A stretch of 64,000 bases of DNA. It comes from Norana najaformis (Eukaryota > Annelida > Clitellata > Crassiclitellata > Hormogastridae). The position numbers and the translations under genes were made by a program. Shown here in pieces: positions 1 through 64,000 of this stretch. Positions within the stretch are counted from its first letter, which is position 1, and every line of letters begins with the position of its first letter. The notes under the pieces were generated by a model. That model did no database searches, was not told where the DNA came from, and worked only from the letters and a program-made list of their open reading frames with translations. The DNA is taken from positions 43,573,817-43,637,816 of the forward strand of contig OZ029914.1 in NCBI GenBank assembly GCA_964023275.1, written 5' to 3'.

Positions 1-170
1 CTAGGCGCCTTGTTTTCATTTTTTTCTAGTTGGCCAAGTGGTTAATTATGATGCACGTTCAAATACTGTTGTTTCAAATACAGGAATAATTTTCAATAAC
101 TTCTAGCGATTGAGTTATAGTGCAGCTGTAAGATTGATTTTGATAAACTTGACTTCCATGTTAAGTGCAG

Positions 171-277
171 AAATGAAAATAACGTTTGATGAACTGGTTG
201 CGGAATTCAAGAGAAAAACTCACTGCTGTGAAGAACTGAAGAAGTTTATTGAAGAAGCTAAAGCCAGAAGGCAAATG
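171..277 (+). CDS. Exon 1 (in window) of the coiled-coil gene
   Basis: Open frame after an acceptor-like TTAAGTGCAG, ending ATG before the donor GTATTG at 278. It encodes an amphipathic, Cys-Cys containing helix segment (FDELVAEFKRK, then EELKKFIEEAKARRQM). It joins exon 2 in phase 0 with no stop, extending the coiled coil. The pyrimidine tract of the acceptor is poor, so the 5' border is uncertain and the exon could begin earlier. Confidence 0.45.
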
Positions 278-3200
278 GTATTGATTCAAATATCAGCAAA
301 GAAAGAGCTCCCATTTTCTTAGGGTTTATCATTTGGCATTCAGCTTCATATATAAAGAAAGGTCTGTTGGAGAACTGAGGAAAAAACTGGTCATTTTTAG
401 TTGTATGAGCTGCTTCTGCTGGTAGAAGAGCATGTTTACACATCTTTTGATGTTTCAATCAATCAGTTCAATCAGTGTTCATTTATTGAAACCGTTCAAA
501 CAAAGAAATAAACAAAAATGTTCTTAAGAACAGCATGCACAATCTCCGTAGGTATCAAAAGACAGGTCCGAAAGGAATGTTATCAAGAAATTTTAAATGC
601 ATGTAATTCATGGTGAGGAAGCATATTCCAAAATTTGCTACATCTTAAAGTATCCTTGATCAGTTAAGCATGTTTGCTAATTAAACTGTCTTATCAAGAT
701 TCTCGGGAAATCTTATGTTTTCTTTACACTATGGTGCTGGTAGTTTGTAGCTTTGGCTCTGAGGGTTTCATCGCTGTTCCACTGCAGCCAGTGGTTTTCC
801 TTCGAAGTAGCTACGAGTTGTTTAATGAGATTTATTATGCAGAAACTTTTGAGTAATGTACTCTACAGTACATTACTAAACATGCAACATATTTCTTTAA
901 AAAATATGTTGAATTCGCATTTGCTATGTTTTGCTTCTTGTTGCTTTGTCTCATGTGAACGCAAAGAGTCTCTAACCATGGGACCCAGTCTTTGAGGAAT
1001 TTCAAGCATTGTTGAAGGAGGAATGTACCAACTCGTCTGTGACCTTTTCTTAACTAATCTTTAACCAAAAGGCTCTTCAACCCGTGACTGAGATTTTGAA
1101 AACACTTTTCCCTTGACTGAAGGTTTATTAAGGACTATATTTATTTACATTGTAGGAGGAGAAGAAAAAAGAAGACGAAGAAAAGAGGATTGCCGAAGAA
1201 GGAAGAGTTTCAGAAGAACGAAGCATTGCTGAAAAAAGGGTTGAAGCAGAAATGCAAAGACAGGAAGAGAGGAGACGACATTCTGAGGAGAAGATGGAGG
1301 AAAGACAAATGGAAGAAACCAGACAGAGAACTCTGTTCCAGCAAATTCCTCTTCAGTTGCCACTTCAAAAGGATGGATTCAGGTGTGGATCTTTTTGAGA
1401 AGTTATCTTTTTTATTAATTTGGTGAAGGACTTCCAGGTTTGAATCTTTACATCTGACATCATCCCCTAATTTATGGTCCCTTTGAATACTTTCTAACAC
1501 AGTTTCCCGTTGAAGTAATTGTAATTGCATCAGTTTAAAACATACCTATGTTTCGTCTTGGTGGTGGTGGTGATGGTGATGGTGATGATGATGATGATGA
1601 TGGTCTCTAGTATTTCAACAGATTATGATTTTTTGACAATGGTTTCATTGGAATTGACCACTGATTAATGTCTTGTGCATTATGATAATGGCATTAGAGA
1701 AGTTATCACATTTGATTAGATGATGATGATTATTATGATGATTATTGTCATGATGGTGACTGTCAGTGACACCTGGTGGCAGTGATTCTTTGTCAGGTTA
1801 ATCATATTTGAGTTAGTCTTGAAAGTGATGAACACAATCCACGCTAACAGCTCCTCTCCCCTTCTCTCTCTGGTCTTCTGGACTCGGCTTTCGACATGGC
1901 AGCTTTAGACAACCCCACTGACTTGATGCAGCACTCGTGAATAAGTTGGTGCCTTGCGCTTAGTTTTAAATAGTGCTTAGAAATTAAACTTTACGATTAT
2001 GATTACAGTGATCAACAGCTGCATTAAATAGTTTTGTTGATTTTGCTACAGATTTTGGTTGTTAAGATCTAGCACTGGGTGTGTTTGCAACTACGTTGTA
2101 ACCCTATTTGTTGATAGGCTTGAGATGAACAGGACTCCACGGCCGGCAGCTTTACCAGCATCAGCAGCATTTCACCAGAGATTACCACCTAAGATTCTTA
2201 TGCCGACCAGGCAACTGTCCTTCCAGCAGAAAGTAAGATGGCAATTAATTTTTGATTATCTAATCTAATCTAATCTAAATACTTCTGTAGCGCCATTATC
2301 ATGCTGTCAGTTAACCACCAGGATCTGATATCACATTGTTTTTGCTGAATAACTAATGAGTTATCAGTTGATGGTTGCTTCAAGTCAAAATCACAATCCG
2401 TTGAATTCCGAAAGGTCAAAGGTTATGCCATCTTATAAATGCACAAGTGCAATGTAATGTATTGCAAAAAATCTTTTCACAGCACCTTCAAAGGTTCTCT
2501 TGAAGGTTCTGTTTACTAAACGCATCTGGCTTATTCGATGACATCACTAGGCATCTTTGGCCTTTTTCCAGCAAATAAACATTTGGTTTCCTTGGTTACC
2601 AGAAAAGTTGATACTGATGCTAAGTTTTATCTGGTAAACATGACTAATATTATAAATAATAGGCATTATATAGTACTATTAGTATTAGTTTCTTAAATCC
2701 TGAGGAACCCGTTCTACTTTGGGTAAAAATGTTAATAATAATTCCAGAAAGCTTCACTCTCAATTCTTGTATCACTGTTTTGGACATACTCTTCTGGGTA
2801 ATATAATAACAATAATAACAGTATTAATAATAATTATACTAATGACAATATTCATGTTAGTAATTTTATTGACTTTTTGAATGCTGGAACCTTTTTAAGG
2901 TTTGTTGCCATTTTTAATATAGAATTTTTACCCATGCAACTTTCCTGTAAAGGAATTGTTAGTCAGCTGTACAAATGGACTTAATATTGTACGTTCTAAA
3001 AATGGAAAACAAGTGGAACTACAGGAAAACACTGTAGCGTAGGATGTCCTTTCGCAAATACCACACACTTAGATGGAGCTTTGTTTTCGAATAGGAAATG
3101 AGATCTGTCTGTGTGCTGTGCATCAGTGAGTTAAGCGGAGACTTCGCTTTCAAGTGGTTTTAATATTTCAGAGACTTGGATGATGGATGAATCTTCAGTT

Positions 3201-6200
3201 ATTCAACAGTAACAATGTGATACCAGAACCTGGTGGTTAATTGAGAGACAAATCGTATTCTGGCCAAAGTTTGATTGATGTGAACGTGTAATTGGTACCA
3301 CACGCTGGATCTGGAATAGGGATAATCTGCCAAAAGACTTCAATTGTTAATGAGCATCAGTCTCGACCATACTCGGTCGCTCTTGTAAATACACACATTA
3401 GCAACCATGTAAGCTTAATGGAGTGTGACACACTGGTCTATTCGGTAGGTCACTTGCTCTGTATTCTAACGATTGTGGGTTCAAGCTTGTTGATTCGACT
3501 CCACGACGCTGGGCAAGTTGTTTACTCACAGGTTCCTCTGTCACCAAGCATAATAATACGTTACTGGCCTGAGCTGGGAAGTGAGTGACAAATCCAGCAA
3601 TGCACGCTGGTGCCATGTCAGAGATCTTGGAATTTGTCTGCTGCTGGCTAAAAGAAATGAGTTCCACTTTGGAATATAGGATGCTTTAAGCTTCATGGAG
3701 TCTCTCAGTTGATACTATACAAATGTTCATTATGAACAGCCATTTTCAACATAGTCAGATTAATTGTCCTTTGCAATGTACAGTCTTAGTCCTATGTCAT
3801 GCCAGGAATTGTCTTTGTCTAATCTAATCTAAGGACTTCCATAGCACCGTTATCATAATGCCCGAGGCATCAGTCAATGGTTGCTTCAAGTCAAAATCCC
3901 AATCCAAAATCATAATCTGTTGGAGAAACTGAGTCGAATTTCAATAGGTCAGAGAAACCAGAAGCCAAAATGTTGTAGCTGTGGGTTAATGAAATTTTAT
4001 GTTTGCATGCAGTGCCTGACGTCAGTCTCAGCTGCTGAGGAAGCGTTTGTCCTAATGTGGTTTGGATCCAAGGAATGACTTTAAACTTATCTCCTTTGTT
4101 GCAGCATGGAAGTTGATTTTCTGGAAGTGCAGTCACGTCAGAACAAGATTTAACAACTCCACAGTGTTTGCTGGATTGCAACCAGCATGAATAATAAGAT
4201 CTTTAACGGGCACCTAACAGGAATGCCAATGTCATAACATGTTTCAGTAAATATTTTTAAGTAATCTGAAGTTTGTTCTTGCAGTTCTGTGAAGTATTTT
4301 TATGCGCATCTACCTGTAAATATTATACAGATTGACAAGTTCTTATAAGGCGCTATATAGATAACCAAATACACGTGTGTATACACATTGTCTTTTCAGC
4401 CGGACCGTGAATCAGGAGTGTTCCTGCCACCATTACCACCAACCAAACTGCAACATCGTGTGACTGCTACTGGAAAACGGCTCCGCTATGTGGAAACTTC
4501 TGTCCCAATTAAAACACCAGTACCATGTTCTGAGGCTACCATGACAATAACAGCAGGAGTAATACAAAGACAACATACATATCCTGTTGCTCCTGCTGCA
4601 GTTACAACAACAATACCACCAAAACAGCCATTATACATTGAGACACCTGTTGCAACTCCTACATCAGTATCATCAAAGCAACCACTGTGCTTTGAGACAC
4701 CTGTTGCAACTAGAACACCAGTACCACCAAAACAGCCACTATTCATTGAGACACCTGTTGCAATTACAACACCAGTACCACCAAAACAGCCACTATGCTT
4801 TGAGACACCTGTTGCAACTACAACACCAATGCAATTTAACCAACCATCTGTTCCTGAGGCACCTGTCAGATTCACAGTATTACCAAAACAGGTCCCTTGT
4901 CCTGAGGCTGCTGGTGCAATTACAACCTGTCTAAAGAACCTGTCCATTTTTGGTCAAACGGACGAGAATACTTTGATGGAGACAGAAGATGAGACTCAAC
5001 AATCTGAATTTGATTTTCTACCTGCAGAGCCGAACAGTGTTGCACATTCTGGATTTTATCAGCAAAGTGGTAGGAATTTTAGTTTAACAATTATAATATT
5101 TTTTGTAAATTTTCATTAATGTTGTCATCATTATTCATCATTGGTTTTATCTTGTCATTTATCTCGTCATCGCTGTCAGCGTAATTCTGTACTATTACAC
5201 AATTTATGACAGCATAGATTTGTTAAAAGCTGCTGTATATTGACTCAGTCCAACTTACTGTGGCGTGGTGCCCATACAAGCTGGCAGCGGTAGTGAAGGA
5301 TCTCACCTATTAAATTCATTGAAAAAATGAGGAACGTCAAGGCCACTTGGTCCCTATAGAAAACCGTGTACCAGGGTCAAAGCCAGATGATCACTATAGA
5401 AAACCGTGTGCATTTACACTTACATGTCTGCTTAAATTTTCTTCAGGTGGTGTAGCTGCTGGACCTCACGAGGATTTGGTGTCATCAAGTGCCAAGGTAC
5501 AAGAAGCTGAAGAGGAAATCAGAAAAGAGAATCGTCTTGATACAGTTGGTACAGAGACACCCACCATGTCAACTGATCAACATGATCAGGATGCATCCTT
5601 GGAGGTTACGGCTTCGTCAGCAGGACTTGTTTATCCTAAAACTTCACTGAATTTATCTCATATTATGAGCAGCTGTCAACCTCTGCAGACGATCACAGCA
5701 GTTGACTCATCTTGTGGTGATTCTGTAATGCTCAGTGATCCAGTCGGTCCTAGTTCTGATCAGAGCAGATTGAATGCCGATTGTCTTGTGTCGTCTTCCC
5801 TCAACTTGAGCGTTTCTTTCCCTTCGGATATCTCTGTGTCGCCTGGCCTGTCATGCAATCTTGTTTCAGAGGCATCTCTCTCAGCGGCCAGTCTTGACTG
5901 TCCAACTTCGACACTGGCTTCCAGCTTCAAATGTCCAGCTGCTGTGACACCTTCAGCTGTCAACGTCAACTGCCCGACATCAGAAGAGATTGCAGTAACC
6001 CCGCAGGTCTGTAATGCCAACTCAGTAGTATCAGCTGCTTATCTTGACTGTACAACTACAACTGTGTCAACTTCTAAGTCTGCAGAAAGTGCTGCAACTG
6101 ATTTCAGTGAATCTATAGAACAGCCTTCAGGATGGACTATTTGTGGCGCCAAAACACCAGTTGTTCCTGCTGCTGAAGGTGCTGATTCAGGAAAGTTTAT

Positions 6201-8213
6201 TGGTATGTACAAAAGATATGGTTTCAGATGTATGACATTCCTATATGGTATACACAGCAGGCATATGAAAAAAGTTATGAAAGCCTTGTTAAGGGTAACA
6301 TTGGACAACATGGCCTTATTCCTACCTAATTGAATTCATGTTTTTGTCAAAATATATAACTGTTTGCAAATGATGGCAGCTGAATTGGATGGAGTCCTGA
6401 GAAGGAAATGACACACTTTTCTTAGGCCTAGTCATCTGCTTCTAACTTCTACTGAGTGATTTTTTTTCTTTTAGGGAGCTCTTCCCCAATTACGGAGTTC
6501 AGCTTTGAAGAGGAAATGGCAAAACTCAAACGACTGTCTGAATCACCTGCAATAAACCTCTATGCAGGACGACGCATGTTTGTTCAAAGTGACCGGCTGG
6601 AGGTTGTGATACAAATAATCTCTTAAGTTATTGGATTTGCATCATGATCGTAAACTCGAGATTTCTACAGCGCCCAACGAAAGCTAAGTCGTGGGAACCA
6701 GCTTATTCACAGGCACTCAGTCAAAACAAAATCGATAGGCAAGAGGGGTTCGGTTCCAGGTCCAGATTCAAGAGTCAGGTAAAGCGGGCAGTCAGACGGT
6801 TACAGTGGGTGGTGTTTGGAATTGTATCTGCAGGATAGATAAGGGAAAGAAGAGGAATCAGGATAGGATATGCAGAGAGAACTGTAAGTCCTCGTCTGAA
6901 TTAGTATCACTTTAATAGCATTTACAATTGTTGATAAGAAAATTAACTTTTTAATTTGAGTAAGCTTTACAAAATTCATTTTAGTTATAGCTGCAGACTT
7001 CTCATGTTGACATCTCTTTGAAAATCCACTTTTGTTTAATCTGCCAAGCAGATTTACATTTAGATTGTTTATCAGCATGATATTTTCTGAGAACTGCATG
7101 ATTTGTATATTTATGTATTTCAAAGGATAAGCCAGCGCCTGTTCGTGAAACTGGTGGAACTTCAAGCTTTATGTGTGATTTTGGACAGTTTGAAAGCGCT
7201 CAACAAACGAAGAAAGATTCAGGTATTTTTTATTTGATCTCAGAAGTTACACTATTAACTTATTAGCTCCAATATGTTTATTTCCAAACTAGTGCCTTAC
7301 ATAAAGTGCAGTTCTGTAGTTTGCCTTTTTTGATTATGGTCATCAAATATTGTACATTCTGTGCACAGCAAAAGATGTGTTCATTTCCAGATGATCCAGC
7401 TGTCATTTGGCTTCTAACTGTTACTAACTGGCCTAGTTAGCTACATCAGTAAGCGCGTACGCCAAGGAAGCCGCGGTGCGTGAGGATCCCAGGTTCGCGT
7501 CCCGGTCGTGGCTTATTTCAGAGATTTGAATCTCGGGCTAGTACGGTCCGTGCGCGGGGACCTTAAATGGCGTGTAGCGGTGGTGAAGGATCTCAACCGT
7601 GCGCGGGTGGAGGCCATATGGTCGCTATAGAAAAACGTGTACAATTTACAGTTTTTTACAATTTACTAGGATGAACATAATTAAACTGAACTTTCCAATG
7701 AAGCATGATATGTTCATACCATATTTTCTTCACTAGCTCTATATGCCACTACTTGATGCGTTATAATACCCAGTCCATGGAACACGGTATCAAGAACTGT
7801 TATTTATTATATTTTGCCCATTTTGTCTGTTAGCAGAGAAGGCAACATTTCCGGATTTTGGCTTCGGTAACTTGTTCACATTCAGCGGCCGCAGTGATTC
7901 AAACCAGCTCTTCAGCTTTTTTGGCAGCAGAGCTAATGAGACAGAAAACAGCTCTAAGAGGGAAAAAGATGCAGCCACCGCTTCTGATGATATCTTTAAG
8001 ATGTTTGGAGGCAGTGATGCAGAAAACGCTGTGTCCAGAAAGAAGGAAGCACGCGTTGATGAGTCTGGTGACATTTTCAAGATGCTTGGCATCAGTGGTA
8101 ATACCAGTGCCAACAGCTGCAAGAATAACAGTGATGATGCTGGTGGCTTCTTCAATTTTGGTGTAAAGCCGTTGGATGATGGTCCGGTTAAAAGTCAATT
8201 CAAGTTCTTCTGA
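171..8213 (+). CDS. 3' part of a spliced coiled-coil / Phe-Gly-tail gene (possible SIX6OS1-like protein)
   Basis: Eight exons can be joined by reading GT/AG borders: 171-277, 1156-1382, 2118-2232, 4400-5069, 5447-6202, 6475-6602, 7126-7222, 7837-8213. Phases agree at every junction (0, 2, 0, 1, 1, 0, 1), giving about 825 residues ending at a TGA. The order is a charged coiled coil (exons 1-2), a short basic linker, a Pro/Thr repeat exon, a Ser-rich exon, a conserved-looking FSFEEEMAKLKRL segment, then a Phe/Gly-rich tail (LFSFFGS, DIFKMFGG, GGFFNFG) ending QFKFF. The N-terminus lies upstream of the window. From memory, vertebrate SIX6OS1 (C14orf39, synaptonemal-complex central element) has the same plan: N-terminal coiled coil, disordered middle, Phe-rich C-terminus ending in TFF. 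That resemblance is weak in sequence, so identity is a hypothesis. An FG-type nuclear protein is the main alternative. The exon structure is much surer than the function. Confidence 0.7.
1156..1382 (+). CDS. Exon 2: Glu/Arg/Lys-rich coiled coil
   Basis: It follows a strong acceptor (TTTACATTGTAG) and ends AG before GTGTGG. All 75 codons are open. The sequence is a continuous charged helix (EEKKKEDEEKRIAEEGR, EERRRHSEEKMEERQ) and then leaves the helix with LFQQIPLQLPLQKDGF. It ends in phase 2; the first base of exon 3 completes an Arg codon. Confidence 0.65.
1561..1604 (+). repeat. GGT/GAT trinucleotide repeat in intron 2
   Basis: Short run of GGT then GAT triplets within the intron between exons 2 and 3. 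The rest of the intron (1383-2117) holds a second loose GAT patch near 1720-1760 and nothing else recognisable. Confidence 0.8.
2118..2232 (+). CDS. Exon 3: basic proline/alanine linker
   Basis: Acceptor TTGTTGATAG and donor AAA|GTAAGA. The exon reads LEMNRTPRPAALPASAAF, then HQRLPPKILMPTRQLSFQQK, in the frame set by exon 2. The good donor and phase-perfect joins on both sides are the support. No domain is recognised. Confidence 0.6.
2256..2420 (-). repeat. Retroposon 3' end with (TTAGA)n tail, intron 3
   Basis: Starts with a TCTAATCTAATCTAA run followed by 'cttctgtagcgccattatcat' and, further on, 'gttgatggttgcttcaagtcaaaatc'. The same order recurs at 3820-3930 and 46420-46500 and, on the opposite strand, near 32110-32200. 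It is the tail of an interspersed retroposon lying in minus orientation. Confidence 0.55.
3426..3700 (+). mobile_element. tRNA-derived SINE with GGGCAAGTT-type body, intron 3
   Basis: A tRNA-like head (box-B-like GGGTTCAAGC near 3480) is followed by a body with 'gctgggcaagttgtttactcac' and 'ctggcctgagctgggaag'. This order is typical of tRNA-headed metazoan SINEs that share a conserved central domain. The head is too degenerate to fold as a tRNA gene. The rest of the 2.2-kb intron is AT-rich and otherwise featureless. Confidence 0.5.
3815..4080 (-). repeat. Second copy of the (TTAGA)n-tailed retroposon 3' end
   Basis: TCTAATCTAATCTAAGG, then 'cttccatagcaccgttatcataatg' and 'caatggttgcttcaagtcaaaatccc', as at 2256. 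Minus orientation, within intron 3. Confidence 0.55.
4400..5069 (+). CDS. Exon 4: internal Pro/Thr repeat exon
   Basis: Acceptor TGTCTTTTCAG; donor AGTG|GTAGGAAT. From about 4611 to 4850 it holds roughly four to five tandem repeats of about 63-66 bases, encoding a unit like PPKQPLCFETPVATTTPV. The repeats keep frame, and base differences are spread over the units. Such a repeat is expected to be disordered. The last third (TDENTLMETEDETQQSEFDFLPAEP) is acidic. The repetitiveness makes this exon a likely site of length variation between individuals. Confidence 0.65.
5255..5420 (+). repeat. SINE tail (GTGAAGGATCTCAC family) in intron 4
   Basis: Contains 'gtgaaggatctcacc', 'attcattgaaaaa' and two copies of 'tatagaaaaccgtgt'. 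The same words occur at 7560-7660, 11420-11470 and twice in 55080-55380. At 7427-7670 they form the 3' half of a tRNA-headed SINE, so this is taken as a tail of that family. Confidence 0.5.
5447..6202 (+). CDS. Exon 5: Ser/Thr-rich, low-complexity exon
   Basis: Acceptor TTTTCTTCAG; donor ATTG|GTATGT; 252 codons in phase 1 on both sides. Rich in Ser, Val, Thr and Cys with irregular repeats of the type SLDCPTS / NVNCPTS / YLDCTTT (about 5880-6060). No domain or membrane segment is seen. The codons between the stop-free frame start at 5347 and the acceptor are intron and include a SINE tail. Confidence 0.6.
6475..6602 (+). CDS. Exon 6: short conserved-looking motif exon
   Basis: A strong polypyrimidine acceptor (TTTTTTTTCTTTTAG). 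The exon encodes GSSSPITEFSFEEEMAKLKR, then LSESPAINLYAGRRMFVQSDRLE, the least repetitive part of the protein and the best query for a homology search. The donor GTTGTG is non-consensus after +2, so the 3' border is less sure, but the phase fits exon 7. Confidence 0.55.
6635..6890 (-). mobile_element. LINE 3' end, intron 6
   Basis: On the minus strand it encodes the end of a LINE reverse-transcriptase frame (SYPDSSSFPYLSCR, then NSKHHPL) followed by an untranslated end containing 'agcgcccaacgaaagctaagtcg' (plus strand). Related copies are at 58185-58440 (+) and 61410-61625 (-). It lies immediately 3' of exon 6. Confidence 0.55.
7126..7222 (+). CDS. Exon 7: FMCDFGQFES exon
   Basis: Acceptor ATGTATTTCAAAG; donor TCAG|GTATTT. 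It encodes DKPAPVRETGGTSSFMCDFG followed by QFESAQQTKKDS, the start of the Phe/Gly-type tail. Phase 0 in, phase 1 out, matching its neighbours. Confidence 0.6.
7427..7670 (+). mobile_element. tRNA-derived SINE, intron 7
   Basis: A tRNA-like head of about 80 bases with box B GGTTCGCGTCCC is followed by the 'gtgaaggatctc' and 'tcgctatagaaaaacgtgtacaattt' tail. The head shows how the tail repeats elsewhere in the window arose. It is not a tRNA gene because the arms do not pair well and it runs straight into the SINE body. Confidence 0.6.
7837..8213 (+). CDS. Exon 8: terminal Phe/Gly-rich exon with stop
   Basis: Acceptor GTCTGTTAGCAG. The exon has repeated short Phe-Gly blocks (FGFGNLFTF, LFSFFGS, DIFKMFGGSDAE, DIFKMLGIS, GGFFNFG) and ends QFKFF. 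The stop TGA overlaps an AATAAA hexamer (8213-8218). The part from 7944 onward is duplicated at 50751-50998, where it is frameshifted. This copy is open and spliced correctly, so it is the functional one. Confidence 0.7.
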
Positions 8214-8218
8214 ATAAA
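8213..8218 (+). promoter_or_regulatory. AATAAA polyadenylation signal overlapping the stop codon
   Basis: The A of TGA is the first base of AATAAA. If used, cleavage would fall about 15-30 bases later and leave almost no 3' UTR. The hexamer is kept in the duplicate copy at 50.998 kb. Confidence 0.4.
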
Positions 8219-8879
8219 GAATACTGGCTAACGCTGAGTTAAAGCACAGTCAATAGTATCATCTTTCTGTTTCGAGATTGGAAGTGTAATCCAAGAATGT
8301 TTAAAACTGAATTTAGTTGTATGACAACTTGTTATTGCTTAAATACATTGTTAAGTGTTATAATGATGAACAAGTGAAGAGGTTTTCACTGAGTACATGG
8401 TTTATCTTGAAAAGTGACAGTGAGTGAACATTTTTCTACTGTTGGGTTTTCATTAAATTGCTGAGAGTATGTCAGCTTGCATTCAGTTATTTTTGCTAAG
8501 TAAATTGTATGTATGTATGAAAACATCTTTTCAGCACCTCGTAAAAATGCTGCAAAAATAACTAGTTGTAGGCGTATGCACCATTTAGATTTAGCAATTT
8601 AGTGTCAAGGTTTATATGTTATGAATAGTTAAGTGTGAGTTTTATTTTATTTATTTTGTGTGATATTTTCAAAGAGTTAATTTAAATAGTTTGTGGTACC
8701 GTCATGGACACTGTGAAATTTAAGGCTGTAAATTCGTTTTAATTGACCTGTAATGGTTTATGATTGATAGTAGTTAATTTTTGGCAAACATTCATTTAAT
8801 TGTTCAGTGTTGGGTAACTGGTATTAAAGAGTTTGGTGAGTGGTTATGGTTCTGTTGTTGTGGTCGTCGGTGTGTTGTT

Positions 8880-9016
8880 GTTCTGTTGTTGTTGTTGTTG
8901 TTGATGATGATGATGATGATGATAATGGTGGTGGTGGTGGTGGTGGTGGTGGTGATGATGATGAAGATGATGGTGGTGGTGGTGGTGATGATGATGATGA
9001 TGATGATAATGATGAT
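8880..9016 (+). repeat. GTT/GAT/GGT trinucleotide repeats
   Basis: Runs of GTT, GAT, GGT and GAT triplets. The open frames across it (poly-Asp, poly-Val or poly-Ile depending on frame) are by-products. Confidence 0.85.
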
Positions 9017-9019
9017 CAA

Positions 9020-9460
9020 TACATTGACGCAGACGACGTCGGCAATCACATTTCGCAAAAACAATTGTAGGGCCTACGTGATGCCGACGAGCCGATGTTT
9101 ACATCTGTCGCGCAAGGCCTCTGATGTGCGGCCTACGAAGTCATTCTGCTCCTGTGTGGGCCGACATACATGTTCTCCGGGCAATTATGCGGTTCGTTGC
9201 GAAGCACACGGCGGACGAGTACGCCAGTCGAACTGCTTTGGCATATACCGCGGGCGAAGAACGACAGAAAATATGATATCTTCAGCCGTTTCCGCGCATT
9301 GATCAGCCTTTGCAGGTGCGCGCTTCCATCAGCATTAGACGCTCCCGCCTTGGACAGCGCACGTGTCAGCCACTCGTGTGGCCAGCGATTATGTATCGCG
9401 AAGGGTCATTTTTTCTACCATCGGCCGTAATTCTTGCGTGCGCTGGTTAGGCCACCGTTT
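9020..9460. other. CpG-rich patch (copy A)
   Basis: Many CG dinucleotides against an AT-rich background. The same patch at 51775-52450 in copy B is longer and runs into a segment with a consensus donor. Possibly an old promoter region; no TATA box or initiator is clear. Confidence 0.35.
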
Positions 9461-9914
9461 GATCTGCTCTCTGTCTGCAATGTTGAGGACTGAGCATCGC
9501 CTAGGCAACGAGTGTAGGCCTATCTTTAATAGCCCTACTGGTGCCTTGTCTTTGACTAGAGGCCTTGACGTGGATGATTGTTCACGCAATCCTATTTCTT
9601 TATGCAATGCTAGTCATGTGTTCAAAGACGAGTGGCTGGCTATTCTTCAGTTTCAGTGGCTGTGTATCAGCACGCCCACAGAACAAAGGTTTCCGAATCC
9701 TATAGTGGCGTGAGTGGCAGCCACTGACAGTTTACTGATCGATGGGATGAAATACCGTTGAACTATTCCCTTTCTGCGGGTTCACGACCTGTATACATCA
9801 GCTAGATTTATTCAGTAAGTGAACACCATATAAACATGCTGGGCATAACATTAGGCTTATTATAGCATGTTAGGCCTATATAAGTAGAGGCTAAAGGCAT
9901 TCATCCGTATCTAT

Positions 9915-10045
9915 GTATGCATGTATGTACGTATGTATGTATGTATTTATTTATTTATTTATTTATGTGTTTGTATGCATGTATGTACGTATGTATGTAT
10001 GTATGTATGTATGTATGTATGTATGTATTTATTTATGTATGTATG
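9915..10045 (+). repeat. (GTAT)n / (TTTA)n microsatellite
   Basis: Tetranucleotide GTAT runs broken by TTTA, directly before the SINE. Duplicated at 53484-53612. Confidence 0.9.
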
Positions 10046-10046
10046 T

Positions 10047-10236
10047 GGGGCACGGTAGTCGATTGATTAGAGAGTTCGGCTTGTAACGCGGAGAGTACGG
10101 GTTCGAGCCTCCCATGATCGAGGTGGTTACTGAGTAGGGAACTTGAGAAAAACCTTCACTCACAATTGCTCAGCGCTGTCGGTTGATGCTTAGTCATTGG
10201 ATAGTGGCGCTTAATAAAAGCAGAAGTAATAATATG
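10047..10236 (+). mobile_element. tRNA-derived SINE (copy A)
   Basis: The head 'ggggcacggtagtcgattga' (box-A-like) and 'acgggttcgagcctccc' (box B) lie about 35 bases apart. The body has 'gtggttactgagtagggaac' and ends in 'ttaataaaagcagaagtaat'. Flanked on both sides by GTAT repeats, so no target duplication can be recognised. Duplicate at 53615-53800. Confidence 0.65.
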
Positions 10237-10585
10237 TAAGTATGTATGTATGTATGTATATATGTATGTATGTATGTATGCATGCATGTATGGGTGTATA
10301 CATGCATGTATGTATGCATGCATGTATGTATGCATGCATGTATGTATGTATATATATATGCATTTATGTATGTATGTATGTGTGTATGTATGTTTGTATG
10401 TACGTATGTATGTGTATATGTATGTATTATGTATGTATGTAAGCATGTATGTATGTACGTATGTATGCATATATGTAAGTATGTATGTATGTATGCATGC
10501 ATGTATGTATGTATGTATGTATGTATGTATGTATGTATGTATGTATGTATGCCTTTATGTATTATGTATATAAGTATATGTATCT
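10237..10585 (+). repeat. (GTAT)n microsatellite with GCAT variants
   Basis: About 350 bases of GTAT/GCAT repeat. All long MYVCMYVC-type frames here are translations of the repeat. Confidence 0.95.
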
Positions 10586-11034
10586 GGGAAGTTTTTTAGC
10601 GCCTTTGTGCTTTAGAGATGTGCTTATCGCTGACCTAAATGATACAGGAAAGAGTTCTACGAGCCTCACAAAGTATCTGTAATACTTCCGTCGATTTCAA
10701 TCAAATGAGGAGGGCATACGAAAAGAGCTTAGAATAGAATCAGACTTCAGAGGGAGCTGTAAGAAGCTTATTCTACTGCTCAAAGTACAGTGCTTCGTCG
10801 TGACTGCTGCACGCGACGCCCTGAACTGATGCGCTTTAGGCTCTACACCTCGGCTATCAGTGTATGCTTTCAACATCGCTAAGTGCGCGTGGGCGTAGGT
10901 CCTTCTGCAGGTGTGTGTTGTTTTTCAGTGACTGATTTAGCTATAGGCGTGGGGGCGGTTCGTCCCCCGGCCTTTTTGGTTATATGCCGGCGCTCCCTAG
11001 GCCAGATCCGTGAAACTCCGCCACTGCCTTTAGT

Positions 11035-11116
11035 CTGGTAGTGCCAGTCCCAAGCCTGGATAAAGGAGGAGGGCGACGTCAACGACCTTTGATGCCATAA
11101 GATGTCGTTAAACATT
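11035..11116 (+). repeat. GTGCCAGTCC dispersed repeat, copy 1
   Basis: Contains 'gtgccagtcccaagcctgg', 'ataaaggaggagggcgacgt' and 'ttgatgccataagatgtcgt'. The same words occur at 32695-32788, 54694-54780 and 63455-63556, and inverted at 11489-11562. On the minus strand the family is open (LTSPSSFIQAWDWHYQT), which may mean it derives from a coding end of a retroelement. Confidence 0.65.
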
Positions 11117-11449
11117 GGAAACACTACTACTGTTATCAGACCCGTGCATGATGGTGGACTGCAAGAATGTGGCGCCCCTCTGGAAATGCTCTTGCCTCCC
11201 CCCCAACGCAAACAATCCTGGAGCCGCCACTGTTGCTTTTAGCCTAATACGAATCTGCGAAGTGATCAAAGTGACCGGGTTAAAGGAGAAGAGCATTTCC
11301 TTAAGCTAACTTCAAGAGGTAGCAGTGAGTAGAAAGTAGTAGTGACTTTATTTTCGAAGCCTTAGTTGGCGGGTGGCCAATCCTTTTCCTGACCGTCTGA
11401 TCTTCCCACCAACCGTCTACGGTCAGTCAGCGGTTGTGAAGGATCTCAC

Positions 11450-11487
11450 CCGATTAATTCATTGAAAAATGAATTAATCGGGTGATG
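11450..11487. repeat. Perfect 16-bp palindrome with 6-nt loop
   Basis: CACCCGATTAATTCAT, loop TGAAAA, ATGAATTAATCGGGTG. The left half is also in copy B; the right half is private to copy A and is followed at once by an inverted copy of the GTGCCAGTCC repeat. Confidence 0.9.
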
Positions 11488-11488
11488 T

Positions 11489-11566
11489 TAACATTGACAT
11501 CTTATGGCATCAAAGGCCGTTGACGTCGCCCTCCTCCTTTATCCAGGCTTGGGACTGGCACTAATT
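11489..11566 (-). repeat. GTGCCAGTCC repeat, inverted copy
   Basis: Reverse complement of 11037-11113 with about one mismatch by eye. 11567-13174 beyond it shows no gene or repeat I can name; it is AT-rich with short chance frames. Confidence 0.7.
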
Positions 11567-13174
11567 AGCCGGTATATAACCATTTTCCGGTTTTCGATTA
11601 GGCCTGTGGGTCTCATCTGTCAATTTCACTAACGTCTCCTCCTCCTTCTCTTCCATTTCCTCCTCCCTATCATCCATGGACCAGTTTCAAGTTAGTAAGG
11701 ACGTTTAGAAAACTTAATTTTCTATTTTAATTATTTTCAATTTAAGTAAAAGTTGTAAAGCTCCCTTGTCCCTTAACGGAACGTAGGGCAAGCACTTATT
11801 TCCTGTTCTTTGGCCCTTGAGCCAGCAACGGATGAATCCCAAGATTCTGGTCACGGGGTCATCGCAGAACTTTCCGTTTACTTTCTATTTTACGCCAATA
11901 CAAAGTAAACTGATTGGTGACGGTGGCAGGTGTGTGAAAGTACTTGCCAAAGTTTCAAGTTAACAGGGGCGTTTAACTAACTTAGTTATCTAACATTTCA
12001 GATTTCAATGCAATGCTCTCCGATTTTCTGTTAGTCGGTTGAATGAAAATGTGTTGTATCTGCAACGCGAATACTAAGGCAGAGTATGGAGCCCTACACG
12101 ACAAAGTAAACTTGAAAGAATATATCCCTTCAACACTCGCGCCAAATTGTTTATTCGGGATTATCATTAAGGGGTGATCGGGGATAAATTGCCCCGTGGC
12201 AAATTTTCCTCGGCAAACTGTAGGCCTACTGAACAACTTTCTTCCTGCGATTTATCATCATAAAACTTGCTTTCTGTGAATTGTCGTATGGAATCCTCTA
12301 GCGTTGCAGACTGGAACATTTGTAATGGTGAGACAGCATGCTGCATGACAAACCCTACGATCTCTTTTACTTTTACTGTCGTCCGGGGCAAACAGGAGTT
12401 TAGTCGGGTTACTTCAAACCGCTTGAAACTAGCTACCTAGCTAGCTGAAACAGGTTTGATTTCGAAGGTCCGCTTAATAACGATATGGTCACAGATTCAC
12501 TGTTTCAGAAAAATGCAAATAAGTAATTCATTCAAGAGTGAATATTTTAGTAGATTGTAAATAACTAAAGCTGTGTACCTTTATTTATTAATTCTGGATT
12601 TGTATCTCCTTGATCTCTTCCTCTTCTCATAGCTTCAGGAAAAAGGTGCGTTTTGAAACAACAAACAAAGCGATATATTATACAATAAGTCAACAACTAT
12701 TGTCATTGTTAAGCGGTCAGGTTAAGTAAATGTCATTTTCTCAAAGTATGAATAATTATGTATTTTTCTTCCACTTGTTTATTTTTCAGCTAAGGAATAA
12801 AGAAGATCTGAAACAAATCTTCTCAGAATTAGGTCCACTGGCCTGTTTTAAAATTAGTTTTAATACCGTGTTATCCAAGTTATTGCATTGTTGCTAAATC
12901 TTTTCCGCTCAAGAATATGGTCAAATCAAAAGGTAAGCGTAATTATGTAAATTAGCAAAACCATAAATTATATCAACCAGCGTTTAGGAAAAGACGTAGA
13001 CATGTATCAGTGTTTATGAATTGCCTATCTGATACATACTTACTTAGTACTCATTTCTGCTGCATATGTGCAAGATTGCACATCGGGGAACTCAGCCTCT
13101 TTACCCATCTTTATTCACTGTCAATCTGTTTCCTTAGTCCGTGACATCTTCAGGCACCTCATATCAACTCTGAT

Positions 13175-13290
13175 TTATCCGATCAGTTCTTTTGTCAAAC
13201 TCTTTTTTCCTTCAGATATCCAGTTAATCGCTTTGTTGGCTCTTCTGTCTTTTGCCATGCGAACGACGTGTCCCAACCACCTCATCTTTG
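13175..13290 (-). pseudogene. LINE reverse-transcriptase C-terminal remnant
   Basis: The minus strand reads MRWLGHVVRMAKDRRANKAI, then NWISEGKKSLTKELIG and a stop. RWLGHVVRM with following basic residues is the familiar C-terminal motif of many metazoan non-LTR retrotransposon polyproteins. Upstream the frame is broken within a few codons, so only the end survives. Confidence 0.55.
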
Positions 13291-13649
13291 CTTATTTGAT
13301 ATTTTGTCTTGCCGTGATGTGTGGAGAATTTCTTTTACTTATCAATAATATGGTGCCTTCATATTCATATTTGTCATCGTCGCTAGTCTAACTGATGTCA
13401 CGTTAATAATTTAATTATTATGTAAATGTGCTCTTTGTAATAGCTCTAAATTAAAATTTATGCAATTTAACTATTAATAATTCAATCAATATGTATCGGC
13501 AACCTGTATTTTATTAGGACACTGAAAAATGTTTTACACGTTAACATAATAATTAATTAACTCACACTGTAAGAAAAAAGCTGGCGATGTCCAGTTATAT
13601 GAATACTCTGGAGTGTTATCAGCGGTGGTCGTATTTGGCCGAGAAGACT

Positions 13650-13918
13650 CTAGGAATTGAGTCTTGCACATATATGGGTGGCGTTCACAGCTAAAGTTGT
13701 GGAAATGAAAGAAATATTGCCATTTATCTCAGCTTCTTCTTGGCTGGCAATAACCTTCCAGTCGTTCTCTGAATTAATCTGCTGGTTCCACTCCATTTTA
13801 GGACTCCGTCTTCCAGCGTACTTTAAATTACATTTCAATTCTGCACATTCTTCCCCATCAACGACAGTTGGGTTGAAGGTTGTTGACATTCCATTCACGT
13901 AGCATTTAGGTTCAGATG
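13650..13918 (-). CDS. Immunoglobulin-domain exon 2 (C2/I-like)
   Basis: After the acceptor AATTTCAG the exon reads ASEPKCYVNGMSTTF, then a domain with Cys (GEECAELKCNLKY), Trp (KMEWNQQ) and a second Cys (NATHICARLNS), the Cys-Trp-Cys pattern of an Ig fold of about 85 residues. It joins the upstream Ig exon (16811-17130) in phase 1, completing an Ala codon. A stop follows the last Cys after six codons, before the G strand, so the domain ends early. The 3' end may be a missed donor or a truncation. Confidence 0.55.
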
Positions 13919-14426
13919 CTGAAATTAAAATGTATTTAGATGAGATAATTAAAATGTATTTAGATGAGATAATTCCCAACTGCAGAGCACAGTAAGTTTA
14001 CCGCTGTAATTTCAAATTCTGTCAATAGATTTGAACTAAACAAAAAAACACTACAGCCTTAATATGAGGATATACATATATATTACAATGAGAGGTGACA
14101 AGCGATAATACACTGGCCAACACATAATTTGTTGCCTCAAATGTTAGAACTGTTTCTGGGTATATTTGACCTGCTGATTCCAGAAAAGGCACCAGCTTTC
14201 TCCCAGCAGGTCTAGTTTTCGAGATATAGAACATTATGCCATATACCAGTCCTTGCCTCTGCTCGCCCATAAAACATAAGGCTATCGCTATAATTATGTA
14301 GTGCTCAATTTATTATGTGATACACTAAATAAACATAATAATACAAATACTTAAAAGAAAATGGTAGTACCTGAAACTGTACTTATATGATACCAAATAG
14401 AACAAGTTTGTTATAAAAATTTCAAG

Positions 14427-16107
14427 TCATTCGACACCGAAGAAGCTCCTTTTGTACGATTTCCGAGTGTGGCATCTGCCGGAACAATCGCGCATAATAT
14501 TCCAGCAATAGTCTGCCATCATGTGTGCATCCCATCTTCCTTGATATCGATTTTCCATTGTTTTGATGTCTTGGTGAAATCTTTCACCTTGCTCTTCGCT
14601 GAAATCACCAAGATTCTCTGGAAAGCGATCTAAGTGACTGTGGAGATAATGGACTTTAATGCTCATGTTGCAGCCAAGCTTGTTGAAATGAAGAAGCATA
14701 TCCTCTACTAGTTGTGCATAATTGTCTGCCTTCTTGTTGCCAAGAAAATTTTTAGTTACAAGAACAAAGGAAGACCAGGCACAAGATTCGATTTCATTCA
14801 TTGATGGTATGAAAAGTGGGTCATTCATAAGTTTCCTGATCTGTGGACCATCGAAGATTCCAGCCTTCAATTTTTCCATTGTAATTCCTGGTAACTTGTG
14901 TACTATGTATTCGAAGTATGAACCTTCTTTATTCAAAGCCCTGACAAATTGTTTCATCAGGCCTAGCTTTATACTGTATGTAGTGGTGGCAGTATGATCC
15001 TACATTTTGAGCTCCAACCACCATGTCTTTCCTCGAAGGCCAATCTTTTCTTGTCCAATGTTCATGCTTGGCTCTACTGTCCCAAAGACACAAAAAGCAG
15101 GGATACTTTGTGTAGCCACTTTGTTGACCAAGGAGGAAATTTACCATCTTCAAGTCTACACAAATCACCCATTGATGTTCTTTGTATTTTATCTTTTCCA
15201 GTACTAAAGAGATGGCATTGTACTCTTCTTTCATCCTGGTGGAGTGACCGATTGTAATAGAACCAAATTTGTTGCCGTTATTTAAAAGCACACATTTCAG
15301 ACTACGTTTTGAACTGTCGATAAAAAGACGCCACTCATCTGGGCTGTAATCCGACAGACCAATTTTCTTCAATAAGTTGCTGATGTCATTACAGAATACT
15401 AGGTTGTTGTCTTCGGTAAAGAATGGCAGCAAATCCTTTTCTCTGTTTCTATAAATTGTAATTTTCGTTCCAGGCTGAAGTGCATTCTTTTCCTTTAGTC
15501 TGGACGCAAGCAATTCAGAGGACTCTTTGGAAAGATTTAAGTCCCTGATCAGATCACTCAACTCTTCTTGGTCAAAACGTTCACTGTGTGAAGTTGATTG
15601 GAAATCACTGTCACTGCCCCCACTTTCTTCACTTTCGTCATCTTGTCCGATATTGGACATGCAAGTCTCATCGTCTGAGAGCTGAGGTAGTTCGCGAAAA
15701 GGTGGAACTGGTACAATATCCGAATGCGGAACAGGTCTCCTGGCTGAAGGTATATCAGGGTAAGACAACTTGTGACGATTATTTCGATTGATGCCTATGA
15801 TATTAACCATACAAAAGTAACAGTCGTCGAAGTGGTTTATCTGTTCCCTCCAAACCATCGGTACACCAAATTTCAGGCAGCTTCTCTTTCCAATTGTCCA
15901 GTGGCGCAATTGTTCAATACAAGTTTTGCACACTGTATGAGCAGCCCATTGCTTATCTTGATCTCCAAGTTTGACACCAAAATAACCTACATATGCTCTT
16001 TTTACAAACTCAGAAATCGGTTTCCTGTTTGCTTTTAGTGTGTATTCCCCACAAATGTAGCAGAATATGTCTGGATGGTTAATGCAGCTCCGTCTGGAAG
16101 TAGCCAT
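14427..16107 (-). pseudogene. Frameshifted transposon-like gene of an uncharacterised metazoan family
   Basis: The first frame (16107-14929, 392 residues) starts MATSRRSCINHPDIFCYICG with Cys pairs (CYICG, CKTC, CYFC) like a zinc-binding module, an acidic spacer (DDESEESGGSDSD), then a conserved-looking part ending KYPCFLCLWDSRAKHEHW. The second frame (14957-14427, 176 residues) carries EEQGERFHQDIKTMENRY and a basic end. I recall similar 'uncharacterised' proteins in many copies in cnidarians and arthropods, which suggests a mobile or multicopy family. The name is not known to me. Between the frames (about 14960-15005) there seem to be at least two small indels and missing residues, so it is broken. 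It lies in the same orientation inside the intron of the Ig gene. Confidence 0.6.
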
Positions 16108-16810
16108 AACCTTAAGGATGTTCGCATCTGAGGAATTAAATGACTAACCTAAAAAATAGTAAGAACATGTAGTTATTTAATGCTCACATTCACAGATTGT
16201 TCTTGCGACCAACTCTTAATATGCCCTAAGACGACTGCGGCTGCTCTAGCTTTCAGGAGGCGGTTTATATAGGCTATAAATGCTGACTTCAGCATAATCT
16301 ATTTACATAGTTCGAAACCATGAAACGCTGTATAAGCACAAATAAATTCTAAATGAGGCCATGAATTTAGTGCTGAGTAAGCTGTAGGCTACGGAATAGT
16401 TATTTCGTTGAATCAGCAATATCTCAGCACGCGGCAAGATATGCTGATTTTACATTATAAGGATGTAGGCAATATATGAATCAGCAAGAATTATAATTAG
16501 CCATAAATAAAGCTTATTATGACATTCTAGTTTTGCCAAAGACATCGTTTAAAGAGTGGACTGGGTTTTCTTTACAAAATCGACGATATCTCAGAAACTA
16601 GACCTGATGCACTCAATCCAATGACATTTTCTGAATCAGCGCCCAAAATTACCCCAAGAACAGGTCTAAAACCGAAGGCAACAAGAAAAAAAAATTTTTC
16701 TGTTGGCTGGTTATAACCAAACTAAGCAGCTTAGGGTTAATAATAGACACGTAATACATCATTATATTTGTATATTATATAATATGCATGATAAAAATGA
16801 AATTGGATAC

Positions 16811-17130
16811 CTAGAACTGTAAGTTGGGCAGTGAATTTATCTCCACCGGCTTCTTCACACATGTATTCATTGCCGTGGTCCAAAGTAGCATTGAATTTGA
16901 GATCAAACTGTCCCTCAGATTCACGGATAATATCGTATTTCTGCGCTAATTCATTGGAAAACTTGTTTTCGGTGAAGATTATCCTAAATGGAAGACCTTT
17001 CACGATTGCATTTAAAAGTCGTTCTTTCCATATTAGTCTTTTATATGTATTTGTTCTGCATTCCAAGATGACCTCATGTGGCGTTCTCGGTCGGGCTAAC
17101 TGTTCATGGGGTGGGGGTACCTCTAGCCCA
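16811..17130 (-). CDS. Immunoglobulin-domain exon 1 (V/I-like)
   Basis: The minus strand reads EVILECRTNTYKRLIWKER, then a long insert, FDLKFNATLDHGNEYMCEEA and AQLTVLG. Cys, Trp and the D-x-G-x-Y-x-C-like end (DHGNEYMC) are the V/I-set signature. The exon ends CTAG|GTATCC at 16811. The 5' border is unclear: possible acceptors lie near 17115 or 17087, and the longer open frame up to 17675 runs into CpG-rich repeat DNA. No signal peptide or membrane exon is visible, so surface or secreted location is only inferred from the Ig fold. Confidence 0.55.
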
Positions 17131-18740
17131 ATTCTACGCTCAGAGCCACCAGCCTGACTGCCCCTTGAACTCTCACTGTACAATGGTCTTCCAGTATCAT
17201 CTCTTCGAATAGTGTCTGTTCTCTCCAAGGAAGGCCTAGGATGGGTCGCTTCCCTAAAGGAATCAACACTGTAACTCTCGGTCTCGGAATCCGACTTTGC
17301 CTCTTCCGCGGTCGCCGGATGGGCAACGTCCTGAGGATGGCCTTTACTCAGAACAGGGTTCGTAACTTTACCGGCAATAGTCGTTCCCCTTCTGCGTGAG
17401 GACTTTCTCGTAACCACCATTCTACATCTCGTAACTCTCCAGTTACCGCCAATATTTTCGGACACCAGTCGTTTCCTCGGTTGCGGGAACAGGGAAGTCT
17501 CACAACGAGCCTCTGTGTCTTTCCGCCCTAGGCACAAGGATATGGGGTGACACATCTTCCCACAATCTCGCTCCATTTCCGTGTATAGGATTTCCGAAGT
17601 AAGTTTCCGCACCAGATCTCTGTTGGCAATTATCGACCAACAGTGCTTCAGAGGATAGGATACCCCATGGAACACTCAAGCGAAGGTCCCCTCTCTAACC
17701 TTTTGTAAAACACACCAACCTTCGTACCGACCTACGCACGAGGGGCCCTTCCTCGCACTTCAGTCAGTCTTCTGATCAGTGTGTGGCGACAAGCATATAG
17801 AGGAGTCGGTATCTTCCCGTCTCGACTCCGGTATTATCGGGGAACCGACCCAGACTATGATGTACCGGGTATTTTCTTGGTCTGCGTTAGTTTCCGGTCT
17901 CTTACGTACCGGGGCTTTACTTGGTCTGCGTTATGATCCGGTCTCTTACGTACCGGGGCTTTCTTTACTTGGTCTGCGTTATGATCCGCGGGTCTTCCCG
18001 TATCCCCGCTGTCTGAATTTCAACCGGGAGAACCGCGGCCGCGACTTTACCCGAGTTTCGCACAACCTGTTATCTTCCAACTATCGTGACTTACTCGACC
18101 GTCTCGCGACGTTCCAACAAGGTGGGCCCGAGCCTTGCTGGACCAACGGAGCCAGTCAGAAATCAGACAGATTGGTTTGTTTCGGTTGCGACCTCATCAG
18201 GAGCGCACGGACCAGTTTTCCATACGCCACGGGTTTTCTCGTACGGCAAATGCTACCCCGGGTTCACACAGACCTGTCTATTCGTATTTTCCCGAGCTCG
18301 CGCAGCCTCTATCTTCCAACTATCGTGACCTACTGGACCGTCTCGCGACGTTCCAACAAGGTGGGCCCGAGCCCTGCTGGACCAACGCGCAGCCAGTCAG
18401 AAATCAGACAGATTGGTTCGTAACGGCTGCGACGTTCCCGGGAGCGCACGGATCAGATTTTTCTCTTACGCGGTCAAAAGGGTAGCTTCCGCAACTTTCC
18501 CACTTGTTTTACACAGACCTGTATTTCTTTCTTTCGAACGGGGTTTTTCCCCGGGTTCTGTCCAACCTCAACGTCCACCGTCGTGGCCCAGGCCGCCCCG
18601 CGATCTACGGTAGAGCCCTCGCTCCACTCGGATCGGCGCCGTCAGCCCGAAGCCAGTCAGTGATTGTCTCGATCGTCCCGCCGGGAGCGCACAGATTAGA
18701 CTTTTCCCGGACTCTCTCGTCCGTATATTTTATCGTAACC
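17130..18740. repeat. CpG-rich block with nested tandem repeats
   Basis: 17870-18000 holds three copies of a 40-50 bp unit ('ggtctgcgttatgatccg', 'ctcttacgtaccggggcttt'). 18065-18720 holds three units of about 240 bp: 'atcttccaactatcgtgac' recurs at 18072 and 18311, and 'ggagcgcacg' at 18203, 18439 and 18681. Units 1 and 2 are close, unit 3 is divergent. Open frames on both strands have no recognisable protein. TGGCGAC at 17785 resembles a gypsy-type primer-binding start, so an LTR/leader origin is possible but unproven. Confidence 0.6.
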
Positions 18741-18849
18741 GGGGCGCGTATTCTTAGACCATACAGTGCTAGAACTATTATGCTATGTCGACCAATAGGA
18801 ATACCAGGTTATGTCGACCAAAAAATAGCGTGACCTAGCTTAGGCGAAA

Positions 18850-19011
18850 ATGGCGACCAATGGCGCTGGTTTCGAATGGTTGCCTGAAAAATTTCGTCCT
18901 TGGCATAAAATTAATTTAAAGAAGCTGAAGCATGATATCTTAGCATCTCCGTTGTGGTTAGCTCCTGCACAAACAGCGAATGAGCTAGCTATGCAGCTCC
19001 AGTCCACTTAA
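18850..19011 (+). pseudogene. LINE internal fragment inside the TIR element
   Basis: A short frame starting ATGGCGACC encodes about 54 residues, with FRPWHKINLKKLKHDIL and then LAPAQTANELAMQLQST. This resembles the linker between endonuclease and reverse transcriptase of CR1-like LINEs, where a 'DIRSSPL...LDSTL' pattern is usual. It stops after QST and is followed within about 50 bases by a LINE 3' end, so it may be an internally deleted LINE. Confidence 0.4.
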
Positions 19012-19054
19012 CATTTTTCTGCTAATAAGATTTCATTTAGTTCTCAGCTTTAAA

Positions 19055-19240
19055 GTTACCTGTCCGCCCAGATTTCTGTCTTGTGGACTGACCTTCTGGA
19101 TATTGACCTGAGTGTGGCTTGGTTTTGGCACACCATGGGTTGATGCCTTGTGCGTTAGACATCGGCGCATTGGAAGTTACTACTACTACCACTACTACCA
19201 CCACCACTACTAATTATTATTATTATTATTTATTTATTGT
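19055..19240 (+). mobile_element. LINE 3' end with (TAC)n/(TAT)n tail
   Basis: 'gtcttgtggactgaccttctg', 'gttgatgccttgtgcgttag' and 'catcggcgcattggaa', then TAC and TAT repeats. The same order ends the LINE at 45140-45405. 19400-21300 outside the TIR element shows no gene or repeat I can identify. Confidence 0.6.
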
Positions 19241-21365
19241 TAAATTTAAAACGAAGCAGTTTGAAGGACAGCAATAAACCTAAAGTAGGTCAAACTATTA
19301 ATAACTCGAATTCTATTGGTCGACATCAATTGCATTCCTATTGGTCGACATAGCATAATAGTTCTAGCACTGTATGGTCTAAGAATACGCAACCGGGGCA
19401 GTATCGAACACGGCTTCTCCGGGCGTCACCCTCGTCTGTATATATGTATTTGTATACGCTATGAATTCGCTCACAGAACGATATCAAAACACTGTAACTC
19501 GTATATGTCAAGTCACGCATCCATCCTTGACGACAACAGCAAATCGCCACGCGACACTCTATTCAACCCTCGTTTCCTATTTACGCCGGTTTGCTTATAT
19601 ACTAGCATGCTTGATAAAACGTAAATAAAGGTGTCTAACTGTTAATGATTACTTGGCTTAAAACAAACATTTTAGGGCCTATAAATTTCAACAATTTTAT
19701 CCATTACTTTACTAAAATTATACTAAGAAGTTTGCACGGCCTAATTATTAAGCTATTGTTAGATTAAGCTTAAATTTAATAAAAATTAATTTCTAAAAAT
19801 CCTACACAGGTAACACGGCCGAACCGTGCACATAAGCACAGCACTTAATGGCTACCTAAATCGGGTCATAACTACTCTCGCCTCTTACCTAACAGGTTTG
19901 TCTTGTGGCCGATCCGCCACACTCACTTCTTGCAATTGCTACTGTATTCGAAGGAAATGTAGTTAATATGGCTGATGCACCTGTAAATTACCAGAATACG
20001 AGTCGAAAATTTTTTAAATGTTAGGAACGGTCTTTATGCAATTTAACATAGTCCAACAACCAGTCAACTCATTTACTTTCATATATAATGTACAAGGATG
20101 AAATCGGTCATGTGGAATTATTTACAGGAAGTGTGAACAGGTGTTGGGTAAGATGCCTGAAGTAGGATTCATGACTCATGATATGCAATAGAACTAGACC
20201 ACTGTCGACTAGACTTTCATATTTCACTTGACTAACATCGGTTGGCGTCTTTACTCTAGCATTTGCCTGCTATAATCGTTGACAAGGCATTAAACTCAAG
20301 TTTGTGGAATTATTTTAAGCCTCAATTGTAGCCAGTTATTGGAAAACAGCATGAGTTATTTAGATGTAGTGATACAGCAACTAGTGAGATTTTATGGCAG
20401 AGGGTTATCCAGTTAGCAAGAAATATCATAGCCGCGCTATTTTACGTCATGTGAAATTAACACATATCGCACTGTCGAGCTGTGCGCAGCCTCGGAGGCA
20501 ATCTTGAATGGATCTGGAGATTTCTATAGAGCCTTTCGTAAAAGTGCAAAGCAGCTTGTATATGAGTACTATCGTAAAATCTATTAATTAAATGTTGCGT
20601 GATTTACGCACTGTTTCTCGATATTTAATTAGAAGTTCGCGACCTGATTAAAGATTTAATTATATAACTTACCTGTTATCAAGCTTGCTACCGCAAACAA
20701 AGTGAACATGGTAATCGGCTAAAAGTTATCTGCAGTATGCAGTTGTTTACTGAACTGTCTAGAACTAGAAATTAAATATTTATACCCAGCATAAACCATC
20801 AGCCAATGCGAAAAACTGAGTTAAGAACGATTGCTGTGTACTTTAAAACCGGATTTAAAGCACTTATGAGTCACTTCTGGAGCTAACGGTTATAAGCATA
20901 TGGGATAAAGCAGGCTAATTCAAAACAAGATGCACAGTGTGCCCGCAGCTATTAGGAGAGAGTGCTCTAAGATGCCCAGGTCGAATAAGACGCTCACCCC
21001 CTTTAAAACGTAACTAAAGATAGAATTTCGCATTTTAGTTGTATCTTTGCATGTAGCGACATCTTGCGAACTTTCAGTTGCAACGGCATTAAAATATTTT
21101 AGGTATTGGCGTGGTTACGTGATTTTTTAAATTTTGACTACTTTTCTGTAAGCACGCAATTACGAATTTGCTTATTTTTCTCTGTAACCTTATGCACTAC
21201 TCAGATGTGAATTTTCACGTTTATACTGGGTTAAGTTTTGGGTGTTTCAGTGGTTTTATCAAATTTTTAAAGTAGAGCTAGTTAACCAAAATGGCGTCAA
21301 TAGAGTAGGACTAGTAAAATTACAAGATGTCCATGGGCGTCTTGAATACATTGGAAGCATAGAGA

Positions 21366-22843
21366 TTGCAAGATGCCCATGGGCATGTAACGGAATCGGG
21401 CGCGTGGTGTGACGCCACCGTTAGCTGTCGGGAGAGCCCGGAGGAAAGAACTGGAAAAGTGTCTGATGACGGCAACGGGTTCGAATCCAGAGTAGTCGAA
21501 TGTGCAACTCGACTTCGTACAATACCCGGTCCATAATAAGTGGGGCGGTTTCGAACTCAATCTCGTACTCCTGCGAAGGACAGGAAGTGACTTAAATCCT
21601 TCTGCCATTCGTTCACCAGGTGGCCAAGTGTTGTCCAAGGCAGCCGGATGGGCCGCTACCCCCTCTGATAGAGCGTAAGGGTTCGTGGTGGCTTTCCCAA
21701 CAGACTTTTCTACTTCGGTACCTGAGCGCTGCATAATATCCGACATAGGCGCTACATGAATTTGATCCGATTTAGGCCCTAGCTCAGCTTGTCGCTGCAA
21801 CAATTCCTCTCGCAATTGATCCTGGCGCTCTATCAATTCACTTCGTAACTGATCCTGGCGCTGTGCTAAATCTTCTCTTAGCGAGGACAGAGAGGTGAAT
21901 ATAGACTCTATTACATTACGGAAATCTGCATCAGCCATTTCTTTCTTTTAATAATTTATTCACAATTAAAAGACTCGACTCTAGCCTTTACGACTTATTT
22001 TACATCAATATTCTACTAATTATAATTTATACACGTCTCAAAGGTTCTAGTGTACAACAATTGCTAATTCGAACCTGAAACCTATGTACTAATAGAAAAC
22101 TGGTTGCCTGACATGAATTTAAGGAAATTTGCCCTTAAACTGAATATAAAAGAAAACATTCGACTCCCTGATAACAACGACAATCTCGTCTTCCTTGGAC
22201 AATTGCGAAGACAAGGTTTAATCCAGAGATTATTCCATGCACTTCCTGACGACACGTTTTGACGGAGCAATTTCCCCGGTACGAAATTTCGACAGAAATT
22301 TGATACATCCAATTTTAGATCCAAAGCACACGACAAGAAATTTTCCCGTCGCAACTTCGATAGCGCCCAACGTAATAGACGGTATTCCAAAAGAATTGCA
22401 ATTTTCGATTAAATTCGATCGATCTCGAAGATTCCATCGATTATATCCCAGTTGGCAGTCGACCGCTTCATTAAATATCGATTTCAACCGCAGAAATTTA
22501 GTTTCAGAGCCGAAAATCAAACTTTTCTCGGAAATCAACTAAACTCTCAGCTACAGCTCCTTACTTGTCAACTTCCAAGCGGCAACTGAACTTCGATGCG
22601 TCGCAATAGGCCAGCTTCCCTGGTCACGTGACCACATCCGGGCACTTTTGGCGCGAGAAACCGGTTCCAACCAGTCTGCAGCCGGATTGCATCATCCTAG
22701 CTAAAAATAACTCGCCTCAGCAGCCGAATACAGTAAGAGCTCAGGCCACCCGCATCGATCGATAAAACAATCATCACTACTACCGAATTAGCTGCCTGAT
22801 TAAACGCACACCTATCGGGCGCTACAGTGATTTTTGTTACACT
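21366..22843 (-). mobile_element. Gypsy 3' LTR plus leader and truncated second gag
   Basis: Reading the minus strand from 22843 (TGTAACAAAAATCACTG) this is the 3' LTR of the element to the right, but it continues into a leader and the first ~190 codons of gag (start at 21938). It matches 29377-30854 with, by eye, one substitution and one extra G at 21542-21545 that shifts the frame. The match stops at 21366. So a second element, truncated inside gag, follows the first in tandem and shares an LTR with it. Confidence 0.75.
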
Positions 22844-22857
22844 GCCCCTTTCCCACA
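22844..22857 (-). other. Polypurine tract of the gypsy element
   Basis: The minus strand reads GGGAAAGGGGCAG directly before the LTR start TGTAAC, the expected primer site for plus-strand DNA synthesis. This fixes the 3' LTR edge at 22843. Confidence 0.75.
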
Positions 22858-23216
22858 AGAAAAATTTGAAGGAATAAGTTCCCAAATTTTTAGCTTACAT
22901 AAAAAAACGCTTCGGTTTATCCTAGTATTTAAGAAAAACACAAGCTCAGGCCACCAATTTTCAACATACCTAGTTAAGTCACGAACTAGTTAGTAGTCAT
23001 AAAACTCAGCGACCAATCACTAAATCACTTCTGTTAGACGATAACATTCTGTCTCAACAGAAATCAACATACAACGCTTTGCCGTACAAAAACGGTTCAT
23101 CAAAGCAATTGTCTTTGACATATTGACATGTCACATACGAAGTTTCATTTACGAGAAAAAACAGTATTCCTCGAAATAGAACAGCATATTTTCTTTACAC
23201 AGGCATAGACTTCACA

Positions 23217-23590
23217 AGGAGTCCACCATTACTCGGAAAACAGTCTTTTTAAAACACAAAACTCCATCAAAAGGAAACTTATATATACATCAGTACTTCC
23301 GTATATACAGTCACTAATCAGTTAACCTCCGCCATTACGCGGTATAGTTAAACAGTCTTTAATAGTCTTTAAAAACAAAAACTTCATCAAACTCCAACTC
23401 AAATGGATCAATGTCTACATGTATTACACAGTCTTTTAATTACATAATCCCCCGCCATTACGCGGTATAGTAAACAGTCTTTAAAAAAACAAAAACTTCA
23501 TCAAACTCCAACTCAAATAGATCAATGTTTACATGTATAACACAGTCTTTAATTACATAATCCCCCGCCATTACGCGGTATAGTTAATAT
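23217..23590 (-). repeat. Tandem repeat of 111-125 bp in the gypsy 3' untranslated region
   Basis: 'gccattacgcggtatag' begins units at 23331, 23456 and 23567, each followed by 'aaacagtctttaa' and 'cttcatcaaactccaactca'. A degenerate first unit starts near 23222. Located between the end of integrase and the polypurine tract. Confidence 0.8.
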
Positions 23591-23631
23591 AAAGAGTAAA
23601 CAAACTAAACTTATAAACCACCATCTATCGT

Positions 23632-23934
23632 TTACATTCGATATCGAAGCGGTTTTTGTATAACTCGATGGGGCCGTGTACTTCTAACCACGTCCTCATC
23701 TTCTGCTTCCGATACCTCAGCCACGGGTGATTCGAACTCGTCAACAATCTGCTCTCTTCCCCCGCCGAAATTTGGTTCAGTATCTCCGAAGTAAGGTTTT
23801 AATTTATCGATGTAAACACACTTCGGTTGAGCCCTGGAAGATCTCTGTATCCGAAACAAAACCGGGCTAAGGCATTCCAAAATTTTGTATGGTCCAGTAT
23901 ACAATCTGGCCCCATTTGTCTTTAACTCCCACAC
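23632..23934 (-). CDS. Gypsy integrase C-terminal end (GPY/F region)
   Basis: ARLYTGPYKILECLSPVLF and the following KCVYIDKLKPYFG are the GPY/F module of Ty3/gypsy integrases; an acidic tail follows and the frame ends at 23632. No chromodomain is seen. It is out of frame with the catalytic core by one base; the shift falls at a C4 run (23910-23913). Confidence 0.75.
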   Translation of the reverse strand: MWELKTNGARLYTGPYKILECLSPVLFRIQRSSRAQPKCVYIDKLKPYFGDTEPNFGGGREQIVDEFESPVAEVSEAEDEDVVRSTRPHRVIQKPLRYRM

Positions 23935-24958
23935 GTTTCCTTGGGCAAAAGTACCAAACCCATTGACCCACTGTAAAGGTGGCAGGCCGGACCCTTAAAT
24001 TATATCTGGCAGCTCGTGTGGTGGCCATGCGCTTGGAATACAATCTGACTTCTTCATACATAGATTGGATACGAGTGCAAGCTTCCTCCACAAAGTCTTC
24101 TGAGCTCAACCGATTAGATTCTTTAAGGTTACAATCTCCCAAAACCAAATCGATAGGCAAGTACACATCCCGGTTCAAAAATAATCGATTAGGACTGAAC
24201 CCAGTACTTTCGTGTTCAGTGGCTCTATAAGCAGCCATGACCACGGGAAGACAAACGTCCCAATTTTTCTGATTTAAAGACACAATTTTGCCCAACATTG
24301 CATTTAACGTGCGATGGAACCGTTCCACAACTCCGTTGGTACTAGGTTTGTACGGTGAAGTACGTATTTTATCAATCTGGAATCGACGACAGAGTTCCTG
24401 AAAGAGAGAAGCCTCGAAGCAAGGCCCCTGGTCGGTCAGAATCTGGCGAGGACATCCGTAGCGCGAAAAGACCTGTTCGACGAGGACACGTGCTACCGTT
24501 ACAGCCTCTTGATTACGGATCGGAAAAGCCTCAGCCCAGCGCGTGAAATGGTCGACCACCGTTAATATGTAACGATAGCCCTTACTGGAGACCGGATGTG
24601 GCCCAGTAATGTCAATACCGAAGCGTTCCATTGGTTCCCCGACTAGCATCGACTGTAGTTGTCCTTGACGGGAGGGTTTGCCTCGTTGGTACTGTGCACA
24701 AACGGAACATTTCCTCAGCTGAATTCGGGCAAATTCTCTCCAACCTGGCCAGTATGCGCGTTTCTGTAGTTGCTTCAAGGTTCGTCGAAGGCCCAGATGA
24801 CCTCCAGACATGCCTTCATGTGCTAACCGGAACAGGGTAGAACGACGACTCGGTGGAGCGATCAGTTGTGACCACCGTACTTGTCCACTTTCTACGTCCA
24901 GCCAATCACGAAGCAGTAAGCCATCGGTCACTCGTAACTGTGGCCATTGCGAGACCAA
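23867..24958 (-). CDS. Gypsy integrase: zinc-binding and catalytic core
   Basis: The H-H-C-C zinc module (HEGMSGGHLG, then CSVCAQ) is followed by the catalytic D, D and E: FGIDITGP, LTDQGPCFEA and NGVVERFHRTL. It catalyses insertion of the cDNA into host DNA. The frame begins at a non-ATG codon because it is really a continuation of the RT/RNase H frame, offset by one base at a T6 run (25021-25026). Confidence 0.85.
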   Translation of the reverse strand: MVSQWPQLRVTDGLLLRDWLDVESGQVRWSQLIAPPSRRSTLFRLAHEGMSGGHLGLRRTLKQLQKRAYWPGWREFARIQLRKCSVCAQYQRGKPSRQGQLQSMLVGEPMERFGIDITGPHPVSSKGYRYILTVVDHFTRWAEAFPIRNQEAVTVARVLVEQVFSRYGCPRQILTDQGPCFEASLFQELCRRFQIDKIRTSPYKPSTNGVVERFHRTLNAMLGKIVSLNQKNWDVCLPVVMAAYRATEHESTGFSPNRLFLNRDVYLPIDLVLGDCNLKESNRLSSEDFVEEACTRIQSMYEEVRLYSKRMATTRAARYNLRVRPATFTVGQWVWYFCPRKRVGVKDKWGQIVYWTIQNFGMP

Positions 24959-25007
24959 TGTTTTAATAGTTCCACTTAAAGGCCTGATATCTTCATGAGT
25001 TGGTGCC

Positions 25008-27179
25008 TCATTTGATTGTATTTTTTCTCTGAATGATCCACCTCAAATCTGGGTCATTCTGTTGTTCTCGACCTAATGTTTCACAATCCCAAGCCAAAGG
25101 ACGATCAACATCTTGCTGCAGATTGTCAGAGACTTCATGGATAGCCGTTATCTGATACGGACGACGAGACATTGCATCAGCATTCAAATGCGTTGTTCCG
25201 GTCCTGTGCTGAATTTCAAAATCGAACTCTTCTACGATAGCCAACCATCTAGCTTGCTGACCAATAGGTAGCGGTGTTTTTCTAAGCCATTGTAATGCTG
25301 AATGGTCTGTTCGTAACAGAAATCTTCTCCCAAGTAAGTATTGGCGAAATGTCTTCAGAAAGAAAACAATGGCCAAAAGTTCACGTCTGGTTACGTCGTA
25401 ATTCTTCTCTGCTGACGAACATAGACGACTCCCATAACTGATCACTCGCTCCTGTCCATCTTGCATTTGGGACAATACAGCTCCTATGGCTTCGCCGGAA
25501 GCATCAGTGTCCAACACATACATTCCTTTATCGTCCGGTAAGGCCAGTATCGGAGCTTCGGTAAGGCGACCTTTTAACTCGTTAAATGCCTCCTCACAAG
25601 CATCAGTCCAGCAGAATGACACTCCTTTTCTAGTCATTGCATGTAACGGACGGGCTATCTGTGCAAACTCTGGTACGAACTTTCTGTAGTAAGAGCAAAG
25701 ACCAAGGAAAGCTCTCACATCTCGCAGTCGTCGAGGTGTCGGCCAACTCTTCACAGCTTCGACTTTGTCCGGATCGGTAGCTACTCCTTCTTCACTAACG
25801 ATATGGCCTAAGAACAAAACTTTCCTTTGCAGCAAATGGCACTTGGATGGCTTAAGTTTTAAGTTAACCGCTGCCAGCCGTTGCAAAACCTGTGACAACC
25901 TTTCCAGATGTATGTCCAAATCGGAAGCGAAGACAATTACATCGTCTAGATAAATCAGACAAATTGAGAAATGTAATCCCGTCATGACCAAATTCATCAT
26001 ACGCGAGAACGTAGCTGGACTGTTACATAACCCAAATGGAAGAACTTTGAAGTGAAAACTTCCACGACGGGTTACAAATGCCGTCTTGTGTCGATCCCGA
26101 GGATGAACAGCTACTTGATGATATCCTGCACGCAGATCAAATGTGCTAAACCATTTAGCTCCTCCTAGCGAGTCAAGACTTTCACTGATGAGAGGCAATG
26201 GATAAGCGTCTTTGCGAGTCTTAGTATTCAAAGCTCGATAATCAACGCAAAAGCGAGGTGTTCCATCTCTTTTACGGACCATGACGACATTGCTAGCCCA
26301 CTCTGACATGGACGGTTCGATTAGGCCTTGTTGCAGCATTTGTTCTACCTGTTCATCGATGACTGGTAAGAGGGTCAACGGTTGTCTCCTGAGAGGTTGA
26401 CGTACTGGAGCTTCATTTCCCGTATCGATCTCATGTTGTATAACATCCGTAAATCCCAAGTCCCAATCACCTAACGAAAATGCTTTACGGTTGTCGAGGA
26501 TCAGTTGGCGTAGACGACGTTTCACTTCAGTAGGTACGTCCTCAGCCACGTCTGTCCACAATGGTGCAAGAACGGATTCAGTATCTGCACTCAGTCTGTC
26601 TTCCACGACTTCGTTTACAGCAGCACCTTGACCAACCACCGCAGATTCAGAATCGATTTCGACCAACTCCACCTCTTCAGCTGAACACTGAACACCTCTA
26701 CGCACACGTATGTCCTTTGAAGTCGGATTCAACATTCTGACAATCAAGTCCGTGGTTCTAGATGGCAGCAGGGTTCCAGCGACGACTAACCCAGACTCCA
26801 GCACTTGCGGTGAAGTAGCCCACTGTGTCTGATCGAGCTTCAAACTCGGTACAACAGCATATGCTTCAACATCCATCTCACTGAAAGCTGGCACCTGTAC
26901 ATCACGAGCTACAACAATTCTTCGACACTGTCCAGAACGTTTCTGACTATAGACTGGAAAAATATGTCCTTGTATTTGTATTCTTTTCTGTCCAAAGTCC
27001 CATTGAGCCTGCTGTTGTTCTAACCACTCCAAGCCGAAGATTAGCTCACTCAATTGCTCGGACACCAAACACGGTACGTTGAATGAATAACCATCAACTT
27101 CACACTCCAGAACTGTTTCTCCTAATACCCCGGATAGCTGTACCATTGGCCGCACGGAGCAACTGTTCAGAATATACAA
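25008..27179 (-). CDS. Gypsy protease end, reverse transcriptase and RNase H
   Basis: 723 residues. The first ~70 complete the protease fold. Reverse transcriptase carries FCVDYRALN, FDLRAGYHQV, the LPFGLCNSPATF box and the active site YLDD. RNase H follows with the catalytic Asp in LDTDASG, Glu in RRELLAI and Asp in LRTDHSALQWL. All core residues are present. The upstream shift from gag falls in the middle of the protease at a C4 run (27128-27131), so the first Met here is not the real start. Confidence 0.9.
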   Translation of the reverse strand: MYILNSCSVRPMVQLSGVLGETVLECEVDGYSFNVPCLVSEQLSELIFGLEWLEQQQAQWDFGQKRIQIQGHIFPVYSQKRSGQCRRIVVARDVQVPAFSEMDVEAYAVVPSLKLDQTQWATSPQVLESGLVVAGTLLPSRTTDLIVRMLNPTSKDIRVRRGVQCSAEEVELVEIDSESAVVGQGAAVNEVVEDRLSADTESVLAPLWTDVAEDVPTEVKRRLRQLILDNRKAFSLGDWDLGFTDVIQHEIDTGNEAPVRQPLRRQPLTLLPVIDEQVEQMLQQGLIEPSMSEWASNVVMVRKRDGTPRFCVDYRALNTKTRKDAYPLPLISESLDSLGGAKWFSTFDLRAGYHQVAVHPRDRHKTAFVTRRGSFHFKVLPFGLCNSPATFSRMMNLVMTGLHFSICLIYLDDVIVFASDLDIHLERLSQVLQRLAAVNLKLKPSKCHLLQRKVLFLGHIVSEEGVATDPDKVEAVKSWPTPRRLRDVRAFLGLCSYYRKFVPEFAQIARPLHAMTRKGVSFCWTDACEEAFNELKGRLTEAPILALPDDKGMYVLDTDASGEAIGAVLSQMQDGQERVISYGSRLCSSAEKNYDVTRRELLAIVFFLKTFRQYLLGRRFLLRTDHSALQWLRKTPLPIGQQARWLAIVEEFDFEIQHRTGTTHLNADAMSRRPYQITAIHEVSDNLQQDVDRPLAWDCETLGREQQNDPDLRWIIQRKNTIK

Positions 27180-29949
27180 TGTCCTTCTTTTTAACTACTG
27201 ACGCTGGAGCCAGACACATTTCGCTTCCTGTATCGATTAATGCCAGAATAGTACGTCCGTTCACTCTCAATGGTAAGTAGGCGTTCGTACTTCCGCTGAT
27301 GTATCTCGTATTGGCTGGTTCCTGTTGACTGACGTCATGGTTCTCGTCTTGTGATGGCCAACGGCGATAAGGACAGTTACGAGCTCTGTGGTAAGGCTCT
27401 CGACAATTAAAACAGACTCCATCCCATCTTCCTCTGTTTCGGTTATCCGTAAATTGTCTCCCATTCTGCCAGCCTACAGCATTTCCTTGCCTTTGCTGTT
27501 GAGTTGTTATAGTTCCACCTGTTTCACCTCTTGATCTCTGTGATCCTTTAAGTATGGCTAACTCTTTTTCTAATTGATCCATACGACGTTTCCACTCAAC
27601 CATTGTATCTTTACTTCGTGGCGATTCATCTCTTGATTGTTTAACTTCTTTTATCGCCTTAACTCGTCCTGCCCGGCGTTCAGAATGTTCAAAAGGTTCT
27701 TCATCAGCCTTTCTGTAGCCATCGAGTCTCATAGCCAACTTGTACGCACTGTCTAAGGTTTCCGGTTCACGTTCTCTCACTTTCAGAGCCAAAGTTTTGT
27801 CTTTCAAGGCATCAAGAAAGGCACGAACAGCTATAGTTTCACTGTGAATTGACGGTGGACCAGGATAAGCTAATGTCATTAAACGTCGGATATCCTGAAC
27901 CAACAAATTGAAATCCTCTCCATCCCGTTGTTTTCTAGTAGCCAACTGAGTTTGGTAGAGTGACGCTTGATCTGTACTTCCATAACGAGCTCGAAGTCTT
28001 TTGACCAGGTCAGACCAAGTCAACACAGTAGCAGAATCAAACTCCCACAAGATCTGGTTAGCTGGTTCAGTTAATGCACACATAAGTTGATTTAACCTTT
28101 CTTCATCTGTCCAACCATTATTCCGAGCACATACCTCAAATTTCCTGATAAAAGCTTCAACGGCTGATTTTCCATTGTAATATCCCAACTTTATCCATTG
28201 GCGTGGTTTATCAGGAGAAACACTCGTCACTGAATCATTACCTGACAAACTTGATGAGATGGTTGCTGTTGTAGCCGCCACAGTCGATGTCTTCAGGTTG
28301 TCATCTGTTGTCTCTTTTACTGTAAGAGTGCTTTGATTTGAAGCAACAGTCGGCAACGCAGACATCACTGGTTTCACCGAAGTTTGCACCTCTGTTGACA
28401 CCGAAGATGTAACAATAGTTGGTTCTACCCTTTTACTCGAGATGTTCAGTTTTTCTTTACATTCCTTTCTCACTTCAGCACCTTCGACTTGAGAAGAACG
28501 AGAACAACTTGGCACAACTTTGTTATCATCATGTTCAGTTCCACTTACGACTGAGGCATGACATGGCATTCTCTGTTCCAACTCCGTAGTAAAGCATGGC
28601 CAGGCAGACGATACAGCTCCATAGACATGTGAGACTGGAGGCAACGGTTGTACAACTGGAACTGGATGGAGACCAGCTCCCGGCATCCACCAATGAGGCA
28701 AAGACCAGGGCGTTCCAGAGGACGGTATGTAGAACGGTTGGTTTGACGTAGGCCATGGCACATTTCCAACAACAGTAGAAGGATGCGGCGCGAGAGTGAC
28801 GAAGGACGGATTAGGACCATCGTTGCACATTGCAGACGTTGTTCCATACCAGGTTGCTATTCCACGCTGTGGAACACACCTGGATGTAAGAGACACAGTA
28901 GCAGCGTTCCGTTGAACATGCGCGACAGGAGGCGATGGAAACGGAGGCTGTAACGACGTGGTAGCACGCTGTGGCGGAAACGCACTCGCGAGGTTAACCC
29001 GTGACGAAACAGCACACGTTGACGTGGTGGTGGAAAGAATAGCTGACGCCGCCGACCGAAGAATTGAGTTGTCACTCACGAGTTTTTCCATACGTTGAGT
29101 GACAGGCTGCGATGTTGGGCAAAACGTAGCTCTATCTGGATAACCAGACTCATAACCGGGACGTCTGCTTCCATCAAGCACAGACCAAGACATTTCTTGA
29201 ATCTGGCTTTCATCCACTTCAGCCGACGCAACCCGAATTTGGACTTGCTCGTTATTTCCCCAATTACGATCCGCACCTGAAACAAACTGTTCCATGTCAG
29301 AAAACCATTTTTCTTCCTCATACCTTAACTCATCTACCTTTGACATATTAGGCCTAATTTCTATATTATCTTCAGGATTGCAAGATGCCCATGGGCATGT
29401 AACGGAATCGGGCGCGTGGTGTGACGCCACCGTTAGCTGTCGGGAGAGCCCGGAGGAAAGAACTGGAAAAGTGTCTGATGACGGCAACGGGTTCGAATCC
29501 AGAGTAGTCGAATGTGCAACTCGACTTCGTACAATACCCGGTCCATAATAAGTGGGCGGTTTCGAACTCAATCTCGTACTCCTGCGAAGGACAGGAAGTG
29601 ACTTAAATCCTTCTGCCATTCGTTCACCAGGTGGCCAAGTGTTGTCCAAGGCAGCCGGATGGGCCGCTACCCCCTCTGATAGAGCGTAAGGGTTCGTGGT
29701 GGCTTTCCCAACAGACTTTTCTACTTCGGTACCTGAGCGCTGCATAATTTCCGACATAGGCGCTACATGAATTTGATCCGATTTAGGCCCTAGCTCAGCT
29801 TGTCGCTGCAACAATTCCTCTCGCAATTGATCCTGGCGCTCTATCAATTCACTTCGTAACTGATCCTGGCGCTGTGCTAAATCTTCTCTTAGCGAGGACA
29901 GAGAGGTGAATATAGACTCTATTACATTACGGAAATCTGCATCAGCCAT
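27100..29949 (-). CDS. Gypsy Gag with protease start
   Basis: 949 residues from MADADF. An N-terminal heptad-like repeat (REDLAQRQDQL, ELIERQDQL, ELLQRQAEL) is followed by a long Ser/Pro-rich stretch. The capsid region has WIKLGYYNGKSAVEAFIRKF, then WTDEERLNQLMCAL. A CCHC zinc knuckle (CFNCREPYHRARNC) follows, then the aspartic protease active site LIDTGSE. After that the frame leaves the protease. The frame start matches the truncated gag at 21938. Length is large for gypsy Gag because of the Ser/Pro stretch. Confidence 0.85.
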   Translation of the reverse strand: MADADFRNVIESIFTSLSSLREDLAQRQDQLRSELIERQDQLREELLQRQAELGPKSDQIHVAPMSEIMQRSGTEVEKSVGKATTNPYALSEGVAAHPAALDNTWPPGERMAEGFKSLPVLRRSTRLSSKPPTYYGPGIVRSRVAHSTTLDSNPLPSSDTFPVLSSGLSRQLTVASHHAPDSVTCPWASCNPEDNIEIRPNMSKVDELRYEEEKWFSDMEQFVSGADRNWGNNEQVQIRVASAEVDESQIQEMSWSVLDGSRRPGYESGYPDRATFCPTSQPVTQRMEKLVSDNSILRSAASAILSTTTSTCAVSSRVNLASAFPPQRATTSLQPPFPSPPVAHVQRNAATVSLTSRCVPQRGIATWYGTTSAMCNDGPNPSFVTLAPHPSTVVGNVPWPTSNQPFYIPSSGTPWSLPHWWMPGAGLHPVPVVQPLPPVSHVYGAVSSAWPCFTTELEQRMPCHASVVSGTEHDDNKVVPSCSRSSQVEGAEVRKECKEKLNISSKRVEPTIVTSSVSTEVQTSVKPVMSALPTVASNQSTLTVKETTDDNLKTSTVAATTATISSSLSGNDSVTSVSPDKPRQWIKLGYYNGKSAVEAFIRKFEVCARNNGWTDEERLNQLMCALTEPANQILWEFDSATVLTWSDLVKRLRARYGSTDQASLYQTQLATRKQRDGEDFNLLVQDIRRLMTLAYPGPPSIHSETIAVRAFLDALKDKTLALKVREREPETLDSAYKLAMRLDGYRKADEEPFEHSERRAGRVKAIKEVKQSRDESPRSKDTMVEWKRRMDQLEKELAILKGSQRSRGETGGTITTQQQRQGNAVGWQNGRQFTDNRNRGRWDGVCFNCREPYHRARNCPYRRWPSQDENHDVSQQEPANTRYISGSTNAYLPLRVNGRTILALIDTGSEMCLAPASVVKKKDIVYSEQLLRAANGTAIRGIRRNSSGV

Positions 29950-30854
29950 TTCTTTCTTTTAATAATTTATTCACAATTAAAAGACTCGACTCTAGCCTTT
30001 ACGACTTATTTTACATCAATATTCTACTAATTATAATTTATACACGTCTCAAAGGTTCTAGTGTACAACAATTGCTAATTCGAACCTGAAACCTATGTAC
30101 TAATAGAAAACTGGTTGCCTGACATGAATTTAAGGAAATTTGCCCTTAAACTGAATATAAAAGAAAACATTCGACTCCCTGATAACAACGACAATCTCGT
30201 CTTCCTTGGACAATTGCGAAGACAAGGTTTAATCCAGAGATTATTCCATGCACTTCCTGACGACACGTTTTGACGGAGCAATTTCCCCGGTACGAAATTT
30301 CGACAGAAATTTGATACATCCAATTTTAGATCCAAAGCACACGACAAGAAATTTTCCCGTCGCAACTTCGATAGCGCCCAACGTAATAGACGGTATTCCA
30401 AAAGAATTGCAATTTTCGATTAAATTCGATCGATCTCGAAGATTCCATCGATTATATCCCAGTTGGCAGTCGACCGCTTCATTAAATATCGATTTCAACC
30501 GCAGAAATTTAGTTTCAGAGCCGAAAATCAAACTTTTCTCGGAAATCAACTAAACTCTCAGCTACAGCTCCTTACTTGTCAACTTCCAAGCGGCAACTGA
30601 ACTTCGATGCGTCGCAATAGGCCAGCTTCCCTGGTCACGTGACCACATCCGGGCACTTTTGGCGCGAGAAACCGGTTCCAACCAGTCTGCAGCCGGATTG
30701 CATCATCCTAGCTAAAAATAACTCGCCTCAGCAGCCGAATACAGTAAGAGCTCAGGCCACCCGCATCGATCGATAAAACAATCATCACTACTACCGAATT
30801 AGCTGCCTGATTAAACGCACACCTATCGGGCGCTACAGTGATTTTTGTTACAGG
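29950..30854 (-). mobile_element. Gypsy 5' LTR and leader
   Basis: Starts at 30854 with TGTAACAAAAATCACTG, the same as at 22843. The inner LTR edge and primer-binding site could not be located: no clean TGG-type site was found, and both copies of this region are the same, so they do not help. Period from LTR start to LTR start is 8,011 bp. Short 100-residue frames on both strands are shadows. Confidence 0.7.
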
Positions 30855-31146
30855 CATACTGAAAACCCTGGGCATCTTAGAGCATCACTTTTGGATTTTG
30901 AGTTTAAAGAGGAATGCCGTTGGTGGTGCAGCTGGGAAAATGTTAATGACTTAATAATATAAGAAACAACAACAGTTTTAAGGCGCCGTACAAAGCCAAG
31001 TCGTTACATGGGTGTTTTCTAGTTAAAGGCATGTAGCTGCAGAAGTGATAGGTTTTTATTACTTTTTAATGGCTATGACATAGTTGTGTATGTGGATGTG
31101 ATGTATTTCTCTGCCTATTAGATTATTTTTATAGAAGCTTGCTGAA

Positions 31147-31680
31147 ATGGTTTATGAGAGAAAGACAACCCGTGGAAGGTATGGTTTTGAGATGCTTCCG
31201 CAAGCGGTGGAAAAAGTACGAAGGGGAGAAATGAGTAAACGAAAAGCAGAGACAGTGTATGGTGTGTCTCGCAAAACCATTTCAAGGCATCTGCACGGAA
31301 AAGTGCAGAAATCAGGGAATTTGGGACGATTTGGAACTGTTTTGGGCAAAGAGTATGAAGAAACTCTGGTACAGCACGCAATTAAGCTGCAGCATATGAT
31401 GTTCGTTCTTGGAACTGTCGACATGAGAAAGCTTGCTTTTGAGCTGACTGAATATCAGAAGCTTAAACATCCATTTCGCGATGAAATAGCTGGAAAAGGG
31501 TGGCTTCGAGGTTTTCTAAGACGTCATCCAGAATTATCTGTCCGCAGCCCAGAATCGACAAGTGTTGCTAGAGCTGTTGGCTTTAACAGACCAAGTGTCG
31601 ATAAGTTTTTCCAACTCTACAAGGAAGAGCTTCTAAAGGGGTCATATTGTGCTCATCAAATTTACAACATGATTCAGCAT
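31147..31680 (+). pseudogene. Pogo/Tigger-like transposase, N-terminal part
   Basis: An HTH of the psq type (EKVRRGEMSKRKAETVYGV, then SRKTISRHLHGK) is followed by a CENP-B-type HTH (GKGWLRGFLRRHPEL, SVARAVGFNRPSVDKFF) and QIYNM, where intact family members continue into the DDE domain. Here the similarity stops at once. The continuing open frame to 32112 is unrelated in look. DNA-binding half only, so non-functional as a transposase. Confidence 0.7.
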
Positions 31681-32099
31681 TCCATGGCCAGAACTACAAC
31701 AGAAACCTTTAAATATCAATACGTGCACCGGTATTGCAGTCATTACATCGAGCTCGGAAAACAATTTAATATATGGCTCAAGGTAGGCCTACTATATTTA
31801 AATCAGCCGACCTACCTCTATTCCAGGGTCACTTTCCCCTACCGAAAGTTCTTACAAAGACGGTGCTCGTTCAATGAACACTGGCTCTTGTTGTACCTTG
31901 CACAAGGACAATGTCCGACTCTCAAACATTCTCGGTGGATGGTTCGAAACTTTGAAGTTCACTGCCTACCTAGTTTTATATGTTCTGTCAAGCATTACTG
32001 TCATTACTTAGGTCTCATTTGCTTCAACTTGATTATACACCGTAGGTTACAGTACTTCTGGTCACCCTTGCCTTTCGAATCGAAACTTCGACCGGGCTT

Positions 32100-32200
32100 C
32101 CCCACAGGATGATTTCGGCTAAGGTCGCGCTTGATGTGACCGTAGTGCTTTGTGCATTATAATAACGGTGCTATATAAGAGATTAAAATAGACTAGATTA
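32100..32200 (+). repeat. Retroposon 3' end ((TAGAT)-type tail)
   Basis: 'gtgctttgtgcattataata' and 'acggtgctatataagagatt', then a degenerate AGACTAGATTA tail: the plus-strand version of the repeats at 2256 and 3815. Confidence 0.45.
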
Positions 32201-32690
32201 CCTTTGCCAGAGCCTTCTATTTTAGAGAGTTCGGCAAACTCTGTTGAGTCTATTGTAAAAGCATTCCAGCATTCTGATTGGTCGGCTGACATGGACGCCA
32301 TTTTTGTTCCATTGGTGGGGTCGAGTCCGTAGCAACGAGACGGGCTTGCCCAGTACACGTACAAAACTTAATACTTTTGTTGTATTGGTGCTATCACCGA
32401 CATTATAAAATGGACAGTATTGTGGAGTAAACGATAATTGACCAGGCAGCAACGCCTATCCATAGCCGATATTGATTTCCCACAGCGTGCCGCTAGAACG
32501 GGCAAAACTATAGTAACCGCCTATTACCAGTGCCTCTGCGGGTTAGCTGTAGGGCCCAAACTTATAGCCTTCTGTGGACAAGGCCATAGTGGCCCAGTAG
32601 TCGCGTTTTGGGACAAGTAAAGGCCCTGCAGTTATGGCCCACTGACGGACGATTTTTTAATATTTGATTCTCCAATTTCAGAAGTGCATA

Positions 32691-32788
32691 GACAACTCCG
32701 CCACTGTTTTTTGTTGGGCAGTGCCAGTCCTGGATAAAGGAGGAGGGCGACGTCAAGGGTCTTTGATGCCACAGGATGTCGTTAAACA
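32691..32788 (+). repeat. GTGCCAGTCC dispersed repeat, copy 3
   Basis: Shares 'gtgccagtcctggataaagg' and 'tttgatgccacaggatgtcg' with 11035. 32790-33940 shows nothing but AT-rich DNA. Confidence 0.6.
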
Positions 32789-33943
32789 CGAACTACTAGT
32801 GGATAGACTATGGACTTGTGAGATTGGAGTCCAAGGTTTGGACTCCAAGCTCTAAATTATATAGCTATTGCATAAAATATTTCACACTGTTCATGAAAAG
32901 TATTATGTATATTGACGTTAACACCACCCATCGTGTCTGAAAAAATGAAAAAACTGTTGAACAGTTAAACCAGTTCTGAATAGTAATATGGAACATTCAA
33001 CTTATATAAATATGCAACTAATGCATATTTATGTATCACATCAAACTGTATTGAGAAACTAAGAAACATTGCTAAATTCTATCCGGTTTGCTTACTGCAA
33101 CGCTGTAAACACTGAAATCACAAAAAGGTTCTAGTCATCACCATAACATAACGTCCAAGTATTTCAGCTTTACTGAAATTTCGAATCACCCTAATTATAA
33201 GTTTTTTACAATATTTGCTAGGGCCTGATGCAGCTAACCTATTTACACAGTTAAATATTTCGAATTAGACTATAAATACTGATCTATACTGGAGCTGCTG
33301 AAACAGAAATTTAGAGCAACTCAGAAACATTGTTAAGTCTATAAGATTTGACTAAACACACAGCTGCTAGAAATAAACATAGCAGGAACAGGTTCTAGTC
33401 ATCATCATGATATAACAAAGTATTTCAACACACAATAGTATTTTGAAATGCATGTACAACTAATACCACAGAACAGTGTTTAGCTAGGGACTAAAAATAT
33501 TCAGAATTACTAAGAAAGCAAGAAACTTTACATTCTAATGTGCTTGATTAAGCAAATATTAAAACAATAGCTGCTGAAACTAAACATAGCAACTAGCAGA
33601 TACAGTTGTCAGTCATCATATAAATGATTAATGTTAAAGTAACTTGAACTTAATGCTGGAGTAACTTAAATCAAAATATCCCCAATTATAAATGTTTTAT
33701 TTATCGGTTGACTTATTTAAATTTGATAACAGCCATCCGCATCGCCATACTTTTACTACCAAGTTCACCATTTCCCGCTCTCTTTGCATGATCTTTAAGC
33801 AATGCACGCTGGTCCTTTGCCCAGATACGCAGGCGAAGTGTGACAAATCGTTCAACTATCACACGCTTCACATTATGACATATCGGTAGGTGAACATCCG
33901 CACATGCTTTCTGAATTTCAGTTGACAACAATTTTCTCACATT

Positions 33944-35107
33944 CTACTTGTGATGCAAAAGGTTGAGGTTCACTGCACGGAAAATCTTCTCAGCCTGCTG
34001 CAGCTTTTCAAATACTTGAGTGGTACATGAAACTAAACACCCCTCTTTGTAGGTCTTCAGCTTTAAAAGCGAACCATGATCTGCAAAAGAAATGTTGTCT
34101 CCAGACTTTATAGCGTCAATGCATGTTTCACATGTTCTGTTTGACTTCAGAACACGTGAGACTATGTATCCTGCCAAATAGTAAAGCGAGGCAAGGTCTG
34201 CATCTGATAGTGAGCAGCTGACGCTTGTGAAGCATAACACTTCAGGCAGGTCATCATCAGTCTCTGAATTTGCAGTTTTGCTGAACGAAACAAAATCAGC
34301 AAGGTAGGCACTATCACAGGTGTTATAGCTGGAGGATGGTTTTATCCGAAGAAACTGTGAAGCAGACAGAAGCCGAAGTTTGTTTTTAAATTCTAGCTGA
34401 GATGGAACTGCATTGTTTGTACGAACACAGGAGAACAAGTTTTCAATGCAGTCAGATGTGAAGCGAGATGTAAGGATGAATTGGTAACCAGATGTAAGAA
34501 GATGTTCAGCAACATCAATTATGGACTGTGTTGTCAGGATGATACCAGTCTGCACTGGCTTCCATGCTTCTTTCTTTCCAATGGACAACGTTTCAAATAA
34601 GCGGATGATGCTTCTCAGAAAGTCTATTGCTTCTTTGTATTGAACTGGATCCATTAGATTGAGAGCTGTTACTCTGCGTCGAGAAGACACCAAGTCAAAT
34701 CATCTGTTCATTGTTTTTAGAAACCATGCCGTTGTCAGAAAATCAGTGCTGTGGCTATGTGCCTCTACTAGGTACTCCAGCCCAGCAGCATTTGAATGGC
34801 TAAAGAAACTCATTGCATTTGACACTTTCATTTTGTCAAAGTAGCTAGGTGTAAGAACTTGATCAGTGAGTTGGTGGATCTTGTGCATTTGAACCTGCAC
34901 AAGATTTTCAAGGTAAACCTGTTCCCGTGGTGATGGCTGAGATGTGACTGTTTCAATATCAGCTCTATGTCTAAGCCCAGAGAAGAAGTCAATTATTTTA
35001 TATAAAGTAGTTCCCTGTGCAACGATACTGTTGCTGTTCGTAAACGACAAATATGAGTCTCTGCTTTCAGCTGGAATGTCAACAGTGGACAGCTGTGTAG
35101 AAGACAC
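33944..35107 (-). pseudogene. P-element/THAP9-like transposase C-terminal part with a nonsense codon
   Basis: The first stretch (35107-34700) contains PSYFDKMKVSNAMSFFSHSN and ends ...FLKTMNR before TGA at 34702-34700. The same frame resumes FDLVSSRRR at once and continues to 33944 with IILTTQSIIDVAEHLLTSGY, then LTSRFTSDCIENLFSCVR, the C-terminal signature of P-type transposases and THAP9. Family members usually have Trp at the stop position (N-x-WFD), so TGG to TGA is the likely change. The THAP domain and N-terminal half are not visible. Confidence 0.65.
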
Positions 35108-35700
35108 TGAAGCAGAGTCTGCTGACGAGAAACATCAACAACAATTTCAAGAAAATTTTGAATATTGTATGTTCTCAAACAAGTGCCTAAAATGCGTAGG
35201 TCTAATGGTATATGTAAAAAGTTAAGAAAGATTAATGTAACACTTCTTTACACTCTTCGGAAGTGCAGTCCTGTGGTTGGAGATCTTTTAGTTCAACTGC
35301 TGACATGACCACAGCAATACAACAAGAGGACATGTTCTTTTAATCTCCCATGTTTGTAATGGTGCACAATTACTGATCCCAGAGGAATGGCAAGCTGAGC
35401 TGCATTTGGTGAAACATCAAATGTCTGTTCCAAGTACTACGCATTTTTATAGGTATGCTAAACAAGTGAAGAGTGTCACACTGATCCACTGAATTCTGAC
35501 AAAAGCTTCTCAACGGATTACAATTCCGACTATGGTTTGATCTGAAGAGACCATCAGTTGATGCTTTATGCTTCATATTGACAGTGATAAAGAAGTCATT
35601 AAATTAGATCAGATTCTAAAAGGTACTTAACAGCAATGGTGCACATACCTAAATTTCCTTCTCTAACAAAAACTTTTTATGAAATTTAATCATGTTATAC

Positions 35701-36600
35701 CAGGATAATGCCAAACGTTACAAAGTGCAGCTTGCAACCATACAATCTTATCACAATACTTTGCTAACTAAAAAACGTCACACGAAATGTTTAAAAACTT
35801 TTCTGAAAAAAAATTCTATCTGTTTTGTTTATTCTAACAAGTTAATGTTGTGGCTGCATCCGTGCAAGTAATCAATGGATGTGCTTTTGACTAGGTGAAT
35901 TGTCCTAGTCCGAATTGTCTGGTTACCCTTTGCAGACAATTCGCAGAGAGTACTAAAAGCCCCTTTAATAGTAAAGTAAATAAATAACAAAACCCATCAT
36001 GTTACATTGTCTTTGTGCCCACAAAGACTAACAAACAGCACTTTACATTTTCATAAACATTTTTTGAATGACTGATTCTGCCGTTACAGTCGTATGTCTC
36101 TGGTTGTAGAACAAAACACCGCTGTCCCGAGAAGCAAAAATTCGAAAAATCGGCTCTTTAAGAGCAGGTGATTATGTGTCGTTTCTGACCACCATCTCTC
36201 GCATGGTACAACACCATGGAATAGTCAGCAAGCAAGTCAGTGATAAAACAGTTGAATTAATCCACCTGTCATCAGCCCCAGATAACAAATCACTCTTGAA
36301 AAAGGCCTTTGTCACGATAAGAAAAGACACCATCGACCTGTCTGGTCCCCTTTCCGAAGGAAAACTATTTCGCCACGTGTACAACAAGGATGTAAAGACA
36401 TTCAGTGCAGCTGAAGTGATCATAAAAGCTGAAAGCGTGCTTGGAAACAAGGGCCTTAATGATGCAGGATACCATCTTTTAAACAACAATTGTGAGCATT
36501 TTGCCTGTTGGTGTAAATGTGGGATAGCGTATTCGCATCAAAGTGGAACGACTCAATAACAGACTGACAGACCGAACTATCAAAGTAGGGTGAACTTCAT
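35701..36600 (+). repeat. Tandem segmental duplication, unit 1
   Basis: From 'caggataatgccaaacgtta' to 'gaacttcat' it matches 37536-38430. Both contain an upstream stretch with two small inverted repeats and an LRAT-domain exon. Offset about 1.83 kb. Confidence 0.8.
36110..36559 (+). CDS. LRAT-domain exon, copy 1
   Basis: The 150-codon exon after the acceptor-like GTCTCTGGTTGTAG has no ATG before the domain, so an upstream start exon is needed. LRAT/PLAAT core: His in VQHHGIVSK, second His in ELIHLSS, catalytic Cys in NNNCEHFACWCKCG. The family moves or removes acyl groups through a Cys thioester (retinol esterification in LRAT, phospholipid N- or O-acyl transfer and phospholipase activity in PLAAT proteins). 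The exon ends YSHQSGTTQ and stop. No C-terminal membrane anchor is present, unlike vertebrate PLAATs. Substrate cannot be told. Confidence 0.75.
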   Translation, partial: NKTPLSREAKIRKIGSLRAGDYVSFLTTISRMVQHHGIVSKQVSDKTVELIHLSSAPDNKSLLKKAFVTIRKDTIDLSGPLSEGKLFRHVYNKDVKTFSAAEVIIKAESVLGNKGLNDAGYHLLNNNCEHFACWCKCGIAYSHQSGTTQ

Positions 36601-37535
36601 GATGGAGTTTAAAATGCATTTCCTAAATATATTGCTGTTTTCTTAAAACCTCACACAGCTCCGGTTTCAATGTAAAGTACTCAGTACGAATTTAGGTGCA
36701 CTTAGCTTAGCACAGCATCTACTTCCAATAATTATAGTTTCTCGGTGAATAATTAAAACACTTATTTGTTAAAAACCTCATTGACCTGATTCCTGGGCTG
36801 GAGACCCTTTTGGTGAAACAAAAGCTTAAATACTGTGCTATCTATTTTAAATTCACTATATGCAGTCGAAACTCAGTATTACAATGTTTAACCGCTTATG
36901 ATAAGAATCTCTTCAATATTCGGTTGTCAAATTCTAACGAGTAAACGTACACATGCAAAGACCATTGTGGCCGAGACTTCAGCCATGTTACGGGTAATTA
37001 GCTAGAGTTGTGTTCGTGTGTTGTTGCGCTTGCTACGACTTTCAAGGAGTCGGAATTTATTTTGATCGTCACCGTGTGTTTCATGTAGTCGAATTTCAGC
37101 TAAACCATGTATTTTGTTGCGCAGTCTATCTGTTTTTTAGTTCTTAAATTCCAAATGACCTAATATGGTTGGCTCTGAATTGACATTTGGTTTGTATATA
37201 TACTGTACTAGTGAAGCAATAAAAATAAGCAGTTTACTTTCATGCATTACTGCTTCACGTTCTATACCCTACATACGTAAGATAGGCCTATTGCTGTTTA
37301 AGAAATCAGGCCAAGCACTTGTAGTTTGCAGGTTTTTAGGTGGTCAGTCATCTGTCAACCTGAAAACCTACTTTTACCGATTATTCTCTAAGACAGTTTC
37401 CACTCTAATGCATCAAATTGCACACCTGAACTACAATTAATGCGGCATATTGCGCCGTAAAATAGTTATAATATTCAGTTAATGAAACAATGCATATCAT
37501 ACACTTTGGAATGGCATAATTGTGTGATCGATCAT

Positions 37536-38430
37536 CAGGATAATGCCAAACGTTACAAAGTGCAGCTTGCAACCATACAATCTTATCACAATACTTTGCT
37601 AACTAAAAAACGTCACACGAAATGTTTAAAAACTTTTCTGAAAAAATTCTATCTGTTTTGTTTATTCTAACAAGTTAATGTTGTGGCTGCATCCGTGCAA
37701 GTAATCAATGGATGTGCTTTCGACTAGGTTAATTGTCCTAGTCCGAATTGTCTGGTTACCCTCTGCAGACAATTCGCAGAGAGTACTAAAAGCCCGTTTA
37801 ATAATAAAGTAAAGAAATAACAAAACCCGTCATGTTACACCGTCTATGTGCCCACAAAGACTAACAAACAGCACTTTACATTTTCATAAACATTTTTTGA
37901 ATGTCTGATTCTGCCGTTACAGTCGTATGTCTCTGGTTGTAGAACAAAACAGCATTGTCAAGAGAAGCAAAACTTCGAAAAATCACTTCTTTAAAAGCAG
38001 GGGATCACATCTCGTTTCCAACCACCATATCTCGTATGATGCAGCATCATGGAATAGTGAACAAGCTCATTGATGATAAAACAGTGGAATTAATCCACGT
38101 TTCGTCTGCACCAGACAACAAATCACTGTTCGTTAAAACATTAGTAACTATAAAAGACAGGATCGACTTGTCTGGTCCCCTTGCGCAAGGAAAGTTATAT
38201 CGGCACGTATACAACAAAGAGGTAAAGACATTCAGTGCAGCTGAAGTGATCCGAAAAGCTGAAAGCATGCTTGGGAACAAGGGCCTTAAAAATTCGGGGT
38301 ATCATCTATTGAATAACAATTGCGAGCATTTTGCTTGTTATTGTAAATGTGGGATTGCTTATTCTCATCAGAGTGGGATAACGCAATAAGAGACAGACAG
38401 ACCAAAAGATTCAATTAGGCTGAACTTCAT
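37536..38430 (+). repeat. Tandem segmental duplication, unit 2
   Basis: Counterpart of 35701-36600 in the same orientation. Upstream 430 bases are closer to unit 1 than the coding part is. Between the units (36600-37535) no gene is seen. Confidence 0.8.
37943..38389 (+). CDS. LRAT-domain exon, copy 2
   Basis: 149 codons after the same acceptor. His in MQHHGIVNK, His in ELIHVSS, Cys in NNNCEHFACYCKCG; ends YSHQSGITQ. It differs from copy 1 at many residues, mostly conservative, while keeping all three catalytic residues and length (one codon shorter). That pattern fits two working paralogues. First Met in the exon is inside the domain (SRMMQHHG), so the start is in an unseen exon. Confidence 0.75.
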   Translation, partial: NKTALSREAKLRKITSLKAGDHISFPTTISRMMQHHGIVNKLIDDKTVELIHVSSAPDNKSLFVKTLVTIKDRIDLSGPLAQGKLYRHVYNKEVKTFSAAEVIRKAESMLGNKGLKNSGYHLLNNNCEHFACYCKCGIAYSHQSGITQ

Positions 38431-38729
38431 ACCGCATAGCATTTTAATCAAACGAAGGAAAATTATAGAAAATTAAATTTTAATTAAATAATAGATGGGA
38501 TCTCAAGCCTCCTAGAAACAAAAACATCCTCTTGTTTGTGGATCGGCTCAATTATTACATGTGGTCTTTTTGAGATTACTTCTACACTGTACATCGATGA
38601 GTTTTTGGTCCTTGGCTTTCATTACATGCTTTGCTGCAAACCGTTTTGGGAATTTCAATATTAAGAATAAAGAACTCGTGCTACTGCAACCTATAGGTCG
38701 TTTACACCTGTCCTGACAGACTGCAAGCA

Positions 38730-38870
38730 TGTATATATGTATGTATGTAAAAATGCATGTATGCATAGGCCTATATGTAGGCATTCATGCACCTATGAAT
38801 GTATGTATGCATTGTGTATGTGCATGTATAGTTTGTATGCATGTAAGTAGGTATGTATTTGTATATTTGT
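38730..38870 (+). repeat. Degenerate (TGTA)n microsatellite
   Basis: TGTATGTA and GCATGTAT words with many interruptions. 38900-39700 is otherwise without recognisable features. Confidence 0.7.
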
Positions 38871-39707
38871 ATAGCGACCTTATAGAAACGAAGCGAGGTC
38901 CAATGCATTGTAATGCATATCGTCAATGTGGTAAGGCACAGATGATCGTGTGTAGGCATATAGCTGGCAAAGTCTCAATTGGCAGGCACCCGCATAAGCG
39001 CAGAACCGACCAAGGAAACATCGACCACAGTTGATTGATACTGACACTGTGTTACCAATGATATCATAATACTGTAAAACATCCAGTGGTGATTGAATCA
39101 AATAGACCCAATTTATTATAATGGAAATTACATTTGAAAATACGCTAAGGATTTTATGAAACTGCTTTTATAGTACAGCCAAGTTTGCATGACGCTTTTC
39201 TTAGGCACAGATCTATGACTCATAAGGCTTGGCTAGGCATGGATAAATCACACATATATAGACCCATATAAGTTTAAGTAGTCTGCACGTCTTTTCTTTA
39301 CATAAGAAGGCAAAGGTTCATCAAGAGGGACTGCAGATTGAGTAGTAGTAGAATGGGAAAACGTTTATCATTAACAACGCTTTTAAGCATTTTCTACGGT
39401 AAGAATTGCGCACTGATATATTGATGCTTTTGTATTCGAGTTTATATACCTGTTTTACCTTTTATCATTATGTAAGCAAGAATTATGAAGAATTAAGGTA
39501 CATGACAAAAAAACTGCCACAGTCCAAATATTTGTCCATTATCAAAACAGACCATTAAACAAATACATTGCAACTGATAGCATACATAATAGAACAAATT
39601 ACTCAGACAGCCTTTAAATTTGATTATGAATTGACTAAATGTTAATGTGTTTATTAAAGTTGGACTATAAAACATTTAATAGAAAATTGGTTCGATGATG
39701 CTCTGCC

Positions 39708-40110
39708 CGTACAAACACTCGTTTATTTTCTATTAAATGTGCTGGTCCTTCTTTATGGAACAATTTATCTCATGACATTCCTACTCTGCCCAATATTAAA
39801 TTATTTAAACATTATATACGCGCACATTTGAATGAACTCAATAAGTGAATTCATGCGAATTACTTCATTCTGTTAAGTTTTTTCGTACTTGTTACAAAGG
39901 TTCTGTTTGCTCAAGTCCAGTTGGACTATAGGCCTGTTCAGTTGATTATTTTGTCATTTCAAATAGCATTCCATGTGACTTAGGCGTCCCTAATAAGCGG
40001 AACATGGTTCTTTCTGGGATTGCCTGTTGCATCCCACATGAATTTTTTTTAAATGTAACATGTTGTATACTGCTGTCTTTTTGTGGAGCAATAAAAATGA
40101 AAAAAAGAAA
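39708..40110 (+). pseudogene. LINE reverse-transcriptase C-terminus and 3' untranslated end
   Basis: RTNTRLFSIKCAGPSLWNNL, then SHDIPTLPNIKLFKHYIRAH and LNELNK with stop at 39848: the 'LWN.LP......F....' end found in non-LTR retrotransposons. A 3' region of about 250 bases follows, ending in 'ggagcaataaaaatgaaaaa' near 40100. The rest of the element is absent. Confidence 0.65.
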
Positions 40111-40558
40111 TGAAATGGTATGCAGAGCAATACGCAGGTAAAGGTAGTCATTCAATTCATTTTGATTGTGTCGAACTGCAACAGGACCTTGCACACATTT
40201 TGTGCTACATTTTTGTGCAAGTTACAAGGCATTATTTCATGTATGGTCACCATATAAGCACTGACCATGTTCAACGTTGCCCAACTTCGCTGTGTGTTAA
40301 CGTTAGTTTTGATGATTTTGAAGATTACAAAGCTTTAAGTATGCCTTCGGTAAATTTTGATGAGCTGTGTCACTCGATTGACTGATATGTTGACCTATAT
40401 AAATAATCTGGCAGATTTGCATTACTTCACACTTTTACTTAGAACTGTTATAATTACTTATTAGGTTACAAGCTCAAGACTTTTCTACAATTAAGGAATA
40501 AATCGTTTGGTCTTTGACTATATAACTCCAAACACTTCCTGCTTAAACACTGATCGCT

Positions 40559-41374
40559 GTATGGCAATCAGAAAGGCCATATACAGACAATCAGAAAGAC
40601 ACAATGTATGGCAATTACAAATCAAACTGTATGGCAATTGCGAATCAAAAATCAAACTGTATGGCAATTGCGAATCAAGCTGTATGGCAATTGCGAATCA
40701 AAAATCAAACTGTATGGCAATAAGAAAGGCCATATACAGACAATCAGAAAGACAGACAATCAGAAAGACACAATGAATGGCAATTACAAATCAAACTGTA
40801 TGGCAATTGCGAATCAAAAATCAAACTGTATGGCAATTACAAATCAAACTGTATGGCAATCAGAAAGGCCATATACAGACAATCAGAAAGACAATCAGAA
40901 AGACACAATGTATGGCAATTACAAATCAAACTGTATGGCAATTGCGAATCAAAAATCAAACTGTATGGCAATTACAAATCAAACTGTATGGCAATCAGAA
41001 AGGCCATATACAGACAATCAGAAAGACAATCAGAAAGACACAATGTATGGCAATTACAAATCAAACTGTATGGCAACTGCGAATCAAACTGTATGGCAAC
41101 TGCGAATCAAACTGTATGGCAATTGCGAATCAAACTGTATGGCAACTGCGAACCAAAATCAAACTGTATGGCAATTGCGAATCAAACTGTATGGCAATTG
41201 CGAATCAAGCTGTATGGCAATTACAAATCAAACTGTATGGCAATCAGAAAGGCCATATACAGACAATCAGAAAGACACAATGTAAGGCAATTACATATCA
41301 AACTGTATGGCAATTGCGAATCAAAAATCAAGCTGTATGGCAACTGCGAATCAAACTGTACGGCAGTTATAAAT
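40559..41374 (+). repeat. Minisatellite of ~23-bp units (CTGTATGGCAATTRCRAATCAAA)
   Basis: About 800 bases built from a unit of the form CTGTATGGCAAT + TGCGAATCAAA or TACAAATCAAA, mixed with a longer block containing 'cagaaaggccatatacagac'. Blocks recur as higher-order units of about 130 bases (40700-41050). Open frames in all three plus-strand phases result from the repeat and are not genes. Confidence 0.9.
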
Positions 41375-43199
41375 CATGATCAGTGTGAAACTGTTTGAAA
41401 CATGGTACCACACACAGCGCAGGCTCTGAGGGGCAAGTTTCACAAAAATAATGCGTTTCTTTACGCCTTCCTTGTTTCCTACAAACCACACACTTCCTGC
41501 AAGGTCCGGCTTTGGTGGCAGTTACTGGGATGACATCCAAATAGTGCTGTCCACTGAGTCGGGACAGGTCAGAAGCCTTGTGGTGCTTGAAAGCCATCGA
41601 TGGTGCGGCTGCCTCTGGTCGATCCTGGCTTCCCAGCAAAGATCGAACAACATTTGTACGGAACCAAATCTGGCGCTTAGTTCCTCCAAGCTTCTTGTAG
41701 AGAAGGAAGGCATTTGTCACCGCCGCTTCGATCATCTGTAGGACCACCTTTCTGTACCACTTCAGAGACTTCCTCAGTGATGTGTAGTACGACAGAACTT
41801 GGTCCATTCGGTCCACGCCACACATGAAGTTGTTGTAGTCGAAGACGCAGTCCGGCTTCTTCACAAACTGGCCACTTCTGTTCCTTTTGCGACTGTCTGC
41901 AATAAGCCCCACGTGATGAGTTGACAACATCAGAACGTCCCTCTTGTCTTTCCATTCCAGCACTATGATGTTGCCATTTTGACGTACGATATGTTGTCCA
42001 ATTCGCAGTTTTGCAGATGTAACTGCAGCAGGTAGATGTTTCCTGTTCCGCCTCAAGGTTCCACATAGCAGAGTTTTCATACTGAGTAAGGCCTTTGCAA
42101 GAGGAACGCTGGTGTAGAAATTATCGACGTACAGTTCGTAACCCTGGTCAAGAATCTTTTCCATTAGTTTCAGGACAACACTCTCAGCATGACCGAAACC
42201 AGATATGGGATCCGACTTTCCACAGTAAACGAGCATGTTCCACACATATCCACTTGATTCACAGAGCATGTACAATTTTATCCCACACTTATGTCTCTTC
42301 CCTGGAATGTACTGCCTGAATAAAAGCCGTCCTTTCCACAGAACCATTGACTCATCAATAGACAGCTCTTTTTCTGGAGTATATGCTGCCTGAAATCGAG
42401 ATATTAGTGCCTCGTAAATTCCCCTCATCTTGAACAAACGGTCACCTTCAATCTGTTCCTCGTTGTTACAGAAATGCCAGAACTTCAGCAGCAACTCAAA
42501 CCTATCACGTGGCATTATGTTGTTAAAAACTGGCGTAGCAAGAACTGGATCTGTAGACCAGTAATCTTCAATGTGTGGCTTCTTCACAATGCCCATCATC
42601 AGCATCGTTCCCAAGAACTTCTTCATTTCTGTGGAGTCAGTTGGTACCCATCTCCGAGCTCTGCTTTTCTGTGAAAGAGTTGCACTGGCAAAGAACTGTT
42701 CAGCAAATCTATTAGTTTCAGTAACCAAAAGGCCTAGAATTTCCTCAGTAACAAAACACTTGAAAAAATCCACAGGCAAACTATGAACAGTCAAAGAGTC
42801 ACACATCACATCTGGTTTTGCTGTAAAAGTGAAATCCACATTTGGACTGTAATTGGCATCCACTGGTTCCCAGATATCCTGTGTGGCTTGGACTGCAGCT
42901 GTAGAAGCTGTTGGGGCAACCGATGGGGCTGGTGGAGGACTGCTTTCGCCTTCATCGGACTCACCTGGAGCAGTGGCCACGTGGACTGATGATGGATAGT
43001 AGATTTCAGTCCCATCGCTGTCTCCGCTTTCAACTGCAACCGCTGGTTCGTCGTCACTTATTTCGTAATTGCTATCTCTATCATCGTCACTATCATCAAA
43101 CGATTCCTCATCAGATTCCAACAACTTCTGCACAACTTGCTGCACGCTAAACCGCTTCGCTCTCGAGTAATTCATTTCGAATCGTAATGCTAATATCAC
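41367..43199 (-). CDS. piggyBac-type transposase, intact frame
   Basis: 610 residues. The acidic N-terminus (EESFDDSDDDRDSNYEISDD) is followed by the DDE_Tnp_1_7 domain: FLGTMLMMGIVKKPHIEDYW, first Asp in LSIDESMV (about residue 285), second in LYVDNFYTS (about 370), third in CGVDRMDQ (about 465). A Cys/His-rich end (CRKCVVC, CETCPSE, FKQFHTDHDL) matches the C-terminal cross-brace domain that binds transposon ends. Length and all key residues fit family norms, so it could be active or domesticated. A start at the internal MNYSRAKRF is also plausible. The stop codon lies in the last degenerate unit of the adjacent minisatellite. Confidence 0.9.
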   Translation of the reverse strand: MILALRFEMNYSRAKRFSVQQVVQKLLESDEESFDDSDDDRDSNYEISDDEPAVAVESGDSDGTEIYYPSSVHVATAPGESDEGESSPPPAPSVAPTASTAAVQATQDIWEPVDANYSPNVDFTFTAKPDVMCDSLTVHSLPVDFFKCFVTEEILGLLVTETNRFAEQFFASATLSQKSRARRWVPTDSTEMKKFLGTMLMMGIVKKPHIEDYWSTDPVLATPVFNNIMPRDRFELLLKFWHFCNNEEQIEGDRLFKMRGIYEALISRFQAAYTPEKELSIDESMVLWKGRLLFRQYIPGKRHKCGIKLYMLCESSGYVWNMLVYCGKSDPISGFGHAESVVLKLMEKILDQGYELYVDNFYTSVPLAKALLSMKTLLCGTLRRNRKHLPAAVTSAKLRIGQHIVRQNGNIIVLEWKDKRDVLMLSTHHVGLIADSRKRNRSGQFVKKPDCVFDYNNFMCGVDRMDQVLSYYTSLRKSLKWYRKVVLQMIEAAVTNAFLLYKKLGGTKRQIWFRTNVVRSLLGSQDRPEAAAPSMAFKHHKASDLSRLSGQHYLDVIPVTATKAGPCRKCVVCRKQGRRKETHYFCETCPSEPALCVVPCFKQFHTDHDL

Positions 43200-44743
43200 T
43201 CGCTATCGTCAAGATGGCTGACAATCATGAAAGGACCATAGATGCTTCATTCAAAGCTTTTTCACTAGAAAGTTCTCAAAAATAATCTTTCAGGCATTCG
43301 ATAGGTGGCAGGACATGTCCGCTATTACTACTAAGCGGCAGGAATATTACTGGGACGCTGAATTGGCTGGAAACAGCTGATATCTGAAGGACGTGTTTAC
43401 ACGTCCGTAGCGTCTCGGCTATACAATTGTGGGACCTGTTAACACGTCCCTCGCGACCAACGTGTAAGTACTATATTCAACTAAGTACATTGCTTAAAAT
43501 AAAAGCAGACATGGCAGTTATTACCATTTCAGATAATCGCAACATATACATATCAGAGGGCACAGAATTGTTTTTAAAATCTGTCGCTGTCCTAAGCTAT
43601 GAAGTTGACATAATAACAAAATCAGTGCTAAAGAGTATGTGTACAGACAGACGTAACACGAGTTTTATTAATTTGAATCTTTTTATGTGTTTTTACAATG
43701 TTGATAAAATGTTGCAATAGCCATTTGTAAGAAGCAAAATTGCCAGTTCAGTCGTTGGAGCTAATTTCTGCTGAAATAAAATATAATCAAAACTAAAAGT
43801 TAAACTCAACGTGCAAATTTGTCATTGTAGAAATGACAAATTCATGTCAAGGGCACATATTAAATGCAATACCTTCATTTATTCGTCCTGTCAAAAGCCG
43901 CCTTCTTCCTACTTTTGTTGACTGTCCAGTCATTGCTCTGCTTTGGGCTTTTGTCTGGCTTTTATAGCCAGACCAGTAATTCAGTCGCACATCTGACGTG
44001 TATATTTATAGCGCAAACTAAAACCCCACGCGAACATGGTCACCATTCGGTCAGAAGTATGGTCACGCGTGTGAGTTTAGACAGCAGTGATATCGGTCAA
44101 AGATTACTGTTTCATGAGTTTTATTTTGCATCCCGAATGTAGCCTTTATAGGATCTAATGCCTAAACTAATGTAAACTGAGTGCCACGATTCTCCTTCGT
44201 AAAACTGAGGTTTATAACATTTTCGATTTTGAACTGTTTTGACCATAATGTGACTGCATTGAGTAGAATTCCGTACACATTTTAAACTTTGAAAAGATAT
44301 ACAACACGGCGACGATAGTCGAGCTTCATAGGTGGTCGTCGATGCGTTGCGAGGTCTATTGTCCAATGACTCTGTACAATCACAATATGCATTCAAATTA
44401 TTATTACTTCACCAGGAAGTCTGGGCGTCCAGAGCCTTTCGGTCTTGTCCTATATATGCCGCTGGCTAAACAAGCAAGCTCATTAACCAGTCACACGCAA
44501 TCTTATTTCTTAAATGCAGTACCTTGCTTTATTCTACTTCATCACGTCACACATAAATGGATTGTATGCACTGGTAGATATATGCAGTGCATACACACTA
44601 GTCGTGTCTTATGTATGATCACTGTGGACCCTAGCAGGGGTACCAGGATGCATAGTTTCCTACTTATCTCAGCCCATGCACTCATTCACTATATGCTTAA
44701 AGGGGCATTATTCGTCTGGTGCTTTGCTGAAATGTGGTGCTGC

Positions 44744-44905
44744 GTAGGGTTCTGTTCCGTACTTAGTCCTCTATTGTTTACATTATACACCCCACCTATA
44801 AGCACACTGCTTGACAAGCATTCACTAGCACATCATTTCTATGCGGATGTTACCCAAATCTACATTTCGTTTGACAGATGTCTTGTCACTCAGACTTGTC
44901 ATTAA
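44744..44905 (+). pseudogene. LINE reverse-transcriptase core fragment
   Basis: SVLSPLLFTLYTPPISTLLD, then HHFYADVTQIYISF: the 'GSVLGPLLF' and 'YADDTQ' motifs of CR1/L2-like LINEs, with the active-site second Asp replaced by Val and the GPQG start missing. Inactive remnant. 43450-44740 shows no other recognisable feature. Confidence 0.7.
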
Positions 44906-44926
44906 TCTGCAAGGTCATCTGATAAG

Positions 44927-45085
44927 GGACGTAGTGGTATAGTGGCATAGTCAGTAGCTCGTTACCGGAGTGTCGCGGGTTCGAATCTGCCTCAAGCCAC
45001 TGCGTAGCGACCGTGGACAAGTTGCTCACCCGCAATTGTCTGTAAGGAAGGCAACGGGAAAGTCATCTCATCCCCGGGTGGCATA
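44927..45085 (+). mobile_element. tRNA-derived SINE
   Basis: Head with 'gtggtatagtggcatagtca' and box B CGGGTTCGAATCTGCC; body 'gtggacaagttgctcacccg' like the SINE at 3426. Inserted between two LINE pieces. Confidence 0.6.
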
Positions 45086-45139
45086 AAGCCAATGGACCTG
45101 CCTTCGGGCAGAGAACTCATCACCAGATTTGTCTTTATC

Positions 45140-45405
45140 TGGTCATATCTAAGACTAGAACTGTTCTTAATGAACGGCCTTTTTCGGTTGCCTGACAGAT
45201 TTTGGAAATCCCTTCCTGTGTCTGTTCGTTCTGTTCAGTCGCTTGTATCATTCCCTTCTCAACTTAAGACTTACCTTTTTCAAACTGCTTATTCACCATA
45301 GGCTACCTTATGTCTTGTGGGCTGGCCTTCTGATTGCGCCTTGGCTTGGGTGTGCCACTGGTTGATGCCTTGTGAACTCGACACCGGCGCGTTAGAATTT
45401 ACTAA
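45140..45405 (+). mobile_element. LINE 3' end with C-terminal codons
   Basis: FRLPDRFWKSLPVSVRSVQS, then LVSFPSQLKTYLFQTAYSP and stop, followed by the 3' end 'ttatgtcttgtgggctggcc', 'ggttgatgccttgtgaactc' shared with 19055-19240. Probably the same element as the core fragment at 44744, with an internal gap and SINE insertion. Confidence 0.7.
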
Positions 45406-46419
45406 TTACATATACAATTGACCTGGTACAAAACGGGGTCAATTTCCGTGCAAATATATCGTCTGTGGAATAAAATGAAATTTTGTAGACACGTTTTATT
45501 AAGGTTATAAATACTTTTGTAACCTAATCGCTTGCTTAACCTAATCGCTTGCTTAGTGACTTCTCTATAACATCATTGAGACGACGAAATTGTAACACAA
45601 ACCAGCATTCAATGTTCCCAACTAAAAACTAAAGACTTACCTTAATTACACCGTTCATATAGCGTTTGAGCAATGCCTATAGATGGACTTTAGAATACTT
45701 CCAAGTAGCCCACTCGTCAGCAGCGACTTGGAGAAGCTCTTCCGAAGGAGGCCTCGTATAATTTTTACAAATACAATACGACATATTTGTGTCAACAGTT
45801 GAAATTCTTCAGTGTCAGCACCTGGCATACTACTTTGTCTTGTTTGATTATGTCGTAATCGGTGTCTTTAGGTTATGCTACATTTGGCCGCTTAATTACA
45901 AAGCCGATAAATCTTGCTCCAATCCGGTCTGGATGGTTCAACGTAAGCATGGATTGTTCGTCTACCCTGTGATCCAGTTCCTATTAAATGTGAAGTAAGT
46001 TTGGTCAGAATAGCGGATTTGTTGAGGTAAAAATTTGGTTTTACTTCTGTCAAGAAGTCCTGCTGCCTTTAACACACCGCTGTATTGCTGCGATAGCTTA
46101 TGATATGCCTAATTAATTATCTTTAGGCTTATCCTTTCGTTGTTCATCAATTCAATCGCCTATTCACGGAACTTCAGTGAATCTTATACCTCGCACATGC
46201 ATAGAATACTACTGTATTTCTACAGCAAATGATATATGCAAAACGTTATCGAATTTATGAAATTAACAGTGTAGATAGGTTTGTCTGATATATTTTACTT
46301 CACAATGCGCTTACTAAAACAACACAGTGAATCGTCATTACACTGTAAGTCATATTCGTATGTTGTCCGGCGTAGACAAATAGAATAGACAGCTATTTAA
46401 ATATGATCTTAATAAAACG

Positions 46420-46640
46420 CTAATCTAATCTAATTTTTGTATCTTCTACTGTGCCAATATCATAATCCTAAAGCAATCAATCGATGGTTCCTTGAAGGAT
46501 GTTAAGTAAAATCTGTTTGAAAGCGAAAATCCAAGTTGAGTCCATTCGAAAAACAAGAAGGTACTCCCAAAAGACAAGAAAACAACCTGCACTGGAAATG
46601 ACTGTTCAGAATAAATTTTAATCGAGGTCACTCTGGTCCC
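46420..46640 (-). repeat. (TTAGA)n-tailed retroposon end, third minus copy
   Basis: CTAATCTAATCTAATTTTTG, then 'ctactgtgccaatatcataa' and 'caatcgatggttccttgaag', parallel to 2256 and 3815. 45410-46420 shows nothing recognisable. Confidence 0.45.
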
Positions 46641-46984
46641 GACAGCACCGAGCTCCGCTACACTCTTCCACTGAATACATGTGCTGTTTCGTGTAATTCA
46701 GTTCAACATGCATTTCTCTGTATGTGTAAAATTAGACATATTTAGAGCAGTTTGGTAGCCATGCATGCAGCTTCTTTGAGAGGTTCCTTGAAGGATGTTA
46801 CACAAATGCCGTATATTTCGTGCCGATTTCGGGACGGTAGTCATTTCACTCGGCACCCGGGCGAGATCTTCCGCTTTCTCGCCTCCGCACATCAGCACGA
46901 GAAAACGGCGCATTGTATGTATGTTTATAGCTCATTTCAGAGGTTCTTAAAACGCGTTACACAAAAGCCGAGATACACAGGAAA

Positions 46985-47270
46985 TACATTCATGCATGTC
47001 TACATGCATAAAGTTATTAAATACATGCATACATGCATTTATACGTGCCTGCATGCATACATACATACACATAAATGAACATACATAAATACTGTACATT
47101 CATCCATACATACATGAATGTGTATAAACATGCATGTACGTGTGTGTTTTTTAGAATGTCCCGATACATCGATAAATGCATACATGAAGACAGACATGCA
47201 TACGTATTTGCACACATGTATATTACATACATACATTCATGCATGCACAGATTTACATACATAAAATAAC
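46985..47270 (+). repeat. Degenerate (CATA)n microsatellite
   Basis: CATACATA, CATGCATA and CATAAATA words with interruptions. 47280-50540 apart from the next entry has only short chance frames and no feature I can support. Confidence 0.75.
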
Positions 47271-48066
47271 ACGACAGCACATGACACATTTGACTACTGT
47301 TTTCAGAGGAAAAGGTTTTTAGAATTTGTTTTCCAGATCAATCATTTCTAGCAGTCTTCTCCACTTTTTCTAATTTTCTGTTTTTGCACTGCTGGAGTTA
47401 AGGTTGAGTATTGTATTAGTGTTAATTTCAGGTCAAGTAATATAGCTGAAACGAATTGTAACCTAACTGCTGGTATTCACGAGCAAACCCTCCAGGATTT
47501 AGCACGTGTGTGTGTGTTTTAATAAACATAGTTACCCAAGGACAGAACAAGTCTGTTTGTGTTACACAAAACAGGGACATGAGCAAATTAGTCTACCATC
47601 ATGAATCTGCGTTTCAGCGATTTTGCTCAAGGATCCAACATAAACCGCTACTTTTCATTCTTAAGCGGGATATATATAGGATGCTCGCCCATCCTGATAT
47701 TTCCAACATGTAATAGATGAGTGTCATTATGTGAAGTATGCGCAGAGGCCTATATATGTGCTATAGGTAAAAGCACATAGAGTTTTAATACTGTTTTTCT
47801 ACCTGTGTACAACCCAAAAACGTTCAATCAGAGTTCTCGCATATTTTATCAAAACGATGCAGCTTCATCCACTGGTCTTGATATGATGAATAAGTTTATT
47901 TTCATACTGTCATTATCCAGCGACTTGTATTCTTTACCACCAGTCCCTTCCCCGTTTCGAAGAAATCCGCGAATTGTTCTCCACCGCTGCTGCTTTACAT
48001 GCTATAACTTCTTTCTTCTTCTTCTTCTTCTGTCTTCTCTTCCGCCATTCATGGCGATGAGGCCTT

Positions 48067-48130
48067 TATGAAACTTCTCCAAACTTCTTTAACTTCTTTA
48101 CTTCTTTACTTCTTTAACTTCTTTACTCTG
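48067..48130 (+). repeat. (ACTTCTTT)n short tandem repeat
   Basis: Seven or so units of ACTTCTTT/AACTTCTTT in a row. Confidence 0.75.
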
Positions 48131-50537
48131 AGTTTATTCTACGTTTTTCGTGGTTTTAACTCGCGTGAAGATGCTATTAACGACAGCTTAAAGCGTACAA
48201 TGTACACATGTGACCAGCTAATAAGCCTGCGTACCCATGGGTCAGCTTTGTACGCATATTGACGTATTACTTCCTACCAGACGGTCATCCCGTGGCTGCA
48301 GGGCCAGGCGCCGACTGAGCCTGAAGCGAATGGCCCCCTTCTGTTGAAAAGGCGACCAGCCTGCTGCTGAGGAAAATGAGTTCTCCGGACGAGTGGAAAG
48401 GTTTCAAATTCCGTTCTGATTGCAAGGTCTTCCGTACAAGAAAACCTCCGTCTAATTTTTGTTATTGTCATTGTTACTGTATATGAAGAACTATCATGTT
48501 AATCTTTTAAATCGTCAGAACCAAAAAAATGCAAGATATGTTAATTCAGCAGACCCGTCTGCATGAAATAATCTCTGTGCAGAACACACAGCATCTTAGT
48601 ACTCCTCGGTAATTCGATGCAGGTACGCCCATTACGTGGACTGTAACACCTGAAGGTAACTGCGGTGTGGCGGGAAACAATGTAGAATTAGTATGAGGGT
48701 TCACTTGCCTCAGGTCGAATGTCGAGTCCGAAAACAGCAGCTTTTGGAGTCTTGATTTTCGCGCCCCGAAGAGATAGAAGACATCCATTGCTTGAACAAG
48801 GCACACATGAACCCAGCTGAGGAAGAAAAAACCTTGCAGCGCTAATATCGAGTTGCATGTACACCTCTGACGAGAACATTATCAGTATCTTTTTAGGTAA
48901 ATGCACAAAATCATATGTCTCTTCAATTGTCATGTGTTAGATCAATTGTTATCTTAAGGATCTAATATGAATATTTAAGAAATACGATTTGCTTCCCCAA
49001 CTGAGCCGCAGTCGTGGGTCCATCCTGAAAAAATTAATAATTATTAACCAATTTTGCAGCATTAAGTGTTCAATATTAATAAAAGTGCAAAGCACAATAA
49101 ATGTAAAGTAAATCACAATTACCCAGGTATGTGTCATAACTACGCATAAATACTGTGCAATAAAAATCCGCAACATTATTATGGTACTACTTTCCAAAAC
49201 AGTGCGCAGTTCAAATGCACAGTTAGTGTGCATTCTAAGGTACACACTTAGTGTGAAAGAACCGTGCACATTTGTGTGCAACTTATAACTACACAATACT
49301 TTGTAGTCATGATACACAATAGTGGGCAGTGAAAAGTTTCAAATAATAAACGAGAACTGCAGAGAATAATTCCACAGTACTGGGTGCGAGTGACTGCCCC
49401 ATACATCAGTGTGGAGAGAAGTGTAGGATACCTCACACTTTTTACGACAGCGTATGACTTCTTTACATCCTTTATGATAATTGATAATAAGGTGTGTTAA
49501 TATTAACTTCTAGGTGTAAAAAATTGTTTGTTGGTGGCTAATAGAAAGATTATGGTATGCAAGCGCTAAGTAGCTTGTTGGAAAACTTTCTTCCTCATAG
49601 CAGAAAGGAACCGTGGAATCCAGTTGAATACCGTTGTATCTTCTGGGCAAGAAGAAATTCACCCAACTGAAGCCATAACAGGAGAAGCTGGCTATGAAGG
49701 GCTTCGATCGTCGGGTATCTTCGAACATTACGATGAACTGAATGTCAATGAATATCAAACAGTAAACGAGCACAACGAAAGTTTTCAGCTCACACAACGA
49801 AGCTGCCCATTCTACAAAGAAATCATCTGACTTTATTTAACCAAACTTTCACATGCATGAAAGCAAGCTTTCTAAATGGAAATGAAATGTCGACAAAATT
49901 TAGTTATGATTATAGCAAGTATTTTGGAAAAAATATTGTATGTGTAATACCATGAAAATCATTATCCAATGAAGATTTTAAAAACAGTCCCCCATAAAAA
50001 TAGTTGCCAATTCATTACGGGTTACCTGTTTAACTTGGTCAGATAAAATTTTAAATAAAGAATTATTTTTATTAGGACAAATTTTTTTATACAAATGAAT
50101 AATTTAAAAAGTATGCTGACAATTCGTTCGGATGACAGACGCATCCACAACACGCGACCAGCGTTTCTAAGTCAAAGCTCAAGTTTGACATTATTTGCAT
50201 CCGTATTATTTTGATGAGTCGTTGTGAAAATTGTTGTTTTAATTTGAAATGATTATGACTATGTACATGTGTTCAGAACTTTGAAGTTTTTGACCCAACT
50301 GTCTAGTTGTTTTGAACTATTCTATTGTTCTGGTTTGCCTACTGCTTACGGTGTTTGTATTGTTGGCATTTACTTACGCATTTGCTTTTTGTTGAGAAAT
50401 ATCTCATAATCTAGCATAGAACCAATTTCCATTATGGAACACATTCTTTGGAATTTTATACCATTGAACTTGGAAGCCTAACGATTGTCCTTATATACAG
50501 GTATATGGGTATTAATGCTTTTATGTGGCTGTTTATG

Positions 50538-50721
<184 letters not shown>

Positions 50722-50750
50722 CTATGTACTTGAAGCCGCTTTTACTGTTC

Positions 50751-50998
50751 GAAAACAGCTCTAAGAGGGAAAGAGACACAGTCACTGCTTTAAGATGTTT
50801 TTAGGCAGTGATGCAGAAAAAGCTGAGTCCAGAAAGAAGGAAGCATGCGTTGATGAGTCTGGTGACATTTTCAAGATGCTTGGCATCAGTAGTAATACTA
50901 ATGCCAAGAATAACAGTGATGATGCCGGTGGATTCTTCAATTTTGGTATAAAGCCGTTGGATGAAGGTCCGGTTAAAAGTCAGTTCAAGTTCTTCTGA
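50751..50998 (+). pseudogene. Duplicated terminal exon of the coiled-coil/FG-tail gene, frameshifted
   Basis: Copy of 7944-8213. A 13-base deletion between short CT repeats (lost from the stretch at about 7982-7997 of the parent) shifts the frame and gives TAG at once. After the deletion the old frame stays open and still ends QFKFF with the same stop/AATAAA overlap. No upstream exons accompany it. Confidence 0.85.
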
Positions 50999-51671
50999 AT
51001 AAAGAATGCTGGATGACACCGAGTTAAAGCAAAGCCAACAGTCTCCTCTTTCTGTTTCAAGATCTGAAGTGTAATCCAAGAGTTTAAGACTGAATTTGGT
51101 TGTAACTAACAGTTTGTTATTGTTTCTTAAATGCATTGTTAAGTATTATATTGATGTGAACAAATGAATAGGTTTTCACTGAGTGTGCTTCCTATGTCAA
51201 CAAGTACACAGTCTATCTTGAAAAGTGATAGTGATTGAACATTTTTCAACTGTTGGGTTTTCATTATTTAAATTGCTGAGAGTATATCAGCTTGCATTCA
51301 GTTATTTTCGCCAAGTATAGTTTTTTTTAAATTGTATGTATGTATGAAAACATATTTCAGCACTTCGTAAAAATGCTGCAAAAATAACTAGTTGTAGGTG
51401 TATGCATCATCTGGATTTAGGAATTTAGTGTCAAGGTTTAATTGTTATAAATAGTTAAGTTTTGGTATTATTTTATTTATTTTGTGTGATATTTTCATGA
51501 AGTTAATTTAAATAGTTTGTGGCACTGTCATGGACATTGTTAAGTATGTAAATTCATTTTAATTGACCTATTATGGTTTATGATTACTAATAGTTAATAT
51601 TTTGGCACACATTCATTAAATTTTTCAATGTTGGATAATTAGTATTAAAGAAGTTTGGTGAGTGGCTATAG

Positions 51672-51770
51672 TTCTGTTGTTGTTGTTGTTGTTGTGTTGT
51701 TGTCGTTTTGTTGTGTTGTTGTTGTTGATGATGATGGTGGTGGTGGTGATGATGATGATGATGATGATCA
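51672..51770 (+). repeat. GTT/GAT/GGT trinucleotide repeats (copy B)
   Basis: Shorter version of the repeat at 8880-9016. Confidence 0.85.
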
Positions 51771-51774
51771 ATAC

Positions 51775-52450
51775 ATTGACGCAGACGACGTCGGCAATCA
51801 CATTTCGCAAAAACAATTGTAGGGCCTACGTGATGCCGACGAGCCGATGTTTACATCTGTCGCGCAAGGCCTCTGATGTGCGGCCTACGAAGTCATTCTG
51901 CTCCTGTGTGGGCCGACATACATGTTCTCCGGGCAATTATGCGGTTCGTTGCGAAGCACACGGCGGACGAGTACGCCAGTCGAACTGCTTTGGCATATAC
52001 CGCGGGCGAAGAACGACAGAAAATATGATATCTTCAGCCGTTTCCGCGCATTGATCAGCCTTTGCAGGTGCGCGCTTCCATCCGCATTAGACGCTCCCGC
52101 CTTGGACAGCGCACGTGTCAGCCACTCGTGTGGCCAGCGATTATGTATCGCGAAGGGTCATTTTTCTACCATCGGCCGTAATTCTTGCGTGCGCTGGTTA
52201 GGTGGGCGGTTGGCCAGCGACTGCGTGAGAAACCGAGCAGCAGCGGATGCTGCAGAGGCTGACGGAGTTTCGCGAAGATGCTTAGCGGCTGTTCAAGGTA
52301 AGTGCTTGCGTACGTGCATGGTCGGGCTCTTGAGACGTTCTGTCGGATTAAGAGCCGGCGCAAGAGAGCTCGCTCCTTGGTTCTCTTGTGCTTGAGCCTA
52401 ATTGATTGACGCCGCGGGCGTGCGCAGTCATAGATCCGACCTTCTCCCGT
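51775..52450. promoter_or_regulatory. CpG-rich island-like region with a consensus splice donor
   Basis: Dense in CG dinucleotides compared with flanks. At 52296 a CAAG|GTAAGT donor follows a GC-rich open stretch (about 52205-52296; RNRAAADAAEADGVSRRCLA) that copy A lacks. This could be a CpG-island promoter with a non-coding or coding first exon. No partner exon was found downstream in the window. Speculative. Confidence 0.3.
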
Positions 52451-53483
52451 CTCGGTTCTACTGAGCGATCTCGCCCAACGATAGCTCCTGAATAGCCGCC
52501 CATGGAATGAAGGAGTCCATGTCGTTATACCTTTATCAGTAATATAAATCGAATATATTTAACAATGCTTAAAAGGTTTGCTGTAGGCGTAACTTTATTA
52601 GTAGGCCTATATTTTAGGCCGATAGTTTAGAAGGTAGAAATTCGTGTATAATTTAGACCTATACAGTATGTAGGTTGATCTATAGTAATCATATAGCGTA
52701 ATACGTTATAGATCTTATATCTATATAAATGGCCTCTTGAAATCGTGAACTTCTTATCGAACATAAGTAAGTCTTCGGAAACAGTGTTTTTACAGGCGCT
52801 CAATGAAGGCAAAAAATCAATGAGGCAAGAAGGGTCAGGTTCAGACTAGCGCCAAATAATGCATTTGAACCTTACTTGAATTTGAACCTTGAACTCCTGG
52901 AAAGAAAGATAAGAACGGTCGTGGAAATGACGATCCAGGCATGCAGTGTGATGGTTCCAGCGGTGGCGGTGGTGATAAGGGTTACTACGTAGAAGATTAG
53001 GATGAACTCGATGTCAAAGGCCACCGTTTGATCCGCTCTCTGTCTGCAATGTTGAGGACTGAACATCGCCTAGGCAACGAGTGTAGGCCTATCTTTGATA
53101 GCCCTACTGGTGCCTTGTCTTTGACTAGAGGCCTTGACGTGGATGATTGTTCACGCAGTCCTATTTCTTTATGCAATGCTAGTCATGTGTTCAAAGACGA
53201 GTGGCTCTATCTATTCTTCAGTTTCTGTGGCTGTGTATCAGCACGGCCACAGAACAAAGGTTTCCGAATCCTATAGTGGCGTGAGTGGCAGCCACTGACA
53301 GTTTACTGATCGATGGGATGAAATACCGTTGAACTATTCCCTTTCTGCGGGTTCACGACCTGTATACATCAGCTAGATTTATTCAGTAAGTGAACACCAT
53401 ATAAACAAGCTGGGCATAACATTAGGCTTATTATAGCATGCTAGGCCTATATAGGTAGAGGCTAAAGGCATTCATCCGTATCT

Positions 53484-53612
53484 ATGTATGCATGTATGTA
53501 CGTATGTATGTATGTATTTATTTATTTATTTATTTATGTGTTTGTATGCATGTATGTACGTATGTATGTATGTATGTATGTATGTATATATGTATTTATT
53601 TATGTATGTATG
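53484..53612 (+). repeat. (GTAT)n / (TTTA)n microsatellite (copy B)
   Basis: Counterpart of 9915-10045. Confidence 0.9.
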
Positions 53613-53614
53613 TG

Positions 53615-53800
53615 GGGCACGGTAGTCGATTGATTAGAGAGTTCGGCTTGTAACGCGGAGAGTACGGGTTCGAGCCTCCCCTGATCGAGGTGGTTACTGC
53701 GTAGGGACCTTGAGAAAAACCTTCACTCACAATTGCTCAGCGCTGTCGGTTGATGCTTAGTCATTAGATAGTGGCGCTTAATAAAAGCAGAAGTAATAAT
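53615..53800 (+). mobile_element. tRNA-derived SINE (copy B)
   Basis: Counterpart of 10047-10236 with a few substitutions, with box B ACGGGTTCGAGCCTCCC kept. Confidence 0.65.
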
Positions 53801-53802
53801 AT

Positions 53803-54236
53803 GTAAGTATGTATGTATGTATGTATGCATGCATATATGTATGTATGTATGTATGTGTGTATGTATGTTTGTATGTTCGTATGTATATATATATATGTAT
53901 GCATTTATGTATGTATGTATGCGTGTATGTATTTATGTATGTACGTATGTATATGTATATGTATGTATGTATTATGTATGTATGTATGTAGGTAAGCATG
54001 TATGTATGTACGTATGTATGTATATATGTATGTATGTGTGTATGTATTTATGTATGTACGTATGTATGTGTATATGTATGTATGTATTATGTATGTATGT
54101 ATGTATATAAGCATGTATGTAGGTATGTATTTATGTATGTTAATATATATGTATGTATGTATGCATGCATGTATGTATGTATGTATTTATGCATTTATGT
54201 ATTTATGCATTTATGTATTATGTATATAAGTATGTA
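53803..54236 (+). repeat. (GTAT)n microsatellite (copy B)
   Basis: Counterpart of 10237-10585 but about 85 bases longer, with an internal duplicated block ('tgtatttatgtatgtacgta'). Confidence 0.95.
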
Positions 54237-54693
54237 TGTATCTGGGAAGTTTTATAGCGCCTTTATGTGCTTTACAGATGTGCTTATCGCTGACCTAAAT
54301 GATACAGAAGAGAGTTCTACGAGCCTCACAAAGTATCTGTAATACTTCCGTCGATTTCAATCAAATGAGGAGGGCATACGAAAAGAGCTTAGAATAGAAT
54401 CAGACTTCAGAGGGAGCTGTAAGAAGCTTATTCTACTGCACAACGTACAGTGCTTCGTCGTGACTGCTGCACGCTACGCCCTGAACTGATGTGCTTTAGG
54501 CTCTACACCTCGGTTAGCTATCAGTGTATGCTTTCAACATCGCTAAGTGCGCATGGGCGTAGGTCCTTCTGCAGGTGTGTGTTGTTTTTCAGTGACTGAT
54601 TTAGCTATAGGCGTGGGGGTGGTTCGTCCCCCGGCCTTTTTGGTTATATGCCGGCGCTCCCTAGGCCAGATCCGTGAAACTCCGCCACTGCCT

Positions 54694-54780
54694 TTAGTCT
54701 GGTAGTGCCAGTCCCAAGCCTGGATAAAGGAGGAGGGCGACGTCAACGACCTTTGATGCCATAAGATGTCGTTAAACATT
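54694..54780 (+). repeat. GTGCCAGTCC dispersed repeat, copy in duplication B
   Basis: Same as 11035-11116. Confidence 0.65.
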
Positions 54781-55079
54781 GGAAACACTACTACTGTTAT
54801 CAGACCCGTGCATGATGGTGGACTGCAAGAATGTGGCGCCCCTCTGGAAATGCTCTTGCCTCCCCCCAACGCAAACAATCCTGGAGCCGCCACTGTTGCT
54901 TTTAGCCTAATACGAATCTGCGAAGTGATCAAAGTGACCGGGTTAAAGGAGAAGAGCATTTCCTTAAGCTAACTTCAAGAGGTAGCAGTGAGTAGAAGGT
55001 AGTAGTGACTTTATTTTCGAAGCCTTAGTTGGCGGGTGGCCAATCCTTTTCCTGACCGTCTGATCTTCCCACCAACAGT

Positions 55080-55380
55080 CAACGGTCAGTCAGCGGTTGT
55101 GAAGGATCTCACCCGATTAATTCATTGAAAAATGAGCAGGGTCGAGACCATACTGTCGCTATAGAAGACCGTATAGGCCTACATTTACTTTTACGTTTAA
55201 CAAATATTTTACCTTGTGCTTAGACACCTTTAAATTACGAATCCGTACACCGGAACCTAAAGTGGCTTGGCGCCCATTCAAACGGGCAGCCGTTGTGAAG
55301 GATCTCACCCGATTAATTCATTGAAAAAAGAGCAGGGTCGAAACCATACGGTCGACATAGAAAAACGCGTACATTCACGT
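55080..55380 (+). repeat. Two successive SINE tails (GTGAAGGATCTCACCCG family)
   Basis: 'ggttgtgaaggatctcaccc' occurs at about 55094 and 55290, each followed by 'attcattgaaaaa', 'agcagggtcga' and 'tatagaa' or 'catagaa'. The first continues copy B past the point where copy A was rearranged. Confidence 0.65.
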
Positions 55381-55734
55381 TGATCTCATTATTTAGCTGA
55401 GTTCACACTGAGCGATTGAAACAGAAATTTTGGAATATCCCTCTGTCCTGGCGGGATTTAATATGTTAATATTGTCTTGCTACTGCACTTTCGCTGTGGG
55501 AATGTTTATTTCTGACGCCGAACTGTATATCGAAAGTTCTAGAACTCTTACAGTTCGTTTAGCTTATAGACTACGTAGATCCAACGTCGTTCGTTTGCCC
55601 TTGCAATGCGTCTCGAGCACTCACTCAATAGTTCTTTCTTTTTTATTTGATCCATAATTTCCTTTGTTTTTCTTTTGTCAGTTCTTCTTTACTTCTTTCC
55701 TTCCATTCATTTGTTCGTTTGTTCAGGTCTTCTT

Positions 55735-55910
55735 TCTTTTTTCCTTCCTTCCTTCTTTCCTTCGTTCCTTCGTTCCTTCCTTCGTTCCTTCGTTCCTTCC
55801 TTCGTTCCTTCGTTCCTTCCTTCGTTCCTTCCTTCGTTCCTTCGTTCCTTCCTTCCTTTCTCCCTTCCTTCCTTCCTTCCTTCCTTCCTTCTTTCGTTCT
55901 TTTATTCTTC
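55735..55910 (+). repeat. (TTCC/TTCG)n tract
   Basis: TTCCTTCGTTCC-type repeat. The open frames in all phases (Phe/Leu/Pro/Ser-rich) come from it. 55380-55680 has nothing recognisable. Confidence 0.95.
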
Positions 55911-56534
55911 CATTAATCATCCCTTTCTTCTTTCTGACGTATAGGCCGATGTATTTTGCATTATTTTTGTGATTTATCAGCCCTAAAGTTTAATTTCAAT
56001 AAACCTAACATTGTAAGTTTTACAATTAGCATTCTTTTTATGCAAGTTTATTTTCTGTTTACAAAATATAATGACTCATACCTATTTATCTACGGTGCGC
56101 TTTTAATTATTTAGGCTAAAACTCCTCATGCAGTACAAAGGATAAAGTTGAACGAAGCTTCGACAGAATTGAAACCAGATCAGATATCCCTTTTTGGGTT
56201 AGCCGAAAAAACAGTCCGCCCATCTGCATGAACTGACTACGATGGGAATGGTACTATCAACTGGCAGTACAGGCATCTCAAGATCAGGTAAGAAAACATT
56301 GCAGGCCACCCAAACCCTTGCTAAACAGACATTTGTAATTACTGTCGCCATCTATTTAGACGTTTGCCCTTTAGCCTTAACATCTTCCAACGTCAGAGCA
56401 CAATTGGTTGGTAGGCCACGACCTGATGAAGGGAGACGTTGATTCATACATATAGGGCTCTATCTCGAGTCACTAGCTCTGTTGGGCTATTGGGCGTCCT
56501 AGTTATTAACTTCTTATTCCCGCCTGTTCTCAGG

Positions 56535-57000
<466 letters not shown>

Positions 57001-57295
57001 TGCATCTGAATGTTTATACTGCACTCTTTGAGAACCTCTCTTAAATTTGCACGCTCAGTAGTCGTGCTGAAACAACAGGGACTGGTATAATTTGAACGCT
57101 GACAGAAATAATTGCCTGGTAGTAAAGAAGTCATTGTATGGCTTATAACGAAATATTAATGCGACTTTTTATAGTAATTAGACAAAGCTATCTGGCAGAA
57201 GACGACAACGAATGCGCTTTGACACTAGACAGTTATGCAAAGACCTATCTGTATCGTGTTGCTTTTGTTGTCTGACGGCTGTGACCCACCCACGC

Positions 57296-57372
57296 CTACG
57301 ATTCCTCGCTCAATCGATGGACATATTGGCGTGTTAACAAAAGTATTAGTTACTTACTTACTTACTTACTTA
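57296..57372 (+). repeat. Retroposon 3' end with (TTAC)n tail
   Basis: 'acgattcctcgctcaatcga', 'tggacatattggcgtgttaa', then TTAC units. The same end occurs at 62152-62222. Confidence 0.55.
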
Positions 57373-57539
57373 TGTATATGAACATTGTAGCAACATGTAT
57401 ATCTACTGTGACCAGACATTGCACATTTAAGAGCATGGTTGCCTAGCAAAGCTAATAAGCTGACTCCATTTTCTCTCATTCTGTTCCTTGTGGCTGTTCA
57501 TTCCTATATCTTTTCTGTGGATTCCGCTTGTCTTTCTTC

Positions 57540-57975
57540 AGTTTCTCTCCTTCAATTTCCCTTCCTCTTTCTTCTTCTTCTTATTTTCTCTTCCTCTTCT
57601 TTCTTCTTCGTCTTCTATCTTCTTCCTCTTCTTTCTTCTTCCTCTTATTTTCTCTTCCTCTTTCTTCTTCTTCTTATTTTCTCTTCCTCTTCTTTCTTCT
57701 TCCTCTTCTTTCTTCTTCGTCTTCTATCTTCTTCCTCTTCTTTCTTCTTCCTCTTATTTTCTCTTCCTCGTTCTTCTTCTTCTTATTTTCTCTTCCTCTT
57801 CTTTCTTCTTCCTCTTTTTTCCTCTTCTTTTCTTTCCTCTTCCACATCTTTCTTCTTCCTTTTCTTTTTTCTTTCTCTTCTTTCCTCTTTCTCTTCTATC
57901 TTATTCCTCTTATTTCTTCTTCCTCTTCTTTCTTCTTCCTCTTCTTTCTTCTTCGTCTTCTTTCCTCTTTTATCC
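57540..57975 (+). repeat. Pyrimidine tract (TTCTTCCTC-type)
   Basis: About 430 bases of C and T in TTC/CTC words. Long Phe/Ser/Leu frames are by-products. Confidence 0.95.
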
Positions 57976-58184
57976 TAATATCTTTCATTCATTTCCATCT
58001 CATTTCACTGGACTCAACTTCATCTCTGCCTTTGACAACAACATCACCCTGTCGTCATATGTTGCACGCTACGTTGCTACAAGCAACAGTCAACCAATCA
58101 GAATAGACTCCCACCAGAATTACACCAATTATCTGACCCATCACACGAACATCATACATCAAACTTCACGTCTTGCAATTTCTG

Positions 58185-58440
58185 CGCAGGTCTTTCACTC
58201 AAAACTGAAAACACTCCTCTTCCACAAATCCTGTTCTGATTCTTCGCCTCATCTCACATTCCGGTTCTATTCCAAACATCACCCACCATCCGTCTGTCTG
58301 TCTGCCTGACTGACTCCTGGATCTTGACCTGGAACCGAACCCTTCCTGCCTATCAATTATGTTTCAACTAAGCACCTGTGAACAAACTGGTTCCCGCGAC
58401 TTAGCTTTCGTTGGGCGCTGTCGAAATCTCAAGCTTACTA
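58185..58440 (+). mobile_element. LINE 3' end
   Basis: AQVFHSKLKTLLFHKSCSDS, then SPHLTFRFYSKHHPP, the C-terminal codons, followed by the 3' end with 'gacttagctttcgttgggcg'. Same family as 6635-6890 and 61410-61625. Confidence 0.65.
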
Positions 58441-58790
58441 TAGCCAATGAAACCACATGTTGCCAGGAAAACGCAAATGTCAAACGCATAGGCAAATCGA
58501 GGGAAGATTTCGGCTGTTACCCACCAAATCTGCCTACATGGAGATCACGAAATGGCAAAATGCCATATGCTGTTCGCGTAGTCAAAAATAGGCCTAAAGA
58601 CAGAAAATTTTATCGCCAAACAATAAGACTCCGCCCTTTAACGAGCACACGCATAAAATTTATTGCAGCTACAGACGGTTTGATCGGTTTTAGAGTCAGC
58701 CTGCATGATGCAGCTTGTAGGCCCAACAGAACCCTCTGTATGAATATGATTTTGCATTTATTTTAATGCATTGTATTGCAGTAGACCTAT

Positions 58791-58818
58791 ACTCACAGTT
58801 AATGGTATACGATGTACG

Positions 58819-58915
<97 letters not shown>

Positions 58916-59001
58916 GTATATGCAATACGTACATCATATACCATTAACTGTGTGTGTATATATATATGCAATACGTACATCGTATACCATTAACTGTGAG
59001 T
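58791..59001. repeat. Perfect 31-bp inverted repeat around (AT)n
   Basis: 58791-58821 is the exact reverse complement of 58971-59001. A third, inner copy at 58925-58955 has two mismatches. The AT run (58822-58912, about 45 units) fills the loop. Strong cruciform potential. Confidence 0.9.
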
Positions 59002-59234
59002 GTATATATATATATATATATTGGTGTGAGTCAATATGTAACCTGCCTCACATTTTCATCTGCATGTAAGTTAATTTAGCTTTAAGTTGATGGGAAAACA
59101 TTTCGTTTAAATAATCAATTTTATCGACGATCTTTATCTCGAATATGCACACTGGAATGTACGCATAAATTAGTTTAAAATATTTGGCATATAAAAGTAT
59201 ATTGCATTATGTACGCCCACGTTGACTCGTCCTA

Positions 59235-60320
59235 TAAGAGGTCTCTTCTATTTCTTTTCTCTTCCTCTTCTTTCTTCTTCCTCTTCTTTCTTCTTCCTCT
59301 TCTTCCTTCTTCCACTTCTTTCTTCTTCCTCTTCTTTCTTCTTCCTCTTCTTCCTTCTTCCACTTCTTTCTTCTTCCGCTTCTTTCTTCTTCCTCTTCTT
59401 CCTTCTTCCACTTCTTTCTTCTTCCTCTTCTTTCTTTCTTCATCCTCTTCTTCCTTCTTCCTCTTCTTTCACTTCTTCTTCCTCATCTTTCTTTCTTCTT
59501 CCCCTTGTTCTTCCTCTTTCTTCTTCTACTTCTTTCTTCTTCCTCTTCGTTTTTCTTCCTCTTCTTTCTCTTCTTTCTTCTTCCTCTTTTTTCTTCTTCC
59601 TCTTCTTCCTTCTTCCACTTCTTTCTTCTTCCACTTCTTTCTTCTTCCTCTTCTTTCTTTCTTCATCCTCTTCTTCCTTCTTCCTCTTCTTTCACTTCTT
59701 CTTCCTCATCTTTCTTTCTTCTTCCCCTTTCTTCTTCCTCTTTCTTCTTCTACTTCTTTCTTCTTCTTCTTCGTTTTTCTTCCTCTTCTTTCTCTTCTTT
59801 CTTCTTCCTCTTTTTTCTTCTTCCTCTTCTTCCTTCTTCCACTTCTTTCTTCTTCCACTTCTTTCTTCTTCCTCTTCTTTCTTTCTTCATCCTCTTCTTC
59901 CTTCTTCCTCTTCTTTCACTTCTTCTTCCTCATCTTTCTTTCTTCTTCCCCTTTCTTCTTCCTCTGTCTTCTTCTACTTCTTTCTTCTTCCTCTTCGTTT
60001 TTCTTCCTCTTCTTTCTCTTCTTTCTTCTTCCTCTTTTTTCTTCTTTCTTTCCCTCATACACTGCTTTTTTCTTCCTCTTCTTTCTTCTTTATCTTTTTT
60101 CTTCCTCTTCTTTCTTCTTTATCTTTTTTCTTCCTCTTCTTTCTTCTTCTTCCTCTTCTTTCTTCTTCCTCTTCTTTCTTCTTCCTCTCTTTTTCTCTCT
60201 TCTCCTTTCTTCTTCCTCTTTTGCTCCTTCCTCTTTGTTCTTTCTCTTCCTTTCTCTACCTTCTTCTTCCTCTTCTTTCTTCTTCCTCTTATTTCCTCTC
60301 CTTTTCATTCCTCTTCCTCT
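59235..60320 (+). repeat. 1.1-kb homopyrimidine tract
   Basis: Almost only C and T, in words such as TTCTTCCTC and TTCCACTTC. Larger blocks recur: 'ttcttccactt' with 'catcctcttcttccttctt' comes back about every 230 bases near 59450, 59670 and 59890. All long open frames are translations of the repeat. Confidence 0.95.
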
Positions 60321-60584
60321 TGTTGGTTCTTTCTTACAGAATCGCAGGCGAATATTATCACATACTGACGCTGCTTAAAGTCTATTCTACGTTCATTTCT
60401 GGGGGAGAATTTGTGGGAGGTATATGTGGGTGTATGGGTGGGCGGGTTGTATGCGTGGGTAGATTGGTGGGGATAGGATGGATGTGTAGGATTGGACGAC
60501 CTCGGGGAGAAGAGCAAACTGGAAACGAAAGATAAGTGACCAGTCTCGACCTGAATGTTATTATGGATTCCAACTAGGAGTGGC

Positions 60585-60815
60585 AAAATGAGGAGGAGGA
60601 GGAAGAGGAGTAGGAGGAAGAGGAGGAGGAAAAAGAGGAGGAGGAGTAGGGAAGAGAAGGAAGAGGAAGAGGACGAGGAGGACGAGGACGAGGAGGAAGA
60701 GGAGGAGTAAGAAGAGGAGGAGGAAGAGGAGTAAGAGTAAGAGGAGGAGGAAGATGAGGAGGAGGAAGAAGAAAAGAAGAAAAAGAAGGAGGAGGAGGAA
60801 GAGAAGGGGAGGATC
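60585..60815 (+). repeat. Homopurine tract (GGA/GAA)n
   Basis: About 230 bases of A and G with rare T or C. It is the purine complement in type of the tract 300 bases upstream, so the two could pair as an inverted repeat. 60320-60585 between them has no recognisable gene. Confidence 0.95.
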
Positions 60816-60972
60816 TCTGAAGAAGCAATCGGAAACTCATACCGTTGATGACTGACAGGTCCACTGCAATCCGCAGTTATTCGGTCGAAGAAGGTTCCGG
60901 AATGAGACCAGGTCCAGAGAGAATCAGGCGATGGCACTCCAGAGATCACGGAGGTTGGATGACCAGGGCAAG

Positions 60973-60973
<1 letters not shown>

Positions 60974-61005
<32 letters not shown>

Positions 61006-61112
61006 CATACATACATACATACATACATACTTACATACATACATACATACATGCATACATACATACATATATACATACATACATACATACTTACATACAT
61101 ACATACATACCT
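60974..61112 (+). repeat. (CATA)n microsatellite
   Basis: ACAT repeats with a few CTTA and GCAT variants. Confidence 0.95.
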
Positions 61113-61409
61113 GGGTTAGGGCATATATCTATATAGGAAATGCACTGGTTACCTACAAAAGCAACACACTGAGTCTGAGATCTTAGTGTTTATTCGTAAA
61201 ATGTCTTGCTTGTGGTGCGCCATCTTATCTTAGGGAGCTATGCATCTCAGTCTCATCCGTCCCTGGCCGCAGATTTCTTCACCCTGCTGCACTACGTGAC
61301 CTGGTTGTCCTGCACCCCTCATGTTGGGGTTCTATTCACTCCAGGATAGAAAACTTCACTGTGATCTTCCCATCTTCTAATAAGTTTCCTACGTAATGTG
61401 TTCGTAATT

Positions 61410-61625
61410 GCAATCGTAATCGTAAGTTCGAGATCTCTACAGCACCCAGCGAATGCTAAGTCGGGGGGAACCAGCTTATTCACAGACGCTTAGTCAGAGC
61501 AAAATCGATAGACAGGAAGGGTTTGGTTCCAGATCAAGATCCAAGAGTCAGGCAGGTAGTTAGACGACTATGAACCGGAAAGTGAGATAGGGGAAGAGGA
61601 AGAATCAGGTTAGAATCTGTATAAG
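61410..61625 (-). mobile_element. LINE 3' end
   Basis: 'gagatctctacagcacccag', 'aatgctaagtcggggggaac' and 'tcaagatccaagagtcaggc' match 6640-6890 in the same (minus) orientation. 61630-62150 has only TGTC/TATG-rich low-complexity DNA. Confidence 0.6.
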
Positions 61626-62151
61626 AGGAGTGCTGCCCAGAAACCTACAACATCGGCTCCTTGGTCTTTATTTTCGTAAGCGCTTGGAAACCACTGTTTT
61701 AGATAGTAATTTCTGTAATCAGGTCGGGAGTGCTTCTAAAGAGTGTACATGTACCTGAAGTGGAGCTATATAAATTTCCGTTACAATTACAAATTACAAT
61801 TACAATACACAAGTTATTCATTTAATCGATGTTGGTCTGTATGTTTATAGCGGCAGAGCTTATGCAAATGTTCGCACGTTTCTGTCAGAACTATTCAGTA
61901 TATGTCTCCATGTGCTTCTGCCTTTGTGTTTATGTCCCATTCTGTATGTCTGCCTCTGTGATTGAGTGTCATTCTGTATGTCTGTCTTTGTTGTTGAGTG
62001 TCATTCTGTATGTCTGTCTTTCTGCTTGTGTGTCATTCTGTATGTCTGTCTTTCTGCTCGTGTGTCAGTCTGTATGTCTGCCTTTGTGGCTGTGCATCTT
62101 CCATTGTTTGCTTGCTTTTTATGTATTTAATTGTTTGTTTGTTTGTCCACT

Positions 62152-62222
62152 GCTACGATTCCTCGCTCAGCCGATGGACATATGGCTTATTAACAAATGC
62201 ACTACTTGCTTACTTACTTATT
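62152..62222 (+). repeat. Retroposon 3' end with (TTAC)n tail, second copy
   Basis: 'ctacgattcctcgctcagcc', 'gatggacatatggcttatta' and TTAC units; compare 57296. Confidence 0.55.
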
Positions 62223-62424
62223 CAGAAGCATAGTCTTCCTAGGGTTGGACAGACATAACGACCACCGCAATCCATCAACATGACACCTTGATTAATTTTT
62301 CCACATGCATCTGTGAACAATCCTTTATTTGTGTAGCAGATGTGATCATAAATAAGTTTCTGGTCTAGCGAAGGTAGACTAAAGACTGTATCTGTATAGA
62401 TGAAAGATTCAATTATCTCCCAGA

Positions 62425-63257
62425 ATGTTATATTACATGTTGGTAATTAAGAAGTTAGTAATTCTGTATATATCAATATGATGGAATAGTAATAGTTATT
62501 TCTAATTGTTTTGTCATAGAAATGATGACATTTTCTAAAACAATATGTTATATTACATGTTGGTAATTAAGAAGTTAGTAATTCTGTATATATCAATATG
62601 ATGGAATAGTAATAGTTATTTCTAATTGTTTTGTCATAGAAATGATGACATTTTCTAAAACAATATGTTATATTACATGTTGGTAATTAAGAAGTTAGTA
62701 ATTCTGTATATATCAATATGATGGAATAGTAATAGTTATTTCTAATTGTTTTGTCATAGAAATGATGACATTTTCTAAAATAATATGTTATATTACATGT
62801 TGGTAATTAAGAAGTTAGTAATTCTGTATATATCAATATGATGGAATAGTAATAGTTATTTCTAATTGTTTTGTCATAGAAATGATGACATTTTCTAAAA
62901 CAATATGTTATATTACATGTTGGTAATTAAGAAGTTAGTAATTCTGTATATATCAATATGATGGAATAGTAATAGTTATTTCTAATTGTTTTGTCATAGA
63001 AATGATGACATTTTCTAAAACAATATGTTATATTACATGTTGGTAATTAAGAAGTTAGTAATTCTGTATATATCAATATGATGGAATAGTAATAGTTATT
63101 TCTAATTGTTTTGTCATAGAAATGATGACATTTTCTAAAATAATATGTTATATTACCTGCTGGTAATTAAGAAGTTAGTAATTCTGTATATATCAATACA
63201 TGATGGGATAATATTAGTTATTTGTAATTGTTTTATAAAAGAAATGATGACGTTTTC
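62425..63257 (+). repeat. 120-bp satellite, seven units
   Basis: Units start at 62425, 62545, 62665, 62785, 62905, 63025 and 63145 (period exactly 120). The first six are identical by eye except one C/T site near the end of the unit (ctaaaaC or ctaaaaT). The seventh has several changes and small indels and fades out near 63257. AT-rich, no frame. Confidence 0.95.
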
Positions 63258-63454
63258 TCAAATAATACAGACATTCTGTAACAAGTGCTTTTAAAACTGA
63301 ATGCATTCTCTGAAATGTCGTCAACAATCTTTGTAATCATATGATGACAATAAACGATTGAACTGTGTGAAGAAAGAGTGACGAACATAAAATCTTGGCG
63401 GATCTAATAAAAATAAAAATAAATAAAATGACCTATAGATACACAATTCGGCTA

Positions 63455-63556
63455 CTGCCTTTAGTCGAGTAGTGCCAGTCGCATGCCTGGATGAAGGAGG
63501 AGGGCGACGTCAACGGCCTTTGATGCCATAAGATGTCGTTAAACATTGGAAACTAC
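63455..63556 (+). repeat. GTGCCAGTCC dispersed repeat, copy 5
   Basis: 'gtgccagtcgcatgcctgga', 'gaaggaggagggcgacgtca', 'tttgatgccataagatgtcg', followed by 'ttaaacattggaaac' as in copy 1. Confidence 0.65.
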
Positions 63557-63603
63557 CTATAGAAACAAGAGTGAATGCACATATATAAGAATATACACGT
63601 AAA

Positions 63604-63706
63604 CAGTGACGGCTCCAGGATTGCTTCCATGAGGACAAGGGCATTTCCAGAGGGGCACCACATTCTGGCAGTCCACCATGCACGGATCTCGTCTGAGGGG
63701 CGCCGG
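63604..63706 (-). repeat. Repeat fragment inverted relative to 11139-11240
   Basis: 'gacggctccaggattg', 'gcatttccagaggggc' and 'gcagtccaccatgcacgg' are the reverse complement of words at 11145-11230, which lie next to the GTGCCAGTCC repeat there too. So the two pieces travel together but are rearranged here. Confidence 0.55.
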
Positions 63707-63710
63707 CATA

Positions 63711-63900
63711 TACATGCATACATACATACATACATACATACTGCATACATACATACATGCATGCATGCATGCATGCATACATACATACATACACATGCAT
63801 ACATACATACATACATACATACATACATGCATGCATGCATGCATACATACATACATACATACACATGCATACATACATACATACATACATGCATGCATAC
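63711..63900 (+). repeat. (CATA/CATG)n microsatellite
   Basis: CATACATA blocks alternating with GCATGCAT blocks. The final 100 bases of the window show nothing recognisable. Confidence 0.95.
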
Positions 63901-64000
63901 ACAGTTATAGGATAGACATAGAGGCGTCTGTTGGTCGATTGCAATGCGCGTCATTTCTCTGTCGACTGCTTTTTTCTTGCATCATAAGGTCAGCAGCTGC

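Follow-up and report, generated by a model that had tools for sequence, protein, structure and literature searches.

The 64,000-nucleotide stretch of the Norana najaformis genome analysed here (the window) carries a 645-bp transposable element, measured from one terminal inverted repeat (TIR) to the other, whose parts are listed in Table 1. Sequence comparison across all 64,000 bases established that the left TIR (18746-18802) has one other occurrence in the window, at 19334-19390, where it reads as the perfect reverse complement (57/57), and that the 9-mer abutting both ends, AACCGGGGC, occurs nowhere else in it, so the perfect inverted ends and direct 9-bp flanks that the original prediction assigned to this element are exact. 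A 21-nt end pattern, allowing up to three mismatches, had 76 forward and 64 reverse matches genome-wide, compared with 8 and 2 for a reversed control pattern; this recurrence, together with the 57-bp exact repeat, excludes a chance origin of the inverted ends. The subterminal motifs at 18788 and 18814 are possible transposase-binding sites.

Table 1. Parts of the 645-bp element and its target-site duplication, in window coordinates
Feature	Position	Strand	Basis or remark
Left 9-bp target-site duplication, AACCGGGGC	18737..18745	.	Single copy (AACCGGGAC) in paralogous empty sites L018 and L021
Left terminal inverted repeat, 57 bp	18746..18802	+	57/57 complementary to 19334-19390
5' end of a Mutator-like element (MULE), element positions 1-151	18746..18896	+	Alignment to 5' end of 6.1-kb copy L050
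Subterminal motif TCGACCAA, two copies (18788, 18814)	18788..18821	+	Sequence
Remnant of transposase exon 1, MATNGAGFEWLPEKF versus MATEGARFEWLPENF in L050	18850..18896	+	
LINE piece 1, region between endonuclease and reverse transcriptase	18889..19007	+	90% to L054:730-848; frame RPWHKINLKKLKHDILASPLW...
LINE piece 2, C-terminus and 3' end	19033..19182	+	Short matches near L054 3' end
Simple-repeat tail, (TAC)n then (TTA)n	19183..19240	+	Direct reading
3' copy of 19-bp sequence GGCAGTYTGAGGGACAGCA	19255..19273	+	2 mismatches to query GGCAGTTTGAGGGACAGCA
Subterminal motif TTGGTCGA, two copies (19316, 19341)	19316..19348	-	Two further motif copies
Right terminal inverted repeat, 57 bp	19334..19390	-	Exact match to left TIR
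Right 9-bp target-site duplication	19391..19399	.	

Other mobile elements appear to lie in the same window. An N-terminal frame reading KKEMADADFRN... occurs twice (21297-21947 and 27100-29958), its second copy preceding long gag/pol-like frames (25008-27194, 23867-25042); judged by eye, the latter frame and the gag/pol-like frames form a candidate Gypsy-like LTR element. A 611-aa minus-strand frame at 41367-43202, which by eye resembles a piggyBac transposase, is a further candidate.

The genome searched comprises 608 Mb in 17 contigs, and the whole element had at least 154 matches in it (40 of 2,634 candidates scored). We read 46 sequences, namely the window copy and loci L009-L053, drawn from the best matches and the listed ends, a choice that leaves decayed copies under-represented. 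Both ends were recognizable in 37 of the 46 (15 nt, at most two mismatches) and one end was missing in nine, so the genome search for these ends that the original prediction proposed recovers a dispersed family, and the shared 9-bp duplications it looked for are there as well: the duplication is perfect in 28 of the 37 two-ended copies and matches at eight or nine positions in 33 (8/9 in L037, L041, L044, L047 and L050). Four copies have no clear duplication (7/9 in L024, apparently through a 2-bp insertion; 5/9 in L030; 3/9 in each of L048 and L049), and we count these, along with the nine one-ended sequences, against assignment to the MULEs. When lengths of 6 to 12 were compared in 17 copies, with the damaged-end loci L018, L019, L020 and L025 left out, full matches were found at length 9 only, in 16 of the 17. 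In two loci (L020:2500-2640 and L025:2760-2850) one end is shortened, and after it the flank is repeated with the target sequence included, a structure that might be left by interrupted gap repair.

The 645-bp family is fairly young in relative terms, in line with the recent movement originally proposed. The TIR arms agree at 55-57 of 57 positions among the 17 copies; with simple repeats left out, K2P distances between the window copy and the 16 others run from 0.36% to 5.5% (median 1.46%), and the mean among all 17 is 1.9%, or 1.5% without L021.

Unoccupied versions of the insertion sites were sought by joining the flanks across each insertion, with the 9 bp kept once. The site of the window copy was matched without the element in L018 (85%, 227 bp aligned) and in L021 (84%, 178 bp aligned); both have a single copy of the 9 bp, AACCGGGAC. 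Paralogous empty sites could be aligned for this copy and seven others, weakly on one side for L043. The window itself contains the empty sites of copies L036 (17709-17947), L009 (11013-11130 and 54677-54794, plus two weaker ones), L023 (7434-7574), L039 (44774-44896) and L043 (63604-63713). All of these are paralogous repeats rather than alleles, and several deviate by one or two bases from the 9-bp duplication; both points count against the MULE reading.

A longer copy with the same ends, L050 (C11:23798971-23805081, 6,111 bp), points to the enzyme that would move the short form. Its three predicted exons, with splice sites picked by eye, join in frame into an uninterrupted 776 aa, and a scan placed the Pfam MULE domain in the last of them (PF10551, 40 bits against a cut-off of 27.6, E 5.7e-10). 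L050 shares with the 645-bp element its ends, its 9-bp duplication length and the first 151 bp, an alignment that takes in the transposase start codon; near its end, L050 has a repeat about 33 bp longer than that of the 645-bp element. The autonomous MULE copy anticipated in the original prediction thus has a candidate in this longer copy, and the Mutator-like affinity proposed from the 9-bp duplication is borne out by the domain it carries. Three features of L050 weigh on the other side: its C-terminal SWIM-like stretch scores below the cut-off (PF04434, 17.4 against 19.6 bits), its own target duplication is 8/9, and its 3' end region is partly duplicated, giving three copies of the 19-bp sequence rather than two. 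A second long copy, L049, whose transposase is broken up with reverse transcriptase frames of another retroelement between the pieces, counts against the reading in having no target duplication. Searching the genome with a 120-aa piece of the transposase gave 17 matches, of which three fell below 50% identity, and the transposase had no match among phage records. A MULE-type DDE transposase in a same-ended copy, a duplication within the 8-11 bp range and long TIRs place the family in the MULE superfamily, and the ends and adjoining sequence held in common with L050 mark the short form as a non-autonomous derivative of an L050-type MULE. We are highly confident that the 645-bp element is a non-autonomous MULE that arose by deletion; it is non-coding and is probably moved by the Mutator-type transposase of larger relatives in the same genome.

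The original prediction had made no mention of a target preference, and we found a marked one: the 645-bp element inserts mostly at CCCGG/CCGGG-like sites. Among the 33 duplications matching at eight or nine positions, position 4 is C in all 33, position 6 is G and position 5 is C or G in 32 each, with C at position 3 in 29 and G at position 7 in 26. Twenty of the 33 are centred on CCSGG, 31 have the central C-S-G and 32 contain CG. An alternative reading attributes the apparent preference not to a choice by the transposase but to survival bias or to insertions having fallen into a few GC-rich repeats. Several copies do lie within the same repeats (L023, L052 and L014; L050 and L051; L026 in part), and the flanks are about ninefold richer in CCSGG than the sequence read as a whole (0.62% versus 0.07% of 9-mers). 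Against this, the motif holds a fixed register inside the duplication, and when the same-site copies L051 and L052 are dropped, CCSGG still accounts for 18 of 31 duplications and C-S-G for 29 of 31, compared with 0.62% and 3.5% of the 9-mers in the copies' own flanks; this 31-copy count retains L014, which shares the site of L023, and L026 partly overlaps the L050/L051 repeat. We therefore regard such an origin of the preference as unlikely. On balance we favor, with some reserve, a transposase in this MULE lineage that recognizes a palindromic CCSGG target, with a CpG in it, at the midpoint of the 9-bp stagger. If so, this MULE is selective for sequence and strikes identical sites in CCGG-rich repeats time after time. 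Within shared repeats, the same or nearby CCGGG-rich sites have been hit by several copies, in both orientations, at L023, L052 and L014, at L050 and L051, and at window 17700-18740.

The middle of the 645-bp element consists of pieces of a LINE. Element positions 144-262 align to L054:730-848 at 90% over 119 bp, 288-318 corresponds to L054:2830-2860 and 330-357 to L054:2892-2919; from the positions of these pieces on L054, about 2 kb including the reverse transcriptase is missing, so the internally deleted LINE named in the original prediction holds up. L054 is the fetched part of an element with a 1,089-aa frame, open over its first 957 residues as fetched, and has the reverse transcriptase (RVT_1, 3.9e-36) and endonuclease (Exo_endo_phos_2, 4.5e-10) domains expected of the parent LINE family. 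Stretches in L030, L039, L019 and L035, in our reading LINE 3' ends, align as far as element positions 437, 436, 437 and 422, respectively. The 38-aa LINE piece had at least 150 matches (150 of 916 candidates scored); some of these are copies of the element itself, whose frames measure 55 aa, and others belong to frames as long as 1,124 aa. The frame of the 645-bp element runs from the transposase start straight into the LINE, and the 53-aa window frame had no domain in a Pfam scan, as follows from its being a fusion of the MULE start and a LINE linker. The LINE was also considered as the driver of mobility and ruled out by the fixed inverted ends and 9-bp duplication, which are not LINE-style ends.

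How the LINE came to lie there is best read from the long copies. In L050 and L049, the LINE-derived block extends from at or upstream of the endonuclease to the simple-repeat tail and has GGCAGTYTGAGGGACAGCA on both sides (three copies in L050, two in L049), a structure that fits retrotransposition and makes insertion of the LINE into the MULE the most likely route; the 645-bp form holds the 3' copy only, and no 5' copy was found in it. The LINE 3' end and the same adjoining MULE sequence are common to L050, L049 and the 645-bp form. The two long copies keep other LINE parts than the short form does (L054 1-146 or 1-164, 1040-1228 and 2892 onward), from which we infer separate internal deletions. 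The original wording, 'captured or invaded', left two routes open. Under the first, genomic LINE fragments would have been copied between MULE ends in the manner of a Pack-MULE, with no retrotransposition into the MULE. Acquisition of foreign fragments by MULEs is described in the accessible portions of PMC6446971 and PMC8277862, the MULE/LINE junction of the 645-bp form (element 144-151) has a short shared sequence, either TTTCG without mismatch or eight bases (AAATTTCG) with one mismatch in L050, and a 414-bp copy, L029, has a different, non-LINE interior, so other fragments did enter such elements. A Pack-MULE would hold an ectopic copy without an integration signature of its own, whereas the LINE block of L050 and L049 is bracketed by the 19-bp sequence. 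This disfavors capture, which we consider very improbable, and strongly indicates the invasion half of the original wording, with the 3' part of the MULE as the place where the LINE went in.

The interiors of other copies are also rearranged. Units of about 96 bp, made up of the LINE tail and adjoining MULE sequence, stand in tandem in L022, L026, L028, L044, L050 and L051, and copy lengths cluster near 740 and 835 bp. A 3.5-kb copy contains a 2.85-kb block (L030:3814-6664) with a repeat of about 27 bp of LINE sequence at both sides; by eye, the final ~190 bp of this block also makes up the greater part of what lies inside the 414-bp copy.

Merlin, hAT and P elements also make 7-9 bp duplications, and one 4.5-kb copy (L036) has a THAP/P-type transposase between the same ends, but that the family belongs to such a superfamily, with the MULE gene of L050 an accidental passenger, has next to no probability, as this P-type element is nested, having 42-nt inverted repeats of its own and, by eye, the 7-bp direct repeat CTATTAC, and the MULE transposase start sits in the 5' end common to the 645-bp form and L050, which already contradicts a passenger. 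The nested element (L036:3559-7323), whose 42-nt inverted repeats surround CAAAGATCTTAG, encodes TNP-like RNase H domains and THAP pieces. Its 723-aa P-type transposase was considered as the partner enzyme and rejected on account of these separate repeats.

We envision the non-autonomous MULE arising in a few steps. A LINE would have retrotransposed into the 3' part of a MULE, and an internal deletion would then have removed the transposase together with the LINE reverse transcriptase, probably when the gap repair that followed excision was interrupted at short homology. The short product, having kept both ends, could be moved in trans by the MULE transposase in a cut-and-paste reaction; the cut would be staggered by 9 bp, at sites presumably chosen by the transposase and for the most part having CCSGG at their centre.

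Target preference aside, this is an ordinary non-autonomous MULE family, new as a family but of a well-known kind. The MULE/MuDR superfamily is described, in the accessible portion of PMC6446971, as having 8-11 bp duplications, long TIRs and a zinc-binding motif such as SWIM; the partner's MULE domain, the duplication length within that range and the long TIRs agree with it, the partner's C-terminal SWIM-like stretch scores below the cut-off, and the strong palindromic CCSGG target and the LINE remnants making up much of the internal sequence are points of difference. Muta1 of Aedes aegypti, as far as the available text of PMC5225508 describes it, is an active animal MULE that duplicates 8 or 9 bp of its target, shows little or no target preference and has many short non-autonomous derivatives whose interiors are of diverse origin. 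The family reported here is likewise an animal MULE with many short copies and diverse interiors, but its clear duplications are all 9 bp and CCSGG is preferred. As in Pack-MULEs and Pack-TIRs, in the part of PMC8277862 available, DNA transposon ends enclose foreign sequence that is re-mobilised as a unit; unlike the copied host gene of a Pack-MULE, the cargo here is a retrotransposon whose most likely route into the element was insertion. MuTAnT of Medicago truncatula is, by the available portion of PMC4486113, also a MULE family with a specific target preference, for TA microsatellites rather than CCSGG. In the open-access literature searched, we found no direct precedent for a LINE-carrying MULE or for a CCGG-type MULE target, and we claim no wider absence of either.

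Overall, the family illustrates cleanly how a DNA transposon can outlive invasion by a LINE, lose its gene and spread with retrotransposon debris as filler. With a transposase copy that looks uninterrupted and a large number of young substrates, transposition is directly testable. Its notable target preference for CCSGG, unusual beside Muta1, would be useful for asking how MULE transposases choose their sites.
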